Below, in pieces: positions 1 through 64,000 of a DNA stretch of 64,000 nt. The position numbers and the translations under genes were made by a program. The notes beneath the pieces are model-generated. The model was not told the origin of the DNA. It did no database searches and saw nothing but the letters and a program-made list of their open reading frames with translations. The first letter of the stretch is position 1; every line of letters begins with the position of its first letter. The DNA comes from Nitrospirota bacterium (lineage in GTDB: Bacteria; Nitrospirota; Thermodesulfovibrionia; UBA6902), in assembly GCA_016214845.1 (NCBI GenBank), contig JACRMS010000037.1, positions 186,001-250,000 of the forward strand, given 5' to 3'.

Positions 1-191
1 TGATGAGCGCGCAGACACTTCAGACAGAGACTCTGACGGGGATGGGACGGTTTTACTCATGGAAGTATATTTTGAAGCATCTGTCAAAGCTCGACCTGCG
101 CTATGCGGGCATTGGAATTTTCGGAAAAACGACTGTGAACAAAACACTCAGGCAAATTACCGCATGCCATGATAAAGCGCTTTCTTTATAA
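1..191 (+). CDS. Probable radical SAM protein, C-terminal fragment
   Basis: Only the last 62 codons are inside the window; the frame is open to the left edge, so the gene begins upstream. The pattern of a Met-rich helix, then RFYSWKYILKHL and an AGIGIFGK segment resembles the C-terminal tail seen after the catalytic domains of B12-binding radical SAM proteins. No catalytic motif is visible in the part present, so the assignment rests on tail resemblance only. The next gene, asmA-like, is convergent, with 46 bases between the two stop codons. Confidence 0.45.
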   Translation, partial: MSAQTLQTETLTGMGRFYSWKYILKHLSKLDLRYAGIGIFGKTTVNKTLRQITACHDKALSL

Positions 192-237
192 GCCCGATCC
201 CGAAGAAATCTCTGCGGAGTGAAGAATAGGTCCTCCC

Positions 238-1668
238 TTATTTCGGGTGGGCTACAGATCCTGCGTAAAATACCTCGCACTTCCCGCCTTGAAGAAATTT
301 CTTCGTCTTCACGTACAGATTAAGTATTGGTCCTGTAATTGATCCCAGGGTGCTTACCTTTTCAACGCGGGGGTCCCGGAATGGGCCGTAAATTTTCTGA
401 CTGAACCTCACGCATCCTTTTTCATCCAGCGCCGCCACAGTCACGTTGTCGAACTTTTCGTTGACAAAATCAAGCCTCCCCTTAAGTGCAACGCGATTTT
501 TACTTGTGATGAGGGCAACGTCTTCCGCTTCCGCAACGCCGTTTTTTACCTTCCATTCAGAAACGAGTTTTTTTATCGCGCTCTTTCCTCCCAGAGATAC
601 TACGTAAACACTCCCGAAGTTGTAGCCTTTTGTCAGCAGCGTGCCCAGTGGCCCGGCGACAAAGAAGGCCCCCACATCGATCAGGTTGAAGTTCTGGATC
701 GTTTCGTACTTCTCCAACACACGGTCGAGGTCGAGGCTTTCGTGAATGAGGTCCTGCCCCCGGAGCGAAACCACTCCCTGTGCCGTCCTCGTAAGTTCAT
801 TAGCGTTCTTTCCTTTCATCGTGAGATGCGATTGCATGTCCAGCTCGCCTCGTATGGGTTTTTTCTGTTTAAACTGCTCAAGCACTTCTTCAAAACGCAA
901 TTTTGTGATCGCAAGATCAACCACGTACTCAGGGCTTTCACCTGTCATCACACCCTTGATGCTGCCTTTGCCGTCCCCGCCAAAGACCTTCATAGTGATC
1001 GGGTCAGCCTCAAACTTCCCCTCGCGGGCCTTCATGACAACGCGGATATCTGAGATCCTCAATCCTTCCGCCTTCACCTCCCTGCATGACAAATCTCCAT
1101 CGAGGGAAAGTGTGACAGGGACCTCTCCTCCACCTACGGAGAAGTTGTTGATCGCAAGGTCGCACTCGTCAGCCTCGGTCTTTCCACCGGATCTTTCGTC
1201 CATGTACAAGAGACGCCCTTTCCTGATAAAGATTTTTTCCGCCTCAATTAATCCCAACAGGAGCTTTTTCCCGGCGGGTCTCTTTTCAAGTGTTTCGACG
1301 TTGAAGCGCCCTTTTCTGTCTTTGGTGATGAAGAATGCGGGGTTGATGAGCTTGACCTGCTGTATGCGTATTCCTCGCCAGAGAAGCGGCAGCAGTCTCA
1401 TTTCTACCTCCGCCTTTTTTACGGATGCGACATCAGCATCCCTGTTTTGTATCAGAATGTCTTCAAGCGATACGCCTGTACGCGGAAAGAGCGCAAGTTT
1501 TATTTTGCCGTTAATGCGTACCTTCATCCCTATAGCGTCGGAGGCAGCTGCCTCAATGCGGGGCCTGTAGGGATTTATGTTGAAGGTGAGGAGGAAAATG
1601 AGTATTGCAAGGACAAGGGCCGCCGCACCGCCGCCAAGGATTATAAGGACTTTCTTCATCTTTGCCAT
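238..1668 (-). CDS. AsmA family outer-membrane biogenesis protein
   Basis: A 476-residue protein with one N-terminal transmembrane segment (about residues 6-28, after MAKMKK) followed by a large periplasmic region. The segment just after the membrane helix (NPYRPRIEAAASDAIG, then KLALFPRTGVSLEDI) is the typical AsmA N-terminal signature, and the C-terminal third (repeated beta-rich stretches, FNLIDVGAFFVAGPLG) fits AsmA_2. Members of this family are thought to help lipid transfer or outer-membrane assembly. The frame is open 73 codons further upstream (to 1887), but that extension has no AsmA character, so I start at the ATG at 1668; the second ATG at 1659 is also possible. The Shine-Dalgarno sequence is weak. 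Confidence 0.85.
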   Translation of the reverse strand: MAKMKKVLIILGGGAAALVLAILIFLLTFNINPYRPRIEAAASDAIGMKVRINGKIKLALFPRTGVSLEDILIQNRDADVASVKKAEVEMRLLPLLWRGIRIQQVKLINPAFFITKDRKGRFNVETLEKRPAGKKLLLGLIEAEKIFIRKGRLLYMDERSGGKTEADECDLAINNFSVGGGEVPVTLSLDGDLSCREVKAEGLRISDIRVVMKAREGKFEADPITMKVFGGDGKGSIKGVMTGESPEYVVDLAITKLRFEEVLEQFKQKKPIRGELDMQSHLTMKGKNANELTRTAQGVVSLRGQDLIHESLDLDRVLEKYETIQNFNLIDVGAFFVAGPLGTLLTKGYNFGSVYVVSLGGKSAIKKLVSEWKVKNGVAEAEDVALITSKNRVALKGRLDFVNEKFDNVTVAALDEKGCVRFSQKIYGPFRDPRVEKVSTLGSITGPILNLYVKTKKFLQGGKCEVFYAGSVAHPK

Positions 1669-1948
1669 CTCATTATATACATACAATTTTTTTTGCTCTT
1701 TGGCAAATGCTGATAGACAGCCGTCTTTTATTGTGAAGTTTATCAGTATAGCCTCGGCAAACAATGCAGCAGCGGCCATCTGTTCAATGCATACCTGTAC
1801 CCAAGAAAGGTTGCAGGCAAGGGAAAAGAGCGGTAGTATTTTCATTAAGAAGATACAAAAACATCTTAGGGCATCATTTATCTTCATAACAAAAGGTCAT
1901 CGTGCCGGGGAATATTGACGATTACAAAAACTTTCCATCGAAAAGAAG

Positions 1949-2830
1949 ATGAAGAAACAACAAAATATTTGGGTGTTGGGCCGGCTCTTAAGCTTCCTGC
2001 TGAGGGTATTGCTAAGTTTCAAACGCAATCAGGGGCTGCTGTTATCCGGCGCTCTTGCCTATTACACCCTGTTATCAATTGTGCCCATGTCGATCCTCGC
2101 CCTGATCGTGCTGTCTCATTTTATAGGAGAGGAACGGCTGGTTCACACGTTATCAACGTATCTGGAAATGGTGATACCCGGATATGCGGCAACTTTGACG
2201 GAACAGGTGCGGGTATTTCTTGAGCACAGTAAGGCGGTCGGGATCTTCGGATTTATAGTCATGCTGTTTTTCAGCTCCATCGCATTCTCTGTGCTTGAAA
2301 AAGCCCTGTCAGCGATCTTTGCCCACCGTGTTAGAATAAAACACCGCCGCTTTCTCATTTCCGTTATCATTCCTTATCTGTATATTTTTTTAATTGGTAT
2401 GTCTATATTACTGGTGTCGTTTATTGCGGGAGCATTAGAGACACTCGAAAGCAGGCAATTAATAATTTTTGGATGGAGTTTGGGCCTTGAAGGCACTTCC
2501 GTAGTTGCGCTGTACATACTGGGGATAACTGGTGAGTTTCTTATGCTCACTTCCATATATCTGGTTATGCCTGTGGCGCATAACACGTTTCGTCACGCAT
2601 TGATCGGAGGGGCAACCGTAACGATTTTATGGGAGATCACCAGGCATGCGCTGGTTTGGTATTACAAGGTCCTGTCTAATGTAAATTTGATTTATGGTTC
2701 CTTTGCCACGGCAGTAATAGCACTGCTCAGCATAGATGCTGTAGCATTGATCCTTTTGTTAGGCGCACAGGTCATTGCAGAACTCGAGAGCAAGACCGAT
2801 AGTAGAGAAGATAATGGTCCAGGACGATAA
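1949..2830 (+). CDS. YihY/BrkB family inner-membrane protein
   Basis: A 293-residue polytopic membrane protein with about six transmembrane segments and the family signature near the N-terminus (NQGLLLSGALAYYTLLSIVPM). The family was once annotated as ribonuclease BN; that activity belongs to another protein, and the role of YihY/BrkB is not settled (envelope or transport function is likely). A GAAAAGAAG stretch precedes the ATG. The 280 bases between this start and the divergent AsmA start hold no gene that I can support. The end overlaps the following glycosyltransferase start by 17 bases, suggesting translational coupling. Confidence 0.88.
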   Translation: MKKQQNIWVLGRLLSFLLRVLLSFKRNQGLLLSGALAYYTLLSIVPMSILALIVLSHFIGEERLVHTLSTYLEMVIPGYAATLTEQVRVFLEHSKAVGIFGFIVMLFFSSIAFSVLEKALSAIFAHRVRIKHRRFLISVIIPYLYIFLIGMSILLVSFIAGALETLESRQLIIFGWSLGLEGTSVVALYILGITGEFLMLTSIYLVMPVAHNTFRHALIGGATVTILWEITRHALVWYYKVLSNVNLIYGSFATAVIALLSIDAVALILLLGAQVIAELESKTDSREDNGPGR

Positions 2831-4304
2831 TACAAAATCCACCTATTTCATTTTAGGACTTATACTTGTTGCGGGATTTCTTCTGAGAATATATAAGTTG
2901 TCCTCTCAGAGTATATGGCTGGACGAAGCTTACTCCATATATCACAGCCAGCAGAATTTCATGCACGTTATAAGTTTTAGAGACCCCTCTCCCCCGCTTT
3001 ATTATGTTCTGCTTCATTTCTGGATTAAGCTCACAGGTACCTCGGAGTTTTCGGTAAGGCTGCTTTCTGTTTTGTTCGGGACCGTTTCAGTTTATATTAT
3101 CTATTTATTGGGCGCACATATTTTCAACAGGAAAGTTGGAATATATTCCGCTCTCCTGGTTTCATTTTCTCCATTACAGATTTACTTCTCACAGGAGGCA
3201 AGGACTTATTCTCTCTTTTTTGCGCTGACGTTATTGTCTATGTATTTTTATTATAAATTGAACAAAGTTGCTTCGAAGTGGATCATTACCGGCTATTTAA
3301 TAAGCACTACTCTTCTCATACACTCACATTTGTATGCCCTGTTAATTGTCTTAGCTCAGAACCTGCATCAATTCATTGTAAACAGGTTTAAGTTTTCGAG
3401 GGAAGTGAAGGCCTGGGTCTTAATACAATTTATACTTTTTATATTTTATATTCCAGGGATGATTCAGCTTCTGGGGATAATCCCGGACAATTTTCATTCG
3501 TGGATTTCAAGGCCGTCGTTTCTGCAATTAATTTATATGATATATAATCTCTTTTCCGGAATGGTGTTTTCATTTTATGGATCAGCATTAATGCTGATAT
3601 GCTTTTTACTGGTCTTGAGATATAAATTCGGAAATAATATCTTTTTTCCCCTCTGGATTTTGATACCCGTTTTAGTCCCCTTCACATATTCTTTATTGTT
3701 TACTCCAATCTTTATTCCAAAGTACACATATTTTGTTTCTTTGCCGTTATACATATTAGCTTCCCGGTCACTCTTCAGTATGAAAGCGGAGATCAGGCCG
3801 GTGCTTATTTCAGCAATAATTATATTATCTGTTGCAACATTGCTTGTACAACAGAATAAAACGACAAAAGATCCCTGGAATAAAGTCGCTGAATATATTC
3901 AAACGAGTAATCAAAAAACAGACGAAGTGATAATTATTGCTTCATATGAGCTACTGCCGTTTTCATATTATTTTGAGCAGGACTGTTTTCATAGTAACGA
4001 TATATACACATGCGCTTATAAAAAAGGAATATACCCGGCTGATTCTCTTCAGGAAGTAAAAAAAATAGATGAGAATAAATTCTGGCTGATAGTTTCCCGC
4101 GGGGCCTATAATGGGGAAACTCAGGAAGTGCTGAATTATATTAACGACAATTATATAGAAACAGAGTCCAGGGAATACGTGTTGAATCATAATCCGGAAT
4201 TAGTTAACAACCTGTACAAATATTTTAAGGAGAAGGGGTTGATCCACCTCCAGTTTAACAGAATAAAAATAGCGCATTTTCAAAAAAAGCAGAAGGGCGC
4301 TTAA
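2814..4304 (+). CDS. GT39-like (ArnT/PMT type) membrane glycosyltransferase
   Basis: A 496-residue integral membrane protein with roughly ten hydrophobic segments. Right after the first membrane helix it carries WLDEAYS (Asp37-Glu38), the acidic pair conserved in the first periplasmic loop of polyprenyl-phosphate-sugar dependent GT39/ArnT/PMT enzymes, followed by DPSPPLYYVLLHFW, the usual H/SPPLYY element. It probably moves a sugar from an undecaprenyl-phosphate donor to a periplasmic acceptor; the acceptor cannot be read from sequence. I prefer the ATG at 2814 with AGAGAAG upstream over a TTG at 2775. Base composition is distinctly AT-richer than its neighbours, which may indicate a different history. 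Confidence 0.85.
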   Translation: MVQDDNTKSTYFILGLILVAGFLLRIYKLSSQSIWLDEAYSIYHSQQNFMHVISFRDPSPPLYYVLLHFWIKLTGTSEFSVRLLSVLFGTVSVYIIYLLGAHIFNRKVGIYSALLVSFSPLQIYFSQEARTYSLFFALTLLSMYFYYKLNKVASKWIITGYLISTTLLIHSHLYALLIVLAQNLHQFIVNRFKFSREVKAWVLIQFILFIFYIPGMIQLLGIIPDNFHSWISRPSFLQLIYMIYNLFSGMVFSFYGSALMLICFLLVLRYKFGNNIFFPLWILIPVLVPFTYSLLFTPIFIPKYTYFVSLPLYILASRSLFSMKAEIRPVLISAIIILSVATLLVQQNKTTKDPWNKVAEYIQTSNQKTDEVIIIASYELLPFSYYFEQDCFHSNDIYTCAYKKGIYPADSLQEVKKIDENKFWLIVSRGAYNGETQEVLNYINDNYIETESREYVLNHNPELVNNLYKYFKEKGLIHLQFNRIKIAHFQKKQKGA

Positions 4305-4318
4305 AAGCAAATGAATTC

Positions 4319-4349
4319 CTGACATTTCAGCAGACTCCTGATATGTCAG
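4319..4349 (+). promoter_or_regulatory. Tandem palindromic operator (site A)
   Basis: Two 12-bp palindromes, CTGACATTTCAG (4319-4330, imperfect) and CTGATATGTCAG (4338-4349, imperfect), have centres 19 bp apart. The same pair with the same spacing occurs at 9178-9208. They lie 100 bp upstream of a -24/-12 promoter, the normal place for an upstream activating sequence of a sigma54 activator. That the activator encoded at 7550-9181 binds here is inference. Confidence 0.7.
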
Positions 4350-4449
4350 AAGCCGGCATCTTTTCAAATTTTATTTCTTCCTCATAGTCTTCTCTGAAAC
4401 TTCAATATTTCCAACATAGTAGAGACTCCTGTCCTGTCAATGACCATCC

Positions 4450-4465
4450 TGGCATAGATTCTGCA
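4450..4465 (+). promoter_or_regulatory. Sigma54 (-24/-12) promoter of the PRC-barrel gene
   Basis: TGGCATAGATTCTGCA carries the GG (-24) and GC (-12) pairs at the exact spacing of the RpoN consensus TGGCAC-N5-TTGCA. The same 15 bases occur at 9310-9324. Predicted transcription starts near 4477, leaving a leader of about 160 bases before the ATG at 4638. The leader holds a 30-codon frame (4511-4603) without a Shine-Dalgarno sequence and a GGGAGG followed by CTG-AAA-AAA and a quick stop; neither is a supported gene. Confidence 0.75.
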
Positions 4466-4637
4466 TTTGAATGGGGATGAAAGACAAATTAATGGTACGG
4501 TTAATATTCAATGAAAATCAAAATACAGCACGTTATCAGATCCTTCAAAAAGGGAGGTGCGCATCCTGAAAAAAATATTAATCTGTCTATTCTGTTAATT
4601 TGACAACAACGCAACAACAATAAAAAGGGAGGAAAAG

Positions 4638-5123
4638 ATGAGAAAACTAAAAACAATAATAGTAATCAACATGATCGTTTTAGGCCTCGTATTAACCGGC
4701 GCGTTTGCCGCAGATATGATGAGGAGTGAGAGAAGCGCAACTACACAATGGGCCAGCAATTTAATAGGGACTACAGTTAAAAACCTTCAGGGAGATAACC
4801 TGGGTAAAATCACGGACCTGACGATCAGTGATAACAGGGTCACATTCGCGGTTATTTCGCATGGCGGGGTATTAGGGATAGGCGATAAATTGATACCTGT
4901 GCCTATAAACGCACTGACAATTGTAGATAATAAGAACGCGGTCCTTGACATCAGTAAAGAGAAACTCGCAACGGCCCCGAATTTTGAAAAGAACGCCAAG
5001 AAATATCCTGACTTTTCAAGTCGCGAATATACCGAAGATACATACAGATTCTACGGTGTACAGCCCTTCTGGAAAGAAGGCAGTATGGAACACATGATGG
5101 AAAAAGAAAAATCAAAGTATTAG
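4638..5123 (+). CDS. Secreted PRC-barrel domain protein
   Basis: A 161-residue protein with a cleavable signal peptide (about residues 1-24, ending GAFA-AD) and one PRC-barrel domain (about residues 39-100: LIGTTVKNLQGDNLGKITDL, then AVISHGGVLGIGDKLIPVP). PRC-barrels outside ribosome maturation are small beta-barrels found in periplasmic or stress-related proteins; the partner is unknown. The C-terminal tail is acidic and Met-rich. GGGAGG lies seven bases before the ATG. It stands alone between a sigma54 promoter with upstream palindromes and a strong terminator, so it is a single-gene unit predicted to be switched together with the 9.4 kb locus. Confidence 0.85.
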   Translation: MRKLKTIIVINMIVLGLVLTGAFAADMMRSERSATTQWASNLIGTTVKNLQGDNLGKITDLTISDNRVTFAVISHGGVLGIGDKLIPVPINALTIVDNKNAVLDISKEKLATAPNFEKNAKKYPDFSSREYTEDTYRFYGVQPFWKEGSMEHMMEKEKSKY

Positions 5124-5164
5124 TGGGAAAGCGGGCAACTCCGTATATTCCTCACCTGTTTCCG

Positions 5165-5198
5165 GCAGCCATTGGTCAACCAGTGGCTGCATTTTTTT
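5165..5198 (+). terminator. Rho-independent terminator after the PRC-barrel gene
   Basis: GCAGCCATTGGT and ACCAGTGGCTGC form a stem of up to 12 pairs (one G-U) around a tight loop, followed by seven T residues (5192-5198). It ends the PRC-barrel transcript. Confidence 0.85.
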
Positions 5199-5242
5199 AA
5201 TTGCGGCAAAGCCCCATCTCTGAAAATGTTGTCTACAGCATC

Positions 5243-6130
5243 TTAATGAATATCGTCTAATCTGGTTAATCTTAATAGTTCCCGGTCATTCGCCAGGGTC
5301 CTCGGGATAATTATTGTAACGCCAAAATCTTTTTCCAATAGTTTCACCCCCGACAGATAATCATCATACCGGGAAAATGCGGGTGAATAGATTTCTATCT
5401 TATTCTGCTTCAGATATTTAATGATCCCGGATATATGACTCAGCCCTATGGTAAAAATGGCCTTTTTGTTTTTAATCCTTCCCATTCTGTACTCGCTGTC
5501 AATTATCTCCGGTATCTTTTGAAGCATTGCCGCGGACCGTCTCTCCTGGAGGTAATCCAGGCCGGACTTTATGAAAAGGGACTCATATGTGTCATCCCCG
5601 TACTTTTCTAATAAGTTGATTTTTTCTCTAACTGCATTGTACAGATTTAAATCCTCAACCTGCTGACTTTTAATACTATGGCTTTCTATTAATAACATCT
5701 CTGCATTGATATAAGCATCTTTTTCCCCCAGTTTTTCCTCAAGTGTTTTTATATCAAACGATGTGCTTTCGCCATTTGATGAAGCCGCAGTTTTGATCAA
5801 ATATTCTTTTTCATCTGAAGCCGCTTTTGCAAAGAAGCCCTCCGGTAAAAGAAGTTCCAGGCCCTCCTTTTGAATCAGCCATTCGCCTATTCTGTAAACT
5901 TCGATTTGTGATTTCATCGTATTACTGCCGTTTGCACGGGTCAAAGTATCCCTGTGGCCCATTCCGATGATGTAAATCTGATTAGGACTTCTTTCATTGC
6001 AACTGAAGACGACTTCTCCACGTTCGGATGGAAGTGCGGGAGCGGCCGGGAGGTCCTGATTCGGGCCGGCATTCAGGTTAAAACCGGGAATAAGTAAAAA
6101 TACTATAAAGAGAAAAATTGATAACGGCAT
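5243..6130 (-). CDS. Secreted TraB/ChaN-like protein of unknown function
   Basis: A 295-residue protein with a signal peptide (MPLSIFLFIVFLLIPGFNLNA). Two features suggest the TraB/GumN/ChaN (erythromycin-esterase-like) fold: an N-terminal hydrophobic strand ending in GMGHRD (GxxH type) and a C-terminal TIGLSHISGIIKYL, which matches the family's late GxxH-plus-helix motif; between them lies an acidic helical region. Characterised relatives are metalloproteases or haem/iron-binding proteins, but no activity can be claimed here. The frame also allows a TTG start at 6151. The gene converges on the PRC-barrel gene, with the terminator at 5165-5198 between them. Confidence 0.5.
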   Translation of the reverse strand: MPLSIFLFIVFLLIPGFNLNAGPNQDLPAAPALPSERGEVVFSCNERSPNQIYIIGMGHRDTLTRANGSNTMKSQIEVYRIGEWLIQKEGLELLLPEGFFAKAASDEKEYLIKTAASSNGESTSFDIKTLEEKLGEKDAYINAEMLLIESHSIKSQQVEDLNLYNAVREKINLLEKYGDDTYESLFIKSGLDYLQERRSAAMLQKIPEIIDSEYRMGRIKNKKAIFTIGLSHISGIIKYLKQNKIEIYSPAFSRYDDYLSGVKLLEKDFGVTIIIPRTLANDRELLRLTRLDDIH

Positions 6131-6287
6131 CTTAATAAGATGATCGGTCAACAGTCTTTAAATCTTTAGTTGTTTTCTTGGCAAGGATAGTCACAGGCGT
6201 TTATAAACATAGCCATCCTTGAATGATATAAGAATAAGTAGCCTTGTATTACAATTCTCTGATTTAACCCAATAACGCATATGAAGG

Positions 6288-7526
6288 ATGAAGAGAAAAC
6301 AACAGCAGCTTTTAAATGAGTTGGCAGAATTGCGTAGACGGGTTGCTGAAATAGAAACGGCAGAAACCCGCGATGTCACCGCACGCAGGCTGGCAGAGGA
6401 CACCGTTGAAGAAGCCCGGAACTACGCTGAGAATATTGTTGAAACAGTGCGTGAACCCCTTGTAGTGCTGGATACGGACTTGAAGATAATATCAGCGAAT
6501 TCTTCTTTTTACCGGACTTTTAAAGTTGCTCCAGGGGATACCGTTGGTCAGTTATTATACGACCTGGGCAACCGGCAATGGGACATTCCTAAGTTGAGGA
6601 CTCTGCTGGAAGAGATCCTTCCCATGAAAACCGAAGTCCTGGACTTTGAAGTTGAACACGGGTTTTTAACGATCGGGCCTCATACGATGCTGCTTAATGC
6701 CCGTCGAATTATACGGGAAAGCGGTCGTTCACACCTGATCCTCCTTGCCATTGAGGACATCACCGCACGCAGGCTGGCAGAGGACAAATTAAAGCGATTG
6801 GCAGAGGAGCTGACACGGTCCAATGATGAACTTGAACACTTTGCCTCTTTAGCCTCGCATGACCTTAAGTCTCCGGTCCTGGCAATAGGGACTGTTTTGA
6901 GGCTGTTTCAGCGACGATACACCGGCAAACTCGATACAGAGGCTGACCAGTTTATTTCTGATGCAATAAAGAGCGCACTCCGTATGGAGATGCTTATCAG
7001 TGATATTCTGGTTTACTCGCGTGCGGGAGCACAAGGGAAAACCTTCGAACCGACTGATTGCTCTGCAGCGCTGGACATCTCACTTGCAAACCTGAAGGAC
7101 GCTGTAGAAAGCAGCGAAGCCGAAATAATCCGCGACACTCTGCCGAAAGTTATGGCTGACCCTATTCAGATGACCCAGTTATTTCAAAACCTCATCGGAA
7201 ATGCCATTAAGTCACATGGTGAAGAGAGACCGCGTATTCACATTTCCGCAAAGCAGATGGAAAAGGAATGGGTCTTCTCTGTCCGCGACAACGGCATCGG
7301 CATTCCCCGGGAACACACAGAAAAAATATTTGAAATATTTCAGCGTGTTAATAAAGATAAATACCCGGGTTCCGGCATCGGACTGGCGATCTGCAAAAAA
7401 ATTGTGGAGCGCCACGGCGGCCGCATCTGGGTGGAGTCAGAGATCGGGAAGGGCTCAACATTTTACTTTACCATCCCGGCCCAGGAAGTGAATAATCGCG
7501 CAGCAGATAAGATTGACAAGCGATAG
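6288..7526 (+). CDS. PAS sensor histidine kinase (HK1)
   Basis: A soluble 412-residue kinase. The order is a short coiled coil (1-45), one PAS domain (about 50-165, containing [11 protein letters not shown]), a second coiled coil, HisKA with the phospho-acceptor in SHDLKSPV (His191), and HATPase_c with the N box near 301, DNGIGIP (from Asp334) and GSGIGLAI. No membrane segment is visible, so the signal is cytoplasmic. The PAS domain is closely related to those of HK2 (14597) and the diguanylate cyclase (16563). No receiver protein lies next to it; the gene downstream is a sigma54 activator with PAS instead of a receiver domain. The start codon has no properly spaced Shine-Dalgarno sequence. 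Confidence 0.88.
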
Positions 7527-7549
7527 CTATTTCTGATAAATAACCACAT

Positions 7550-9181
7550 ATGGAATATAAAGAAAGAACAAAAGAGAAATTCACGAATGAATTGGAAGGA
7601 CTGCCCATGCGTGTTGAGGACATGGGACCAAGAGGGACCGGACGCAGGAAGGCAGATGAGGCGCTGAGGGTATCAGAAACCCGTTACCGGAGGCTTTTTG
7701 AATCTGCCCAGGATGGTATATTGCTTCTTGATGCAGGTACGGGACAGATACTCGACGTTAATCCGTTCTTACTTTATATGCTTGGGTACTCGTATAATGA
7801 TTTTATGGGAAAGAAACTCTGGGAAATCGGTCTGTTCAGCGACATTGCGGCATCCAGACTTCGCTTTTCAGAATTGCAGGCGAAGGGTTATGTGCGGTAC
7901 GAACATCTGCCGCTTCAAACAAAAGACAGCCGTCTCATTGACGTTGAATTTGTAAGCAATGTCTATCTGGTTGACAACAATAAGATTATCCAGTGCAACA
8001 TCCGGGACATCACATTGCGTAAACGGGCAGAGGAAGGGCTGCAAAAGGCGCATGCCGAACTGGAATATCGAGTGAAAGAGCGGACTGAAGAGTTGACCGG
8101 GGTAAACGAGCAGCTCCTGCAGCAAATAGAGGAGCACAGGCAGGCAGAGGAGTCGCTCCGTGATGCGTTTATGGAAATCAGGCGCTTAAAAGAGGAATTA
8201 CAGGAGGAGAACCTCTACCTTCAGGAAGAAATCGGTCTGATACACACACACAAGGACATAGTAGGCAACAGTGAAGCGATCAGGGCCGCTTTGCACCAGA
8301 TAGAACAGGTTGCTGGGACAAACTCAACGGTTTTAGTCTATGGGGAGACGGGCACCGGGAAGGAATTGATCGCTCATTCGATCCATAACCTGAGTTCCCG
8401 CAAGGGACGGCTCATGGTCAAAGTCAACTGTGCCGCCCTGCCCCCTACACTCATCGAAAGTGAACTGTTCGGCCGCGAAAAGGGCGCCTTTACCGGCGCG
8501 CTGTCCAAGCAGGCCGGCCGTTTTGAGCTTGCGGACAGATCGACTATTTTTCTGGATGAGATCGACTCTCTGCCGCTGGAAGTCCAGGCCAAGCTGCTTC
8601 GGGTCCTGGAGAGCGGAGAGTTTGAGCGTCTCGGCAGCCCCCAGACAGTTAAGGTCGATGCCAGAATTATTTCTGCGACGAACCGCGATCTTGGCAGGGC
8701 TGTCTCTGAGGGCTGGTTCCGGGAAGACCTTTTCTACCGCCTGAACGTTTTTCAGATTTTCGTGCCGCCTCTTCGCGAGCGCAAGGAGGACATACTGCCG
8801 CTCGTATGGTCTTTTGTGCAGGACTTCAGCAAGAGGATGGGCAAACGGATCGAATCAATACCACAGAAGAGCGTTGAGGCCCTGCAAGACTATCCCTGGC
8901 CGGGCAATGTTAGGGAACTGAGAAACGTTGTTGAGCGTGCCATGATCATAACCACCGGAACTACGCTGCATGTGGATGTGCCGAAGATCGCGGAGTCAAA
9001 GACAGTCCGGGCCATGACCCTCGAAGAGGTAGAGAAACGGCATATTATCGAGGCCCTGAACACGACAGGCTGGCGGGTAAGCGGCAAGAACGGCGCAGCA
9101 GAGGTTTTAGGCCTCAATCCAAAGACACTCGAATCAAGGATGCAAAGACTGGGCATCAAAAGAAGCAAGAAAATTTCCTGA
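7550..9181 (+). CDS. PAS-containing sigma54-dependent transcriptional activator
   Basis: A 543-residue bacterial enhancer-binding protein. The order is a PAS domain (about 42-160), a long coiled coil (160-225), an AAA+ domain with Walker A GETGTGKE (about 265), the sigma54-contacting GAFTGA loop (about 311), Walker B TIFLDEI and the arginine-finger region FREDLFYRLNVF, and a Fis-type helix-turn-helix at the C-terminus (GAAEVLGLNPKTLESRMQRLGI). There is no receiver domain, so activity should respond to the PAS ligand or to partner proteins. The palindrome at 9178-9189 overlaps its stop codon. It is the obvious candidate activator for the two sigma54 promoters in this window. Confidence 0.93.
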   Translation: MEYKERTKEKFTNELEGLPMRVEDMGPRGTGRRKADEALRVSETRYRRLFESAQDGILLLDAGTGQILDVNPFLLYMLGYSYNDFMGKKLWEIGLFSDIAASRLRFSELQAKGYVRYEHLPLQTKDSRLIDVEFVSNVYLVDNNKIIQCNIRDITLRKRAEEGLQKAHAELEYRVKERTEELTGVNEQLLQQIEEHRQAEESLRDAFMEIRRLKEELQEENLYLQEEIGLIHTHKDIVGNSEAIRAALHQIEQVAGTNSTVLVYGETGTGKELIAHSIHNLSSRKGRLMVKVNCAALPPTLIESELFGREKGAFTGALSKQAGRFELADRSTIFLDEIDSLPLEVQAKLLRVLESGEFERLGSPQTVKVDARIISATNRDLGRAVSEGWFREDLFYRLNVFQIFVPPLRERKEDILPLVWSFVQDFSKRMGKRIESIPQKSVEALQDYPWPGNVRELRNVVERAMIITTGTTLHVDVPKIAESKTVRAMTLEEVEKRHIIEALNTTGWRVSGKNGAAEVLGLNPKTLESRMQRLGIKRSKKIS

Positions 9182-9208
9182 CATGTCAGCAGGTTCCTGA
9201 TATATCAG
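9178..9208 (+). promoter_or_regulatory. Tandem palindromic operator (site B)
   Basis: Two perfect 12-bp palindromes, CTGACATGTCAG (9178-9189) and CTGATATATCAG (9197-9208), have centres 19 bp apart as in site A. The first overlaps the stop codon of the activator gene. They sit 101 bp upstream of the second sigma54 promoter. The consensus of the four half-paired sites is CTGAYATDTCAG. Confidence 0.75.
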
Positions 9209-9309
9209 CAGCCTGCATTTATTCACAATATTATTCCCTCATCGCAATCTTCTCTGAAACATTATTATTTTCAACATCATAGAGACTCTTGTCCTGTCAA
9301 CAACGGTCT

Positions 9310-9325
9310 TGGCATAGATTCTGCT
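9310..9325 (+). promoter_or_regulatory. Sigma54 promoter of the small-envelope-gene locus
   Basis: TGGCATAGATTCTGCT matches the RpoN -24/-12 consensus and is identical over 15 bases to the promoter at 4450. The DNA between operator and promoter also shares long blocks with region A (TCTTCTCTGAAAC, and AGAGACTC followed by GTCCTGTCAA), so the whole control region is a copy. Confidence 0.78.
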
Positions 9326-9412
9326 CTTGCATACAACAGCAAACACCAAAGCATGTCACCCTTTGATGAAACAGATGCATCAAAAAGATTATTAGCATTT
9401 AAAGGAGAAAAT

Positions 9413-9613
9413 ATGAATAGAACTCTCAGATTAATTTTAATCATTGTCCTGCTTATCACGTGTTACGGCTGTTTTATACCAGGTCACGGATGGGTTGTAC
9501 CGGGTGACGAATTTCCCGGTGGCCAAAGCCGTGGAGATTCCGGTGGCCACGATCGTGGAGGGCGTGGTGACCACGACAGCGGAAGACATAATGGGCACGG
9601 AGAACGGGATTAA
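9413..9613 (+). CDS. Small Gly/His/Asp-rich lipoprotein-like protein
   Basis: A 66-residue protein: a hydrophobic signal segment (LILIIVLLITCYGC, with Cys17 and Cys20) and then a short polar tail rich in Gly, His, Asp and Arg (GGHDRGGRGDHDSGRHNGHG). The lipobox is non-standard (CYGC), so lipidation at Cys20 is likely but not certain. The tail could bind metal; I know of no characterised relative. AAAGGAG lies five bases before the ATG at 9413, which I prefer to an earlier ATG at 9353. It is the first gene after the sigma54 promoter at 9310. Confidence 0.7.
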   Translation: MNRTLRLILIIVLLITCYGCFIPGHGWVVPGDEFPGGQSRGDSGGHDRGGRGDHDSGRHNGHGERD

Positions 9614-9663
9614 GTGGAGGACGGGACCGGGAGATGACGGCTGAATCTTAGAAGTATGGGGAT

Positions 9664-10002
9664 ATGATGATACTTGCGACATTAAGAATGAATGTCCGGC
9701 CTGAAAGGCGGAGCGATCTTTTGGAAACAATGCGGGGCATGCTCGAACCCGCGCGGGTCGAAAGAGGCTGCCTGAGTTATCGCCTCTATGAAGATGTAGA
9801 AGACAGAAATACCTTTGTCCTGATGGAGGAATGGAAGACACAGAATGATCTTGAGAGACACATCCGTACGGACAATCATCGCCGGCTGATGGCGCTCATG
9901 GATCTATTGAGCAGGCAGCCTGAATTGCGGTTTAACACTGTTTCACACACGTCGGGAATGGATGTCATAGAAAACGTACTCAATACATACGGACAGAGAT
10001 GA
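9664..10002 (+). CDS. ABM-domain (YgiN-like) monooxygenase family protein
   Basis: A 112-residue single-domain protein of the antibiotic-biosynthesis-monooxygenase (ABM) fold: MILATLRMNVRPERRSDLLETM, ERGCLSYRLYEDVEDRNTFVLMEEW, then a helix with an H-H segment. The EW after the long strand and the C-x-x-Y pattern are typical of dimeric ferredoxin-like ABM proteins such as quinol monooxygenase YgiN. The substrate is unknown, and many relatives have no shown activity. Start could be 9664 or 9667 (ATGATG). It lies in the sigma54-driven series of small stress genes. Confidence 0.82.
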   Translation: MMILATLRMNVRPERRSDLLETMRGMLEPARVERGCLSYRLYEDVEDRNTFVLMEEWKTQNDLERHIRTDNHRRLMALMDLLSRQPELRFNTVSHTSGMDVIENVLNTYGQR

Positions 10003-10031
10003 GAGAGCGATATTTAAAAAGGAGGTGAAGT

Positions 10032-10238
10032 ATGCCGCTGGTTCAATTAGTGATTACTTTGGTTGTTGTCGGGGTGATTCTATGGCTGATTAACAACTAT
10101 ATACCCATGCAGGCCACCATAAAGAAAATCCTGAATGCTGTAGTTGTTATTGTCGTGATTCTATGGCTGTTGAATGTGTTCGGTGTCTTAGGCCCCATCT
10201 CAGGGATGCATGTTGGAGAAATGCATGGCGGGAGGTGA
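10032..10238 (+). CDS. Thivi_2564 family small membrane protein
   Basis: A 68-residue protein with two transmembrane helices (about 4-22 and 36-54) joined by a short loop NNYIPMQATIKKILNAV, and a His/Met-rich C-terminal tail (GMHVGEMHGG). It matches the Thivi_2564 membrane-protein family, whose function is unknown. Translation signals are strong: AAAAAGGAGGTGA ends four bases before the ATG. It belongs to the row of small envelope proteins after the sigma54 promoter. Confidence 0.8.
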   Translation: MPLVQLVITLVVVGVILWLINNYIPMQATIKKILNAVVVIVVILWLLNVFGVLGPISGMHVGEMHGGR

Positions 10239-10339
10239 AGGGCCTGAAGATTTTCTCAATCCGGGAAATAATATTCCACCGGGTTGCATTTATTAACGTT
10301 GTAATCCTATGATTGCACATATAAAAAAGGAGGAGTGAA

Positions 10340-10654
10340 ATGAAAAAATTAATTCTGTTAACAGTTTTAATGGGTTTTGGATTGGCCCTGTTTTCGGGCT
10401 GCGCCTATATGACGGGTAAAACAGCAGGCGAAAACATCGATGATGCGACGATTACTACGCAAGTTAATGGGGCAATAGTCAATGAACCGGACGCTCATTA
10501 TTGGAAGATCGATGTGACAACTACAAATGGCGATGTTATGCTTACAGGTTTTGTGAACAGCAAAGCGGCCGAGGATAGGATCGTAGCAAAGATCAGGCAA
10601 ATCAAGGGCGTGAAATCCGTTCAGAGCAACTTGAAAGTGGAAGAGAAAAAGTAG
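10340..10654 (+). CDS. BON-domain lipoprotein
   Basis: A 104-residue protein with a lipoprotein signal (ALFSGC, Cys21) and one BON domain (about 36-102: DDATITTQVNGAIV, then DVTTTNGDVMLTGFVNSKAAEDRIVAKI and IKGVKSVQSNLKV). BON domains of the OsmY/Kbp type bind membranes or polysaccharide and are common in periplasmic stress proteins. AAAAAAGGAGGAG precedes the ATG. The 101 bases upstream show no separate promoter that I can support. Confidence 0.88.
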   Translation: MKKLILLTVLMGFGLALFSGCAYMTGKTAGENIDDATITTQVNGAIVNEPDAHYWKIDVTTTNGDVMLTGFVNSKAAEDRIVAKIRQIKGVKSVQSNLKVEEKK

Positions 10655-10719
10655 AGTCAGTGAAATCAGTTGTTATCCTTGCAAGAGGTATAACACAGTC
10701 TAACCGGAAGGAGGATAAT

Positions 10720-10872
10720 ATGCTGTGGACGATCGCTGTGATACTGATAATTCTGTGGCTGCTGGGACTGGTGAGCAGTTACACGATGGGAGGGTTTATT
10801 CACATCCTTCTGGTAATTGCCATAATCATGGTGCTCGTAAACATCATTCAGGGGCGAACACCTTTGGGATAA
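10720..10872 (+). CDS. lmo0937 family membrane protein (copy 1)
   Basis: A 50-residue, almost wholly hydrophobic protein: [20 protein letters not shown] as helix 1, YTMGGFIH as turn, helix 2, and a polar end IIQGRTPLG. This is the lmo0937/DUF5670 pattern, function unknown. GAAGGAGG lies six bases before the ATG at 10720, so this start is preferred to one at 10660. A second copy with nearly the same DNA sequence is at 13003. Confidence 0.85.
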   Translation: MLWTIAVILIILWLLGLVSSYTMGGFIHILLVIAIIMVLVNIIQGRTPLG

Positions 10873-10945
10873 AGGAAAGTCATCAATCCGATTAGACCGG
10901 TAACAGAAAAAAGGAGCAAAACGTTTCAGCTACGAGGAGGCTGCC

Positions 10946-11236
10946 ATGATGGAAAAACGAAAAGCATACGAAGAAAAGTTCGATGCGCAGTTGAAGCAAT
11001 GGAGCGCGCAGATCGCCCTGCTCAAGGCCAGAGCGGACAAGGGCAAGGCCGAGGTCAAGATTGAATACTACAAAACCATCGAAGCCTTGCAGCGCAAGCA
11101 AGATGAGGCCAGTACAAAACTGCACGAATTGAAGACCGCCGGCGATGAAGCATGGGAAGACCTCAAGACAGGCGCGGAAAATGCCTGGGCTGAAGTCAAG
11201 GCCGCCTTCCATGGCGCGGCCTCGAAGTTCAAATGA
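10946..11236 (+). CDS. sll1863-like coiled-coil stress protein
   Basis: A 96-residue, highly charged, fully helical protein with no signal peptide. Lys/Glu/Ala-rich heptads run from residue 3 to about 85 (KRKAYEEKFDAQLKQWSAQI, then YYKTIEALQRKQDEAS), followed by a Trp-containing tail AWEDLKTGAENAWAEVKAAF. The organisation matches the sll1863 family of stress-response proteins, which are often next to BON, DUF3185 and lmo0937 genes. The molecular role is unknown. GAGGAGG precedes the double ATG. Confidence 0.72.
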   Translation: MMEKRKAYEEKFDAQLKQWSAQIALLKARADKGKAEVKIEYYKTIEALQRKQDEASTKLHELKTAGDEAWEDLKTGAENAWAEVKAAFHGAASKFK

Positions 11237-11332
11237 GAACCTTTCGTAATGACGTTTGATGGTGAAGAAGGGAATCCGAACCTTTGAATTATGGCATGTG
11301 AAAGCATGCTGATTAACATGAAAAAGGAAGAT

Positions 11333-13155
<1,823 letters not shown>

Positions 13156-13203
13156 AGGAAGGTTCTTATTCAGCCGGGTTGACGAATTGAAAGAAGGAGC
13201 AAA

Positions 13204-13425
13204 ATGAAAACAAATACACTGATAGGCATCATACTCATTGTTGTAGGGATCGTGGCCTTTGCGTATCAAGGCATCAACTACACGACCAGAGAGAAAGTCG
13301 TTGATCTCGGTCCTCTCCAGGTGACTGCTGAGAAGACAAAAACGCTCCCTCTGCCGCCGATCGTGGGTGGTATTGCGCTCGTGGGCGGCATAGTGCTGCT
13401 GGTCATGGGGAGCAAGAAGGGCTGA
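13204..13425 (+). CDS. DUF3185 family membrane protein
   Basis: A 73-residue protein with two transmembrane helices (about 4-22 and 52-69) flanking a short extracytoplasmic loop (NYTTREKVVDLGPLQVTAEK). This is the DUF3185 pattern. Function unknown; the family regularly occurs with BON, lmo0937 and sll1863-type genes. AGAAGGAGC precedes the ATG by four bases. Confidence 0.85.
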   Translation: MKTNTLIGIILIVVGIVAFAYQGINYTTREKVVDLGPLQVTAEKTKTLPLPPIVGGIALVGGIVLLVMGSKKG

Positions 13426-13443
13426 TCCGAGGATGAAGTAACA

Positions 13444-14571
13444 ATGCTGATGCGCAGCACTATTTACTTTAATGTTACCGGCTTCCTCTGCGCCGCCTTT
13501 CTCTTGCTCATGCTCATTTTCCCGGCCCCCCCGGCGATAGGCGCGGACAGGGCCGGTGATGAATTTCTGACCGGTTATATTACCTCCATACTTGAGCGGG
13601 ACCTGCAATGGGAGAGAGACAGCTATCGTCTGAAGGTTGTCCGGGGGGCTGCTACGATCACCCTGTTTAAAGATGACCCGGTGCGACGGGAGGAGGCTGA
13701 CACGCATCTGCGCACTATTGACGGGCTGCATTCGATGAAGATTATAGTGAAGCCTTCAGACCCCGGCAAGCCTGGAGTGGTAAGCAGGCTTCTGGGGATA
13801 ACCGGCGAAGGGGAAGCTTTTCCAATAGGCAACCTGTTCCAGCCGCTCCTTGCAGACCCGAAGCAACTGCAGTTCTTTGTCAGCGTCAACAGCTTCAAAT
13901 CACCGGGTGTGCGATATACCATGGCATCAGTCGGCTTCGGAGAAGCGTTCGGCGTGTACAGGTTCTTCGGCAGCCGCGAGGGGGACGGCCTGCAGCTCAA
14001 CATAGAAGGCGGTCTGTTCGCCCAGTTCAACCTGGACGCTCCTTCCTACGACCTCATCAACGCAGATTACATCATCGGCATTCCCGCCACCTACCGGCGC
14101 GGGGACAATTCACTCCGCTTGCGCATTTACCACCAAAGCTCACACCTGGGCGATGAGTTCCTCCAGGGTGTTAATCCGCCGGAACGGGTCAACCTCAGCT
14201 ATGAAGCCATTGATCTCATCTATTCACGCGAATGGCGCGGATGGCGAGTGTACGGCGGCGGTGAGTATCTGCTGCAAAAAGAACCGGCTGATCTAAAGCC
14301 GATAAGCGCCCACTGGGGGATCGAGTATTACGGCAGCAGGCCGCTTGTATGGAACGGCAGGCCGGTTGGCGGGGTAGACATGAAGAGCTTCGATGAGCAT
14401 AAGTGGGCCATAGATACCAGCGTCAAGGCCGGCCTTGAGTTCGGTCAGCCTAACCCATGGCGCCGTCGTCTGCGTCTCATGGCACAGTGGTACAAGGGGT
14501 ATGATCCGCGCGGCCAGTTTTACATTAACAAGGTTGAGTCCTATGGCCTGGGAGTGTCCCTGGGATTCTGA
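13444..14571 (+). CDS. DUF1207 family outer-membrane protein
   Basis: A 375-residue exported protein: signal peptide (about 1-33, ending AIGA-DR), a BON-like segment (DEFLTGYITSILERDLQW, then LKVVRGAATITLF, about 36-100), and a C-terminal beta-rich domain of alternating aromatic strands ending in YGLGVSLGF, whose terminal Phe is typical of outer-membrane barrels. It fits DUF1207, a family of predicted outer-membrane proteins of unknown function. It is the last of the small-envelope series; the next gene, HK2, starts 25 bases downstream and may be cotranscribed. Confidence 0.75.
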   Translation: MLMRSTIYFNVTGFLCAAFLLLMLIFPAPPAIGADRAGDEFLTGYITSILERDLQWERDSYRLKVVRGAATITLFKDDPVRREEADTHLRTIDGLHSMKIIVKPSDPGKPGVVSRLLGITGEGEAFPIGNLFQPLLADPKQLQFFVSVNSFKSPGVRYTMASVGFGEAFGVYRFFGSREGDGLQLNIEGGLFAQFNLDAPSYDLINADYIIGIPATYRRGDNSLRLRIYHQSSHLGDEFLQGVNPPERVNLSYEAIDLIYSREWRGWRVYGGGEYLLQKEPADLKPISAHWGIEYYGSRPLVWNGRPVGGVDMKSFDEHKWAIDTSVKAGLEFGQPNPWRRRLRLMAQWYKGYDPRGQFYINKVESYGLGVSLGF

Positions 14572-14596
14572 CGGAGTTTGTCGAGGAGGCGCTAAG

Positions 14597-16459
14597 ATGT
14601 ATGAAGATATTGTAGAGACAGTTCGCGAACCTCTTATTGTTCTGGATGCAGACCTGAGGGTACTTTCAGCAAACCGCAGTTTCTATAAATTTTTCAGGGT
14701 AACACCTGAGGAAACTATAGGTAATCTGATCTATGACCTCGGGAACCGGCAGTGGGACATTCCCGGCCTTCGGAAGTTGCTTGAGGAGATCCTTCCCGAA
14801 AACAACAAGTTCGATGACTATGAAGTTGAACATATTTTTTCAGGCGTCGGGCACAAAATAATGCTTCTCAATGCCCGCCGTGTCATTCACCTTGAAAAAG
14901 GCCCCCAGATGATCCTCCTCGCTATTGAAGACATTACTGAACGCAGGCGGATGGAAAATGAATTGAAGGATTATGAGGAACGCTTCAGGCGGATGTTCGA
15001 GACCGCAAAGGACGGCCTGTTGCTGATCGATAAACAAAACGGGAAGATAGTTAACGCTAACCCCGCCATCGTGGCGATGCTGGATTATTTTCGCGAGGAG
15101 TTTATTGGAAAACAGCTTAAAGATGTCGGCCTGCTGAAAGACACGGAAAATTTCAGGGAGACTATCCGGGAATTGATTGAGGACGGATTTATCAATTACG
15201 AGGATGTGTTTGCGGAAACCAAACAGGGACAGCTTATTAATGTTGATATACATCTGGTCGACAGGGCGAGGTTCATTCAATGTAACGTGCGTGACATTAC
15301 TGAACGCAAGAAACTGTCAGCGCAACTGCTCCAGTCCCAGAAGATGGAGGCCATAGGCCATCTTGTCGGAGGAATTGCACACGATTTCAACAATATCCTG
15401 ACCGCAATAATCGGCTATGGGAGCCTTCTGAATAACAAGATCGCAGCGGATGACCCATTGCGTGAATATGTTAAACAGATACTCGCCTCATCCGATAGAG
15501 CGGCCAATCTGACACACAGTCTTCTTGCCTACAGCAGAAAGCAGGTGGTTGAGATGAAGCCGGCAGATATTAACAAGATCGTTTATAACATACAGAAGAT
15601 ATTGGACAGGCTCATCGGCGAGGATATTGAATTCAAGATACATATGGCTGCTGAGGAACTGATCGCGAATGTTGACATAGGCCAGATAGAACAGGTTTTG
15701 CTGAATCTTGCAACGAACGCACGGGATGCAATGCCGCATGGAGGAATGTTGACCATAAGTACGGAGCAGGTGCAAATAGACAGCAGCTTTATACGGGCTA
15801 ATGGTTACGGAGAAGCAGGCAATTATGCCGTCCTTTCAGTTGCCGACAACGGGGTCGGAATAGATGAAAAGACAGCAGAGCATATCTTTGAGCCGTTCTT
15901 TACCACAAAAGAGGTCGGCAAAGGAACAGGGCTTGGCCTCGCAATGGTCTACGGCATCATCAAGCAGCACAAGGGTTTCATCAATGTTTACAGCAGGCCC
16001 GGAGAGGGTGCGGTCTTTAAAATATATTTGCCCCTAATGCCGACAAAAGAGGAAATTCCAGAAAAGGCGGAATTGGTCCCTGTCCCCTCCGGGAATGAGA
16101 CAATTCTTTTAGCAGAAGATGATCTGTCTCTCGGTGAAATCTCAAAAATATATCTTGAGAACTATGGTTACAAGGTACTGGATGTGATCAATGGCGAAGA
16201 CGCCTTAAGAGTCTTCTCGAAGAACAGTGACGACATAATGCTTATTGTCACTGATATGATCATGCCGAAGATGCATGGCAATGAAGTATGCGAAAAGGCA
16301 AGGCTGATAAAGCCGGACATAAAATGCCTTTTTATGAGCGGGTACAGCGACGACATTTTAATAATGCGGGGTGTTCTCAAAGAGGGCGTTGATTTTATTC
16401 CCAAGCCATTCATCCCGTATGATCTTATAATAAAAGTCAGAGAGGTTTTGGACAGTTGA
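14597..16459 (+). CDS. Hybrid histidine kinase PAS-PAS-HisKA-HATPase-REC (HK2)
   Basis: A soluble 620-residue hybrid kinase. PAS-1 (about 1-115) contains [11 protein letters not shown] and is a sister of the PAS in HK1 and the cyclase; PAS-2 (about 125-240, [11 protein letters not shown]) is a sister of the PAS in the sigma54 activator. HisKA has HDFNNIL (His262), then HATPase_c ([16 protein letters not shown]), then a C-terminal receiver domain with the acceptor aspartate in [10 protein letters not shown] (Asp553). GAGGAGG precedes the ATG at 14597, so an earlier in-frame start at 14435 inside the DUF1207 gene is rejected. Domain sharing links it to the same signalling module as the activator. 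Confidence 0.9.
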
Positions 16460-16562
16460 AATGATACCCGGCGGAATGGTCAGGGAACATGTTGTTGAGA
16501 AGATCAGGATGAAATATCCCGGCAGGCGAAACTTGAATCACTAAAATGATAAACTTTATAAC

Positions 16563-17507
16563 ATGGAAAGGAATAAAAACAGTAGAGAGGCGAAACGTCT
16601 TCAGGAGGCCCTTGAATTCAGTGATGCGATCATAGCTACGGTCCGGGAGCCTTTGCTGGTGCTCGATAATGAGCTAAGAATAATTACTGCCAACCGTTCC
16701 TTCTACCGGACCTTTCAAGTGGACCCTGAGGAGACTGAGAAGCGGCTGATCTATGACCTGGGAAACCGCCAGTGGGACATTCCCGGATTAAGGGACCTGC
16801 TTGAGAATATCCTGCCGATGAACAACGCCTTTGAGGGTTTTGAAGTGGAACACGATTTTAAAGCCATCGGACGGAAAACAATGTTGTTGAACGCCCGGAA
16901 GATATATAAAGAAACGAACCATACAGAGATGATCTTACTTGCTATTGAAGATATTACTGAACGCAAGAAGGCTGAAGAGCAATTGAAACTTATTGCTTTC
17001 ATGGATGGATTGACCGGTGTTGCCAATCGCCGTCATTTTGATAATACCCTTGATTTAGAATGGCGGCGCGCCATGCGAAGCGCAATATCCTTGTCTCTCA
17101 TTATTATTGATGTTGATTACTTCAAGAATTACAATGACGTCTACGGTCATCTGGCTGGTGATGCCTGCCTGCAAAAGATAGCGCATACGATAAGGGACTC
17201 ATTAAGGAGAGCAGGAAATTTTGTAGCGCGGTACGGCGGTGAAGAATTTACGATCATCCTTCCCGACACTAACGCGGAGGGGGCATACTTATTTGCAGAG
17301 TCTCTGCGAGAGAAGATCGAAAATCTGAATTTTGAGCATGAAGATTCTAAGGCCGGTAAGAATGTAACAGTCAGTATGGGTGTTTCAAGTATTGTCCCTG
17401 ATAAGGACAGGACACAGAATGAACTCATATCCTTAGCTGATAAGGCCCTCTATGAAGCAAAGCAGGGAGGACGAAATCGTGTTGTAAGAGCCTGCGAAGA
17501 ATCTTAA
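16563..17507 (+). CDS. PAS-GGDEF diguanylate cyclase
   Basis: A soluble 314-residue protein: PAS domain (about 15-130, again with [11 protein letters not shown]) and a GGDEF domain (about 145-312) with an intact active site GGEEF (225-229), predicting c-di-GMP synthesis. The inhibitory I-site position reads RAGN instead of RxxD, so product inhibition is probably lost. No Shine-Dalgarno sequence is evident. A bidirectional terminator follows at 17555. It completes a set of three proteins that share one PAS type but have kinase, hybrid-kinase and cyclase outputs. Confidence 0.88.
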   Translation: MERNKNSREAKRLQEALEFSDAIIATVREPLLVLDNELRIITANRSFYRTFQVDPEETEKRLIYDLGNRQWDIPGLRDLLENILPMNNAFEGFEVEHDFKAIGRKTMLLNARKIYKETNHTEMILLAIEDITERKKAEEQLKLIAFMDGLTGVANRRHFDNTLDLEWRRAMRSAISLSLIIIDVDYFKNYNDVYGHLAGDACLQKIAHTIRDSLRRAGNFVARYGGEEFTIILPDTNAEGAYLFAESLREKIENLNFEHEDSKAGKNVTVSMGVSSIVPDKDRTQNELISLADKALYEAKQGGRNRVVRACEES

Positions 17508-17554
17508 GACGAACTTGATTGAAGATGCCTGCTTTGAGCAGCAGCGCGCTAAAA

Positions 17555-17591
17555 AACAAAAGAGGGTCAAGAATTTCTTGACCCTCTTTTT
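17555..17591. terminator. Bidirectional rho-independent terminator
   Basis: AAAAGAGGGTCAAGA and TCTTGACCCTCTTTT form a long perfect stem flanked by A and T runs on either side, so it can end the diguanylate cyclase transcript on the plus strand and the metF transcript on the minus strand. Confidence 0.88.
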
Positions 17592-17614
17592 AGTACAGAT
17601 ATTTTATTCGTATC

Positions 17615-18496
17615 TTACAGCAGTCCGGCCCTCTCCATAATTGTCGGCACTTTATCTTCCATGCCTATTGCCATGATATGTACGCCGTCGCAGATCTTTT
17701 CATCTTTCAACTGTTTGATATGACGGGCCGCGATGTTCAATCCGGTGTCAAGAGCCTTTTCTTTTCCGGCTGCCTTAAGTTCATCAATTAAGTTTTGGGG
17801 CACCTTAATTCCCGGCACAAAATTGTTCATGAAGTTCGCCATTCCCGCGCTCTTCAGCACAACGATTCCGGCCATGATCTTTACATTGGACTGCCTTGCG
17901 TGTGCCATGAAGGTCTTGAATTTTTCAATGTCATAGATCGCCTGTGTCTGGAAGAATTTTGCACCTGCCTTCACCTTCTTTTCAAACTTCATGAGCTGAG
18001 GCTCTATGGGGTTTGATTCAGGAGTCACAACTGCGCCCTGGAAATAATCGGTCGCTCCTTTTAAATCATTGCCTGCCATGTCCTTTCCGTTATTCATCCC
18101 GTCAACGATCTTCAAAAGCTGGACGGACTCCACATCATAAACAGGCTTTGCCTGCTTGTGGTCTCCAGCCGACACATGGTCTCCGGTCATGCAGAGAACG
18201 TTTCTAATTCCCAGCACGTAAGCCCCAAGCAGGTCTGCCTGAAGCCCTATCCTGTTTCTGTCGCGGCAGGTCATCTGGAGGATCGGCTCAAGCCCATTCT
18301 CCAGCGCTAATTTACATACCGCAATGGAGGATATCCTCATGACAGCAGACTGGTTGTCCGTGATATTCGCAGCGTCTATCTTGCCGCGCAAAATTTCCAT
18401 GTGGTGGAGCATCTCTTTTATGTCGGTGCCCTTGGGTGGGCCTATTTCCGCAGTGACTGCAAATTTGCCTGAGTTAAGTATATCTCTGAAGCTCAC
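17615..18496 (-). CDS. metF: Methylenetetrahydrofolate reductase
   Basis: A 293-residue TIM-barrel flavoprotein that reduces methylene-THF to methyl-THF. Visible motifs are AEIGPPKGTD near the N-terminus, a conserved MTCRDRNRIGLQADLLGA segment and TGDHVSAGDH. It starts by a four-base overlap (ATGA type) with metV, which supplies the Cys-rich partner. In acetogens and other users of the Wood-Ljungdahl pathway this MetF-MetV pair is the methyl-branch reductase, so the pairing argues for that pathway and not only for methionine synthesis. It is the last gene of the minus-strand cluster, before the terminator at 17555. Confidence 0.92.
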   Translation of the reverse strand: MSFRDILNSGKFAVTAEIGPPKGTDIKEMLHHMEILRGKIDAANITDNQSAVMRISSIAVCKLALENGLEPILQMTCRDRNRIGLQADLLGAYVLGIRNVLCMTGDHVSAGDHKQAKPVYDVESVQLLKIVDGMNNGKDMAGNDLKGATDYFQGAVVTPESNPIEPQLMKFEKKVKAGAKFFQTQAIYDIEKFKTFMAHARQSNVKIMAGIVVLKSAGMANFMNNFVPGIKVPQNLIDELKAAGKEKALDTGLNIAARHIKQLKDEKICDGVHIMAIGMEDKVPTIMERAGLL

Positions 18497-19161
18497 TTTT
18501 TCTTTTCCTCCTTTGTTCTGGCGACTAATGCGCGGGGCTTCTGGCTCTTGGACCAGTCTTTTGCCTCTCTGGTTTTTTTCATATCATCGAGGCGGTTGAT
18601 CTTATTCAGCCTCTCATAAATCCGGACCCAGCAGCACTTTATATCCGGGCTGACTTCACAGTTGCCGTCGTTGGTCCCGCCGCACGGCCCGTTAAGAAGG
18701 CCTTTCGGACACGCTGTCACTGGGCATATGCCTCCTGTCTCATCGAGTATGCATTCGCCGCATAATGAACACCTTTCGTCGAACATCTGATAGCGGGTCA
18801 TATTCGCCAGGAACATGGTGTCATTGGATTGGTACACCGGCTTGTCGGGAAATATTTCGACAGCCGCCTGTGTGCCCGCGCCGCAGGACATCACTATGAC
18901 GACGTCCGTTTTATCAAGCTGCTCTTTAAAGGGTTTAAGTTCGACCTTTGTGCCGAGCACCTGGCAGCCGGTCTTGGCCCTGAAAGTCCCTGTCACGGTC
19001 TTGCCTTCCTTCTCCAGCGTCTCTTTCAGTTCCGCAAGCTCAGGCTCTCCGCCGGTGCCGCACAGAGACGCACATTCAGAACATCCTACAAGGAAGAAAC
19101 TTTTGTAGTCCTTTATGTTTTCCATCAGGTCTTTGAATTCTCTTTTCTTAGTAGCGATCAT
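18493..19161 (-). CDS. metV: MetV-type methylenetetrahydrofolate reductase partner
   Basis: A 222-residue Cys-rich protein of the MTHFR C-terminal (MetV) family. Cysteine clusters lie at SECASLCG (about 28-35), RCSLCGECILD, GGICPVTACPKGLLNGPCGG and CCWVRIYE, consistent with Fe-S and Zn sites; the last two are the family hallmark. In acetogenic MetFV it is the obligate partner that feeds electrons to MetF. The C-terminal 25 residues are Lys/Arg-rich and probably disordered. AAGGAG precedes the ATG. The 98 bases upstream hold only an inverted repeat. Confidence 0.88.
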   Translation of the reverse strand: MIATKKREFKDLMENIKDYKSFFLVGCSECASLCGTGGEPELAELKETLEKEGKTVTGTFRAKTGCQVLGTKVELKPFKEQLDKTDVVIVMSCGAGTQAAVEIFPDKPVYQSNDTMFLANMTRYQMFDERCSLCGECILDETGGICPVTACPKGLLNGPCGGTNDGNCEVSPDIKCCWVRIYERLNKINRLDDMKKTREAKDWSKSQKPRALVARTKEEKKK

Positions 19162-19197
19162 TTTGTTCTCCTTACTTCGTAAAGCAATTAGCGGTTA

Positions 19198-19237
19198 GCT
19201 GTTAGCGATTAGTAATTAAGACCAAACTGCTAACAGC
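19198..19237. repeat. Intergenic inverted repeat (TTAGC type)
   Basis: GCTGTTAGC (about 19199-19207) and GCTAACAGC (19229-19237) face each other in the gap between metV and folD, surrounded by degenerate TTAGC/GCTTAA copies. A related palindrome, CTGATAGCTATCAG, lies at 38687. Confidence 0.6.
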
Positions 19238-19259
19238 TTAGTGCTTAATGCTTAACGCG

Positions 19260-20168
19260 TTATTTCACTCCCGCATGTATTTTAGCCGATTTGACGGTGT
19301 TTTTCATAAGCATGGTGATGGTCATCGGCCCGACGCCGCCGGGCACTGGAGTAATGGCCCCGGCAATTTCTTTTGCCGCATCGAAGTCTACGTCTCCCTT
19401 GAGTATGGGGACCATCTTGCCGGTCTTCTCACTCTTCTTTTCGCCGACGCGGTTTACTCCTACATCAATTACACAGGAGCCCGGTTTGATCCATTCAGGT
19501 TTTACAAGGCCGGGAACACCAGCAGCAACGATAAGGATGTCAGCACGTTTGCAATGGGCCTCAAGATTCTTTGTCCCTGTGTGAACGACAGTGACTGTGG
19601 AATTTGCGCCTTTGCCTTTCTGCAGCATGATGTTTGCGATGGGTTTGCCTACGATATTCGAGCGTCCTACGACCACGACCTCTGCTCCGTTGGTATCAAA
19701 ACCGGAGCGCACGATCAGCTCCTGAATTCCGGCAGGGGTGCATGGAAGGAACTTTACTTCGCTGCCGCCTATCATAAGGCGGCCGACATTTACCGGATGA
19801 AAACCGTCTACGTCCTTGTCAGGGTCTATGGCGTTGAGCACCTTCTTTTCATCAATGTGCTTTGGGATCGGAAGCTGAACAAGGATGCCGTGTATCTTCG
19901 GGTCCTTATTGTATTTATCAATGAGATTCAGCAGATCAGCTTCTGAAATATTGTCCTGCTGATCATCCTGAATTGAATTGAATCCAATCTCATGCGCGGT
20001 CTTTTGTTTAGCCGTAACATAGCTGACCGATGCCGGGTTTTTGCCCACCAGTATTGTAACCAGTCCTGGCACGATGCCGTGTTTTTCCTTCAACTCTGTA
20101 ACTTCTTTTTTAAGCTCTTCACGAATCTGTGCGGCGATCTCCGTGCCGCTGATTATTTTTGCAGACAT
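19260..20168 (-). CDS. folD: Bifunctional methylene-THF dehydrogenase / methenyl-THF cyclohydrolase
   Basis: A 302-residue FolD with the family motifs SYVTAKQKTAHEIGF (catalytic Lys), QLPIPKHIDEKKVLNAIDP, VVGRSNIVGKP of the NADP site and ITPVPGGVGPMTITMLMKNT at the C-terminus. It interconverts methylene-, methenyl- and formyl-THF, the steps directly before MetF/MetV. ACAAGGAGG precedes the ATG. Position and strand place it in a C1 (methyl-branch) operon. Confidence 0.95.
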   Translation of the reverse strand: MSAKIISGTEIAAQIREELKKEVTELKEKHGIVPGLVTILVGKNPASVSYVTAKQKTAHEIGFNSIQDDQQDNISEADLLNLIDKYNKDPKIHGILVQLPIPKHIDEKKVLNAIDPDKDVDGFHPVNVGRLMIGGSEVKFLPCTPAGIQELIVRSGFDTNGAEVVVVGRSNIVGKPIANIMLQKGKGANSTVTVVHTGTKNLEAHCKRADILIVAAGVPGLVKPEWIKPGSCVIDVGVNRVGEKKSEKTGKMVPILKGDVDFDAAKEIAGAITPVPGGVGPMTITMLMKNTVKSAKIHAGVK

Positions 20169-20184
20169 AAAATTCCTCCTTGTA

Positions 20185-20252
20185 TTTAGGGATTGGGGGT
20201 CAGGGGTTGGGGGTTAGTTTTTACTAATCCCTAACCCCCAATCCCTAATCCC
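20185..20252. repeat. G-rich inverted repeat with G-quadruplex motif
   Basis: The left arm (20189-20213) has four G runs with loops of 3, 3 and 2 bases, a textbook quadruplex pattern; the right arm (20224-20252) is its near-complement CCCTAACCCCCAATCCCTAA. The element lies between folD and folE. A related copy is inserted in the 5-FCL gene at 21087-21155. Confidence 0.75.
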
Positions 20253-20808
20253 TTCTTTTTATTAGTTCCAGCAATTCCATCCTGGTCGATTCTTTCGTCC
20301 GGAATATTCCTCTGACTGCTGATGTTATTGTGCGGGCATTCGGCTTTTTAATCCCCCTCATAGAGAGGCATAAATGTTCGGCGTCTATGATGACCATTGC
20401 GCCTTTGGGTTTTAATTTATCCATTATCATGTCAGCAAGCTGTGTGGTCAGGCGCTCCTGGACCTGCGGCCTCTTTGCGAACATCTCGACTGCTTTTGCA
20501 AGTTCGCTCAGGCCGACGATCTTACCGCCTGAGGGGATATACGCGACATGCGCCTTGCCTATGAAAGGCAGAAGGTGGTGCTCACACACTGAGTAAAAAG
20601 GAATGTCCTTCAGCAGCACCATCTCATCGTGGCTTTCGCCCTCGATGGGTTTTAATAATTCCTCTGCCGGGGTTTCTAATCCCGCGAATATCTCCTCGTA
20701 CAGTTTTGCAATACGAGAGGGCGTGTCCTTCAGTCCCGCCCTTTCAGCATCTTCGCCGATGCCTTCGAGAATCAGCCTTACGCCTTTTTCAATTTTCTTT
20801 CTGTCCAT
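20245..20808 (-). CDS. folE: GTP cyclohydrolase I
   Basis: A 187-residue FolE with the full signature: [20 protein letters not shown] (zinc Cys and two His), [20 protein letters not shown], and the second zinc Cys in [10 protein letters not shown]. It makes dihydroneopterin triphosphate from GTP, the first step of folate synthesis, and so supplies the cofactor used by the neighbouring C1 genes. The 3' end lies inside the C-rich arm of the repeat at 20185-20252, so the last residues (ELIKRRD) border repeat DNA. Confidence 0.95.
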
Positions 20809-20817
20809 ATCTAATTA

Positions 20818-20965
20818 AACCACGGAGGCACTGAGACACAGAGAATAATATTCGTCCACAGATTACCCAGATTTTCACAGATTTATTAGGAAGCTTTTTC
20901 TTAATCTGTGTCATCTGCGAAATCTGTGGATTTCTTTCTCTGTGCCTCCGTGTCTCTGTGGTTAA
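20818..20965. repeat. ACAGAGGCAC-type dispersed inverted repeat
   Basis: AACCACGGAGGCACTGAGAC at the left and its near-complement TCTGTGCCTCCGTGTCTCTG at the right enclose CCACAGATT/AATCTGTG blocks. Half of it forms the 3' end of the 5-FCL gene. A related element is at 33733-33850. Confidence 0.75.
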
Positions 20966-21590
20966 TCTCCTTTTTTCTGCAAACAATTGTTCTTTTCTCT
21001 GTTATTATCCTGTCCATCTTTACATCATGCTTTTCACTTGGTATCTCAGAAGCGATCTGCTCTTCAAAGGCAAGCGCAATGAGAACGGGTTTTGGGGGTT
21101 GGGGGTTTGGGATTAGTTTTTCTTTTCTGACCCCTGATCCCTGGTCCCTAATCCCTGAAAACAGCTTGTCATAATATCCTGCGCCGTATCCGAGACGGTT
21201 TCCGTTTTTATCGAAACCCGCGCCTGGAACGATCACGATATCAATATCGTTCAATTTTCTTTCACTTGCCGTTCTAATCACCGGCTCTGGAATCCCCATG
21301 TAGCCCGGTTCAATTTCGGAAATATTATTTATCGCAAAAAGCCTTAACATTTCCTTTTTGTTTTCAACCCTCGGCAAGACCACATTCTTTTTTAATTTCA
21401 ATGTATGCGCTATACACGTCATTGTGTCTACCTCGCTTCTGAATGAAGCGTAAAACAACATGCTCTTTGCCTTCTTGAAGTCAGCCGACGCATAAAGTCT
21501 TTTCCTTATGGCCGCCTCTTTTACCTTCTTTTCCTGAAGCCCGATACGGTTTCTTTTTTTTAAAAGTCTTTCTCTGAGGGCCTTCTTCAA
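20901..21590 (-). CDS. 5-formyltetrahydrofolate cyclo-ligase, altered by repeats
   Basis: A 229-residue protein. Residues 1-143 and the LIALAFEEQIASEIP...DRIITEKRTIVC block are normal 5-FCL (MTHFS), including PRVENKKEMLRL and the GYGAGYYDKLFSG loop. It converts 5-formyl-THF to methenyl-THF. Two parts are foreign: about 23 residues (RDQGSGVRKEKL...PQPPKP) encoded by a G-rich repeat at 21087-21155, inserted in frame before LIALAFEEQ, and the last 23 residues (EINHRDTEAQRKKSTDFADD) encoded by the ACAGAGGCAC repeat. Whether the enzyme still folds is open; the insert sits in a surface loop. It overlaps cooC by four bases. Confidence 0.85.
   Translation of the reverse strand: MKKALRERLLKKRNRIGLQEKKVKEAAIRKRLYASADFKKAKSMLFYASFRSEVDTMTCIAHTLKLKKNVVLPRVENKKEMLRLFAINNISEIEPGYMGIPEPVIRTASERKLNDIDIVIVPGAGFDKNGNRLGYGAGYYDKLFSGIRDQGSGVRKEKLIPNPQPPKPVLIALAFEEQIASEIPSEKHDVKMDRIITEKRTIVCRKKEINHRDTEAQRKKSTDFADDTD
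21087..21155. repeat. G-rich repeat inside the 5-FCL coding region
   Basis: About 69 bp, a multiple of three, with four G runs (21087-21111) and a downstream C-rich arm (CCCCTGATCCCTGGTCCCTA). It is the same family as the intergenic element at 20185-20252. Its borders are estimated from where normal 5-FCL protein similarity stops and resumes. Confidence 0.7.
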
Positions 21591-22360
21591 ATTGCTTTTT
21601 CCAGGTTGTCCTTGATAGCTTTTGCCTCGTCAAGGGTCTTTTGAGATGCCTTATAAGACGGCAGGCCGTTAATATCCAGTTCCATGATACTTTCGTTAAA
21701 GCTTATCTGGCCTATAAAGTCCATATCACTCAGGTTGTTTTTAATGAAAAGGACATCCTCTTCTTTCCTGACCTTGTTGGCGACGATAAATACCTTTTTT
21801 ACACCGAGGCCTTTTGCGAGACTTTTCACAGCAACCGCCGTCTGGATGCTCCTCTGTCCCGGCTCAACAACAACAATGAACGCGTTGACTCCCTCGGCTG
21901 TACCTCTTGTGAAGTGCTCTATGCCCGCCTCCATGTCAACGATGACAACCTCATCTCTTTCTACGATAAGGTGTTTTAAGAGCCTTCTCAACAGCGCGTG
22001 TTCAGGGCAATAACAGCCTGATGCCGCGAACTTTGATTTACCCATCACGAGCAGGGTGATATTGTTGATTTTAAAGCCGAAGCCTTCGGGGATGTCATCC
22101 ACCCTCGGGTTGATCTTGAATATGCCCCCGCTGGTCCCGGGCTTTGCGCCGGTCCTTTCCTCGATTAACTCCGCTATCTCGGCAATGGGCCTTATCTTTT
22201 CTATTTCATTCCTTGAGATGCCGAGGGCTGATGCAAAGTTCGCGTCGGGGTCCGCGTCCACCGCAATCACTTTTTTCCCTTCCGTTGAATATAAATGACT
22301 TAACAGGGCGGAGACAGTGGTCTTTCCAACTCCGCCTTTTCCTGTAATTGCGATTTTCAT
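21587..22360 (-). CDS. cooC: CooC-type nickel-insertion ATPase for CO dehydrogenase
   Basis: A 257-residue MinD/ArsA-like P-loop ATPase with deviant Walker A GKGGVGKTT (7-15), DADPDANFASALGI, the metal-binding CxC in SGCYCPEHALL, and VDMEAGIEHFTRGTAEGV. CooC proteins insert nickel into the C-cluster of CO dehydrogenase/acetyl-CoA synthase. No CODH gene is in the window, so this is indirect evidence that one lies elsewhere. It is first in the minus-strand cluster cooC-fcl-folE-folD-metV-metF and has a recognisable promoter at 22461-22490. Confidence 0.85.
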   Translation of the reverse strand: MKIAITGKGGVGKTTVSALLSHLYSTEGKKVIAVDADPDANFASALGISRNEIEKIRPIAEIAELIEERTGAKPGTSGGIFKINPRVDDIPEGFGFKINNITLLVMGKSKFAASGCYCPEHALLRRLLKHLIVERDEVVIVDMEAGIEHFTRGTAEGVNAFIVVVEPGQRSIQTAVAVKSLAKGLGVKKVFIVANKVRKEEDVLFIKNNLSDMDFIGQISFNESIMELDINGLPSYKASQKTLDEAKAIKDNLEKAI

Positions 22361-22460
22361 GTGAAATTTACCTTCAAATCATCAGGAGCGTTCTGTATGT
22401 TGTATCAAACAAGCTAAAGACCAAAATGCCTTTCGGGGATATTGCTCCAAAAGAGTAAAA

Positions 22461-22490
22461 ATACTACCATTTAAACAGGGGCTTTGTCAA
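22461..22490 (-). promoter_or_regulatory. Sigma70-type promoter of the cooC cluster
   Basis: Read on the minus strand: TTGACA (22485-22490), an 18-bp spacer and TAGTAT (22461-22466). Predicted +1 is near 22454, giving a leader of about 94 bases before cooC. Confidence 0.6.
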
Positions 22491-22565
22491 AAATTTGCTA
22501 TAAATTTGTGCTGGTTTTATAATTTAATTAAAGGTTTTAATAAAAAGAGACGAATAACGATAGTG

Positions 22566-24218
22566 ATGACAATATATTTAAAATCAAAGTTCAGCGTTGA
22601 TGAGACAAAGGGCAGATTTAACCTGCGAAGATACTTTTCCATCTTCAGTTTCGGGATCATTATACTTTTAACAATAGTCTTGAGCGCCCTCGTTTACTGG
22701 AACCAGCGGGACTCACTGGTTGAATATTCAATATCCTCAGCCGTGACTTTTGCACAACAATTGAATACCCGGATACATGAAAAATTTATTCATACGGATT
22801 TAGCAAAAGGCAATAACCTGCGGATAGATAAAGACTCGCCGGTGCACCTGGAGCTTGACAATATCGCGGAAATATTTTTGAAAGATTATGTTGATGTTAA
22901 GAAGATCAAGATGTTTAACCTTGAAGGGAAAGTTGTTTATTCAACCGAGCACGAAGACATCGGGCTTATAAGCAATAGCGATACAATGAAAAAGGCCTTA
23001 TCCGGCCGGACAGCTTCGAAACTGACAAAACGCGAGACGCCGTTCAGGGAAGATTCATCAAACAGGGGCAAGAAATTCAACATAGACGTGCTTGAAATTT
23101 ATGTCCCCATCTACAGGGACTTAAATATTTCTTCGCAGGAAGAAATTATCGGGGCGTTTGAACTTTATAAAGATGTGAGCCCCCTTTTCAGTTTGATGAG
23201 GGAGCAGTTTTACAAGGTGCCTTTACTGCTTATTATTTCAATGGGGTTACTTTACCTTTTCCTGCAGATGATAATTAAGAAAGCCAACACTATAATTAAC
23301 AGGCAGCATGAAGAAATGGACTTGCATAACGCGGAGCTTGAGGAGGCACAGAAAAGGATAAAGGTTGCGATAGATGAAGTTATTGAGAACGGAAGTTTTC
23401 ATGTCAGGCTTCAGTGCGACAACCTATTAAAATGCTGGGAGGTCAAAAATTGCGGACAGGTCAAATGTCCCAGCTTTAAATCCGACAACTTAAGATGCTG
23501 GCAGGTGTCCGGCACTTTCTGCGGGGGCAAGGTGCAGGGGTATTTCGCCAACAAATACGGTGATTGCAGGAAATGTGATATTTTTCAAAATGCATTCAAA
23601 GACAGGATCAGCATGATCGGCGAAAGCTTTAATAACATGATGATGCTCCTTGAGAGCAAGCACCAGGAATTGCAGAAATTAAATGAGAGGCTGAAGATCC
23701 TTATCGACACCGACCCGTTAACGGAAATAGGAAACCGCAGGAGCTTCCAGAAAAGGATGGAGAATGTTCACCTGCTGTCGGTCAGATACAATCATCCCTA
23801 CAGCATTATTATTTGCGACGTTGATAATTTTAAATCTTATAATGATACACACGGCCATCAGAAGGGCGACTATGCCCTTATCTCAATAGCCAATGCCATG
23901 AAGGCCTCACTCAGAAGGACGGACGAGATATTCAGATGGGGCGGTGAAGAATTTATTATTATCCTGCCCGAGCAGAACCTGACATCCTCTTTGACAGTTG
24001 CGGAGAACCTCAGGGCGCAGGTTGAGTCGCTCGGGATACCGCATCACGGCTGTGCTCTAAAAATATTAACTGTCAGCGTCGGAGTTGCCTGCAATATCGC
24101 AGAGAATGTTAAATACATTTCATGGGAGAGCGTGATCAAACAGGCCGATGACGAGCTTTACAAGGCAAAGTCGGCAGGGAAAAACTGTGTATCTCCCACT
24201 GCAAATATAAAAAACTGA
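22566..24218 (+). CDS. Membrane diguanylate cyclase with two-CW domain
   Basis: A 550-residue protein. A first transmembrane segment (about 27-48) and a second near residue 220 (LLLIISMGLLYLFLQMII) enclose a periplasmic sensor domain; a cytoplasmic Cys-rich two-CW module follows from about residue 285 (LKCWEVKNCGQVKCPSF, LRCWQVSGTFCGG, YGDCRKCDIF), then a GGDEF domain with GGEEF at 459-463 and an intact RRTD inhibitory site. It should make c-di-GMP in response to a periplasmic signal, possibly tuned by a metal or redox centre in the two-CW part. Start codon choice is uncertain: ATG at 22566 is preferred, but a TTG at 22506 is also open. Confidence 0.87.
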   Translation: MTIYLKSKFSVDETKGRFNLRRYFSIFSFGIIILLTIVLSALVYWNQRDSLVEYSISSAVTFAQQLNTRIHEKFIHTDLAKGNNLRIDKDSPVHLELDNIAEIFLKDYVDVKKIKMFNLEGKVVYSTEHEDIGLISNSDTMKKALSGRTASKLTKRETPFREDSSNRGKKFNIDVLEIYVPIYRDLNISSQEEIIGAFELYKDVSPLFSLMREQFYKVPLLLIISMGLLYLFLQMIIKKANTIINRQHEEMDLHNAELEEAQKRIKVAIDEVIENGSFHVRLQCDNLLKCWEVKNCGQVKCPSFKSDNLRCWQVSGTFCGGKVQGYFANKYGDCRKCDIFQNAFKDRISMIGESFNNMMMLLESKHQELQKLNERLKILIDTDPLTEIGNRRSFQKRMENVHLLSVRYNHPYSIIICDVDNFKSYNDTHGHQKGDYALISIANAMKASLRRTDEIFRWGGEEFIIILPEQNLTSSLTVAENLRAQVESLGIPHHGCALKILTVSVGVACNIAENVKYISWESVIKQADDELYKAKSAGKNCVSPTANIKN

Positions 24219-24289
24219 CCTCATTACTCCTTCTGTTTAATTCCAATAACTGCTTTATACAGCGTCATAGCATTCCTTCACTCCTGTTG

Positions 24290-24295
24290 TATAAT
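24290..24295 (+). promoter_or_regulatory. -10 element placing +1 on the DUF401 start codon
   Basis: TATAAT with the predicted +1 exactly at the A of the ATG at 24302; there is no Shine-Dalgarno sequence. The -35 region is poor. One of a group of similar cases. Confidence 0.5.
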
Positions 24296-24301
24296 TAACG
24301 G

Positions 24302-25504
24302 ATGATCGACATCCTTAAAATCCTGTCAGTGCTTGCTATCATGGTGCTTCTCCTGAAAAGGCGGTGGAACCTCGGATTGGTAATGGTCCTCTCATCCGTT
24401 ATACTCGCCTTCTTCTATCTGCTCGCGCCGCTCGATTTCCTGAAGGCTTTTTATTCCGGGTCAACGGACAAAACAACCATCAGCCTGATCGCGGCGCTTC
24501 TCCTCATAAGAATTTTTGAGAACGTCATGAGGAAGAACGGGATTATGCAGCAGATGATGGATTCATTCAGGGGGGTTGTAATGGACAGGCGGATACTGAT
24601 GGCGTCAATGCCCGCGCTTATCGGGCTTTTGCCATCAATGGGAGGTGCGCTCTTTTCCGCGCCCATGGTGGACGAGGCGTCAAAAAGCATCAACATTTCC
24701 CAGGAGAAAAAGGCATTCGTAAATTATGTGTTCAGGCATCCCTGGGAATTTATACTGCCTCTTTACCCAGGCGTGATCCTCGCGTCCGCCATTACTTCGT
24801 ATTCTCTGAGAGAGTTAATGCTTGCCAATCTGCCGTATGCCGTCTGCCTTGTGATCGGAGGGACTGTCTGGGGATTGAGAGGCATCGGAATGCAGAGAGA
24901 GGGTTTCAAAAAAATATCCGGCGCCGGGCTGAGGAGCTTTCTTCCCTTAGCTATCATTTTGATCATGGTAATAGTCTTTCATCTGAATTTATCGATCTGC
25001 CTCAGCGCGGTGATCATCGGCATGTTTGTTGTGTTCAAGTATCCTGTGAAAAATATTTTTCAGAGTTTAAGGGAGGGTTTTTCATGGGAGATCGTGTTGA
25101 TCATACTTGGAGCGATGACCTTCAAGGCGGTGCTCAATTATTCCGGGGCGGTTGCAAACATAAGCAAATTTTTCGTGGAAGAGGGTATTCCAGTATTGCC
25201 CGCGCTGTTTTTCCTGCCGTTCATTTACGGGCTCCTCACCGGGCTTACCGTAGGTTTTGTCGGCAGCACATTTCCGATCATCCTCGGACTTGAGAATGCG
25301 CATCACATAGGCGCTATTTCCTTTGCGTTTGCCTCAGGATATGTCGGAGTGCTTTTATCCCCGGTCCATCTCTGTCTTGTTTTGACAAGGGAATATTTCA
25401 AGGCCGCAATGAACGGCATTTACAAAAAGACCATAAAGGTGTGCGTATTGATCATGCTTGCCGCTCTGGCGGAGTATCTTATTTCAAGCCGTTATTGGCA
25501 ATGA
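24302..25504 (+). CDS. DUF401 family membrane protein (permease-like)
   Basis: A 400-residue polytopic membrane protein with about ten to twelve hydrophobic segments. The central GLLPSMGGALFSAPMVDEAS and VFRHPWEFILPLYPGVIL stretches are characteristic of DUF401, a family related to gluconate/citrate-type ion transporters but without a proven substrate. It appears monocistronic and is followed by a hairpin with a T run (25528-25557). Translation probably starts without a leader (see the -10 element at 24290). Confidence 0.85.
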   Translation: MIDILKILSVLAIMVLLLKRRWNLGLVMVLSSVILAFFYLLAPLDFLKAFYSGSTDKTTISLIAALLLIRIFENVMRKNGIMQQMMDSFRGVVMDRRILMASMPALIGLLPSMGGALFSAPMVDEASKSINISQEKKAFVNYVFRHPWEFILPLYPGVILASAITSYSLRELMLANLPYAVCLVIGGTVWGLRGIGMQREGFKKISGAGLRSFLPLAIILIMVIVFHLNLSICLSAVIIGMFVVFKYPVKNIFQSLREGFSWEIVLIILGAMTFKAVLNYSGAVANISKFFVEEGIPVLPALFFLPFIYGLLTGLTVGFVGSTFPIILGLENAHHIGAISFAFASGYVGVLLSPVHLCLVLTREYFKAAMNGIYKKTIKVCVLIMLAALAEYLISSRYWQ

Positions 25505-25523
25505 TAGTGTAAAAGCCGGTCTT

Positions 25524-25615
25524 GTCACCCTGAATTTATTTCAGGGTCTCAGTATTTTTTTGTGGATATAGATGCTGAAACAATACTGAATCAAGTTCAG
25601 CACAAGGTTCAGCAT
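25524..25615. repeat. CCCTGAA/TTCAGGG dispersed palindromic repeat
   Basis: GTCACCCTGAATTTATTTCA (hairpin 25528-25546, followed by TATTTTTTT and possibly acting as terminator) is followed by a second palindromic part with TGCTGAAAC and GTTCAGCATGAC. The two ends, GTCACCC and CATGAC, are the usual borders of this repeat type. Confidence 0.65.
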
Positions 25616-25645
25616 GACAGTCTGTAAAATATTCTGCGCAAAGGT

Positions 25646-25675
25646 TTGACTTGTTGTAATCAGGCAAATTAAACT
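25646..25675 (+). promoter_or_regulatory. Promoter of the FG-GAP gene
   Basis: TTGACT (25646-25651), an 18-bp spacer and TAAACT (25670-25675). Predicted +1 is 25682, one base from the A of the ATG at 25681; no Shine-Dalgarno sequence is present. Confidence 0.5.
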
Positions 25676-25680
25676 TACAT

Positions 25681-26793
25681 ATGCTCAGGAAATTGTGGCC
25701 GTTATTACTGATCGCTTTTATAATTTTAACGGTCCTTCACGTACATTACTACGCGGATTATCAAACAACGCTTTTACCCGGTGTACATATTCAGGACGGC
25801 GCATCCGATCTGAAGGCCAATCATTGGTCGGTCCCGGTTGTATTTGACTGGGACAGTGACGGAAAGAAAGATCTCCTGATCGGCAATAGCTACACAGACG
25901 AAGGCAAGGTCAGGCATGGATACATTAGTTTTTATAAAAACACAGGCGCTGACCCCGCACCTTCTTTCGATGGTTTTATTTACCTGCAGACCTGTGATAA
26001 AGAGTGCTCGCCTTTAAATACCTCTGCCTTTGGCTGACTTGGTTCGTATCCGGCAGTCGTGGACTGGGACAATGACGGAAGACATGATTTACTGGTAGGC
26101 GATACAAACGGAAATGTCCAGATATTTCTAAACGTAAACAGTAATTCAGATCCGGTACTATCGGGCGGCAAATATATACAGGCAGACAGAGGTAATCTTA
26201 ATGCCGGCAACAGGGCGGCCCCTGTTGCAGACGACTGGAACGGTGACGGTAAGAAAGACCTGATCATCGGCAGCATAGACGGGAAAATTAAAATTTATAT
26301 CAACAAAGGCACTGACGCTGAACCTGTCTTTGATTCATCATATCTCCTGCAGGTGGGCGGCAGAGATTTTGCTGTCAGCGGCAGGGCTGCACCGAGAGTG
26401 GCTGACTGGAACAAAGACGGCTTAAAAGACCTCCTCGTGGGTGATCTGGAAGGCTATGTTTATTATTTAAAAAACGCCGGCACGAACAGCGCGCCTGTAT
26501 TTAAAAGGGCTGAAAAACTTTTTCTCAGAAACGGCGATTTCCTCCGGTATCCTGATCCAGACGGCGACCCGCGCTCGCGGCTTTATGTTACGGACTGGAA
26601 TAACGACGGACTTGACGATATCGTGCTGGGAGGCAAAGACGGCAAGGTCATGCTGTATCTTGCGGCGCAAAAGCCATCATATTCACCCGCTGTTTTTGCA
26701 AAGAGAATATTTTTTCAGATACAGGAAAGGGCCGTTAAATTTAAAGACAGGGCCAAAGAGAAGATCAGGGGATTGAAGAAAAAATTGTGGTAG
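25681..26793 (+). CDS. FG-GAP/VCBS repeat protein interrupted by one in-frame UGA
   Basis: One continuous frame of 371 codons that is broken only by TGA at 26035-26037. An N-terminal membrane anchor (about 7-27) is followed by a beta-propeller of FG-GAP repeats with Ca-binding DWDSDGKKDLLIG, DWDNDGRHDLLVG, DWNGDGKKDLIIG, DWNKDGLKDLLVG and DWNNDGLDDIVLG motifs on both sides of the TGA. Context is SAFG-UGA-LGSYPAVVDWDNDG. A clean repeat continues right after it and nothing is missing, so the TGA is either a fresh nonsense mutation, a sequencing error or recoded selenocysteine. Relatives that I recall have Cys near this place, but I could not check. Function of the propeller is unknown (surface protein likely). 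Confidence 0.75.
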
Positions 26794-26816
26794 GTCGGTT
26801 CGCGAACCGCCCTTAC
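26790..26816. repeat. Palindromic repeat GTAGG...CCTTAC between convergent genes
   Basis: GGTTCGCGAACC is the palindromic core, flanked by GTAGGTC and GCCCTTAC. The ends supply the TAG stop of the FG-GAP gene (26791-26793) and the TAA stop of the minus-strand Nudix gene (26813-26815). Confidence 0.7.
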
Positions 26817-27328
26817 GATTTCGAATCCTTAAATTTCATATATGTCTCGATCTCGTGTTCAAAATTATCGCTGAAGATGCCTTTGCCGATATTTTCCCTG
26901 ATTTCATCAATGCCCCAGAAACGCACCTCGTCAATTTCGCCTTGATGAAATTTTATTTCTCCCGCATGAATGCATGAATGCGTGTATACAATTTCAGTCT
27001 CATAAGGGTTTGAGTGGATGTAGGTGTAAAGGAATTCCGGTCCGCAGGTTGAAACACCAAGCTCTTCCTCCATCTCACGGCGCACTGCTGCAAGGATTGT
27101 TTCTCCTGCGTCAACATGCCCTCCGACTGACGTGTCCCATTTCCCCGGTGCCACGTCCTTGTTCATCGAACGCTTCTGGAGCAATAGTTCCCCCTTCTCA
27201 TTAAACACAAGCACATGAACAACACGATGCATCAACGCCGGATTGCCGTGTATTACGGAGCGTGGAAGGGTTTTAATTACCTCACCGCGATCATTTACAA
27301 CATCAAGGAGTTCTTCGTGCATTTCCAT
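26813..27328 (-). CDS. Nudix hydrolase (Idi-like subgroup)
   Basis: A 171-residue Nudix protein with a complete box GGHVDAGETILAAVRREMEEELG. The surrounding pattern (EELLDVVNDRGEVI, RSVIHGNPALMHRVVHVLVF, LLQKRSMNKDVAPGKWD) matches the subgroup related to isopentenyl-diphosphate isomerase and YfcD. It hydrolyses a nucleoside-diphosphate-linked or similar pyrophosphate; the substrate is not readable. The frame is open to 27373, but a TATAAT at 27335-27340 puts the transcript start on the ATG at 27328, which I therefore use. Confidence 0.88.
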   Translation of the reverse strand: MEMHEELLDVVNDRGEVIKTLPRSVIHGNPALMHRVVHVLVFNEKGELLLQKRSMNKDVAPGKWDTSVGGHVDAGETILAAVRREMEEELGVSTCGPEFLYTYIHSNPYETEIVYTHSCIHAGEIKFHQGEIDEVRFWGIDEIRENIGKGIFSDNFEHEIETYMKFKDSKS

Positions 27329-27356
27329 TGCAATATTATAAACAACTTGATATAGT
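27328..27356 (+). promoter_or_regulatory. Promoter of thiD, overlapping the divergent Nudix promoter
   Basis: TTGCAA (27328-27333), a 17-bp spacer and TATAGT (27351-27356) put +1 exactly on the thiD ATG at 27363. Inside the spacer, ATTATA (27335-27340) is TATAAT on the minus strand and puts the Nudix +1 on its ATG at 27328. The two divergent promoters thus overlap completely. Confidence 0.55.
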
Positions 27357-27362
27357 CTTTTC

Positions 27363-28142
27363 ATGAAGATCAATCCTATGAAAATCGCGCTTACTATAGC
27401 CGGTTCCGACCCGAGCGGCGGGGCCGGATTTCAGGTGGATTTGCGGACCTTCAAGGCGATGGGTGTTTACGGGCTGAGCGTTCCCTCCGTGCTCACCGCG
27501 CAAAATACGAGAGGCGTCAACAGCGTACACGAACTGCCTGAGGATTTTTTCACGGCGCAGCTCGATACGCTCCTTGACGATGTAAGGCCCGACGCACTCA
27601 AGACAGGCATGATCTACACTGCGCAAAACATGAAGATCATCGCTGAAAAAATAAAGGAATACTCCCTTGATAACCTCGTTGTCGATCCGATAATTATCTC
27701 ATCCACCGGGGTGCCGCTTATAAAAGAAGAGGCCCTGAAGGCAATGAAGGATTATCTGCTGCCCGCGGCCAAGGTCATCACCCCGAATATAAACGAAGCC
27801 TCCGCCCTCACCGGCATTGACATTCAGGACAAAAATGATATGAAGGATGCCGCCATAAAACTGAAAGATTACGGCGTTCAGTCGGTGATAATTACGGGCG
27901 GGCACATGAAGGGAAAGGCAATGGACCTGCTTTTTGACGGGGCAGAATTTATGTCTCTTGAAAATAAAAAACTTGAAGGGAAATATCACGGCACCGGGTG
28001 TGTTTTTTCAGCGGCGATCGCGGCATGTCTTGCGCTTGATTACGGAATAATAGAGGCCTTTATAAAGGCAAAGGAATTCACGTTTGACGCTATAAAGTCA
28101 GCGGGCTCGGTCGGCAGCGGCATGAAGGTCTTAAATATATAA
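27363..28142 (+). CDS. thiD: Hydroxymethylpyrimidine/phosphomethylpyrimidine kinase
   Basis: A 259-residue ribokinase-fold protein with IALTIAGSDPSGGAGFQVDL at the N-terminus, VPSVLTAQNTRGV, TPNINEASALTG and the anion-hole motif HGTGCVFSAAIAA at the C-terminus. It phosphorylates HMP and then HMP-P in thiamine synthesis. ATG 27363 is favoured over ATG 27378 because the predicted transcript starts there. I see no TPP riboswitch; there is no room for one. Confidence 0.93.
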   Translation: MKINPMKIALTIAGSDPSGGAGFQVDLRTFKAMGVYGLSVPSVLTAQNTRGVNSVHELPEDFFTAQLDTLLDDVRPDALKTGMIYTAQNMKIIAEKIKEYSLDNLVVDPIIISSTGVPLIKEEALKAMKDYLLPAAKVITPNINEASALTGIDIQDKNDMKDAAIKLKDYGVQSVIITGGHMKGKAMDLLFDGAEFMSLENKKLEGKYHGTGCVFSAAIAACLALDYGIIEAFIKAKEFTFDAIKSAGSVGSGMKVLNI

Positions 28143-28162
28143 AGCAGGGGATGAAGGCGACA

Positions 28163-30829
28163 TCAGCTTTCTTCCATCACCTTATGCAGCAGCGCGCTCA
28201 GCTCTTCTATCTCAAAGGGTTTTATAAGTATCCCCTTGAAGCCGTAATGTTTAAAATCAGCCATTATCGGATCGTTGGAGTAACCGCTTGAGACAATGGC
28301 CTTAACATCCGGGTCAATAGCAAGAAGTATCTTGATGGCCTCTTTGCCCCCCATCCCGCCGCGAATGGTCAGGTCCATCATGACTATATCAAAAGGGTTT
28401 GCGGACCCTTTGGCTTTTTTGTACAGCCCGATGGCTTCGTCTCCGTTGTCGGCGACCTCGACTTCATAGCCGAGCTGCTTAAGTATCCTTGCGACGGATT
28501 TCTGGATGATCTTATCGTCTTCCATCAGCAATATCTTGCCTTCTCCCTTCAGTGGCCTGTCCGGTTTCTCATTATATTTTTCTATCGGCTCGCTGGAGGC
28601 GGGAAGGTGGATGTAGAATGTTGTCCCGGCGTTTAATTCCGATTCGACGTTAATATATCCATCATGGTTTTTGATGATGGAGTAGGTGGTTGTCAGGCCG
28701 AGACCGCTACCTTTCTGCTTGGTGGTGAAGTAGGGGTCAAATATTTTTTTCAGGTACTCTTTCGGGATGCCCGTCCCTTCATCTTTGATCGTTATCCTGA
28801 CATATTCACCTTTTGGCACGGAAAAGGCGTTGTCCCCATTTACGGTCACATTCTCAGCGCGGACATGAATGGCGCCGCCGTCCGGCATGGCCTGGTTTGC
28901 ATTGATAACAAGGTTGTTAATGACCTGGCTTATCTGCCCTTCGTCTATCTTCACAGGGCGCAGGTCGTCTGCAATAGAAAGATCAAATCTGACGTTGGAG
29001 CCCATTAATGCAAAGCCCGCTGATTCCTTCAGCACGTCCTTGATGGAGGTTATATTTTTGATCGGCGCCCCTCCCTTGGAGAATGTCAGCAGCTGGTTCG
29101 TTAAATACTTGGCGTGCCGACAGGCCTTCTCCGCGTCCGTAAGTATATCATATTCATTTTGTCCGGTTTTCATGGACATCTTTACAAGCGCGATATTGCT
29201 GACAATGTTGGTCAGTATATTATTGAAATCATGGGCGATGCCGCCTGCCAGGATCCCCACCGACTCAAGCTTTTCTATCTTTAACTGCTCCTCTTCCTTT
29301 CTTTTCAGCCCGGTAATGTCACGTATGATCCCCTGATACCCGACGATGTTGGCATGTTTGTCCCGCCGCATGGTCGAAGTTACCAGACAGTCCATCACGG
29401 TCCCGTCTTTCCTGCGCAATTTCACCTCATAGTCCCTGACGAAACCCTTCTGCTCTATTTCCTGCTGGAACCCGTCCCTGTCCACGGGATTGACATACAG
29501 ATCGGTGATATTTAATTTCTGTATCTCCTCTTTTGTATAACCGAAAAGGTCCAGCGCGGACTGGTTGATATTAACAAACTCCCCGTTTTGTGTTGCCATA
29601 TAAATCGCGTCCCTTGATTCCTCGAAAAGAAGACGGTACCTTCCTTCGCTTTCCCGGAGGGCCTCTTCAGCCTGTTTGCGTTCAGTAATGTCCCTGACCG
29701 TCAGTCTCGCTCCAAGCAATCTTCTTTTGGTGTCATACATCGCTATCATATAAATGGTGATATCGAGTTTTTGCCCGTCTTTTTTGATTATATTACCGCT
29801 GTCAATATAGATGGACCCTTCGCGCTCAAGTTTTTCGAGCTTGTCTTCCACTTCTTTCCATGTTTCAGGCGTATAGATTTCTCTAATATGTTTTCCGATA
29901 AGCTCAACCTGTGAATAGCCGAGGTGTTTGAATCCCTGCTTATTTGTACAGATGAGGGTGCCGTCGGTGTCTATAGAGTGGATCATGTCTGAGGAGCTTT
30001 CAACGATGTCCATGTACCTGTCCTCAGATTCTTTCAACTGCTGCCGCAATATCAACTGAGCCTCTTCAAGCTTGCTTCTTATTTCCCAGTTGAAGATTGT
30101 CAGCATCCCGCCTATGGCCCACGTGGCAATTATCGCGCAAAGCGCGCGTAATACCTGCACAGGGAGTTTGACTGTTATAAGAAATGAATCAGTGTTAAGC
30201 CAGTTTGCAGGGAAGAAATCTCCTTTGGGTACTATAATACCGCCAAGGACGCCGTAAACCAGAAAAGCATACCCGCCCAGCAGAAAATACTTCCTGACTT
30301 TTAAAGGTTCCAGAATACTCTGTTCATATTTGTAATATGAATAAAATCCGAAACCGATCAGGACGCCGCCTGGAAACCCTAAAAGATATCTGGTCCAGAT
30401 ACTGCCGACTTCCCAGAAATCATGGGATATAAAAGCGCCCAAAAGTATGGAAATACCTATCGCGGGCAACAGCCACCAGACAAGCCCGTTGACAATTCTT
30501 TTCTGCCAATCGGGGAGCATCGGGATGCTCAGGCGGGAGAGTTTTCTGCCGAATTCAAACAGGAAAAAGTAGGAGATAACAAGGATAAACCAGCGGGCCA
30601 TATCTATGGTAATATTTCTGCCTTTAATTATGGCCCACATGTCCATGAATTCATTCAGCCCGTGAGTGAGGCCGAATGCAGCGAGGAGCCACAGGATGTT
30701 GGCGATCTTAAACTCGCTTCCTTTTTTCGGCTGGACCAGTACTGTGAACCCCATCGTCACGAACGCGAGGCCGTAGATGAAAAAGACAACGTCTATGTTG
30801 CGGTAAAATAAACTGTGGATCAAATCCAT
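28163..30829 (-). CDS. Membrane hybrid histidine kinase, PAS-PAS-HisKA-HATPase-REC
   Basis: An 888-residue kinase. About seven transmembrane helices make up residues 10-250 (7TM sensor-like, without a large periplasmic domain). Two PAS domains follow (about 270-390 and 395-510), then HisKA with [11 protein letters not shown] (His533), HATPase_c (IKDEGTGIPKE, KGSGLGLTTTYSI) and a C-terminal receiver domain with the acceptor in MMDLTIRGG (Asp819). GAGG lies upstream of the ATG. No dedicated response regulator is adjacent, so output may go through phosphotransfer to a distant partner. Confidence 0.9.
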   Translation of the reverse strand: MDLIHSLFYRNIDVVFFIYGLAFVTMGFTVLVQPKKGSEFKIANILWLLAAFGLTHGLNEFMDMWAIIKGRNITIDMARWFILVISYFFLFEFGRKLSRLSIPMLPDWQKRIVNGLVWWLLPAIGISILLGAFISHDFWEVGSIWTRYLLGFPGGVLIGFGFYSYYKYEQSILEPLKVRKYFLLGGYAFLVYGVLGGIIVPKGDFFPANWLNTDSFLITVKLPVQVLRALCAIIATWAIGGMLTIFNWEIRSKLEEAQLILRQQLKESEDRYMDIVESSSDMIHSIDTDGTLICTNKQGFKHLGYSQVELIGKHIREIYTPETWKEVEDKLEKLEREGSIYIDSGNIIKKDGQKLDITIYMIAMYDTKRRLLGARLTVRDITERKQAEEALRESEGRYRLLFEESRDAIYMATQNGEFVNINQSALDLFGYTKEEIQKLNITDLYVNPVDRDGFQQEIEQKGFVRDYEVKLRRKDGTVMDCLVTSTMRRDKHANIVGYQGIIRDITGLKRKEEEQLKIEKLESVGILAGGIAHDFNNILTNIVSNIALVKMSMKTGQNEYDILTDAEKACRHAKYLTNQLLTFSKGGAPIKNITSIKDVLKESAGFALMGSNVRFDLSIADDLRPVKIDEGQISQVINNLVINANQAMPDGGAIHVRAENVTVNGDNAFSVPKGEYVRITIKDEGTGIPKEYLKKIFDPYFTTKQKGSGLGLTTTYSIIKNHDGYINVESELNAGTTFYIHLPASSEPIEKYNEKPDRPLKGEGKILLMEDDKIIQKSVARILKQLGYEVEVADNGDEAIGLYKKAKGSANPFDIVMMDLTIRGGMGGKEAIKILLAIDPDVKAIVSSGYSNDPIMADFKHYGFKGILIKPFEIEELSALLHKVMEES

Positions 30830-30849
30830 GTTTTTCCTCGAAAGGTTTG

Positions 30850-31209
30850 TTAAGAAGATATTCTTATGACTGTCTTTACGTTGCCCCTTGGATTAAAGTC
30901 TCCAGTTACCTCAAGATGTCTCGGTTTCAAAAATTTCTTCAAGTCGTCGAATATCTGATTTGCAGCGGATTCATGAGATATGTGCTGACTGCGGAATTTA
31001 TTGAGATAGAGTTTCAGCGATTTAAGTTCCACTATATATTTATCAGGGACGTAGTTGATGTTAATTGTAGCAAAGTCGGGATAGCCGGAACGGGGACACA
31101 GGCAGGTGAATTCACCGAAGCTTATCTCAATTGTATAATCCCTGTCCTGATGGGGGTTGTCCCATCTTTCGAGTTTAGCCTTCGCGATTTCCTTCTCACC
31201 GTATTTCAT
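30850..31209 (-). CDS. queF: NADPH-dependent preQ0 reductase
   Basis: A 119-residue unimodular QueF: catalytic Cys in [16 protein letters not shown], and the QueF signature [14 protein letters not shown] followed by a HisGlu ([14 protein letters not shown]). It reduces 7-cyano-7-deazaguanine to preQ1 for queuosine in tRNA. A perfect TATAAT (31217-31222, minus strand) lies immediately upstream and puts +1 within one base of the ATG, so the mRNA is probably leaderless; no preQ1 riboswitch is visible. Confidence 0.95.
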
Positions 31210-31216
31210 ATCTAAT

Positions 31217-31222
31217 ATTATA
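31217..31222 (-). promoter_or_regulatory. -10 element placing +1 next to the queF start codon
   Basis: TATAAT on the minus strand; predicted +1 is 31210 and the ATG begins at 31209. The -35 region is weak. Confidence 0.45.
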
Positions 31223-31330
31223 TTTGATTTTTCTTAAAATAGTAGGGGGTTAACCCAAAATGCACTTTCCTGCAGTATCTTGCATCCGAAATGAAAGCCT
31301 GCTCCAGAATTTCTATAATCGACAATAAAA

Positions 31331-31405
31331 CAGTAGCTGGTAGTTAGTAGACAGTAGTTTAGGGGTTCCCAGCTACTTACTGCTGTCTACTGACTACCCT
31401 TTCAA
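31331..31405. repeat. Inverted repeat TAGTAGACAGTAG / CTGCTGTCTACTG
   Basis: GGTAGTTAGTAGACAGTAG and CTGCTGTCTACTGACTACC are near-complementary arms around a short loop, and the motif CAGTAGCTGG / CCAGCTACT pairs outside. It fills much of the 278-base gap between queF and trmJ; nothing else is seen there. Confidence 0.65.
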
Positions 31406-31487
31406 GGTGTCGTATAGAAATTCTTCTACAGTCTTCCATTTCAGCAACCATTGAAACAGAGTTTACCACTCAGTATATCAGCCTTAT

Positions 31488-32228
31488 TCAGGTTTGCCCG
31501 GTTATTTTCTTTTCTATCTGCGAGCAGATGCCGTGAAACATTTTCATTTCCCAGTCGGTCAATCCCGCGCGCCCGACAAGGTGCTTAAGGTTCTGAATGA
31601 TCTTTCCGGAAAGGTTTTTCTTGCCATGCGGAATATACTCAAGCAGTTTAAGCGTCTTTTCTATCCTCCCGTATAAGGCTGAGAGTTCTTTATTGCCAAC
31701 CAGTCCGGGGAAAGGTAACGTACTATCGGCTGTTGTGTACTCGGCCTTTGAAAGTTCATACGCAATGATTAAGACAGCATGCGCCAGATTGAGAGACGGC
31801 TGCTTTTTGCTTGATGGTATTGTCATGAGAAAACCGCATTCCTCAATTTCCTCATTGAAAAGCCCCCTGTCTTCCCGTCCAAAGAGAATACCAATCCTGT
31901 TTGAGCTCGCAATTTGAAATAACCTTTGCGCGCCGGGTCCGGCAGGGACAAACACCCCGCGCTTTCTTCCCTTCCTTCTTGACGTGCCGGCGATAATTGA
32001 TTTGTCCCTGACAGAATCTTTAAGTGAATTAAAGACCGCGGCGGACCTCAATATATCGGCAGCTCCGTGCGCAAACCGGAGGGCTTCATCCGTTATGACA
32101 TATGATGGATGCACTATGGAGAGATTTTTGAAACCCATGTTCTTGATCGCGCGCGCGGCAGCTCCTATATTGCCCGGCTCCTTCGGCTCCACAAGGATGA
32201 AGTGTACATTGTCCTTCCAATTATTCAT
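31488..32228 (-). CDS. trmJ: TrmJ-like tRNA 2'-O-methyltransferase (SPOUT)
   Basis: A 246-residue SPOUT methyltransferase. N-terminal VHFILVEPKEPGNIGAAARA is the TrmJ/TrmH motif 1, IGILFGREDRGLFNEEI is motif 2, and MTIPSSKKQPSLNLAHAVLI is motif 3 of the knot. A C-terminal helical extension (LYGRIEKTL through MKMFHGICSQIE) is typical of TrmJ, which methylates position 32 of tRNA. Start may be ATG 32228 or ATG 32246; neither has a strong Shine-Dalgarno sequence. Confidence 0.87.
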   Translation of the reverse strand: MNNWKDNVHFILVEPKEPGNIGAAARAIKNMGFKNLSIVHPSYVITDEALRFAHGAADILRSAAVFNSLKDSVRDKSIIAGTSRRKGRKRGVFVPAGPGAQRLFQIASSNRIGILFGREDRGLFNEEIEECGFLMTIPSSKKQPSLNLAHAVLIIAYELSKAEYTTADSTLPFPGLVGNKELSALYGRIEKTLKLLEYIPHGKKNLSGKIIQNLKHLVGRAGLTDWEMKMFHGICSQIEKKITGQT

Positions 32229-32270
32229 TTCATCCAATAATACCATAGTCAATCGCAGCGCGCCTTCACC

Positions 32271-32300
32271 TTGTTATTTCCACAAAAAATCGATTAAATT
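32271..32300 (+). promoter_or_regulatory. Promoter of def-fmt
   Basis: TTGTTA (32271-32276), an 18-bp spacer and TAAATT (32295-32300); predicted +1 is the A of the def ATG at 32307. No Shine-Dalgarno sequence is present. Confidence 0.4.
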
Positions 32301-32306
32301 AAAACC

Positions 32307-32816
32307 ATGTCAGTACGCGAGATCGTAAAATATCCTGAAAAGGTCCTGAGAGAAAAGACCGAGCTTGTCAATGATATTGATTCTGCGCTCCAGGACCTCA
32401 TTGACGACATGATAGAGACCATGTACGCCGCGCCAGGTGTGGGGCTTGCGGCCAATCAGGTAGGCGTATCAAAGCGGCTTGCGGTCATTGATATAAGTTT
32501 GAGTGAGGAAAAGGTCCCTTTGATCGTGCTGGTGAACCCGGAGATCGTGCATCTTGAGGGGGAGATAGAAGCAGAAGAAGGTTGTCTCAGCATCCCTGAT
32601 TATACGACGGTCCTGAAGAGGGCCATGAAAGTGGCCGTGAAAGGTTTTGACAGGCATGGCAAACCTGTTGAGATAGAAGCGGAGGGCCTCCTGGCAAGGG
32701 CGCTTCAGCATGAGATAGATCATCTGAACGGAAAACTGTTTATTGACAGGATGGGGCGCATTAAAAAGGAATTTTTCAAAAAGCGTTATCTAAGAGAAAA
32801 GTTGTCAAAGGAATGA
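32307..32816 (+). CDS. def: Peptide deformylase
   Basis: A 169-residue metalloenzyme with all three family motifs: GVGLAANQVG (motif 1), EEGCLSIP (motif 2, metal Cys) and LQHEIDHLNGKLF (motif 3, metal His pair and catalytic Glu). It removes the formyl group from nascent proteins. The stop overlaps the fmt start by four bases, the common def-fmt arrangement. It appears to be translated from a leaderless mRNA. Confidence 0.96.
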   Translation: MSVREIVKYPEKVLREKTELVNDIDSALQDLIDDMIETMYAAPGVGLAANQVGVSKRLAVIDISLSEEKVPLIVLVNPEIVHLEGEIEAEEGCLSIPDYTTVLKRAMKVAVKGFDRHGKPVEIEAEGLLARALQHEIDHLNGKLFIDRMGRIKKEFFKKRYLREKLSKE

Positions 32817-33733
32817 AGCTTGTTTTTTTCGGCACGCCGGAATTTGCAGTTTTGCCTCTTAAAACCCTGCTTGATGCAGGACATGAAGTCCTTGCCGTTG
32901 TAACCCAGCCTGACAGGCAGAGCGGACGTGGAAGGCATATTTCCGCCAGTCCCGTAAAAATCGAAGCGCAGAAGTTGGGGCTGAAAATCCTCCAGCCTTT
33001 AAAGGTCCGGGACAAAAACTTCATTGATGAATTAGGGGCGTTAAATCTCTCCGTGATCGTTGTCGTGGCATACGGACAGATACTGCCTTCTGAGATAATC
33101 GGTTTGCCGGAGTTCGGGTGTATAAATATTCACGCATCTCTCCTTCCGAAGTACCGGGGGGCCGCTCCGATAAATTGGGCGATAATAAACGGCGAGGAAA
33201 CCACGGGCATCACTACGATGCTCATGGATGAAGGAATGGATACCGGACCGGTTTTACTGCAGGAAGAGACGGAGATCTCACATGAAGACACGGCAGAGGA
33301 CCTTTCTCACAAACTCTCAAAGATTGGAGCAGGCCTTATTGTCCGCACATTAATAGAAGTGGAAAATGCTTCAATTACGCCTCAGCCTCAAACAGGCGAA
33401 GCGATATACGCTCCTCTTCTTAAAAAGACCGACGGGGCCGTCAACTGGACAAAAACCGCGGCAGAGGTGTGTAATTTTATCAGAGGCATGAATCCCTGGC
33501 CGGGGGCTTATGGATTTCTTGAAGGTGAAAGGATTAGAATCCTGAAGGCCGCGCCGTTAGACGAAAGCGGCGGGCCAGGTGAAATCTTCAAGGCCTCAAA
33601 AGACGAACTCATTGCAGGCGCGGGAAAGGGCAGCGTTTCCATTCTTGAGATACAGCCGCCGGGAAAACCCGCCATGGAGATCAGGGCCTTTTTGCAGGGA
33701 AGAAAAATTAAGGAGGGAATGAGATTTCACTAA
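32813..33733 (+). CDS. fmt: Methionyl-tRNA formyltransferase
   Basis: A 306-residue Fmt: MKLVFFGTPEFAVLPLKTLL, the folate-binding/catalytic INIHASLLPKYRGAAPINWAI and the GITTMLMDEGMDTGPVL segment, with an OB-like C-terminal domain. It formylates initiator Met-tRNA using 10-formyl-THF. Its last codons run directly into an ACAGAGGCAC-type repeat (the stop lies at the repeat's edge). Confidence 0.96.
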   Translation: MKLVFFGTPEFAVLPLKTLLDAGHEVLAVVTQPDRQSGRGRHISASPVKIEAQKLGLKILQPLKVRDKNFIDELGALNLSVIVVVAYGQILPSEIIGLPEFGCINIHASLLPKYRGAAPINWAIINGEETTGITTMLMDEGMDTGPVLLQEETEISHEDTAEDLSHKLSKIGAGLIVRTLIEVENASITPQPQTGEAIYAPLLKKTDGAVNWTKTAAEVCNFIRGMNPWPGAYGFLEGERIRILKAAPLDESGGPGEIFKASKDELIAGAGKGSVSILEIQPPGKPAMEIRAFLQGRKIKEGMRFH

Positions 33734-33850
33734 ACACAGAGGCACTGAGACACGGAAATGATTAAATTTAATTAATCCACAGATTTCACAGATGACACAG
33801 AAAAAGTTTTTCAATAAATCTGTGCAATCTGCGAAATCTGCGGACAAAAA
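33733..33850. repeat. ACAGAGGCAC-type dispersed repeat
   Basis: ACACAGAGGCACTGAGACAC, then ATCCACAGATTTCACAGATG, a short spacer and AATCTGCGAAATCTGCGGAC. It is the same family as 20818-20965 and fills the gap between fmt and the PASTA gene. Confidence 0.75.
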
Positions 33851-33891
33851 ATTGTTCTTAGTGTATGTGTGATTTTTGAAAACGATCAATC

Positions 33892-34599
33892 ATGAAAAAC
33901 TTTTTAAAACTGCTCATGTATTTTGTCATATTTACCGTCGTCGGCGCGGGAGGCGCGTATCTTGTTTTTGAGAAGATAGGCTTCGGCAAGACCGGGGTGG
34001 TCCCTTCTCTTACTGGGAAAAGCGTTTCCGAGGCGACGGAGATGTTGAATAAAAGAAAATTGTCGCTTGCGATAAAAGGGCAGAGTTATGACGACAATGT
34101 TCCGGGCGGCCATATCATAAGGCAGCTTGCAGAACCGGGAACAAAGGCCGCGCCCGGGGCCGAGGTGGATGTAATTGTGAGCAAGGGCAAGGGGCAGGAG
34201 ATGTTTTCTTTGCCGTCTTTTGAGGGGCAGCTTCTTGATGAGGCAAAACTTACATTGGCCAATCTCGAAATGAAGGCCGGGAAGGTCACATGGACGCATT
34301 CCGATACAGTTGAGAAGGGGACGATCATCGCCCAGAGACCTCTGCCGGGAAATATCAAGGTCAATGAAATAAATTTTCTTGTAAGCCTCGGGCCGTACGA
34401 TGTATTTTATAAGTGCCCTTCTTTTGTTAATATGACCGTGGATGACGCTAAGATGCTGGCGCAGCAACTCGGCATCGAACTGGTTGAGCAGGAAGAGGGC
34501 GGCAAGGTCGTCGCCCAGAGGCCGGCGGCAGGGGAGATTATCAGAAAGGGAGACGCGGTTGAGGTCACGCTTGGAAGCGGCAGGCCGAGCTGGTTCTAA
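33892..34599 (+). CDS. Membrane-anchored protein with three PASTA domains
   Basis: A 235-residue protein with a single N-terminal transmembrane helix (about 7-26) and three extracytoplasmic PASTA domains (about 36-100, 103-168 and 170-234). Each has the pattern PSLTGKSVSEATEMLNKRKL, then GTKAAPGAEVDVIVSKG or an equivalent. PASTA modules bind peptidoglycan or its fragments, usually on kinases or PBPs. Here no kinase or transpeptidase domain is attached. No close Shine-Dalgarno sequence is seen. Confidence 0.88.
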   Translation: MKNFLKLLMYFVIFTVVGAGGAYLVFEKIGFGKTGVVPSLTGKSVSEATEMLNKRKLSLAIKGQSYDDNVPGGHIIRQLAEPGTKAAPGAEVDVIVSKGKGQEMFSLPSFEGQLLDEAKLTLANLEMKAGKVTWTHSDTVEKGTIIAQRPLPGNIKVNEINFLVSLGPYDVFYKCPSFVNMTVDDAKMLAQQLGIELVEQEEGGKVVAQRPAAGEIIRKGDAVEVTLGSGRPSWF

Positions 34600-34798
34600 C
34601 CGCGAAAATGCAGACATTGTTCAACAATTTGTTTAACTCGATGGATTTTATTATATTATGCAGGTAGCTTCAAATAATAATTTGCAATAATAAGTTATTT
34701 AAGATTACGTTTCGGTATCGAAAAACAAATTATTTCACAACATCTGCATTTTCTAAATTACATTTTGAGGCAGCTGGCAGCTAAAAGAAGGAGGGTTT

Positions 34799-35452
34799 AT
34801 GATTAAGATTGCGCCGTCTATTTTGTCGGCAGATTTTTCAAGGCTTGGTGAACAGATCAAGGAAGCGGAAAAGGCAGGGGCTGACCTTATCCATGTTGAC
34901 GTGATGGACGGGCATTTTGTCCCCAATATCACCATCGGCCCGCTTGTTGTGAAGGCAGTGAAAAAAGTCGCGGCGCTCCCGCTTGACGTGCACCTCATGA
35001 TAGAAGACCCTGATAAATACATAAAGGATTTCGCTGACAGCGGCGCGGACATTATCACCGTCCACGCGGAGGCGTGTGTGCATCTGCACAGGAGCATTCA
35101 GAAGATAAAAGAATGCGGGGTGAAGGCGGCTGTCTCGATCAACCCGGCAACTCCGCTCAGCAGTATCGAGCTTATACTCCCGTTCGTTGACATGGTCCTT
35201 TTGATGTCAGTGAACCCCGGTTTCGGCGGGCAGAAGTTTATCCCTGAGGTCCTCCCAAAACTTAAACAATTGAAAAATATCATCACCGAAAATATATATA
35301 AAGCAGAGATAGAACTGGACGGCGGAGTCACAGTAGATAATGTGGCGGAAGTCCACAAAGCAGGCGCGGACATTGTGGTCATGGGCAACGCGTTTTACAA
35401 TTCAATAGATTACGCGGAGACCGTGAGGATCGTGAGAGAGAGGTGCAATTGA
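34799..35452 (+). CDS. rpe: Ribulose-phosphate 3-epimerase
   Basis: A 217-residue TIM barrel with IAPSILSADFSRLGEQI, HVDVMDGHFVPNITIGP (metal His/Asp), LDVHLMIEDP, LLMSVNPGFGGQKFIP and ELDGGVT. It interconverts ribulose-5-P and xylulose-5-P. AGAAGGAGG precedes the ATG. The 199-base gap before it (34600-34798) is AT-rich and shows nothing I can name. The end overlaps the TPR gene start by ten bases. Confidence 0.96.
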   Translation: MIKIAPSILSADFSRLGEQIKEAEKAGADLIHVDVMDGHFVPNITIGPLVVKAVKKVAALPLDVHLMIEDPDKYIKDFADSGADIITVHAEACVHLHRSIQKIKECGVKAAVSINPATPLSSIELILPFVDMVLLMSVNPGFGGQKFIPEVLPKLKQLKNIITENIYKAEIELDGGVTVDNVAEVHKAGADIVVMGNAFYNSIDYAETVRIVRERCN

Positions 35453-36477
35453 AAAGAGATTTATTCGACAAAGCAGAGAAATACAGGAAGGCCGCTGAAT
35501 ACGGACGGGCGATCGAGTTGTATCAAAAGGCCCTTGCGCATTTTAAAAAGAATGCAGATGTTGACGGCGCTCTTGATTGCACAATCTCCCTGGCCGACAC
35601 ATTCAGGGCGAAAGGCGATTTCACTGAGGCGAAAAAATATTACGAAGACGGGCTTGTGATAGCGGGAGCCATTGATGACAGGACCGCGGAGGCTGACGCG
35701 CTTGCCGGGCTGGGCCTAAGTTTGCGGGCGTTAGGCGACTGGAGTACAGCCATGAATTTAATCCGCAGAGCCAACGGAATATACAAAACCCTCCACGACA
35801 AAAAAGGCGAAGCCTTTTCCACATGGGCGAAAGCAGGGACGTACAGGATAAAGGGAGACATTAAAAAGGCGCTGGAAGATTTCCATTCCGCTCTGAAAAA
35901 GTTCAGGGCGTTGAAAGATAAATCCGGCGTTGCTTATACATACTGCGGGCTTGGCGGCAGTTCGAGGATTGCTGAGAGGTTTGAGGATTCAGGAAAATAT
36001 TATACTCTGGCCAATCAGAGTTTCAACAAACTGAAAGACCGCTTCGGGCTTGCGTATTCATTCTGCGGCCTGGGCAATGTCTGCCGCATGAATGGAGATT
36101 ATAAAAACGCCCTCAGATATTTTAAAAAAGCGGAAGTCCTGTATAAACAGATCGGCGACAGGGTCAGTTACGCCTACACACTCTGGAGCGTCGGCACTTC
36201 TTATAAGATGCTTGGAGATCATGAAAAGGCGCTGAAGAGTTATAAAGAGTCGATGGGCTTTTTCAAACAGACAAAAGACCCGAGGGGACAGATCTACTGC
36301 ATCCTCGGAGTTGGCGAGCTTGAATATTTAAAAGGCAGAAAAGAGAAAGCCGGTAAGGCGTTCTCCGGGGCCTTTACCTCCGCGAAAAAATACGGCTTCG
36401 CAGTTGAAAGAAAATATGCCGAAAGACTGCTCAAGGCGTTGAAGCAGGGCAGGGGCTTCCCGTTGAATTTGCCGTAA
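35443..36477 (+). CDS. TPR-repeat protein
   Basis: A 344-residue protein made of about eight tetratricopeptide repeats of around 40 residues each (AAEYGRAIELYQKALAHFKK, AKGDFTEAKKYYEDGLVIAG, MNGDYKNALRYFKKAEVLYK, LGDHEKALKSYKESMGFFKQ). It has no signal peptide and no other domain, so it is a cytoplasmic interaction scaffold of unknown partner. The start is a GTG at 35443 or a TTG at 35449, both inside the end of rpe, which indicates translational coupling. Confidence 0.85.
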   Translation: MQLKRDLFDKAEKYRKAAEYGRAIELYQKALAHFKKNADVDGALDCTISLADTFRAKGDFTEAKKYYEDGLVIAGAIDDRTAEADALAGLGLSLRALGDWSTAMNLIRRANGIYKTLHDKKGEAFSTWAKAGTYRIKGDIKKALEDFHSALKKFRALKDKSGVAYTYCGLGGSSRIAERFEDSGKYYTLANQSFNKLKDRFGLAYSFCGLGNVCRMNGDYKNALRYFKKAEVLYKQIGDRVSYAYTLWSVGTSYKMLGDHEKALKSYKESMGFFKQTKDPRGQIYCILGVGELEYLKGRKEKAGKAFSGAFTSAKKYGFAVERKYAERLLKALKQGRGFPLNLP

Positions 36478-36534
36478 GGTCTCCGTGATATCTTGGTTTA
36501 TTCTTGAAAAAATACTCGAATACTGATACCTTAC

Positions 36535-36873
36535 TTGAAAAGGGATGGAAGTGAAGTTGTGACATTTTGTCACGGGTTGAAATTGACTGCTCCAGACGGA
36601 AAGTCGAGAGAGACTGATTGCGCTAACACCGAAGGCATTTTCCGTATCATCCAGTCTATCCCTTCTCCCAAGGCTGAACCTTTCAAGCGTTGGCTGGCTA
36701 AAGTTGGCTATGAACGAGTGCAGGAGATCGAAAATCCCACCCCTCAATCCCCTCTTGATAGAGGGGAAGTAAACGCCGATACTTCCGCCCTCGAAAAACA
36801 GATCGACGAAATGGTCTATGCCCTCTACGCCCTCACGCCGGAGGAGATTGCGATTGTGGAGGGGAAGAAATAA
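36535..36873 (+). pseudogene. BRO-N fragment joined to a foreign C-terminal tail
   Basis: A 112-codon frame. Codons 1-68 carry LKLTAPDGKSRETDCANTEG and WLAKVGYERVQEIENP, the end of a BRO-N (phage antirepressor-like) domain whose beginning is missing. Then comes a palindromic repeat (CCCCTC...GAGGGG, 36749-36766) and codons for ALEKQIDEMVYALYALTPEE, which resembles the last residues of Eco57I-type restriction-methylation proteins. It is a composite remnant and not expected to work. Confidence 0.65.
36749..36766. repeat. CCCCTC/GAGGGG hairpin repeat
   Basis: CCCCTC and GAGGGG around the loop AATCCCCTCTTGAT region form a short hairpin embedded in the BRO remnant; it marks the junction between the two unrelated coding fragments. 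Confidence 0.5.
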
Positions 36874-36892
36874 ATGAATAGGGGAATCAATA

Positions 36893-37697
36893 ATGGAACA
36901 AAATAATATCGTCGTTTTCGGGAGTAAAAAAATCAGACGGATCTGGCACAATGACGAATGGTATTTTTCTGTTGTTGATGTTGTAGAAGCATTGACAGAT
37001 TCCCCCATCCCTAGTCAATATTGGGGAAAAGTGAAGCAAAGAGAGTTTATAGACCTTCAGTTGTCCCCAATTTGGGTACAACTGAAATTAGAGGCATCCG
37101 ACGGCAAGAAATACACTACCGACTGCGCAAATACTAAAGGTATGTTCCGTATCATTCAGTCTATTCCGTCGTCAAAAGCCGAGCCGTTTAAGCAATGGCT
37201 GGCGCAAGTGGGCTACGAGAGAGTCTAGGAAATTGAAAATCCCGAGCTGGCCCAAGAGCGTATGAAGCAATTGTATGGACAAAAAGGATATCCAAAGGAT
37301 TGGATTGATAAACGATTGCGGGGCATAGCTATCCGCCAAAATCTGACTGATGAATGGAAAGAGAGAGGGATCGAAACTGAATCGGATTATGCCATTCTTA
37401 CCGCTGAAATATCTAAAGCGACTTTCGGAATAACGCCTTCTGAATACAAAGAATTAAAAGATTTGACCAGGAAAAATGATAACCTTCGCGATCACATGAC
37501 CGATTTGGAATTGATTTTTACTATGCTTGGCGAAAAAGTTACAAAAGGAAAAACCTGAAACCTTTAACAAAAGTAAAAAAGTGGCCCGGCGTGGAGGGCG
37601 TGTGGCAGGCATAGCACGGAAAGAAACTGAAAAGGAGTTGGGCAGAAGTATTGTAAGCAAACAGAGCTATTTACCAATAAAAAATAAAATCAAATGA
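36893..37697 (+). pseudogene. BRO-family antirepressor-like gene, broken by an amber codon and a frameshift
   Basis: The frame begins MEQNNIVVFGSKKIRRIWHN and runs through a BRO-N domain (WYFSVVDVVEALTDS) to QVGYERV, then TAG at 37226-37228. The upstream paralogous fragment has CAG (Gln) here. The same frame continues EIENPELAQERMKQLYGQKG to GEKVTKGKT and stops at 37558, but a different frame then encodes KPETFNKSKKVARRGGRVAG and KETEKELGRSIVSKQSY up to TGA at 37695-37697, the expected end of the family. So there is one nonsense change and one frameshift near 37550. DinD/BRO-type proteins are phage or SOS related. Confidence 0.8.
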
Positions 37698-37703
37698 GAA
37701 AAA

Positions 37704-38060
37704 ATGAACCTCCCCGACATCCGGCAAAAACTCCGCAAGTTCGCCGAAGACAGAAACTGGGACCAGTTCCACAGCCCGAAGAACCTCTCGATGGCTCTTG
37801 CCGCCGAGACTGCTGAACTGCTTGAGATCTTTCAGTGGCTTACGGAAGAGCAGTCAAAGGACATTGTCAATTCTGAAAAAGAATTTGCTCAGGTGAAAGA
37901 AGAGATCGCGGACGTATTCATTTACCTTGTCCGCCTTGCCGATAAATTGAACATCGATATCGAAAAAGAAGCCCTCGCCAAAATTGTACTCAATGAAAAG
38001 AAATACCCCGTAGACCTTTCCAGAAACAATGCTGTGAAGTATAACAGGAGACGATCCTGA
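37704..38060 (+). CDS. MazG-like nucleotide pyrophosphohydrolase
   Basis: A 118-residue all-alpha NTP-PPase of the MazG/RS21-C6 type. The Mg-binding motif ETAELLEIFQW followed by EEIADVFIYLVRLAD (ExxE...ExxD) is complete. Relatives hydrolyse dCTP or other, often abnormal, dNTPs. RNFHSPKNLSMAL-like N-terminus (DQFHSPKNLSMALAAE) is typical of the short single-domain form. It starts seven bases after the BRO pseudogene and may have travelled with it, but it looks intact. Confidence 0.9.
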   Translation: MNLPDIRQKLRKFAEDRNWDQFHSPKNLSMALAAETAELLEIFQWLTEEQSKDIVNSEKEFAQVKEEIADVFIYLVRLADKLNIDIEKEALAKIVLNEKKYPVDLSRNNAVKYNRRRS

Positions 38061-38084
38061 ATTTCGCATTACATGTGAATGCCC

Positions 38085-38612
38085 CTACGAAACCAGATCG
38101 GTTTCTATATTCATAGAGATCTTAACTTCTTTGCTCGCCATCAGGCCGCCGTTGTCCAGCGGCACATTCCACATCATGCCGTAGTCTTCCCGGTTGATTG
38201 TGACATTACCGGAAAAGCCCAGGGTTGTGTCTCCGAACGGGCTTTTCACGGGGCCGAAAAAATCAACCTCTATTATTACGGGACGTGTAATTCCGTGAAT
38301 GGTCAAATCTCCTGTTATCTTGCAGGCGTTAAAACCTGTCCTTTCGGCCATGGAGCTTTTGAAGGTCATCTTGGGATATTTTTTAACTTCAAAGAATTCC
38401 ACACTCCTGAGATGGTCGTCGCGTTTCTGAATTCCTGTGTAAATGCTGTCAACGTCAATTTCCAGTGCAACAGATGTTTTACTTATATCAGCAGGGTCGA
38501 AATTGACCTCGCCCGAAAGTTTATTACACTGGCCGTGGACATAAGCGCCCATCATATGACGCACCTTAAATGCGGCCACCGAATGATCCGGATCGATCTT
38601 CCATTTAGACAT
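38085..38612 (-). CDS. YceI family lipid-binding protein
   Basis: A 175-residue beta-barrel protein with the YceI pattern: KWKIDPDHSVAAFKVRHMMG, VNFDPADISKTSVALEIDVD, SVEFFEVKKYPKMTFKS and DLTIHGITRPVIIEVDF. YceI-like proteins bind isoprenoid or other amphiphilic lipids. Unlike many relatives it has no signal peptide, so it should be cytoplasmic. It converges on the MazG-like gene, with 24 bases between the stop codons. Confidence 0.92.
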   Translation of the reverse strand: MSKWKIDPDHSVAAFKVRHMMGAYVHGQCNKLSGEVNFDPADISKTSVALEIDVDSIYTGIQKRDDHLRSVEFFEVKKYPKMTFKSSMAERTGFNACKITGDLTIHGITRPVIIEVDFFGPVKSPFGDTTLGFSGNVTINREDYGMMWNVPLDNGGLMASKEVKISMNIETDLVS

Positions 38613-38686
38613 AATTGTGTTCCTCCTTCATGGTTACTGCATAAGAGATAATCAAGTTCTCTATTATTATGCTCTGTGTTTTTTGT

Positions 38687-38715
38687 CTGATAGCTATCAG
38701 CTTATAGCTGTCAGC
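38687..38715. repeat. CTGATAGCTATCAG palindrome plus partial copy
   Basis: A perfect 14-bp palindrome (38687-38700) followed by a degenerate copy, CTTATAGCTGTCAGC. It lies between the radical SAM stop codon and the YceI gene. Confidence 0.6.
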
Positions 38716-39870
38716 TTAAAACTGCTCTATAAAACACTGCGGGTCATCCGCGAGGACATCATGTTCTCCATTTGCCGTTGGATAGGCATACGCGATGGCT
38801 CTGCATCCCCTGCACTCAGCCCATCTCTTGCATGTGCCGCATTTTCCTTTATAACTTTTTCTGTCTCGCAGGGCGTTTAAGACATCCGAGGTTGCCCATA
38901 CCTCCCGCAATGAATCTTTTCTTATATTGCCTATGGGGACATGCAGTCTCCTGCACGGGACAAGTGTGCCGTCAGGGAGAATGGTCAGTCCCGATATGCC
39001 GGCGGCGCAGCCTCCAGTGGGGACGTCTCCGAGGTCGCCGTTATCAGATTTGTCTCTTAATTGTGAGGCAACCGGGTCGCCTGTAACTATTTCAAGCTGG
39101 CCCGTGTCAGTAGAAAATATTTTTTCATAAAGCGCCTTCACTGTGTCTGTTGCCAGCATTTCTATTAACATTAATTCTCCCCTGCCTGAGGGAACGAGCC
39201 TTGAGAAACCGAGCCTGTGCACGCCGAGATTTGACGACAGCTCGATCATGTCCATAAAACTGCCGGCATTATAAGAAGACAGTGTGGCATTCAGTGTCAC
39301 TTTCAACCCCGCGTCAAGCAGATGCCTGACGCCTTCCATGGAAGCGGAATAACTGCCCTTGCCCCTTATCGATTCATGTATCTCTTCAGTTCCTTCGACG
39401 CTGACCTGCACTCCCTTTACGCCGAGGTCAAATAATTTTTTTGCCTTTTTGTCATCAATAAGAATCCCGTTTGTAAGCAGGTATAAACTAAAACCCTGAG
39501 AGCTGAGTCTTGAGAGGATTTCAAATAAATCCTTGCGCAGAAAAGGCTCTCCGCCGGTTATGTTGAAGCTCGGAGAGAAATCTACCCCATAGTTTTTTTT
39601 CCATTCACTTAAGGTATCAGACACCTCATCGATCGTGTCGCATATCTCGGAGAAGGACATCTCGTCCATTTTCCTGTCCGTCTGGTAGCAGTGCTTGCAG
39701 CGGAGATTGCATTTTTCGGTAAGATGCCATTGTATGAAAAAATCAAAGGCGTGGTTAATTGACATAAACTTTGTTCGGGAAGAGATTTTTGGGCAAATAT
39801 GGCAGACGTCTCTTTCGAAATCCTCTGAGCGTACCTGCCATATCTGCTTTTTCAGTTGCTGGACCAGCAA
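38716..39870 (-). CDS. Radical SAM/SPASM maturase-like protein
   Basis: A 384-residue radical SAM enzyme: an N-terminal extension with VCHICPKIS, the SAM cluster motif CNLRCKHC (about 54-61), GGEP, and a C-terminal SPASM domain with auxiliary-cluster cysteines in GGCAAGISGLTILPDGTLVPC, CGTCKRWAECRGCRAIAYAY and DDPQC. This architecture modifies peptides (RiPP maturases, PqqE, AhbC/NirJ relatives). A 34-codon gene (39892-39996) lies directly upstream with its own promoter and is a candidate substrate. The start I give is a TTG covered by a 19-bp palindrome; an ATG at 39765 is the alternative but leaves no N-terminal Cys motif. Confidence 0.85.
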   Translation of the reverse strand: MLVQQLKKQIWQVRSEDFERDVCHICPKISSRTKFMSINHAFDFFIQWHLTEKCNLRCKHCYQTDRKMDEMSFSEICDTIDEVSDTLSEWKKNYGVDFSPSFNITGGEPFLRKDLFEILSRLSSQGFSLYLLTNGILIDDKKAKKLFDLGVKGVQVSVEGTEEIHESIRGKGSYSASMEGVRHLLDAGLKVTLNATLSSYNAGSFMDMIELSSNLGVHRLGFSRLVPSGRGELMLIEMLATDTVKALYEKIFSTDTGQLEIVTGDPVASQLRDKSDNGDLGDVPTGGCAAGISGLTILPDGTLVPCRRLHVPIGNIRKDSLREVWATSDVLNALRDRKSYKGKCGTCKRWAECRGCRAIAYAYPTANGEHDVLADDPQCFIEQF

Positions 39871-39872
39871 CT
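39854..39872. promoter_or_regulatory. 19-bp palindrome over the radical SAM start codon
   Basis: AGTTGCTGG-A-CCAGCAACT has perfect nine-base arms around one central base. In the mRNA it would form a hairpin that includes the TTG start (39868-39870), so it could restrain translation initiation or be a protein-binding site. Function is inferred. Confidence 0.6.
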
Positions 39873-39891
39873 ATCAGCTCTTTCAGCCCTT

Positions 39892-39996
39892 TCACTTGTG
39901 GCATAACCTGCCAGGATTTTCTTTTGCTACTTTCTTAAGGTTGTCCCAGAAGTCAGCCTCTTTTAAAAGCGCTTTTTTGCTCAAAGGTTTCTTCAT
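39892..39996 (-). CDS. 34-residue peptide, candidate radical SAM substrate
   Basis: A short frame starting MKKPLSKKALLKEAD and ending FWDNLKKVAKENPGRLCHK. Support for expression is unusually good for such a short frame: TTGACA (40058-40063), 16-bp spacer, TATTAT (40036-40041), then GGAGGTGA eight bases before the ATG. It is transcribed into the radical SAM/SPASM gene that begins 24 bases after its stop. A Lys-rich leader-like N-terminal half and a short C-terminal end with Gly, Arg, Cys and His fit a RiPP precursor. I do not recognise the family. After its TGA, two more in-frame TGA codons and a TAG follow in the same frame as the enzyme. Confidence 0.6.
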   Translation of the reverse strand: MKKPLSKKALLKEADFWDNLKKVAKENPGRLCHK

Positions 39997-40035
39997 CCCG
40001 TCTTCACCTCCTTCCTGATAAGGATTCATAATGGA

Positions 40036-40063
40036 ATAATATCATATCCAAATACATTGTCAA
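40036..40063 (-). promoter_or_regulatory. Sigma70-type promoter of the peptide-radical SAM unit
   Basis: Minus strand: perfect TTGACA (40058-40063), 16-bp spacer, TATTAT (40036-40041, five of six matches). Predicted +1 near 40029 gives a 33-base leader before the peptide ATG. Confidence 0.7.
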
Positions 40064-40123
40064 GATTTTGTATCAAACTTTTCATTCATTGCTAATTTCA
40101 GGGCTTTCAAATTATACTGTTTC

Positions 40124-40152
40124 TTGAAATAAAACAGTCTATCTGCTACTAT
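40124..40152 (+). promoter_or_regulatory. Sigma70-type promoter of the RDD-mre operon
   Basis: TTGAAA (40124-40129), 17-bp spacer, TACTAT (40147-40152), each five of six matches. Predicted +1 at 40159 leaves only nine bases before the ATG at 40168. It is divergent from the peptide promoter, with 60 bases between the two -35 elements. Confidence 0.68.
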
Positions 40153-40167
40153 TTATGGAATTTAAAA

Positions 40168-40656
40168 ATGAACGTCTCCGAGTCCCTTTTTGATCAACCA
40201 GTCAGCGAGCCAAAAGAGTCAGGCAAAGCGGGACTGCTGAACAGGATAATAGCCAGGACCATTGACTTTATCATTGTTGCAGCGCTGTATGAGGCGATAC
40301 CGAAGGTTGGTTTTTTTGCCGGGCTGACATATCTCCTGATAGCCGACGGACTTTTTGACGGCAGGAGCGCAGGCAAGAAGTTAATAGGACTCAGGGTGAT
40401 CATTTATCATAATACCGATAAGGTCAGGGCCTGTAATTTTAAGGAATCGATCATCAGGAATTTTCCTTTCGGGGCCGGATTTATGCTGGTCGGGATTTTA
40501 AACGTGATCCCTTTGATAGGCTGGATATTTTCTTTCATAGTTATTGCGGTCGTCGTGCTTTTTGAAAGCCTGGTCCTCATCGGGAGTGAAAAGGGCATGA
40601 GGCTCGGCGACGAACTTGCAAAGACACATGTTGTAGAAGAGAAACGGGAGGATTAA
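40168..40656 (+). CDS. RDD family membrane protein
   Basis: A 162-residue protein with the RDD signature in helix 1 (LLNRIIARTIDFIIVAALYE), a second conserved helix with LFDGRSAGKKLIGLRVI, and two or three further hydrophobic segments. RDD proteins are small membrane proteins of unsettled role (some act as Na/H antiporters). It lies just before mreB (the stop is immediately followed by the mreB ATG) and shares the promoter at 40124, so it is predicted to be expressed with the cell-shape genes. It has no Shine-Dalgarno sequence. Confidence 0.87.
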   Translation: MNVSESLFDQPVSEPKESGKAGLLNRIIARTIDFIIVAALYEAIPKVGFFAGLTYLLIADGLFDGRSAGKKLIGLRVIIYHNTDKVRACNFKESIIRNFPFGAGFMLVGILNVIPLIGWIFSFIVIAVVVLFESLVLIGSEKGMRLGDELAKTHVVEEKRED

Positions 40657-41673
<1,017 letters not shown>

Positions 41674-41679
41674 AAAAGA

Positions 41680-41773
41680 AAGCAAAGAAGTTAAGAAGAT
41701 AAGAAGTTTTGAAGATGGGAAATGACGGGAGTTTTTGCTTATCTTCTCAACCTCTCAACTTCATATCTTCTTC
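41680..41773. repeat. AAGAAGTTAAGAAGAT inverted repeat
   Basis: GAAGTTAAGAAGATAAGAAG at the left and CTTCTCAACCTCTCAACTTC at the right form purine-rich and pyrimidine-rich arms between mreB and mreC. Confidence 0.6.
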
Positions 41774-41815
41774 TGGTCCGCTCCGTTTACTCTGTGGTTT
41801 GTTGTATTATTTAAG

Positions 41816-42589
41816 ATGCATAAGAAAAAATTTATTCTCTTCGCCCTCTTTATTCTCCTCATATTTGCCCTGCTCACTTACCAGGGCATCCAGGGTGAAA
41901 GACGCATCACGGATTTCACCCTTTATCCTCTGAAAGTCCTTGAACAGTCAGGCACATTCCTGAAAAAAGCAGTGAGATATATTCCCTTCTTAGGGGATGA
42001 CGATGAGAAAAGACTTATCTCAAGGTTAGGCAAGTGTGAACAGGAAAGGATGAAATCCAAAGAGGCGGAATCTGAAAATGAGAGGCTCAGGGGCATCCTG
42101 CAATTGAAATCCGAAAGGCCTGATTATGTTGCCGCCGCCGAGGTTTTTGCAAGAGATCCGACCAACTGGTTTCATATTTTATGGATAAACAAAGGACTGA
42201 GCAGCGGCATTGCAAAGGACATGGTCGCAATCACTCCTCTGGGACTTGTGGGAAGGGTCCACAGGGTCTTTAATGAGAAGGCCGACGTCATACAAATAAC
42301 CGACGTCAATTCATCCGTTGCGGTCAGGATGGAAACCTCAAGGGTGGAGGGAATACTGGAGGGAAGAGGGGACAATAAATGTAACCTGAAATATGTCTCA
42401 AAGGATTTTGAGGTTGTGGAGGGCGAGAACGTGATAACATCAGGGCTTGACGGCATATTCCCTGAAGGCCTTCTGGTGGGAACTGTCAGCTCTGTTGACA
42501 GGGAAGGCGGAGACGTATTTCAATTAATTGAAGTTATGCCGGCCCAAAATTTAAACACGGTCGAAGAGGTCGTGGTGCTGAAGAGATGA
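41816..42589 (+). CDS. mreC: Cell-shape protein MreC
   Basis: A 257-residue protein: short cytoplasmic start MHKKKF, one transmembrane helix (about 7-24), a coiled coil (about 65-95, KCEQERMKSKEAESENERLR) and the periplasmic double beta-barrel (AAEVFARDPTNWFHILWINKG, VITSGLDGIFPEGLLVGTVS). MreC links MreB to the wall synthases. The ATG at 41816 is preferred because the membrane helix follows at once; an upstream open stretch to 41735 is repeat DNA. Confidence 0.92.
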   Translation: MHKKKFILFALFILLIFALLTYQGIQGERRITDFTLYPLKVLEQSGTFLKKAVRYIPFLGDDDEKRLISRLGKCEQERMKSKEAESENERLRGILQLKSERPDYVAAAEVFARDPTNWFHILWINKGLSSGIAKDMVAITPLGLVGRVHRVFNEKADVIQITDVNSSVAVRMETSRVEGILEGRGDNKCNLKYVSKDFEVVEGENVITSGLDGIFPEGLLVGTVSSVDREGGDVFQLIEVMPAQNLNTVEEVVVLKR

Positions 42590-42632
42590 AGACAGAAAAA
42601 GCGTTAAGCGCTCAGCGTTGTTGCGCATACTT

Positions 42633-43103
42633 ATGAAGGCATTGTTACTCTACATAATCTTTGCATATCTTGCATTAACGGTGCAGTCCATATTCTTACA
42701 CGGCATAAAACCCGACCTCGCGCTCGTGCTTGTGTGTTTTTATTCGGTCAGGTACGGGCAGGTCAAAGGCGTGACTTACGGCGCATTGACGGGCATCCTG
42801 CTCGATACCGCTAACGGGTTTATTTTCGGCCCTCATATTATCAGCAAGTCCATTGCCGCGTTTCTTATCAGCGCGGTCAAGGAAAATTTATTTGAATGGA
42901 ACGCCACGATCAGCGTTATAACAATCGCAATATTTTCAGTGGTCAATATATTTCTGGTACATATATGCTTTGAGACCTTTTCAAAAGTGTCTTTTGCCGA
43001 CAGGCCCTGGGGCATTTCAGTGATGGAAGTTATATACACGATTCTGTCCGCGCTGGTAATGTTCCCGGTGTTTAACAGGGAGAGAAGGAAGTGGAAGAGA
43101 TGA
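42633..43103 (+). CDS. mreD: Cell-shape protein MreD
   Basis: A 156-residue membrane protein with five hydrophobic segments and the MreD pattern GIKPDLALVLVCFYSVRYGQ and GALTGILLDTANGFIFGPHI. It is the small integral component of the elongasome. The ATG at 42633 has no clear Shine-Dalgarno sequence; the gene lies 43 bases after mreC and ends just before mrdA. Confidence 0.9.
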   Translation: MKALLLYIIFAYLALTVQSIFLHGIKPDLALVLVCFYSVRYGQVKGVTYGALTGILLDTANGFIFGPHIISKSIAAFLISAVKENLFEWNATISVITIAIFSVVNIFLVHICFETFSKVSFADRPWGISVMEVIYTILSALVMFPVFNRERRKWKR

Positions 43104-43104
43104 T

Positions 43105-44922
43105 ATGGACAAAAGAATAACCACCGCCTTCTATGTCCTGCTCTGCATATTCTGCGTCTTCGTCCTGAGGCTCTGGCACCTTCAGGTAATAAAGGGCAGC
43201 GAATACAAAAGGCTTGATGAGCGCAACAGGCTGCGGGTCGTCGATGTACCCGCGCCGAGAGGGGTGATCTACGACAGGAATGATAATCCCCTTGTGAAAA
43301 ACGTCATGTCTTTTGACGTGTCCATCGTCAAAGAGGACATACCGAAGGATTATCAAATTCTCCTGGAACTGGGAAAGCTTGTCGGGCTTTCAGCAGAGGA
43401 GATAAAGAAACGGGCAAGGGCAACGGCGAACCCCTTTGAAGCCATCAGCCTCAGGCAGAATGTCCAGTTTGAAGAAGTCGCAAGGATAGAGGCAAAGAAG
43501 ATCGATTTTCCGGGCCTGCAGGTGGAAGTAACGAGCGCCAGGGAATATCTCTACGGGCAAACAGCGAGTCATGTCCTGGGCTATCTCGGCAATCCCACGC
43601 CGAAACAATTAAGCACTCCCGAATACAGCGATGTCCCCCGTCAGGAATATATCGGACAGTTTGGAATTGAGAAAAAATATGACAGCATACTGAGAGGCAC
43701 GCCCGGCAAGAAGATCGTTGAGGTTGACGCGCTTGGCAATGTAATTAAGTTTGTAAGGATACAGAAGCCTACAAGAGGCAATGACATCAAACTTACTCTT
43801 GATATCAATGTTCAGGCGGAGGCCGAAAAAGCGCTTGAAGACAAGTCCGGCGCCGTAGTTGCCCTCAAGGCCGGTACCGGCGAGGTATTAGCGCTGGTCA
43901 GCGCCCCTCCATTTAATCCGAATCTCTTTGTCGGAGGCATAAATTCAAAGGACTGGAAGGAGCTGCTTAACGACCCGAGGAAACCTTTGATGAACAGGGC
44001 GATATCGAACCATTTCCCTCCAGGCTCAACCTTCAAAATAATCACCGCGCTTGCCGCCCTTGAAAATGGGACCGTTACTGAGAGCACGCCGTTTTTTTGC
44101 GGCGGATCAACTACCTTTGGAAGGGTCTTCAGATGCTGGAAGGACGGAGGGCACGGCGGGGTCAGCCTTCACAGGGCGATTGTTGAATCCTGCGACGTAT
44201 ATTTTTATGAAATCGGGAAGAGGATAAACATAGACACGATTGCGAAGTATGCCTCGGCATTAGGCCTCGGCAGGCCCACTGGGATCGAGCTTGACGGCGA
44301 GGCGGCAGGGCTTGTTCCCTCCACTAAATGGAAACTCAAGGCAAGGAAGGAAAAATGGTACCAGGGCGAGACGCTCAGTGTCGCGATCGGACAGGGGTAT
44401 CTTTCCGTTACACCGATACAGATGGCGAGGATGATGGCCGCGGTGGTAAACGGAGGGAAGCTGTTTAAGCCGCATCTTGTAAAGAATGAAGACCTTGAGG
44501 CGGAACCTGAGAGTGTTGCGGACATAAATCCGGGGAACGTTGAATTAGTCAAAAGCGGACTTGTAGGCGTTGTCTACGAAGGCGGAGGCACGGGCAGGGC
44601 CGCGCGCTCAGACATTGTCAGTATCGGCGGTAAGACAGGCACCGCACAGGTCATCGGGGGAGCGGTCAAAGGGAAATATCTCCCTGATGAATTTCAGGAC
44701 CATGCCTGGTTTGTGTCTTTTGCCCCTCAATATGATCCGCAGATAGCCGTGTCCGTCTTTGTCGAGCACGGCGGCCACGGCGGCTCTACTGCCGCGCCCA
44801 TAGCAAAGAGGGTGATAGAGACATATTTCAATCCGCCGAAGAAAGACAGCGAGGACGGGGAGCAGAAGCAGGAGGAGCAGGTCCCGGAAAATCAGGAACC
44901 GGCAAAGCCGGATGCCGGTTAA
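43105..44922 (+). CDS. mrdA: Penicillin-binding protein 2
   Basis: A 605-residue class B PBP: short cytoplasmic tail, one transmembrane helix (about 7-22), dimerisation/pedestal domain (RLDERNRLRVVDVPAPRGVI) and a transpeptidase domain with active-site PPGSTFKI (Ser308, Lys311), the second motif ESCDVYFYEIG in SxN position, and KTGTAQ. It cross-links peptidoglycan in elongation. The C-terminal 30 residues are Glu/Gln/Pro-rich and disordered. It is followed by rodA, its partner glycosyltransferase. Confidence 0.96.
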   Translation: MDKRITTAFYVLLCIFCVFVLRLWHLQVIKGSEYKRLDERNRLRVVDVPAPRGVIYDRNDNPLVKNVMSFDVSIVKEDIPKDYQILLELGKLVGLSAEEIKKRARATANPFEAISLRQNVQFEEVARIEAKKIDFPGLQVEVTSAREYLYGQTASHVLGYLGNPTPKQLSTPEYSDVPRQEYIGQFGIEKKYDSILRGTPGKKIVEVDALGNVIKFVRIQKPTRGNDIKLTLDINVQAEAEKALEDKSGAVVALKAGTGEVLALVSAPPFNPNLFVGGINSKDWKELLNDPRKPLMNRAISNHFPPGSTFKIITALAALENGTVTESTPFFCGGSTTFGRVFRCWKDGGHGGVSLHRAIVESCDVYFYEIGKRINIDTIAKYASALGLGRPTGIELDGEAAGLVPSTKWKLKARKEKWYQGETLSVAIGQGYLSVTPIQMARMMAAVVNGGKLFKPHLVKNEDLEAEPESVADINPGNVELVKSGLVGVVYEGGGTGRAARSDIVSIGGKTGTAQVIGGAVKGKYLPDEFQDHAWFVSFAPQYDPQIAVSVFVEHGGHGGSTAAPIAKRVIETYFNPPKKDSEDGEQKQEEQVPENQEPAKPDAG

Positions 44923-44931
44923 CAATTATTG

Positions 44932-44956
44932 CAGGGACGAGGCAGTGCCTCGCCTG
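44932..44956. repeat. GACGAGGCAGTGCCTCG palindromic repeat
   Basis: GGGACGAGGCAGTGCCTCGC between mrdA and rodA is a hairpin of the same type as the one at 54104-54131 (CGAGGC...GCCTCG). Confidence 0.6.
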
Positions 44957-44978
44957 TAATCAAAGATCAAATATTATA

Positions 44979-46100
44979 ATGATAGACCGAAGGTTATTAA
45001 AAGATTTTGACTGGGGCTTTCTGGGTATGGTCATCGTACTGGCCCTGATAGGACTAATGACGATCTTCAGCGCCACAAGGCCCTTGCTTGAGGCCGAGCA
45101 GCATCCGTATTACCTGAGGCAGCTTAACTGGATAATACTCAGCCTTGTCTGCTTTTCACTCATGCTGATCTTTGATTACAGGTGGCTTGTCAGGTTTGCC
45201 CATATATTTTACGTACTGGGAGTTGTCCTTCTCGTATTTGTTCTTATCGCAGGGAGAAAAGGCATGGGCGCGCAGAGATGGATCGACCTCGGGTTCTTGT
45301 CATTTCAGCCTTCGGAGTTCTTCAAGCTTTTTTTTGTCGGGGCGCTTGCGCGTTATCTTTCCGGTTTGGAACAGGGGATGAAACTCGGATCAAAGCAACT
45401 GGTGAGGATGCTGGCCGGCTTTCTCATCTTTCCCGCAATTCTTATACTGAAACAGCCGGACCTCGGGACCATGCTGATTTTAATATTTATCTTTACCGCG
45501 ATGGTCTTGACCGTGGGGATCGAAAAAAAGATCCTCATTACCGTTGTTGTAATCGGCATGATAGCCACTCCTGTAGCAGGTAAATTTCTCTGGGGCGGAT
45601 TAAAAGATTACCAGAAAAACAGGATCATCGCGTTCATTGACCCGCAGGTGGACCCTCAGGGGATCGGTTATCATGTAACTCAATCGAAGGTCTCTATAGG
45701 GGCAGGCGGTTTCCTTGGCAAAGGATACCTGAGAGGCACTCAGGGGCCTTACAGGTTTTTGCCTGAGAACCATACGGATTTTATCTTTTCAATATTTGCT
45801 GAAGAATGGGGATTTATCGGCAGCCTGGTCCTGTTCACATGTTATCTGTTTATCATATGGCGCGGGTTTGAGACCGCAAAACAGTCAAGGGACATTGAAG
45901 GGACCTATCTCGCCCTCGGAGTGACGTATATGTTTTCTTTCTATTTCATTGTCAATGTCGGGATGACGCTCGGATTAATGCCTGTTGTCGGCATCCCTCT
46001 GCCTCTGATGAGCTACGGCGGCACAGCCCTGCTCTCCAATTTCCTCGCGCTCAGTATTATTGAAAATGTAAGGATGCGGAGATTCGCTTCGTATTATTGA
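44979..46100 (+). CDS. rodA: Peptidoglycan glycosyltransferase RodA
   Basis: A 373-residue SEDS protein with ten predicted membrane helices. Signatures are GMGAQRWIDLGFLSFQPSEFFKL, LKQPDLGTMLILIF, GLKDYQKNRIIAFIDPQVDP, PENHTDFIFSIFAEEWGF and GIPLPLMSYGGTALL. It polymerises lipid II with PBP2 during elongation. No Shine-Dalgarno sequence is evident before the ATG. Confidence 0.96.
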   Translation: MIDRRLLKDFDWGFLGMVIVLALIGLMTIFSATRPLLEAEQHPYYLRQLNWIILSLVCFSLMLIFDYRWLVRFAHIFYVLGVVLLVFVLIAGRKGMGAQRWIDLGFLSFQPSEFFKLFFVGALARYLSGLEQGMKLGSKQLVRMLAGFLIFPAILILKQPDLGTMLILIFIFTAMVLTVGIEKKILITVVVIGMIATPVAGKFLWGGLKDYQKNRIIAFIDPQVDPQGIGYHVTQSKVSIGAGGFLGKGYLRGTQGPYRFLPENHTDFIFSIFAEEWGFIGSLVLFTCYLFIIWRGFETAKQSRDIEGTYLALGVTYMFSFYFIVNVGMTLGLMPVVGIPLPLMSYGGTALLSNFLALSIIENVRMRRFASYY

Positions 46101-46131
46101 TTCCCTGCTTTCAAGAACCTTCAAAATATCG

Positions 46132-46137
46132 TATAAT
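46132..46137 (+). promoter_or_regulatory. -10 element upstream of mlaE
   Basis: TATAAT with TTTCAA 17 bp upstream as a weak -35. Predicted +1 is 46144, seven bases before the ATG at 46151, with no Shine-Dalgarno sequence between them. Confidence 0.45.
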
Positions 46138-46150
46138 CTATTCCCATAGA

Positions 46151-46924
46151 ATGCTTTTCAAACTTATTGAACTCTTTGGCGCTCTCATAGAGAAGCCTGT
46201 TGAAGGCATCGGCAGGTGCATGCTTCTCCTTTATTCCATTTTTAAAGAAATATTCAAGCTTCCCTTTGAGATAAGAAACCTTTTAAAACAGATGCAGGAG
46301 ATAGGCGTTAATTCGCTGCCGGTAGTCCTGATCACGGCGGTGTTTACGGGCATGGTGCTTGCGCTTCAAAGCTTCACGGGTTTCAAGCGGTTCGGCGCAG
46401 AGGGGCTTGTCGGTTCCGTGGTCGCGCTTTCAATGACGAGAGAACTCGGCCCGGTCCTTTCAGCTTTGATTGTCACGGGGCGTGCGGGCGCTGCTATGGC
46501 GGCGGAACTGGGCACAATGAAGGTCACCGAACAGATTGACGCCCTTGAGACGCTTGCAACGAACCCGGTGAAATATCTGGTTGTCCCGAGATTTTTGTCG
46601 GGAATGATAATGCTCCCCGCGCTTGCTATTGTTACCGATATAGTAGGCATCATAGGCGGTTATTTTGTTACAGTTGTTCTTCTTGGCGCAAGCTCAAAGG
46701 CTTACTTGAGGGCCACATGGGATTACCTCGAAATGCATGATATATACAACGGGCTGATCAAGGCATGTTTTTTCGGCGCGGCCTTTACGCTTATCAGTTG
46801 TTACAAGGGTTTTTATACAAGAGGCGGCGCTGAAGGCGTCGGGCGCGCGACGACCGGCGCTGTGGTTGCGTCGTCGATGACCATTCTTATATCCGACTAT
46901 TTCCTGTCGTCGTGGCTGTTCTGA
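46151..46924 (+). CDS. mlaE: MlaE-type phospholipid ABC transporter permease
   Basis: A 257-residue permease of the MlaE/YrbE family (about five helices). Conserved stretches are IGVNSLPVVLITAVFTGMVLALQ, SMTRELGPVLSALIVTGRAG and AAMAAELGTMKVTEQIDALE, which includes the coupling helix. With MlaF and MlaD it moves phospholipids between inner and outer membrane. The ATG at 46151 is chosen over a start in rodA at 46097. It is joined to mlaF by a one-base stop/start overlap. Confidence 0.93.
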   Translation: MLFKLIELFGALIEKPVEGIGRCMLLLYSIFKEIFKLPFEIRNLLKQMQEIGVNSLPVVLITAVFTGMVLALQSFTGFKRFGAEGLVGSVVALSMTRELGPVLSALIVTGRAGAAMAAELGTMKVTEQIDALETLATNPVKYLVVPRFLSGMIMLPALAIVTDIVGIIGGYFVTVVLLGASSKAYLRATWDYLEMHDIYNGLIKACFFGAAFTLISCYKGFYTRGGAEGVGRATTGAVVASSMTILISDYFLSSWLF

Positions 46925-47685
46925 TGATAGAGCTTATTGACATATATAAATCCTTTGAAGGCAAGGAAGTCCTGCGCGGAGTGGATCTGAAAGTTGAAAA
47001 GGGAGAGAGCGTTGTTGTGATCGGCGGCAGCGGCTCCGGCAAGAGCGTGTTGCTTAAGCATATCATCGGGCTCTTGAAACCGGACAAGGGGACCGTGATA
47101 ATTGACTCAACCGATCTGTCGCAGCTTGATGCAGATGCGCTGAATGAGATCAGGAAAAAGTTCGGGATGCTGTTTCAGGCTGCCGCGTTGTTTGATTCCA
47201 TGAGCGTGTGGGAGAATGTAGGGTTCGGCTTAAAGCGTCATACGCATATGTCCGATACGGACATAAAAGAGGCCGCCGTTCAAAAGCTCAAAATGGTGGG
47301 CCTTGTCGGTGTTGAGGACCTGATGCCTTCCGAGCTGTCAGGAGGAATGCGCAAAAGAGTGGGCCTTGCCAGGGCAATTGCAATGGAACCGGAGATACTC
47401 CTTTATGATGAGCCCACCACGGGGCTGGACCCGATCATGGCCGACGCAATTAACGACCTCATCATAGAGATGAGAGAAAGATTAAATGTTACGTCCGTTG
47501 CGATCACACACGACATGAAGAGCGCGTACAAGATTGCAGATACGATTGCCATGCTTTATAATGGTGTGATTATCGCCAAGGGAAAGACAGAGGAGATCAA
47601 AAATACTTCGGACCCCGTTGTCAGGCAATTCATTGAAGGCAGGGCGGTGGGGCCCATTCATCTTGAAGGCATTGAAAGGCGATGA
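46924..47685 (+). CDS. mlaF: MlaF-type ABC transporter ATP-binding protein
   Basis: A 253-residue ABC ATPase with Walker A VIGGSGSGKSVL, Q-loop LFQAAALFDSMSVWENVGF, signature SELSGGMRKRVGLARA, Walker B ILLYDEPTTGLDP and H-loop ITHDMKS. It energises the MlaE permease. After this gene the operon is interrupted by a 155-bp repeat element (47707-47861) before mlaD. Confidence 0.95.
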   Translation: MIELIDIYKSFEGKEVLRGVDLKVEKGESVVVIGGSGSGKSVLLKHIIGLLKPDKGTVIIDSTDLSQLDADALNEIRKKFGMLFQAAALFDSMSVWENVGFGLKRHTHMSDTDIKEAAVQKLKMVGLVGVEDLMPSELSGGMRKRVGLARAIAMEPEILLYDEPTTGLDPIMADAINDLIIEMRERLNVTSVAITHDMKSAYKIADTIAMLYNGVIIAKGKTEEIKNTSDPVVRQFIEGRAVGPIHLEGIERR

Positions 47686-47706
47686 GCAATTATCAACAAA
47701 TAGAAT

Positions 47707-47861
47707 GTGTCCATTTACCGTCATTCCCGCAGTTTGTTGAGCGGGAATCCAGTTTTATTAAAATAAGTTCTGGATGCCCGATTAAAGACCCCCGATTACG
47801 AAATTCGAGGGCAGGCTTCGGGCATGACAAAATTAATAAATAGCAATTTATGGACAGACAC
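47707..47861. repeat. Palindromic MITE-like element between mlaF and mlaD
   Basis: The element is bounded by GTGTCCAT at the left and ATGGACAGACAC at the right (imperfect terminal inverted repeats). Inside, GTCATTCCCGC with GCGGGAAT forms one hairpin and GGATGCCCG with CGGGCATGAC another. Another copy of the internal type may be present at 49425-49520. No coding capacity. Confidence 0.65.
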
Positions 47862-47900
47862 TAAAGAATCAACAATGGGAAATTCCTTAATTGAACTAAT

Positions 47901-49370
47901 ATGAAAAATGTCTCCGCAGAACTGAAGGTCGGTATCTTTGCAATCACGGTGATCATTATTCTCTCGTATATGACGTTCAAGGTCGGGAGAATGCCCTTTA
48001 TGTGGGAGAAGGGATACAAGCTTTACGCTGAATTTGATGACGCAAGCGGTCTTGATGAAAGGTCCCGTGTTAAACTCGCGGGCGTTGACGTCGGGATAAT
48101 TGAAAAGATCGATCTTGCGGACGGCAAGGCAAGGCTCACGCTCATCATCAATCCTGACGTTAAGCTTTACAAAAATACAAGGGCGTCTTTGAAGATGTCC
48201 GGTCTTCTCGGCGACAAGTACCTTGCCCTTTCAAGAGGCACGCCTGATCAGCCGCTTCTGAGATCAGGCGACACGATAACGGATGTCACACGCGCTGCCG
48301 ATATCGAAGAGCTTGCGAAAAAGATGACATCCGCCGCGTCGGACATCAGCGCGCTTGCGACAAGCCTGAAAGATGTTTTTGGAGAAAAAGAGAAGCAGAC
48401 TTTTACGGAGACGCTCAATAATCTCAGGGACATCACCCGCGACGTCAAGCAGATCACAAAAGAGAACAAGGATTCTTTGCGCAAGATAATTGCCCAGCTT
48501 GAAGTATTTACAAAGGCGCTTTCGGAAAAGGGCCCCGGATTCGTAGACGATATGAGCAGGGTCGGGAAGAATCTGGGAGATAAGGGGCCGAAGCTTTTAG
48601 ATGACATGAGCAAGCTTGTAAATGATCTGAAAGAAGTAGTGGAGGAAAACAGATACGCGTTTAAGGAGAGCATGGAGAACCTGAGGACCGGTTCAAAGTC
48701 AGTGACCGAGATTGCCCGGAAGATAGAGAGCGGAGAGGGGACCCTCGGCAAGCTTGTAAAGGATGAAAAGCTTTACAACTCCCTGAGCAAGGTTTCGGAT
48801 GAGGTAGGCAAGTCGCTTGACGTCGCAAGCGGGATGAGGACCTTCCTTGATTTCCATACCGAATATAACACGGGTGAGGCGGAATGGAAGGGGTACTTTG
48901 ACCTCACACTGCAGCCCAAAAAGGACAAATACTATATTCTCGGCGTCGTAGCTGACCCGAAGGGTTCGGTTGAGACCACGGACAAAATAATAAACGGCGT
49001 TGAAACAACCGAGGAGGAAACAAAAAGTAAAATAGAGTTTTCCGCCCAGTACGCGCAGCGGTTTGAGGACCTCGCGCTAAGGATAGGAATGACGGAAAAC
49101 ACCTTCGGCTTCGGCGCGGACTATTTTTTTAACAAAGACCTTGGCCGGGCCAAATTTGATATATGGGACCTCAGCGCAAAAGAGGCGGATGCGAAAAGGG
49201 CGCACGCAAGGGTCGGGATTGATTACAGGATGTTCAAATATATTTTTATCAGCACCGGCATTGATAATCTTTTGAATTCCAGCCGGAGGGGGATATATGT
49301 CGGCGGCGGTTTGAAGTTTGAGGACGAGGACTTTAAATACTTATTGGGCAGAATGCCGGCCCTGCGTTAG
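47901..49370 (+). CDS. mlaD: MlaD-family MCE-domain protein with C-terminal beta domain
   Basis: A 489-residue protein. One N-terminal transmembrane helix (about 9-27), MCE domain (about 38-115: YKLYAEFDDASGLDERSRVK, KLAGVDVGIIEKIDL, SLKMSGLLGDKYLAL), a long helical stretch (about 130-300, ISALATSLKDVFGEKEKQTF and on) and a C-terminal 170-residue beta-rich region (SAQYAQRFEDLALRIGMTEN, GFGADYFFNKDLGRAKFD). MlaD in E. coli is 183 residues, so the C-terminal part is an extension that looks like outer-membrane beta strands. It is the lipid-binding subunit for MlaE/MlaF. Confidence 0.88.
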   Translation: MKNVSAELKVGIFAITVIIILSYMTFKVGRMPFMWEKGYKLYAEFDDASGLDERSRVKLAGVDVGIIEKIDLADGKARLTLIINPDVKLYKNTRASLKMSGLLGDKYLALSRGTPDQPLLRSGDTITDVTRAADIEELAKKMTSAASDISALATSLKDVFGEKEKQTFTETLNNLRDITRDVKQITKENKDSLRKIIAQLEVFTKALSEKGPGFVDDMSRVGKNLGDKGPKLLDDMSKLVNDLKEVVEENRYAFKESMENLRTGSKSVTEIARKIESGEGTLGKLVKDEKLYNSLSKVSDEVGKSLDVASGMRTFLDFHTEYNTGEAEWKGYFDLTLQPKKDKYYILGVVADPKGSVETTDKIINGVETTEEETKSKIEFSAQYAQRFEDLALRIGMTENTFGFGADYFFNKDLGRAKFDIWDLSAKEADAKRAHARVGIDYRMFKYIFISTGIDNLLNSSRRGIYVGGGLKFEDEDFKYLLGRMPALR

Positions 49371-49424
49371 CCTCCTGAGGCTGCAGGTTTTTGAAAGTTG
49401 CAAATCTAATGTATGGTCTTGTTA

Positions 49425-49520
49425 TTCCTGCTTGTCCGGAATCTTTCTTACGGAAGGACTCTTGGCAAGCCAACAGTAGGTGCTTTAGGCACGGGAGTGA
49501 CAGCCCCGCAGGACATTTGT
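49425..49520. repeat. ATTCCTGC/GTGACAG dispersed repeat
   Basis: GTTATTCCTGCTTGTCCGGA, an inner stem TTTCTTACGGAAGGA, then GGCACGGGAGTGACAG. It occupies the gap before the FG-GAP gene, and its reading in frame gives an unsupported upstream extension of that gene. Confidence 0.55.
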
Positions 49521-49558
49521 TATGTTGGGACCATAATTCAATTTACACTGGAATAAGT

Positions 49559-49564
49559 TATAAT
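49559..49564 (+). promoter_or_regulatory. -10 element of the 49.6 kb FG-GAP gene
   Basis: TATAAT, predicted +1 near 49571, 21 bases before the ATG at 49592; a weak TTCAAT lies 16 bp upstream. Supports the short start choice. Confidence 0.45.
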
Positions 49565-49591
49565 ATTCCCCGGTTTTACGGAAGAAAACTT

Positions 49592-51358
49592 ATGAAAAAA
49601 AATTGTATAGAATTTATTGTCTTTATTGTTTTTTCCTGCTTTTGTGCTGCGGCGTCTGAAGCCGCTCCTCAAAACACCGGGACGGACAATCCCGTACAAA
49701 GCGTAAAAGAGGCGGTCCTTTCTTATTTTAATCCGGTCAGCGGCGTTGTAACGGATGCTGCGGGCGGAGTTGCGAGAATAAGGCTGGACGGTGAAGTGAG
49801 CGTTAAAAAGGGAATGCGCTTTTCAGTTTTCAGGAAGGGCAGGCCTTTTTATCATCCCATAACAAATGAGTTGATCGCGGACATGGAAGACTTCGCAGGT
49901 GCAGTCGAGGTAAAGGACGAAAAACCGGGTGAGGGATTATATTCCTGTTCTATAGTCCAGGGCGATGTAAAAGCCGGAGACGCCGTCAGGATCTCAACCT
50001 CAAAGATAAAGCTCGCGTTTTTTCAGGACAAGAAATCAGACTGGAAATTGTCCGAGGATTTTTACGGCGCGATAAAAGATTCGGGACGTTTTGAGGTCCT
50101 GGAATCATACGCTTCAACAAGCAGTCCTGAGGATTTAGTGAAACTTGCAAAAGGGCTCGGCGCTGAAGCGATGCTCCTGTTTTCAACGTCTTTTAAAGAT
50201 GAAAAGAAATTTATAAGTACGAGATTGTACTGGACAGAAGACGCAAAGATGTTCGCTGACATAGAAGAAGCTGCGGGCGGCGCAATGAATATGCTCGCTC
50301 CCGCGGAGGAGTTTTTGACCTCTTCTTTATCAAATAAGGAGCCGTGGGGGAGCTATAAGCTTGCCGGGGGCCAGCTTATAGCGGCCGGCGATGTTGATAA
50401 CAACGGCGTTACTGAAATTGTCGTGAGCGACGGTAAAAATATCAGCATCTATAATTTAAAAGAGGACCTTCAGGAATTATGGAACATACCGGGGAACATC
50501 CATGAGAGGCATCTGTCAATAGATGTCATGGATGTGAATAATAACGGCAGGGCTGAAATATTCGTCACCTCCATGATAGAGGGCGGCGCGATAAAGACCA
50601 GCGACGTCAAGGTGAAAGACGACATGAGGATCAAATCATTTGTGCTGGAATATGATCCCTCGTCAGGCTATAAAAGAATAAACGATGATATCCCTTATTT
50701 TCTGAGGGTAAGCGGCAGGACGCTCCTGATGCAAAAGTTCATCCCGGGCAGAATATTTGACGGCCCCGTTTATGAGGCTGAGTGGAAAGACGGAGACTAC
50801 CAGCCCAAGAGGCCCCTTGACCTGCCTGCTGGCGCCAACGTCTACGGTTTTACCTATATCGACTGGCAGGACAAAGGACAAAATCATATGGTGACATTTG
50901 ACGATAAAGGGTATTTGATGATGTATGATCACAACGGGCAGATGGTCTGGCAGAGCGACAAGTCTTGCGGCGACCCTTCCCTCACATTTGAAAGTGATAC
51001 AGGTTCCGTAGCCAATCCAACTAAAAAGTGGGCGGTCCGCGGCAGGCTCATCTCCGTAAAAACAGGACGCGGGCAGGAGATCATAGCGGTAGACAGGACA
51101 CCTGTGGTATCTAATGTGCCGGGGCTCGGAACGGGCGGGGGAGAGGTGCGTTCTTTCTGGTGGAACGGCAGCGCCATGGAGGAGAAGGTGATCCTGTCGG
51201 AGCTTTCAGGCACTGTAACTGATTACTGGATAGAAGGCAAGAAATTGTTTGTTGTCGCCAAAGGCAATTTAATGACATTCGTCAGGAATGCCGTTACAGG
51301 AGAATTATCAAAGGGCAGCATACTTTATTATTATCATTTAGGCGAAGATACCAGATAA
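49592..51358 (+). CDS. Secreted FG-GAP/VCBS repeat protein
   Basis: A 588-residue exported protein. Signal peptide (about 1-24, ending SEAA), a beta domain with FNPVSGVVTDAAGGVARIRL and VKKGMRFSVFRKGRP (about 40-110), a middle alpha/beta domain resembling a FlgT/CsgG-type fold (about 115-210, SGRFEVLESYASTSS), and a C-terminal propeller with FG-GAP motifs DVDNNGVTEIVVSDG, DVNNNGRAEIFVTSM and later WD-like strands. Function unknown; a periplasmic or surface role is likely. GGAAGAA precedes the ATG at 49592. Upstream extension is repeat DNA. Confidence 0.8.
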   Translation: MKKNCIEFIVFIVFSCFCAAASEAAPQNTGTDNPVQSVKEAVLSYFNPVSGVVTDAAGGVARIRLDGEVSVKKGMRFSVFRKGRPFYHPITNELIADMEDFAGAVEVKDEKPGEGLYSCSIVQGDVKAGDAVRISTSKIKLAFFQDKKSDWKLSEDFYGAIKDSGRFEVLESYASTSSPEDLVKLAKGLGAEAMLLFSTSFKDEKKFISTRLYWTEDAKMFADIEEAAGGAMNMLAPAEEFLTSSLSNKEPWGSYKLAGGQLIAAGDVDNNGVTEIVVSDGKNISIYNLKEDLQELWNIPGNIHERHLSIDVMDVNNNGRAEIFVTSMIEGGAIKTSDVKVKDDMRIKSFVLEYDPSSGYKRINDDIPYFLRVSGRTLLMQKFIPGRIFDGPVYEAEWKDGDYQPKRPLDLPAGANVYGFTYIDWQDKGQNHMVTFDDKGYLMMYDHNGQMVWQSDKSCGDPSLTFESDTGSVANPTKKWAVRGRLISVKTGRGQEIIAVDRTPVVSNVPGLGTGGGEVRSFWWNGSAMEEKVILSELSGTVTDYWIEGKKLFVVAKGNLMTFVRNAVTGELSKGSILYYYHLGEDTR

Positions 51359-51384
51359 ATTTTTATTTTTGAGACAAGATACAA

Positions 51385-52095
51385 ATGGATATAAAACACG
51401 CTGCAATCATTATGGACGGCAACGGCCGCTGGGCTGAGATGAGGGGACTCCCCCGCATCGAGGGACACAGAAACGGGGTGAAGAGGGTAAACGAAATAAT
51501 CGACGCCTCTATGGAGATAGGATTAAGTGCGGTCACTTTCTATACGTTCTCAATGGAGAACTGGAACAGACCCGCTGCTGAAGTGAATGCACTCATGCGG
51601 CTTCTTGATAAATACCTCAGGGGCGAAATGCTCAGGCTGCACAAGCTGAATATTGTTTTCAGGGCCATCGGCACAATTGAAAAGCTCCCCTCCGGCATCC
51701 AGAAGCTGCTTCATGATTTTGAAACATTGACAAAAAACAACACCGGGCTGATTGTCACAACCGCGCTCAGTTACGGCGGCAGGACGGAGATAGTAAGCGC
51801 GGTCAAGAAGTTGATTGAAAAAGGCGTCCGGCCTGAAGATATAGATGAAAAATATTTTGAATCTTTCCTTTATACTGTAGGGATACCCGACCCGGATTTA
51901 ATTATACGCACGAGCGGGGAGATGAGGCTGAGCAATTTTCTCCTCTGGCAGTCTGCGTATGCGGAGTTTTATTTTACCGAGACCCTCTGGCCTGACTTCG
52001 GCAGGGCTGAATTTATTTCCGCAATCCGGGAATATCAGGGCAGGGAGCGGCGTTTCGGGGCCTTGCCTGAGAGAGCAAAAAAGGTAAAGACATAA
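51385..52095 (+). CDS. uppS: Undecaprenyl diphosphate synthase
   Basis: A 236-residue cis-prenyltransferase with HAAIIMDGNGRWAEMRG (catalytic Asp11), GHRNGVKRVNEII-type helix, VTFYTFSMENWNRP, and PDLIIRTSGEMRLSNFLLWQ with AYAEFYF. It makes the C55 lipid carrier used by peptidoglycan and sugar transfer enzymes here. It heads uppS-cdsA-dxr-rseP-nudix, a common envelope gene order. Confidence 0.95.
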   Translation: MDIKHAAIIMDGNGRWAEMRGLPRIEGHRNGVKRVNEIIDASMEIGLSAVTFYTFSMENWNRPAAEVNALMRLLDKYLRGEMLRLHKLNIVFRAIGTIEKLPSGIQKLLHDFETLTKNNTGLIVTTALSYGGRTEIVSAVKKLIEKGVRPEDIDEKYFESFLYTVGIPDPDLIIRTSGEMRLSNFLLWQSAYAEFYFTETLWPDFGRAEFISAIREYQGRERRFGALPERAKKVKT

Positions 52096-52137
52096 TAAGG
52101 TAATTTAACAAAATACCGAAAGGATTGATCGGAAAGA

Positions 52138-52953
52138 ATGCAGAAAGAGGGAAAGACAAGTTCGTTTATCAGAAGACATCTAATAGCTGCCTTGGTCCTG
52201 CCGTTTTTAATTTCGTACCTTTATTACTTGCCTCCGGTGCCGTATTTTATTGCCCTGCTGATTGCCGTAGCCATGTTTGCGATGTGGGAATTTTTTGTAA
52301 TGTATAAAGTGCCTGCAAAGATGTATGTGCCGGGAATAGTCTCCGGCGGCATTCTGCTTTTTTTATATTGCCGGTTCCCTGAATATTTTGTAAACGGTGT
52401 TTTTGCCGTTCTGTTCCTCCTTCTTTTTTTCAGACTGTTTTTCATGTCGACCCCGGCAGGATGTATGCGGGATGTCGGTCCTGTCTGGATAGGGATATTT
52501 TATATAGCAGGGTTCCTGAGCTTTCAATGGCTGTTGAGGACCGGGCCATTAGGCACGGAATATATATTCCTGCTTTATACGTCGGTCTGGCTCTCAGACA
52601 GCATGGCTTACTACATCGGAACGTATTTGGGACGGAATAAATTGTATCCAGCGATCAGCCCGAATAAAACTATTGAAGGCGCCTTCGGAAGCGTTCTTGG
52701 CGGGATTCTGGGGATTGTAATTATAAAAACTATTTTTAATCTGTCCATGCTTTCGGCCGCGGCAGTAATAGCAATCGGCGCGGCCATGGGCATATCGTCA
52801 CTGGTCGGCGATCTGATTGAATCCATGTTCAAGAGAGACGCCGGGGTAAAGGACTCAAGCCATCTGATCCCGGCCCACGGCGGGTTGCTTGACAAGCTTG
52901 ACGGCATCCTCGTTGCCGGGCCTGTTCTTTATCTGATTGTGAGGTACTTTTGA
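52138..52953 (+). CDS. cdsA: Phosphatidate cytidylyltransferase
   Basis: A 271-residue membrane enzyme with about seven helices and the CDP-DAG synthase signature at the C-terminus: SDSMAYYIGTYLGRNKL, SPNKTIEGAFGSVLGG and LVGDLIESMFKRDAGVKDSS...HGGLLDKLD. It makes CDP-diacylglycerol from phosphatidate and CTP. It overlaps the dxr start by four bases (TTGA type). Confidence 0.94.
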   Translation: MQKEGKTSSFIRRHLIAALVLPFLISYLYYLPPVPYFIALLIAVAMFAMWEFFVMYKVPAKMYVPGIVSGGILLFLYCRFPEYFVNGVFAVLFLLLFFRLFFMSTPAGCMRDVGPVWIGIFYIAGFLSFQWLLRTGPLGTEYIFLLYTSVWLSDSMAYYIGTYLGRNKLYPAISPNKTIEGAFGSVLGGILGIVIIKTIFNLSMLSAAAVIAIGAAMGISSLVGDLIESMFKRDAGVKDSSHLIPAHGGLLDKLDGILVAGPVLYLIVRYF

Positions 52954-54107
52954 AAAGGCTTTCTATCCTGGGATCAACAGGCTCTATCGGCAGGAACACA
53001 ATTGAGGTGGTCAACAACCATCCCGATAAATTTAAAGTTGTAGGCCTTGCCGCAAGAAACAATATTGAGCTGCTTGAGTCGCAGATACGGACCTTTAAAC
53101 CAAAGGTTGTGGCAGTATATGACGAGTCAGCCGCCGCAGTCCTGAAGAAAAAAGACCTCCGCGTTGAAGTCCTCACCGGAGAGCGGGGACTCATTGAGGT
53201 GGCAACTCTTAATGACACCGATGTGGTTGTCTCCGCTATTGTCGGCTCTGACGGTCTTGTTCCAACGCATGAAGCCATAAAGGCCGGAAAGGACATCGCG
53301 CTTGCGAACAAGGAAGTCCTTGTCATGGCAGGCGGCCTGATCATCGCGGAGGCTGCGAAGCGCGGCGTCAAATTGATACCTGTGGACAGCGAGCACAGCG
53401 CGATCTTTCAGTGCTTAAACGGCAGGGACATGGATGAGGTCCATAAGATCGTATTGACGGCATCTGGAGGCGCATTCCTGAGAATGGATGCATCTGAGCT
53501 TGAGGCGGTAACTCCGGCACAGGCGCTGAAACACCCGACCTGGGCCATGGGCAAAAAGATCACCATAGACTCGGCCTCTCTGATGAACAAGGGGCTTGAG
53601 GTGATCGAGGCGTGCTGGCTTTTTGATATGCCGCCTGAAAAGGTTGACGTGGTCCTTCACCCGCAGAGCATAATACACTCAATGGTCAAGTTCATAGACG
53701 GCAGCGTTATCGCGCATATGTCGGTCCCTGACATGAAAGGCCCGATAAGTTACGCGCTCTCATATCCGCACAGGTTTCAGGGTGTCCTGCCGGCGCTTAA
53801 CCTGCCGGAGGTGAAAGAGCTAACCTTTGAAGAACCGGACCTCAGGAGATTTCCATCGCTTTCCCTGGCATATGACGCGATCAGGGCAGGCGGCACCATG
53901 CCGTGCGTATTGAACGCGGCGAATGAAGTAGCAGTGGGGATGTTCCTTGAAGGGAAAATATCATTTACCTCAATCCCGCGTGTGATTTCCAGAACAATGT
54001 CGGAACACAAGGTCTTAAGTTCTGATACAATTGAAGTAGTGCTAAACGCATCGGAAGGGGCCAAACAAAGGGCCTCGGAGATAGCGGAAGAGTTAAGAAT
54101 TATGTAG
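52950..54107 (+). CDS. dxr: 1-deoxy-D-xylulose-5-phosphate reductoisomerase
   Basis: A 385-residue DXR with NADPH-binding LSILGSTGSIGRNTIEVV, LANKEVLVMAGGLI, the metal/substrate segment PVDSEHSAIFQCL, ASGGAFLRM and HPTWAMGKKITIDSASLMNKG. It catalyses the second MEP-pathway step and supplies isoprenoid precursor to UppS. The start is a TTG overlapping the end of cdsA; its stop lies inside a GTAGGGACGAGGC repeat. Confidence 0.95.
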   Translation: MKRLSILGSTGSIGRNTIEVVNNHPDKFKVVGLAARNNIELLESQIRTFKPKVVAVYDESAAAVLKKKDLRVEVLTGERGLIEVATLNDTDVVVSAIVGSDGLVPTHEAIKAGKDIALANKEVLVMAGGLIIAEAAKRGVKLIPVDSEHSAIFQCLNGRDMDEVHKIVLTASGGAFLRMDASELEAVTPAQALKHPTWAMGKKITIDSASLMNKGLEVIEACWLFDMPPEKVDVVLHPQSIIHSMVKFIDGSVIAHMSVPDMKGPISYALSYPHRFQGVLPALNLPEVKELTFEEPDLRRFPSLSLAYDAIRAGGTMPCVLNAANEVAVGMFLEGKISFTSIPRVISRTMSEHKVLSSDTIEVVLNASEGAKQRASEIAEELRIM

Positions 54108-54131
54108 GGACGAGGCGGCGCCTCGTCCTTT
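54104..54131. repeat. GTAGGGACGAGGC palindromic repeat at the dxr stop
   Basis: ACGAGGCGGCGCCTCGT is a perfect hairpin; its leading GTAGG contains the TAG of dxr (54105-54107). Same theme as the repeat at 26790. Confidence 0.65.
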
Positions 54132-54149
54132 AGAAAGGTAATTTTAATT

Positions 54150-55253
54150 ATGACAGTTTTATGGGCGGTTATTTTTTTCGGGTTGCTGATCTTTTTTCAC
54201 GAGCTCGGGCATTTCATACTTGCAAAGCTTGTTAACGTGAAGGTGCTGAAATTCTCTCTCGGTTTCGGCCCCAAGCTGATCGGCAAAAAGATCGGCGAGA
54301 CAGAATATTTGATCTCTGCCATCCCGCTTGGCGGCTACGTGAAGCCCCTTGGCGAGGAGCCTGGTGAAGAGATGAAGGAAGAAGACAAACCGAGGGCGTT
54401 TAATTTTCAGCCCGTCTGGAAGAGGGTGGCGATCGTCGTTGCGGGGCCGGTCTTTAATATTGTGCTTGCATACATTATTTTTCTGACGTTTCTGAGTTTG
54501 AATTACCCGGTGGCAATACCCAAGCTCGACAGCATGACGTCCACGATCGAAGGAGTTTCTGAAAATTCTCCGGCCCAGAAAGCCGGGCTGAAAAAAGACG
54601 ACACCATCGTGGAGATCAACGGAACAGCCATTATGGACTGGAATGAGATGGCCGATATCTTTTCAAAGAACCCGGGGAAAGAATTAAACCTGAAAGTTAA
54701 AAGAGGCGGTGATCTCATCAATGTACAGATTGTCCCGGAGCCTGCCAAGGCAACAGATGAAAGCGGCAAGGAGATCACGGTCGGCAGGATAGGCATTTCA
54801 AAAAAACTTGATGTAAATCTGGTACAGAGCGAAAGCATCTTCAGCGCGCCATTTAAAGCGGTGGAAGCCGTATACCACTGGTGTTACCTCACAATCGAAG
54901 TCGTGGTCAAGTTGTTCACCGGCTCGGTCTCGTCGAAACAGGTCGGCGGCCCGATATTGATTGTTGACGCCGCATCCAAGGCGGCTGCGGTCGGGGCCTT
55001 TGCCTATTTCAATTTTATCGCCATCATCAGCATCAACCTCGCGGTCCTCAACCTGCTGCCGGTCCCTGTCCTTGACGGCGGCCACATCATGTTTTTCACC
55101 ATCGAGGCCGTAAGAGGCAAGCCTTTGAGTGAAAAGATAATGGGCATCGCAAACAAGATCGGCATGGCTTTACTGATGATGTTGATCGCCTTTGTTTTTT
55201 ATAACGACATCGTGAGGATCGTGGTCCCCTGGGTGCAGAAGAGTATGCAATGA
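54150..55253 (+). CDS. rseP: RseP-type site-2 zinc metalloprotease
   Basis: A 367-residue intramembrane protease: HELGHF in helix 1 (His17, Glu18, His21), FGPKLIG/GGYVKPLGE, one PDZ domain (about 128-210, ENSPAQKAGLKKDDTIVEIN) and NLLPVPVLDGGHIMFF in the third helix. It cuts transmembrane anti-sigma factors or signal peptide remnants. E. coli RseP has two PDZ domains; this one shows a single PDZ. AAAGG precedes the ATG. Confidence 0.94.
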   Translation: MTVLWAVIFFGLLIFFHELGHFILAKLVNVKVLKFSLGFGPKLIGKKIGETEYLISAIPLGGYVKPLGEEPGEEMKEEDKPRAFNFQPVWKRVAIVVAGPVFNIVLAYIIFLTFLSLNYPVAIPKLDSMTSTIEGVSENSPAQKAGLKKDDTIVEINGTAIMDWNEMADIFSKNPGKELNLKVKRGGDLINVQIVPEPAKATDESGKEITVGRIGISKKLDVNLVQSESIFSAPFKAVEAVYHWCYLTIEVVVKLFTGSVSSKQVGGPILIVDAASKAAAVGAFAYFNFIAIISINLAVLNLLPVPVLDGGHIMFFTIEAVRGKPLSEKIMGIANKIGMALLMMLIAFVFYNDIVRIVVPWVQKSMQ

Positions 55254-55723
55254 GAGAAAAACCTCCTACGATAAGAAGACAGACTTCTTCAGGCGGGGTC
55301 ATCTTCCGCGAGAATGACAATCACATAGAAGTGGCGCTTGTCTCCATCAAAAACAGAAAGACGTGGTGCATCCCTAAGGGTATAATAGATAAAGACGAAG
55401 ACCCTCCGATGGCGGCTTTGAGAGAGGTAAGGGAGGAATCAGGACTGGATGGGGAAATATTAGAGAAGATAGGGCACATTTCTTACTGGTATTTTCTCAA
55501 GGAAGAAATGGTCAAGGTGCATAAGACCGTCCACTTCTTTCTTTTGAAATATATTAAAGGCAGCACCGGCGACCACGACGATGAAGTGGAAGAGTCAAGA
55601 TGGTTCCCGGTAGATGAGGCAATAAATACACTCGCCTACAAGAGCGAAAAACAGATTTTGCAGAAGGCAAAGGGGATGATCCAAGGGTTGGGAAAAAGTA
55701 GCTTCCCTGATTTAGAAAACTAA
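55250..55723 (+). CDS. Nudix hydrolase
   Basis: A 157-residue Nudix protein; box GIIDKDEDPPMAALREVREESGL, with ASSGGVIFRENDNHIEVALV-type first strand (TSSGGVIFRENDNHIEVAL) and WCIPKG before the box. This subgroup (Ap4A hydrolase-like) cuts nucleotide polyphosphates. It overlaps rseP by four bases and is the last gene of the uppS operon. Confidence 0.9.
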   Translation: MREKPPTIRRQTSSGGVIFRENDNHIEVALVSIKNRKTWCIPKGIIDKDEDPPMAALREVREESGLDGEILEKIGHISYWYFLKEEMVKVHKTVHFFLLKYIKGSTGDHDDEVEESRWFPVDEAINTLAYKSEKQILQKAKGMIQGLGKSSFPDLEN

Positions 55724-55878
55724 CCCGTGACCTGACTGCCGTCAGGCAGGACTTCTGTATTTTTGCGCTTTTGCACTATGGAACTTTCGCTTCCGCTTCT
55801 TGACTTAATTACTGTTGCAATCGTAAATTAATTCTTGTTTCATTCATAATTCATAAGAATTTCAAAGGAGATCATTCA

Positions 55879-57792
55879 ATGAACGTTGCGCAGAAATTAA
55901 TTTCATCACATCTTGTATCGGGCAATATGAAACCCGGCGAAGAGATCGCCATTTCCATAGACCAGACGCTGACTCAGGATGCGACAGGCACTATGGCTTA
56001 TCTTGAGTTTGAGGCGATGGGGATACCGAAGGTGAAGACGAAACTCTCGGTAAGCTATGTTGATCACAATACACTTCAGACAGGTTTTGAAAACGCTGAC
56101 GACCATCGCTTTCTCCAGACGATAGCCGCGAAATACGGCATCTACTTTTCAAAGCCCGGCAATGGTATCTGCCATCAGGTACACCTTGAGAGGTTCGCAA
56201 AACCGGGGCAGACACTTTTAGGCTCGGACAGTCATACGCCGAATGCAGGCGCAGTCGGGATGCTTGCAATCGGGGCAGGGGGGCTTAATGTTGCACTGGC
56301 AATGGCGGGGCAGCCTTTTTATCTGGTGATGCCCAGGGTTGTCAGGGTGAATCTGAAAGGGAGATGCAAGGCGGGAGTAACCGCGAAAGACATCATCCTT
56401 GAGGTGCTCAGGAGATTAACGGTAAAAGGCGGCGTTGGAAAGGTAATTGAATACGCGGGTGAAGGTTTAAAACATCTCACTGTCCCTGAAAGGGCGACGA
56501 TAACAAACATGGGAGCGGAACTCGGGGCGACGTCCTCGGTATTTCCTTCGGATGAACAGACAAAGGCGTTCTTGAAGGCGCAGAAGCGAGGGGCGGACTG
56601 GACGGAGCTCAAACCCGATGCTGATGCGGCATATGATGAAGAGGTCGTGATCGAGCTTGATAAACTTGAGCCGGTGATCGCCTTGCCCTCAAGCCCTGAC
56701 AATGTTAAGCGCGTGAAAGACGTTAAAGGAACTCCGGTGCGGCAGGTTTGCATCGGGAGCTGCGTTAATTCTTCTTACGCGGACCTCATGCTTGCTGCGA
56801 AGATACTCAAAAAGAACAAGGTGCATCCTGACGTCAGCCTTGCCATAAGCCCCGGCTCGCGTCAGGCGCTCAGGATGATCACAGACAACGGCGCTTTATC
56901 AGACCTTGTCTCAGCAGGCGCGAGGGTGCTTGAGTGCGCCTGCGGCCCTTGCATCGGCATGGGACAGTCTCCTGCGACAGGCGCGGTCTCTCTCAGGACA
57001 TTCAACAGGAATTTCCCCGGAAGAAGCGGCACTGCAAATGATCAGGTCTATTTGTGCAGCCCATTGACAGCGGCGGTATCAGCGATCACGGGAAAGATCA
57101 CCGACCCGCGTGAAGTTATAAAAAAGCCGCTCAGATTCACGCTGCCGAAAACATTCGCTGTAGACGACTCAATGATCATCCCGCCATCAAAGAAACCTGA
57201 CAAGGTGACAGTTGAACGAGGCCCTAACATTAAACCCCTGCCGGTGAGAGGCGCGCTTGAGGAATCACTGAAAGCAAAGGTGATCTTGAAAGTTGGAGAT
57301 AACATAACCACCGACGATATCATGCCTGCGGGCGCAAAGGTCCTTCCATTGAGATCGAATATCCCGGCGATATCCGAATTTGTTTTTTCAAAAGTGGATT
57401 CAACCTTCCCTGCAAGGGCAAAGTCCGCAGGCGGCGGAATAGTCCTTGGCGGTAACAACTACGGCCAGGGCTCAAGCAGGGAGCACGCGGCGCTCGGTCC
57501 GATGTATCTCGGCATTAAAGTAGTGCTCGCGAAATCATTCGCGCGCATCCACAAAGACAACCTGATAAATTTCGGCATACTTCCTCTGACCGTTTCCGCT
57601 GAAGTTTATGATTCTATCGTCCAGGATTCAGAAATCGAATTCCCAGGCCTTGCAAAAGACGTGAGAGGGTCCTCAGAGGTCACCTTTGTAAATGTCAGCT
57701 CAGGTCAAACGTACAAGGCAGAACACGGGCTGACCGAAAGACAGAAGGAAATAATCCTCGCAGGCGGGTTGTTGAATTCCATTAAAAAATAA
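55879..57792 (+). CDS. Aconitate hydratase, Aquifex type
   Basis: A 637-residue single-chain aconitase of the shorter (Aquifex-type) family. Iron-sulfur ligands are GSCVNSS (Cys295) and CACGPCIG (Cys355 and Cys358); substrate-binding elements include GSDSHTPNAGAVGMLAIGAG and, in the C-terminal swivel domain, DNITTDDIMPAG and NNYGQGSSREHAALGP. It interconverts citrate and isocitrate. AAAGGAG precedes the ATG. It is transcribed alone and converges on fabD. The 155-base gap upstream holds nothing I can name. Confidence 0.93.
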   Translation: MNVAQKLISSHLVSGNMKPGEEIAISIDQTLTQDATGTMAYLEFEAMGIPKVKTKLSVSYVDHNTLQTGFENADDHRFLQTIAAKYGIYFSKPGNGICHQVHLERFAKPGQTLLGSDSHTPNAGAVGMLAIGAGGLNVALAMAGQPFYLVMPRVVRVNLKGRCKAGVTAKDIILEVLRRLTVKGGVGKVIEYAGEGLKHLTVPERATITNMGAELGATSSVFPSDEQTKAFLKAQKRGADWTELKPDADAAYDEEVVIELDKLEPVIALPSSPDNVKRVKDVKGTPVRQVCIGSCVNSSYADLMLAAKILKKNKVHPDVSLAISPGSRQALRMITDNGALSDLVSAGARVLECACGPCIGMGQSPATGAVSLRTFNRNFPGRSGTANDQVYLCSPLTAAVSAITGKITDPREVIKKPLRFTLPKTFAVDDSMIIPPSKKPDKVTVERGPNIKPLPVRGALEESLKAKVILKVGDNITTDDIMPAGAKVLPLRSNIPAISEFVFSKVDSTFPARAKSAGGGIVLGGNNYGQGSSREHAALGPMYLGIKVVLAKSFARIHKDNLINFGILPLTVSAEVYDSIVQDSEIEFPGLAKDVRGSSEVTFVNVSSGQTYKAEHGLTERQKEIILAGGLLNSIKK

Positions 57793-57848
57793 ATATAGTA
57801 ATCATGACTGCGGCGTTGATTAAGTCAAGATATCGATTCAAGACAGAG

Positions 57849-58778
57849 TTACTTATTGATTGAACTCAACGTGTCATTGAGACTTTTAGTGTCTTCGACA
57901 TTTAGGATCTTCACATTGCCGGCTATTCTCTTTATCAGCCCTGAGAGGACTTTTTTGGGGCCCACTTCAACGAATGTATCCACGCCGCTTTCAACCATAG
58001 CTTTTATAGAATCTTCCCACAAGAGAGGCTGGTTGAGCTGACGCACGAGTGATGATTTAATTTCGTTTTGGACTTTTAAAAAAGCAGCATCAGCATTGTT
58101 CACTATAGGAATTTGAGGGTCATGGAGCTGAGTATTATTTAACAATTCGGCAAGCCGTTCAGACGCGCCTTTCATGAGCGCGCAATGAGAAGGCGCTGAT
58201 ACGGCAAGAGGTATCGCCCTCCGGGCGCCCGCGCTTTCCGCGAGCTTGATCGCCTCTTCAACGGCAGGCTTTTCCCCGGCGATCACGATCTGTCCGGGAC
58301 AATTATAATTTGCGGGAGCAGCGTAACCTGAATTCACAGAGCTGCACACCTTAATAATTGCATCTCTATCAAGTCCGATGACCGCGGCCATCAAGCCTTT
58401 TCCCTCAGGCACCGCCTCCTGCATGTACTGCCCTCTTTTTTCTGAAATTTTCACCGCGTCTGTGAATGAAATAACCCCGGCAGCAGTCACTGCGGTAAAC
58501 TCACCGAGGCTGTGTCCTGCCACGCAAAAGGGAGTTAACCCTTTTAAGGAGATGATCTTGAATGCAGCATAACTTGCGGTCAGAAGACACGGCTGGGTCC
58601 TGAAGGTTTTATTTAGTTCGCTATCAGGGCCGTTAAAGCTAAGCTCCGCGACATCGTATCCGAGGGCGTCTGACGCTTCTTTGTAAATCTTGCGGACTTC
58701 TTCAAAATTGTCGTATAAATCCTTCCCCATCCCGACATGCTGCGAACCCTGTCCCGGGAACACAAAGGCGATTTTCAT
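57849..58778 (-). CDS. fabD: Malonyl-CoA:ACP transacylase
   Basis: A 309-residue FabD with FVFPGQGSQHVGMGKDLY, the nucleophile elbow AGHSLGEFTAV (catalytic Ser) and a second catalytic His in VSAPSHCALM. It loads malonyl groups on ACP. It ends the minus-strand cluster plsX-fabH-acd-coiled-coil-etfB-etfA-fabD, so lipid synthesis genes flank an electron-transfer cassette. AAGGA lies upstream of the ATG. Confidence 0.95.
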   Translation of the reverse strand: MKIAFVFPGQGSQHVGMGKDLYDNFEEVRKIYKEASDALGYDVAELSFNGPDSELNKTFRTQPCLLTASYAAFKIISLKGLTPFCVAGHSLGEFTAVTAAGVISFTDAVKISEKRGQYMQEAVPEGKGLMAAVIGLDRDAIIKVCSSVNSGYAAPANYNCPGQIVIAGEKPAVEEAIKLAESAGARRAIPLAVSAPSHCALMKGASERLAELLNNTQLHDPQIPIVNNADAAFLKVQNEIKSSLVRQLNQPLLWEDSIKAMVESGVDTFVEVGPKKVLSGLIKRIAGNVKILNVEDTKSLNDTLSSINK

Positions 58779-58779
58779 T

Positions 58780-59976
58780 TTATAATCCTTTTATCTCTTT
58801 GATCTTTTTGATGAGCATCGGGACGATCTCAAACATATCGCCGACTATGCCGTAGGTGGCCACGTTGAAAATAGGCGCTTCGGGATTTTTGTTGATCGCG
58901 ATAATAATGTCGGATGACTGCATGCCGACAAGATGCTGCACCGCTCCTGAGATCCCGCAGGCAAAATATATCTTCGGGTTTACAGTCTTGCCCGTCTGGC
59001 CGACCTGATGGCTGTACGGTATCCAGCCCTCGTCAACCGCGGCCCTTGACGCGCCGACAACTCCTCCCAATGCCTGCGCAAGCTCCTCAAGCATTTTAAC
59101 GCCTTTTTCACCGCCTGCTCCTCTGCCGCCGGCAACAATGATCTCAGCCTCGTGCAGGTTAACGCTGATCCCGGATACCTCTTTCACGGATTCAACTACT
59201 TTTGTTCTTGAGGACATATTGCCGGGCTGAACGTGTATGATCTCGCCTGTTTTATTTTCATTGTAAGTCCCTCTCTTCATTACGCGCGGCCTGACGGTTG
59301 CCATCTGCGGCCTGTAATCAGGGCAGAGGATTGTCGCCATGATATTGCCGCCGAATGCCGGGCGAACCTGAAGGAGATTCCTGGTTTCTTTATCGATCTC
59401 TAATGAAGTGCAATCAGCTGTCAAACCTGTCCTGAGTCTTGCGGCAACGCGCGGGATAAATGATCTCCCTATCGGCGTGGCCCCCGCAAGAACAATCGAA
59501 GGCTTCTGTTCACTGATAACTCTTGAGAGGGCTTCCGCGTATGAATCATCGTTGAATTTCAGAAGGCTGGTGTCATTGCACAAAAAAACTTTATCAGCTC
59601 CCCACTTGATAAGCTCCTTTGCCTCTGATTCATCAGCTCCAAGTAATACTGCTAAAAGATTTGTCCCGAGTTCATCCGCAAGCCTCCTGCCGACTCCGAG
59701 TAACTCAAAGGAAACAGCGGCTGCTTTTCCTTCCCTCTGTTCCGCAAATACCATCACATCTTTATAATCTTCTATCTTTTGCCCTTTGCCCTCTGCCCTT
59801 TGCTCTTCAGTCTCATAAATTGCGCCTTCAGGGCACACTGCAATACAGGTCTTGCAGTAATTGCAATATTCATTAATAAAAGCCTTACCGTCTTTCATTA
59901 CGATCGCGTCAAAGGGACACGAGTTAAGACATGTTTCACAGCCTGTGCATTTATCAACTCTGACAACTATAGACAT
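58780..59976 (-). CDS. etfA: Electron-transfer flavoprotein alpha subunit with N-terminal ferredoxin
   Basis: A 398-residue EtfA fused at its N-terminus to a two-[4Fe-4S] ferredoxin domain (CTGCETCLNSCPFDA and CNYCKTCIAVCPEGA, about 9-55). The C-terminal FAD domain has the signature GRGAGGEKGVKMLEEL, GASRAAVDEGWIPYSHQVGQ and GISGAVQHLVG. Ferredoxin-fused EtfA occurs in anaerobes, often in ETFs that link to ferredoxin or to bifurcating dehydrogenases. It lies just downstream of etfB. Confidence 0.93.
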   Translation of the reverse strand: MSIVVRVDKCTGCETCLNSCPFDAIVMKDGKAFINEYCNYCKTCIAVCPEGAIYETEEQRAEGKGQKIEDYKDVMVFAEQREGKAAAVSFELLGVGRRLADELGTNLLAVLLGADESEAKELIKWGADKVFLCNDTSLLKFNDDSYAEALSRVISEQKPSIVLAGATPIGRSFIPRVAARLRTGLTADCTSLEIDKETRNLLQVRPAFGGNIMATILCPDYRPQMATVRPRVMKRGTYNENKTGEIIHVQPGNMSSRTKVVESVKEVSGISVNLHEAEIIVAGGRGAGGEKGVKMLEELAQALGGVVGASRAAVDEGWIPYSHQVGQTGKTVNPKIYFACGISGAVQHLVGMQSSDIIIAINKNPEAPIFNVATYGIVGDMFEIVPMLIKKIKEIKGL

Positions 59977-60004
59977 TTTGTATTCCCTTTCGTTTGCCCC
60001 CGGC

Positions 60005-60787
60005 TTATACGCATTTGATCTTCCTCATCTCTTCGATCAGCGCGTTCACCTGTTCTTCCGGTGTGCCTTCGATCAGCTTCCTCTCAGCCTTTATTTGCGG
60101 GGCAAAGATATTTTTCACCTGTGTCGGGGAACCTTTCAAGCCGAGGTTGTTCTCATCGGCGTCAATCTCAGCCTTGCCCATTTTTTTTATCTCCGCCTTT
60201 TTTGCGGCCATCTTCCCTTTTAAAGAAGGCATCCTCGGCTGGTTCAATTCCTTGACAACTGTCAGCAAAACCGGAAGTGACGATTCAACGACATCATATC
60301 CTTCATCCATAAGACGCTGGACCCTGATGTAATTATCTTTTATCTCTTCTACTTTTCTGATATATGAAATATGCGGTATGCCCAAAAACTCCGCTGTCTC
60401 CGGGCCGACCTGCGCTGTATCTCCGTCAATCGCCTGCTTGCCGCAGAAAATAATATCAGCGCCGAGCTTCCTGACCGCCTGCGCGAGCGTATAAGATGTC
60501 GCCCAGGTATCGGAGCCGGCAAAGGCCCTGTCCGAAAGAAGCACAGCTTCATCAGCGCCCATGGAGATCGCTTCCCTGAGGGCGGTTTCCGCCTGCGGAG
60601 GGCCCATGGTCAGAACAGTCACCTTGCCGCCGGTCTTTTCCTTTATTTGCAGCCCCGCCTCAATTGCGTTGAGATCAAAAGGGTTGATGATGCTCGGAAC
60701 GCCTTCACGCATGAGGGTGTTCGTTTCAGGATTGATCCTGATCTCTGATGTGTCAGGCACCTGTTTTATGCAGACAATGATGTTCAC
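60005..60787 (-). CDS. etfB: Electron-transfer flavoprotein beta subunit
   Basis: A 260-residue EtfB: NIIVCIKQVPDTSEIRINPE, INPFDLNAIEAGLQIKE, VTVLTMGPPQAETALREAIS, AIDGDTAQVGPETAEFLG (AMP/FAD loop) and QPRMPSLKGKMAAKK. The frame is open to 60856 but the GTG at 60787 has GGAGG 11 bases upstream and gives the normal EtfB N-terminus. Expected partner is EtfA, next downstream, and the acyl-CoA dehydrogenase upstream. Confidence 0.93.
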   Translation of the reverse strand: MNIIVCIKQVPDTSEIRINPETNTLMREGVPSIINPFDLNAIEAGLQIKEKTGGKVTVLTMGPPQAETALREAISMGADEAVLLSDRAFAGSDTWATSYTLAQAVRKLGADIIFCGKQAIDGDTAQVGPETAEFLGIPHISYIRKVEEIKDNYIRVQRLMDEGYDVVESSLPVLLTVVKELNQPRMPSLKGKMAAKKAEIKKMGKAEIDADENNLGLKGSPTQVKNIFAPQIKAERKLIEGTPEEQVNALIEEMRKIKCV

Positions 60788-60830
60788 GTTGTATTTGTCC
60801 TCCGTGCTTTGTGTTAAAAACAGAAGCGGC

Positions 60831-60852
60831 AAGGGCGTACTGCACGCCCTTA
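60831..60852. repeat. AAGGGCGT/ACGCCCTT hairpin in the etfB leader
   Basis: Eight-base arms around ACTGC. It lies in the predicted etfB leader downstream of the TATAAT at 60869. Confidence 0.6.
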
Positions 60853-60868
60853 CCAAAATCAGATTGCT

Positions 60869-60874
60869 ATTATA
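60869..60874 (-). promoter_or_regulatory. -10 element of etfB-etfA
   Basis: TATAAT on the minus strand; predicted +1 near 60862 gives a 75-base leader that includes the hairpin at 60831-60852. -35 (TTACCT, 17 bp upstream) is weak. Confidence 0.4.
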
Positions 60875-60906
60875 CGATATTGGATTTGGATAGGTAAACC
60901 GGTTGT

Positions 60907-61608
60907 CTACCTGGGATAAAAAATGAAAAAGATGATGCTTGCTAATAAAGCAACCAGCATTGCCAGAATGATGTGTTTTTGTTTTTCAAGCTTTGTGAAA
61001 AATATTTCCCTTAACTGGTTCTCCATCGCCTTCAGCTTGTTCTCGACCTCATCCGGCCTTTTTTGCAGTTCGGTAACGGACCTCTGGATCTCTTTCAGGG
61101 CAGGCTCGACCTTTTCAAACATCTGTAAAATTCCAGCGTGATTATCTTTTAAAGCGTTGAGCGATTGCCCGTGAGAGTCAACTACTTTTCCCATGTCTTC
61201 AAAGGAAGACCGTATATGTTCGTAAGCGCCTGCGATCTGCTGAAGTTTTTCCTTCTGCTCATTGTTGACACGGGTGTTGTTCAGTTCAAAGATATTCTTG
61301 AGATCGGATATGCTGGTCTTCACTTCACCGGCGAGATTTTCGGTCTTCTTTTCCAGGTCGAAGAACAGACCCTTTGCCTGTTCCTCAAAGGTTATCAGCA
61401 GATTGCTTGTGGAGGACATCAGATTCTCAATTTCCTTTTTTTGATTTTCCATCTCAGTCTCAGTCTGTTTTAATTTCTCAGGAAGCTCTGAGACCGAGTC
61501 CCTGATGTCCCTGATCTCTTTTAATGATTTAAAAAATGTGCTCAGCTCGCTGTCAAGCTCCTCGCATTTCTTACGCACATTTTCAAGCTCCTTCCAGTCT
61601 GCGTTCAT
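60907..61608 (-). CDS. Tail-anchored coiled-coil protein of unknown function
   Basis: A 233-residue protein almost wholly coiled coil (about 5-205, for example VSELPEKLKQTETEMENQKK and SVTELQKRPDEVENKLKAME) with one C-terminal transmembrane helix (HIILAMLVALLASIIFFIFY) and four residues after it. That is a tail-anchored layout with a cytoplasmic rod. I do not recognise the family. AGGAGG precedes the ATG; it lies between an acyl-CoA dehydrogenase and etfB on the same strand, so it may tether that system to the membrane (inference). Confidence 0.8.
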   Translation of the reverse strand: MNADWKELENVRKKCEELDSELSTFFKSLKEIRDIRDSVSELPEKLKQTETEMENQKKEIENLMSSTSNLLITFEEQAKGLFFDLEKKTENLAGEVKTSISDLKNIFELNNTRVNNEQKEKLQQIAGAYEHIRSSFEDMGKVVDSHGQSLNALKDNHAGILQMFEKVEPALKEIQRSVTELQKRPDEVENKLKAMENQLREIFFTKLEKQKHIILAMLVALLASIIFFIFYPR

Positions 61609-61618
61609 AGCATACCTC

Positions 61619-62776
61619 CTATTTCTTCTTAGCCGTTTCTTTTATGAGCGCCTGCCCGATGACGTTTCTCTGTATCTGGTTTGTGCCCTCATAGATCTGC
61701 AGGATCTTTGCGTCGCGCATCATCTTCTCGACCGGGTATTCTTTCATGTACCCTGACCCGCCCATCACCTGCACGGCGTCAACAGTGACCTTCATTGCAA
61801 CGTCCGTGGCAAATACCTTTGCCATGGCCGATTCTTTTGACACATCCTTTGCGCCGCTGTCAATGTATTTCGCCACTGCGTACACTAACGACCTTGCGGC
61901 CTCGATCTGCGTGGCCATGTCCGCAAGCATATGCTGCACTGCCTGGAAACTTATAACGGGCTGACCGAACTGATGTCGTTCTCTTGCGAAATTTGCAGCG
62001 GCCTCAAACGCGCCCTGCGCAACGCCTACTCCCTGAGCGCCTACGCCCGTCCTTGATTTATCAAGCGTCTTCATCGCCACGATAAAACCCATTCCTTCCT
62101 TTGAAATAAGGTTCTCCTTCGGGATGCGGCAGTTTTCAAATACAAGCTCTCTTGTCGAGGACGCCCTTATCCCGAGTTTGTTCTCTTTCTTGCCGAAGGT
62201 GAATCCCGGCGTGCCTTTTTCAACTATAAACGCCGAGGCGCCTCTTGCTCCTTTAGTCTTATCGGTCATCGCGATTATTGTATAAATCTCCGCCTCGCCG
62301 CCGTTGGTTATCCATTGTTTCGTGCCGTTTAAAACATATTCATTGCCTTCAAGTTTTGCAGTCGTCTGCACTCCCGCGGCGTCGCTGCCCGCGTTTGCCT
62401 CCGTGAGCGCGAACGCGACAAGCCTCTTTCCTGAAGCAATGTCAGGGAGATATTTCTTTTTCTGCTCCTCTGACGAATAAAGAAGAATAGGGTAGGTGCC
62501 AAGCGCATTTGCAGCAAAGGAAGTTGAGACGCCGAGGCAGGCCCTGCTTAATTCCTCTATGGCCAGTGTCAGCTCAAAGCCGCCCATGCCTAATCCCCCG
62601 TATTCCTCAGGGATGTAAATCCCGAAAAAGTCGGACTGCGCGAGGGTGTTCATGATTTCCCAGGGGAATTCCTCTTTTTCATCAAGCTCCGCCCTGCACG
62701 GCATTACTTTATCCTCGGCGATCTCCCGCGCGAGGTCCCTTATCATTGCCTGGTCTTCTGTAAGAAAATAATCCAT
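61619..62776 (-). CDS. Acyl-CoA dehydrogenase
   Basis: A 385-residue flavoprotein: N-terminal helical domain, FALTEANAGSDAAGVQTTA and WITNGGEAEIYTIIA of the FAD site, REHQFGQ-type DERHQFGQPVISFQ, MGGSGYMKEYPVEKMMRDAK and the catalytic Glu in QIYEGTNQIQRNV. It oxidises an acyl-CoA and passes electrons to the ETF encoded downstream. The chain length is not readable. AAGGAGG lies before the ATG. Confidence 0.94.
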   Translation of the reverse strand: MDYFLTEDQAMIRDLAREIAEDKVMPCRAELDEKEEFPWEIMNTLAQSDFFGIYIPEEYGGLGMGGFELTLAIEELSRACLGVSTSFAANALGTYPILLYSSEEQKKKYLPDIASGKRLVAFALTEANAGSDAAGVQTTAKLEGNEYVLNGTKQWITNGGEAEIYTIIAMTDKTKGARGASAFIVEKGTPGFTFGKKENKLGIRASSTRELVFENCRIPKENLISKEGMGFIVAMKTLDKSRTGVGAQGVGVAQGAFEAAANFARERHQFGQPVISFQAVQHMLADMATQIEAARSLVYAVAKYIDSGAKDVSKESAMAKVFATDVAMKVTVDAVQVMGGSGYMKEYPVEKMMRDAKILQIYEGTNQIQRNVIGQALIKETAKKK

Positions 62777-62795
62777 TACTCCTCCTTAATTATAA

Positions 62796-62869
62796 GCCAC
62801 GAATGAACACGAATGTTCACTAATAAAGAAGTATTTTTTTATTCGTGTATATTCGTGTATATTCGTGGC
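62796..62869. repeat. GCCACGAAT...ATTCGTGGC dispersed inverted repeat
   Basis: GCCACGAATGAACACGAAT at the left and ATTCGTGTATATTCGTGGC at the right are near-perfect complementary arms, with a T run between. Fills the gap between fabH and the dehydrogenase gene. Confidence 0.75.
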
Positions 62870-62877
62870 AAAAATAA

Positions 62878-63861
62878 TCACCATTTGATCAACGCCGAGG
62901 CCCAGGTCAGCCCCGCTCCGAAGGCCTCAAGGAGAATATAATCATCCTTTTTTATCCTGCCGGCCCTCACGACTTCATCAAGGGCTATGGGAATTGAGGC
63001 GCTTGATGTATTGCCGTACCTGTCCAGATTGACGGCGACCTTGCTCATCGGCAGCTTCAGCCTCTCCGCAGTCGCCTGAATTATCCTGAGATTTGCCTGG
63101 TGCGGTATCAGCATCGCAAGCTCGGAGGGCTTTATCTTGTTCTTTTTCAATGTATCAATAACGAGCCTTTCAAGCGTCCTAACCGCGACCTTGAAGGTCT
63201 CGTTGCCTTTCATCTTAACAAAATGCATTTTTTCTTTTATGGTTTTTGCGGAAGGAGGATTTAAAGAGCCGCCTCCGGGCAGACAAATAAAATCCCACAT
63301 GTTCCCGTCAGAATAAAGATGTGTCGAGAGTATCCCGTGCTGCCCCCTTGCCGGCTCAAGCACCACCGCTCCCGCCCCGTCTCCGAATAACACACAGGTA
63401 GTCCTGTCGTGCCAGTCAATGAATTTTGACATGACCTCCGCGCCGACAAGCAATACTTTTTTAACGGAGCCGCCTCTTATAAAATTGTCCGCGACAGACA
63501 GGCCGTACAAAAAGCCGCTGCAGGCAGCGTTGAGATCAAAGGCCCCTGCATTTTTGGCCCCGAGTTTTTTCTGCAGCAAAGAGGCGGTTGAAGGCATCGG
63601 CATGTCGCCGCTCATCGTTGCGACTATGATCAAATCGATCTCCGAGGGGTCGACATCAGCCGCCTTCAGGGCGTTCTTTGATGCCTCAAGGCACAGGTCG
63701 GAAGTTGCTTCGGACCCCTTTGCGATCCTCCGCTCTTTTATCCCGGTCCTCCCGGTGATCCATTCGTCGGAGGTGTCCACTTTTCTTTCGAGGTCGAAAT
63801 TGGTAAGCACCCTCTCAGGGGCGTATGAGCCTGTCCCGGTTATTCTACTCTTTAAAGGCAA
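62878..63861 (-). CDS. fabH: 3-oxoacyl-ACP synthase III
   Basis: A 327-residue KAS III with LKSRITGTGSYAPERVLTN, DEWITGRTGIKERRI, active-site Cys114 in LNAACSGFLYGL, His in LIPHQANLRII and Asn in GNTSSASIP, the full Cys-His-Asn triad. It starts fatty-acid chains from acetyl-CoA and malonyl-ACP. The TTG at 63861 is chosen: AAGGGGG lies eight bases upstream and the protein then has the normal length; it overlaps plsX by 17 bases. An ATG at 63936 would add 25 foreign residues. Confidence 0.95.
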   Translation of the reverse strand: MPLKSRITGTGSYAPERVLTNFDLERKVDTSDEWITGRTGIKERRIAKGSEATSDLCLEASKNALKAADVDPSEIDLIIVATMSGDMPMPSTASLLQKKLGAKNAGAFDLNAACSGFLYGLSVADNFIRGGSVKKVLLVGAEVMSKFIDWHDRTTCVLFGDGAGAVVLEPARGQHGILSTHLYSDGNMWDFICLPGGGSLNPPSAKTIKEKMHFVKMKGNETFKVAVRTLERLVIDTLKKNKIKPSELAMLIPHQANLRIIQATAERLKLPMSKVAVNLDRYGNTSSASIPIALDEVVRAGRIKKDDYILLEAFGAGLTWASALIKW

Positions 63862-64000
63862 CTGTTTCCCCCTTTGACAGTTCCTTGCTGAATTCATCTG
63901 ATATGACGTTAAGAACGCCTTTGCTGTGGAGGTCACCCGCCACCTTTAATGCGTTCTTAATTGCCTTTGATGTGGAGCGGCCGTGACTGATTATGCACGG
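63845..64000 (-). CDS. plsX: Phosphate acyltransferase PlsX, C-terminal fragment
   Basis: The last 51 codons of a gene that starts beyond the right edge. The fragment carries CIISHGRSTSKAIKNALKVA, the C-terminal motif of PlsX, and ends KGETVAFKE before TAG at 63845-63847. PlsX makes acyl-phosphate from acyl-ACP, and plsX-fabH is a very common gene order. Too short for usual length cut-offs. Confidence 0.88.
   Translation of the reverse strand, partial: PCIISHGRSTSKAIKNALKVAGDLHSKGVLNVISDEFSKELSKGETVAFKE

Follow-up and report, generated by a model that had tools for sequence, protein, structure and literature searches.

Two dispersed repeats supply part of the coding sequence of a conserved folate enzyme in the window, as we call the whole 64-kb stretch of DNA analysed here. 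One of them, element B, lies in frame within the gene for 5-formyltetrahydrofolate cyclo-ligase (5-FCL, also MTHFS), and the other, element A, encodes the end of the protein. Element B occurs in frame in many other conserved genes of the same genome, loops of such genes are occupied recurrently among related species, and the repeat families that occupy them are species specific. We propose, with a probability of about 85%, that dispersed heptamer elements have been copied into genes, where they would be tolerated in surface loops that are then refilled by further elements, and that the 5-FCL tail arose by the opening of a reading frame. On this reading, repeat DNA that looks selfish would repeatedly have been turned into protein sequence of core enzymes.

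Two repeats in the 5-FCL gene

The 5-FCL reading frame (20901–21590, minus strand) has a TTG start and encodes 229 residues. It matches PF01812 (E = 3.2e-41, 141.7 bits against a cut-off of 27) and the NCBIfam equivalog TIGR02727 (160.3 bits against a curated cut-off of 84.9), and a Foldseek comparison of its AlphaFold2 model with solved 5-FCL structures returned 2jcb (E = 2.7e-17, TMt 0.87). By profile and by model, the product is assigned as 5-FCL with a predicted MTHFS fold. Downstream lie folE, encoding GTP cyclohydrolase I (20245–20808, minus strand; PF01227, 5.8e-72), and folD; upstream, a gene for a P-loop ATPase of the CbiA/ParA group (21587–22360, minus strand; PF01656, 2.2e-17) overlaps the 5-FCL start by 4 nt. 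Codons outside the insert and tail gave dN/dS values of 0.11–0.17 in seven comparisons, and the host gene is thus under purifying selection. The mean pLDDT of the modelled protein is 85; confidence is good in the core and weak in the tail. No Rfam family reached the gathering threshold within window positions 19200–22500, and a known RNA was rejected on that ground as an explanation of the repeats.

The original prediction placed a G-rich 69-bp repeat in frame in the middle of this gene, and such a repeat is indeed present. It occupies 21087–21155 (minus strand) by sequence coordinates, 69 nt in frame encoding residues 146–168 (GIRDQGSGVRKEKLIPNPQPPKP), and is assigned to element B by nhmmer (E = 2.1e-18 in an 850-kb genome sample) and by covariance model R1 (E = 1.1e-16), the 5-FCL copy being itself among the seeds of both models. 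In element B generally, about four heptamers of the GGGATTA/GGGATCA type make up a G-rich arm, which a short A-rich spacer separates from an arm of C-rich heptamers, and the copy in 5-FCL follows this layout. Both repeats also lie between nearby genes, as had been claimed: element A at approximately 33776–33844, and element B in the folD/folE spacer (20185–20256, minus strand; covariance model R1, 3.1e-20). The latter copy is predicted to form a strong hairpin (fold z −4.5), whereas the copy in 5-FCL has lost hairpin folding (z +2.2). In the structure model, the insert is a low-confidence coil (lowest block mean pLDDT 44), preceded by a helix (139–145) and followed by a strand (169–173). The intact palindrome of the folD/folE spacer sits about 900 bp or less from the insert, and four of the six canonical G-quadruplex motifs in the window fall within two B copies (20189–20256 and 21087–21155), one per strand in each.

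Element A, located by genome BLAST in the 5-FCL/folE spacer (20815–20965, no strand assigned), is a composite nested palindrome with outer CACAGAGR arms of 8-bp period and inner CACAGATTA arms of 9-bp period. Its fold z is −8.3 for 20820–20965, and that of its inner core (20855–20930, plus strand; nhmmer 1.2e-19) is −6.5; BLAST against its own genome gave 59 matches, both strands counted. This element encodes the last 20 codons of 5-FCL (NHRDTEAQRKKSTDFADDTD) and the stop (20901–20963, minus strand), so the tail and stop were rightly ascribed to a repeat, at 20 residues rather than the slightly longer 23 first claimed. In the nearest relative, G006, an A element stands at the same place, directly after the TGA stop of 5-FCL, and a 1-nt length difference together with one substitution carry the window's 5-FCL frame into the element. 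Because the G006 stop precedes its A element, the tail appears to be a spacer element made coding by small changes. G004 has no element after 5-FCL, the stop running into the folE start, and G009 and G005 carry other inverted repeats at the tail position. Among the best 30 orthologues, only one other (G008) has an A-type tail, which derives from a different stretch. The wider claim that mobile palindromes create protein sequence in a folate enzyme holds in that the insert is a copy of repeat B; the tail, for its part, does not stem from an insertion into coding DNA, and mobility of the elements is suggested by their distribution.

Across sister species, the 5-FCL/folE spacer (L288–L321) holds a different inverted repeat in several cases and none in G004. 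Element A was also considered as a gene-inserting element and rejected: in the genome sample its copies lie in spacers and small ORFs and reach larger genes only at their ends.

Element B and heptamer arrays across the genome

BLAST of the 5-FCL B stretch against its own genome gave seven matches, a profile built from seven B copies located 18 places across 850 kb of genome sequence, and a covariance model of 15 copies gave 75 matches, merging into 40 places, across the 3.45-Mb genome. The matched places span 38–106 nt, mostly near 70. Seventeen of the 40 lie inside 15 long genes, two at N termini and 21 elsewhere, and a search for other in-frame copies, put forward as a check on the original prediction, has in this way uncovered a larger phenomenon than was claimed. 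Fourteen of the 15 long genes have clear Pfam or NCBIfam family matches, encoding PurL, QueC (two copies), two P-type ATPases (one with two copies), MqnC, MurD, CarB, 5-FCL, a NifE-NifN fusion, an AcrB-type pump, KdsB, CbiD, CbiET and HolB; the remaining ORF, C6:28422, has only a weak match, to a biotin-protein-ligase N-terminal family. The B copy of the NifE-NifN fusion (G000:C39:69280-69374, L179) lies at the NifE-NifN junction. Arrays from at least four repeat families, namely B and those with CAGAACA, CTCGTCA and CGTCACC units, lie in PurL (G000:C16:175137-179237, L096; 1366 aa).

Conceptual translation of most in-gene copies gives GIRDQG(L/S)G..PNPQPP or a variant. The forward frame is open in 16 of the 17 in-gene copies versus three of the 21 copies elsewhere, and any frame at all is open in four of those 21; since openness within genes is forced by membership of an ORF, the informative number is the low openness elsewhere. 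The best-scoring strand is the gene strand in 15 of the 17, a count that we weigh lightly: it is partly circular, eight of the 15 having served, in the coding reading, to train the model. Folding is poorer in the in-gene copies than in the other B copies (p = 0.026). Element B is patchy among genomes, found in 32 of 61 at E 1e-3 and, across the phylum, in 13 of 148 at E 1e-6 (own genome included in both).

Tandem heptamers are abundant beyond element B. In 1.19 Mb of the genome, a sample that includes stretches chosen around B copies, the strict score returned 94 tandem segments of period 7, 29 of period 14, 10 of period 8 and at most three for each of the other periods of 4–13; a Markov-4 simulated genome held no array of period 4–14 at the same score. 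The repeats are thus far more numerous than chance would give. Period-7 density is uneven: in 790 kb of four large contigs it is 52 per Mb, and in 0.2-Mb comparison stretches it is 5 per Mb in G004 (same genus), 90 in G052 and 0 in both G022 and G059. The stretch from G052 (C1:100001-300000, L248–L257), which belongs to another family in the class, has almost no element B. Within the 790 kb, where 85.5% of bases were masked as coding on gene calls made from codon score and not curated, the 74 period-7/8 arrays divide into 43 within coding-scored ORFs, 13 at edges and 18 in intergenic DNA. The arrays are thus under-represented in genes yet mostly within them, genes being somewhat avoided but far from closed.

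Two Y1_Tnp genes (PF01797) were found (G000:C30:130919 and C17:46149; L246 and L247), neither with a B copy or a period-7/8 array within about 3 kb. A RAYT-driven REP was rejected on this basis, and no mobility gene was linked to the elements, as judged from the roughly 3 kb around each of the two.

Recurrent filling of enzyme loops

A search for 5-FCL gave matches in 55 of 61 genomes, and the best 30 orthologues were aligned across the loop, taken as the stretch between YYDKLLS and IALAFEEQ. Element B (23.9 bits or more) occupies this loop in 10 of the 30, the window included, and other heptamer arrays occupy it in two, GGGCAAG in G003 and GGCAGAG in G006; the other 18 loops, 10–19 aa long, showed neither a B match nor any repeat array. 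Orthologues that lack the repeats have neither the insert nor the tail, in agreement with a repeat origin for both; the outcome named beforehand as refuting the original prediction, an equal insert and tail in organisms free of the repeats, was not observed. The B model, trained on the window's genome alone, matches the 5-FCL loops of G034, from another genus, and G038, from another family, and an independent scan of named genomes found a deeper relative, L336, with its own GVRGQGS loop. All 30 frames pass through the loop without a stop. In a 5-FCL tree built without loop and tail, the insert state requires a minimum of five changes, of which well-supported branches force at least four. A single clade of insert carriers was rejected by an AU test (p-AU 0.0006), the group having been named after the tree was first seen. 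The 5-FCL loop has been filled more than once.

Orthologues of QueC and MurD were searched for in 41 genomes each, and 30 loci of each were read. Their loops hold many different period-7 or period-8 arrays, among them the B, KLQVTSY, SEVRSQK, LVTRHSS, FNLQPST, HHASCIM and SNTPTLQH types, and the loops that could be located read through without a stop. The QueC loops of a single genus contain several unrelated repeat families. By a mechanical count, arrays are concentrated in the loops of 5-FCL and QueC. The 1,722 nt of 5-FCL loop hold 14 period-7 arrays, spread over 11 of the 30 genes, and the 17,511 nt outside hold none of period 7 and two of period 8. QueC has 34 period-7 and seven period-8 arrays in 4,629 nt of loop (17 of the 29 genes with a located loop), with none of either period in 18,471 nt outside. 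MurD has 19 period-7 arrays in 2,382 nt of loop (13 of 30 genes) and 37 in 43,233 nt outside, so the loop as defined is not its only site.

A single ancient insertion, inherited vertically with many losses and kept similar by gene conversion with dispersed copies, is the alternative that survives best, although we regard it as unlikely. It would account for the codon-boundary junction shared by most carriers of the 5-FCL insert, for the (V/F)LIALAF flank common to most of them and for the (T/C)AAAGAAA spacer that the G003 and G006 arrays retain after a differing heptamer arm. The five required changes and the AU result speak against it and led us to reject a single ancestral insertion in 5-FCL; a different loop of 16–17 aa in most f1 genera between the carrier clades, the separate loop of L336 and the unrelated families in the QueC loops of one genus weigh in the same direction.

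Turning to the identity of the units, GGGCAAG doublets, counted as overlapping matches, number 59 in G003 (its 5-FCL loop included), 21 in G034, eight in G004, one in G038 and none in G000, G006 or G008. GAAGTCA doublets number 74 in G006, 41 in G008, 29 in G000 and two in G003, and copies lie inside the G006 QueC loop and the G008 MurD loop. The occupying heptamer differs between species and can match a family dispersed in that species.

Slightly less probable than an ancient insertion is retention of the inserts for a function, for example translational control by an mRNA G-quadruplex or a protein contact. In its favour are the G-quadruplex motifs, since the two strands of the two B copies account for four of the six canonical ones in the window, and the repeated refilling of the same loop; however, the inserts differ freely from one species to the next in unit sequence and in length, and some close relatives have no insert. 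Replication slippage in situ, building heptamer arrays separately in each loop without movement, is very improbable: heptamers are, in the available descriptions, the commonest longer simple repeat in many bacteria (PMC4692102, PMC4679880), but wherever this was tested here, the loop unit equals the one dispersed in that species. Moreover, the spacer and paired C-rich arm of intergenic copies are present in B loops too. No better placed than slippage is the absence of the insert from the protein through ribosome skipping or RNA removal, after the manner of the mobile bypassing elements of yeast mitochondria: it suits G-rich or hairpin DNA within essential genes and the low model confidence of insert and tail, but a skipped element needs neither frame nor openness, and all 30 5-FCL frames and the located QueC and MurD loops are free of stops, against four open copies among the 21 B copies outside genes.

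Proposed origin and relation to known repeats

We favour the copying of dispersed heptamer elements into tolerant loops, and the process may be envisaged as follows. The genome harbours a large population of short dispersed elements in many families. Typically, three to five tandem heptamers, at times octamers, form a purine-rich array, and a short spacer links this to a pyrimidine-rich one; complementary units in both arms make the element a palindrome, as in B. Copies would land all over the genome, and within genes selection would retain those that are in frame, stop-free and in tolerant surface loops, with gene-breaking copies removed. Retained copies are presumably translated as a hydrophilic, near-neutral coil. 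Because a loop that tolerates one insert should tolerate others, the same loop would be refilled in each species by the family then abundant. In 5-FCL, such filling would have produced the 23-residue loop; the tail would have a separate origin, an element A just behind the stop becoming coding once small changes opened the frame. We infer that a copying machinery acts on the elements, that the inserts are translated and that they are neutral rather than beneficial.

The length of the unit bears on this process: as seven and three are coprime, a tandem array encodes a single repeating heptapeptide in whichever frame it is read. Openness is helped by this property and not guaranteed, because TTA units create TAG in one phase. 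A stronger version, that period 7 is open in every frame, proved half true, given the TAG that TTA-ended units produce in one phase and the 18 of 21 non-gene copies without an open forward frame.

More tentatively, and with the balance somewhat against it, fixed loops in Thermodesulfovibrionia might be standing landing pads, written and overwritten by changing heptamer families that some copying process, attributable to no described transposase, spreads or rewrites. If so, the exchange of one unit for another at a single codon position among sister species (GGGATCA, GGGCAAG and GGCAGAG in 5-FCL) would make this a distinct and fast route from selfish repeats to new segments of core enzymes.

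In-frame palindromes have been described in Rickettsia, Wolbachia and Methanocaldococcus jannaschii (PMC10969869, PMC2229807, PMC2996958). The Rickettsia palindromic elements (RPE), as far as the available accounts describe them, are likewise dispersed palindromes of several families, lying between genes and in frame in conserved housekeeping genes (PMC10969869, PMC2229807), and element B shares this in-frame insertion in conserved protein genes (17 of 40 places). RPE are given as 105–146 bp long (PMC2229807), against 38–106 nt for B matches, and belong to Rickettsia, whereas the close relatives of the present genome are Nitrospirota, Thermodesulfovibrionia. As to the long stable stem-loop of RPE, the intergenic B copy folds strongly (z −4.5) and the 5-FCL copy does not (z +2.2). 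Unlike RPE, compared here by description, the present elements have tandem-heptamer arms and many coexisting families, and one loop holds different families in sister species. The coding palindromes of Wolbachia and M. jannaschii, also known to us by description and from different organisms, similarly supply palindromic in-frame codons in housekeeping genes (PMC2996958).

A second likeness is to the heptamer repeats of Xanthomonas, Nostoc and Beggiatoaceae, in the available descriptions dispersed 7-nt units, some G-rich and at times in inverted pairs. The Xanthomonas and Nostoc repeats GGGAATC and GGGGAYT are reported as under-represented on the coding strand of ORFs (PMC4692102), and the TAACTGA repeats of Beggiatoaceae as chiefly intergenic, with translation into a repeating seven-residue cycle noted (PMC4679880). 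The excess of tandem 7-nt repeats over other periods that characterizes heptameric simple repeats is found here as well. Of the 74 arrays here, 43 fall within coding-scored ORFs, many of them in conserved enzymes, so genes hold most arrays while still being under-represented. REP/RAYT systems and MITEs are comparable, as described, in being small dispersed inverted repeats without genes of their own (PMC3733652, PMC10969869). MITEs are marked by terminal inverted repeats with a target-site duplication; the arms of element B are inverted. The 15-copy B consensus differs from REP in having no GTAG/CGTC foot, and neither Y1 transposase gene has a B copy or period-7/8 array within about 3 kb.

The present case joins coding palindromes with heptameric tandem repeats, and RPE are the closest known kind. 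We found no report of in-frame heptamer palindromes in Nitrospirota in the open-access literature, covered by titles and the starts of abstracts (most subscription papers lay outside this scope). Protein-coding palindromes, known from Rickettsia, Wolbachia and a methanogen, occur here in uncultured members of a distant phylum, built simply from heptamers and present in many families and many core enzymes. The sister species form a natural replacement series at one site, so the passage of non-coding mobile DNA into tolerated protein is directly testable. Such elements would also explain odd low-complexity loops and tails that await annotators of these genomes.

Contigs related to the window are named Nitrospirae, Thermodesulfovibrionia and similar, and come mostly from metagenome assemblies, many of them from groundwater. 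Elsewhere in the window are direct repeats of 152 nt (6552–6703, 14726–14877 and 16746–16897) and 173 nt (10708–10880 and 12991–13163), at 68–88% identity, which are probably homologous domains.
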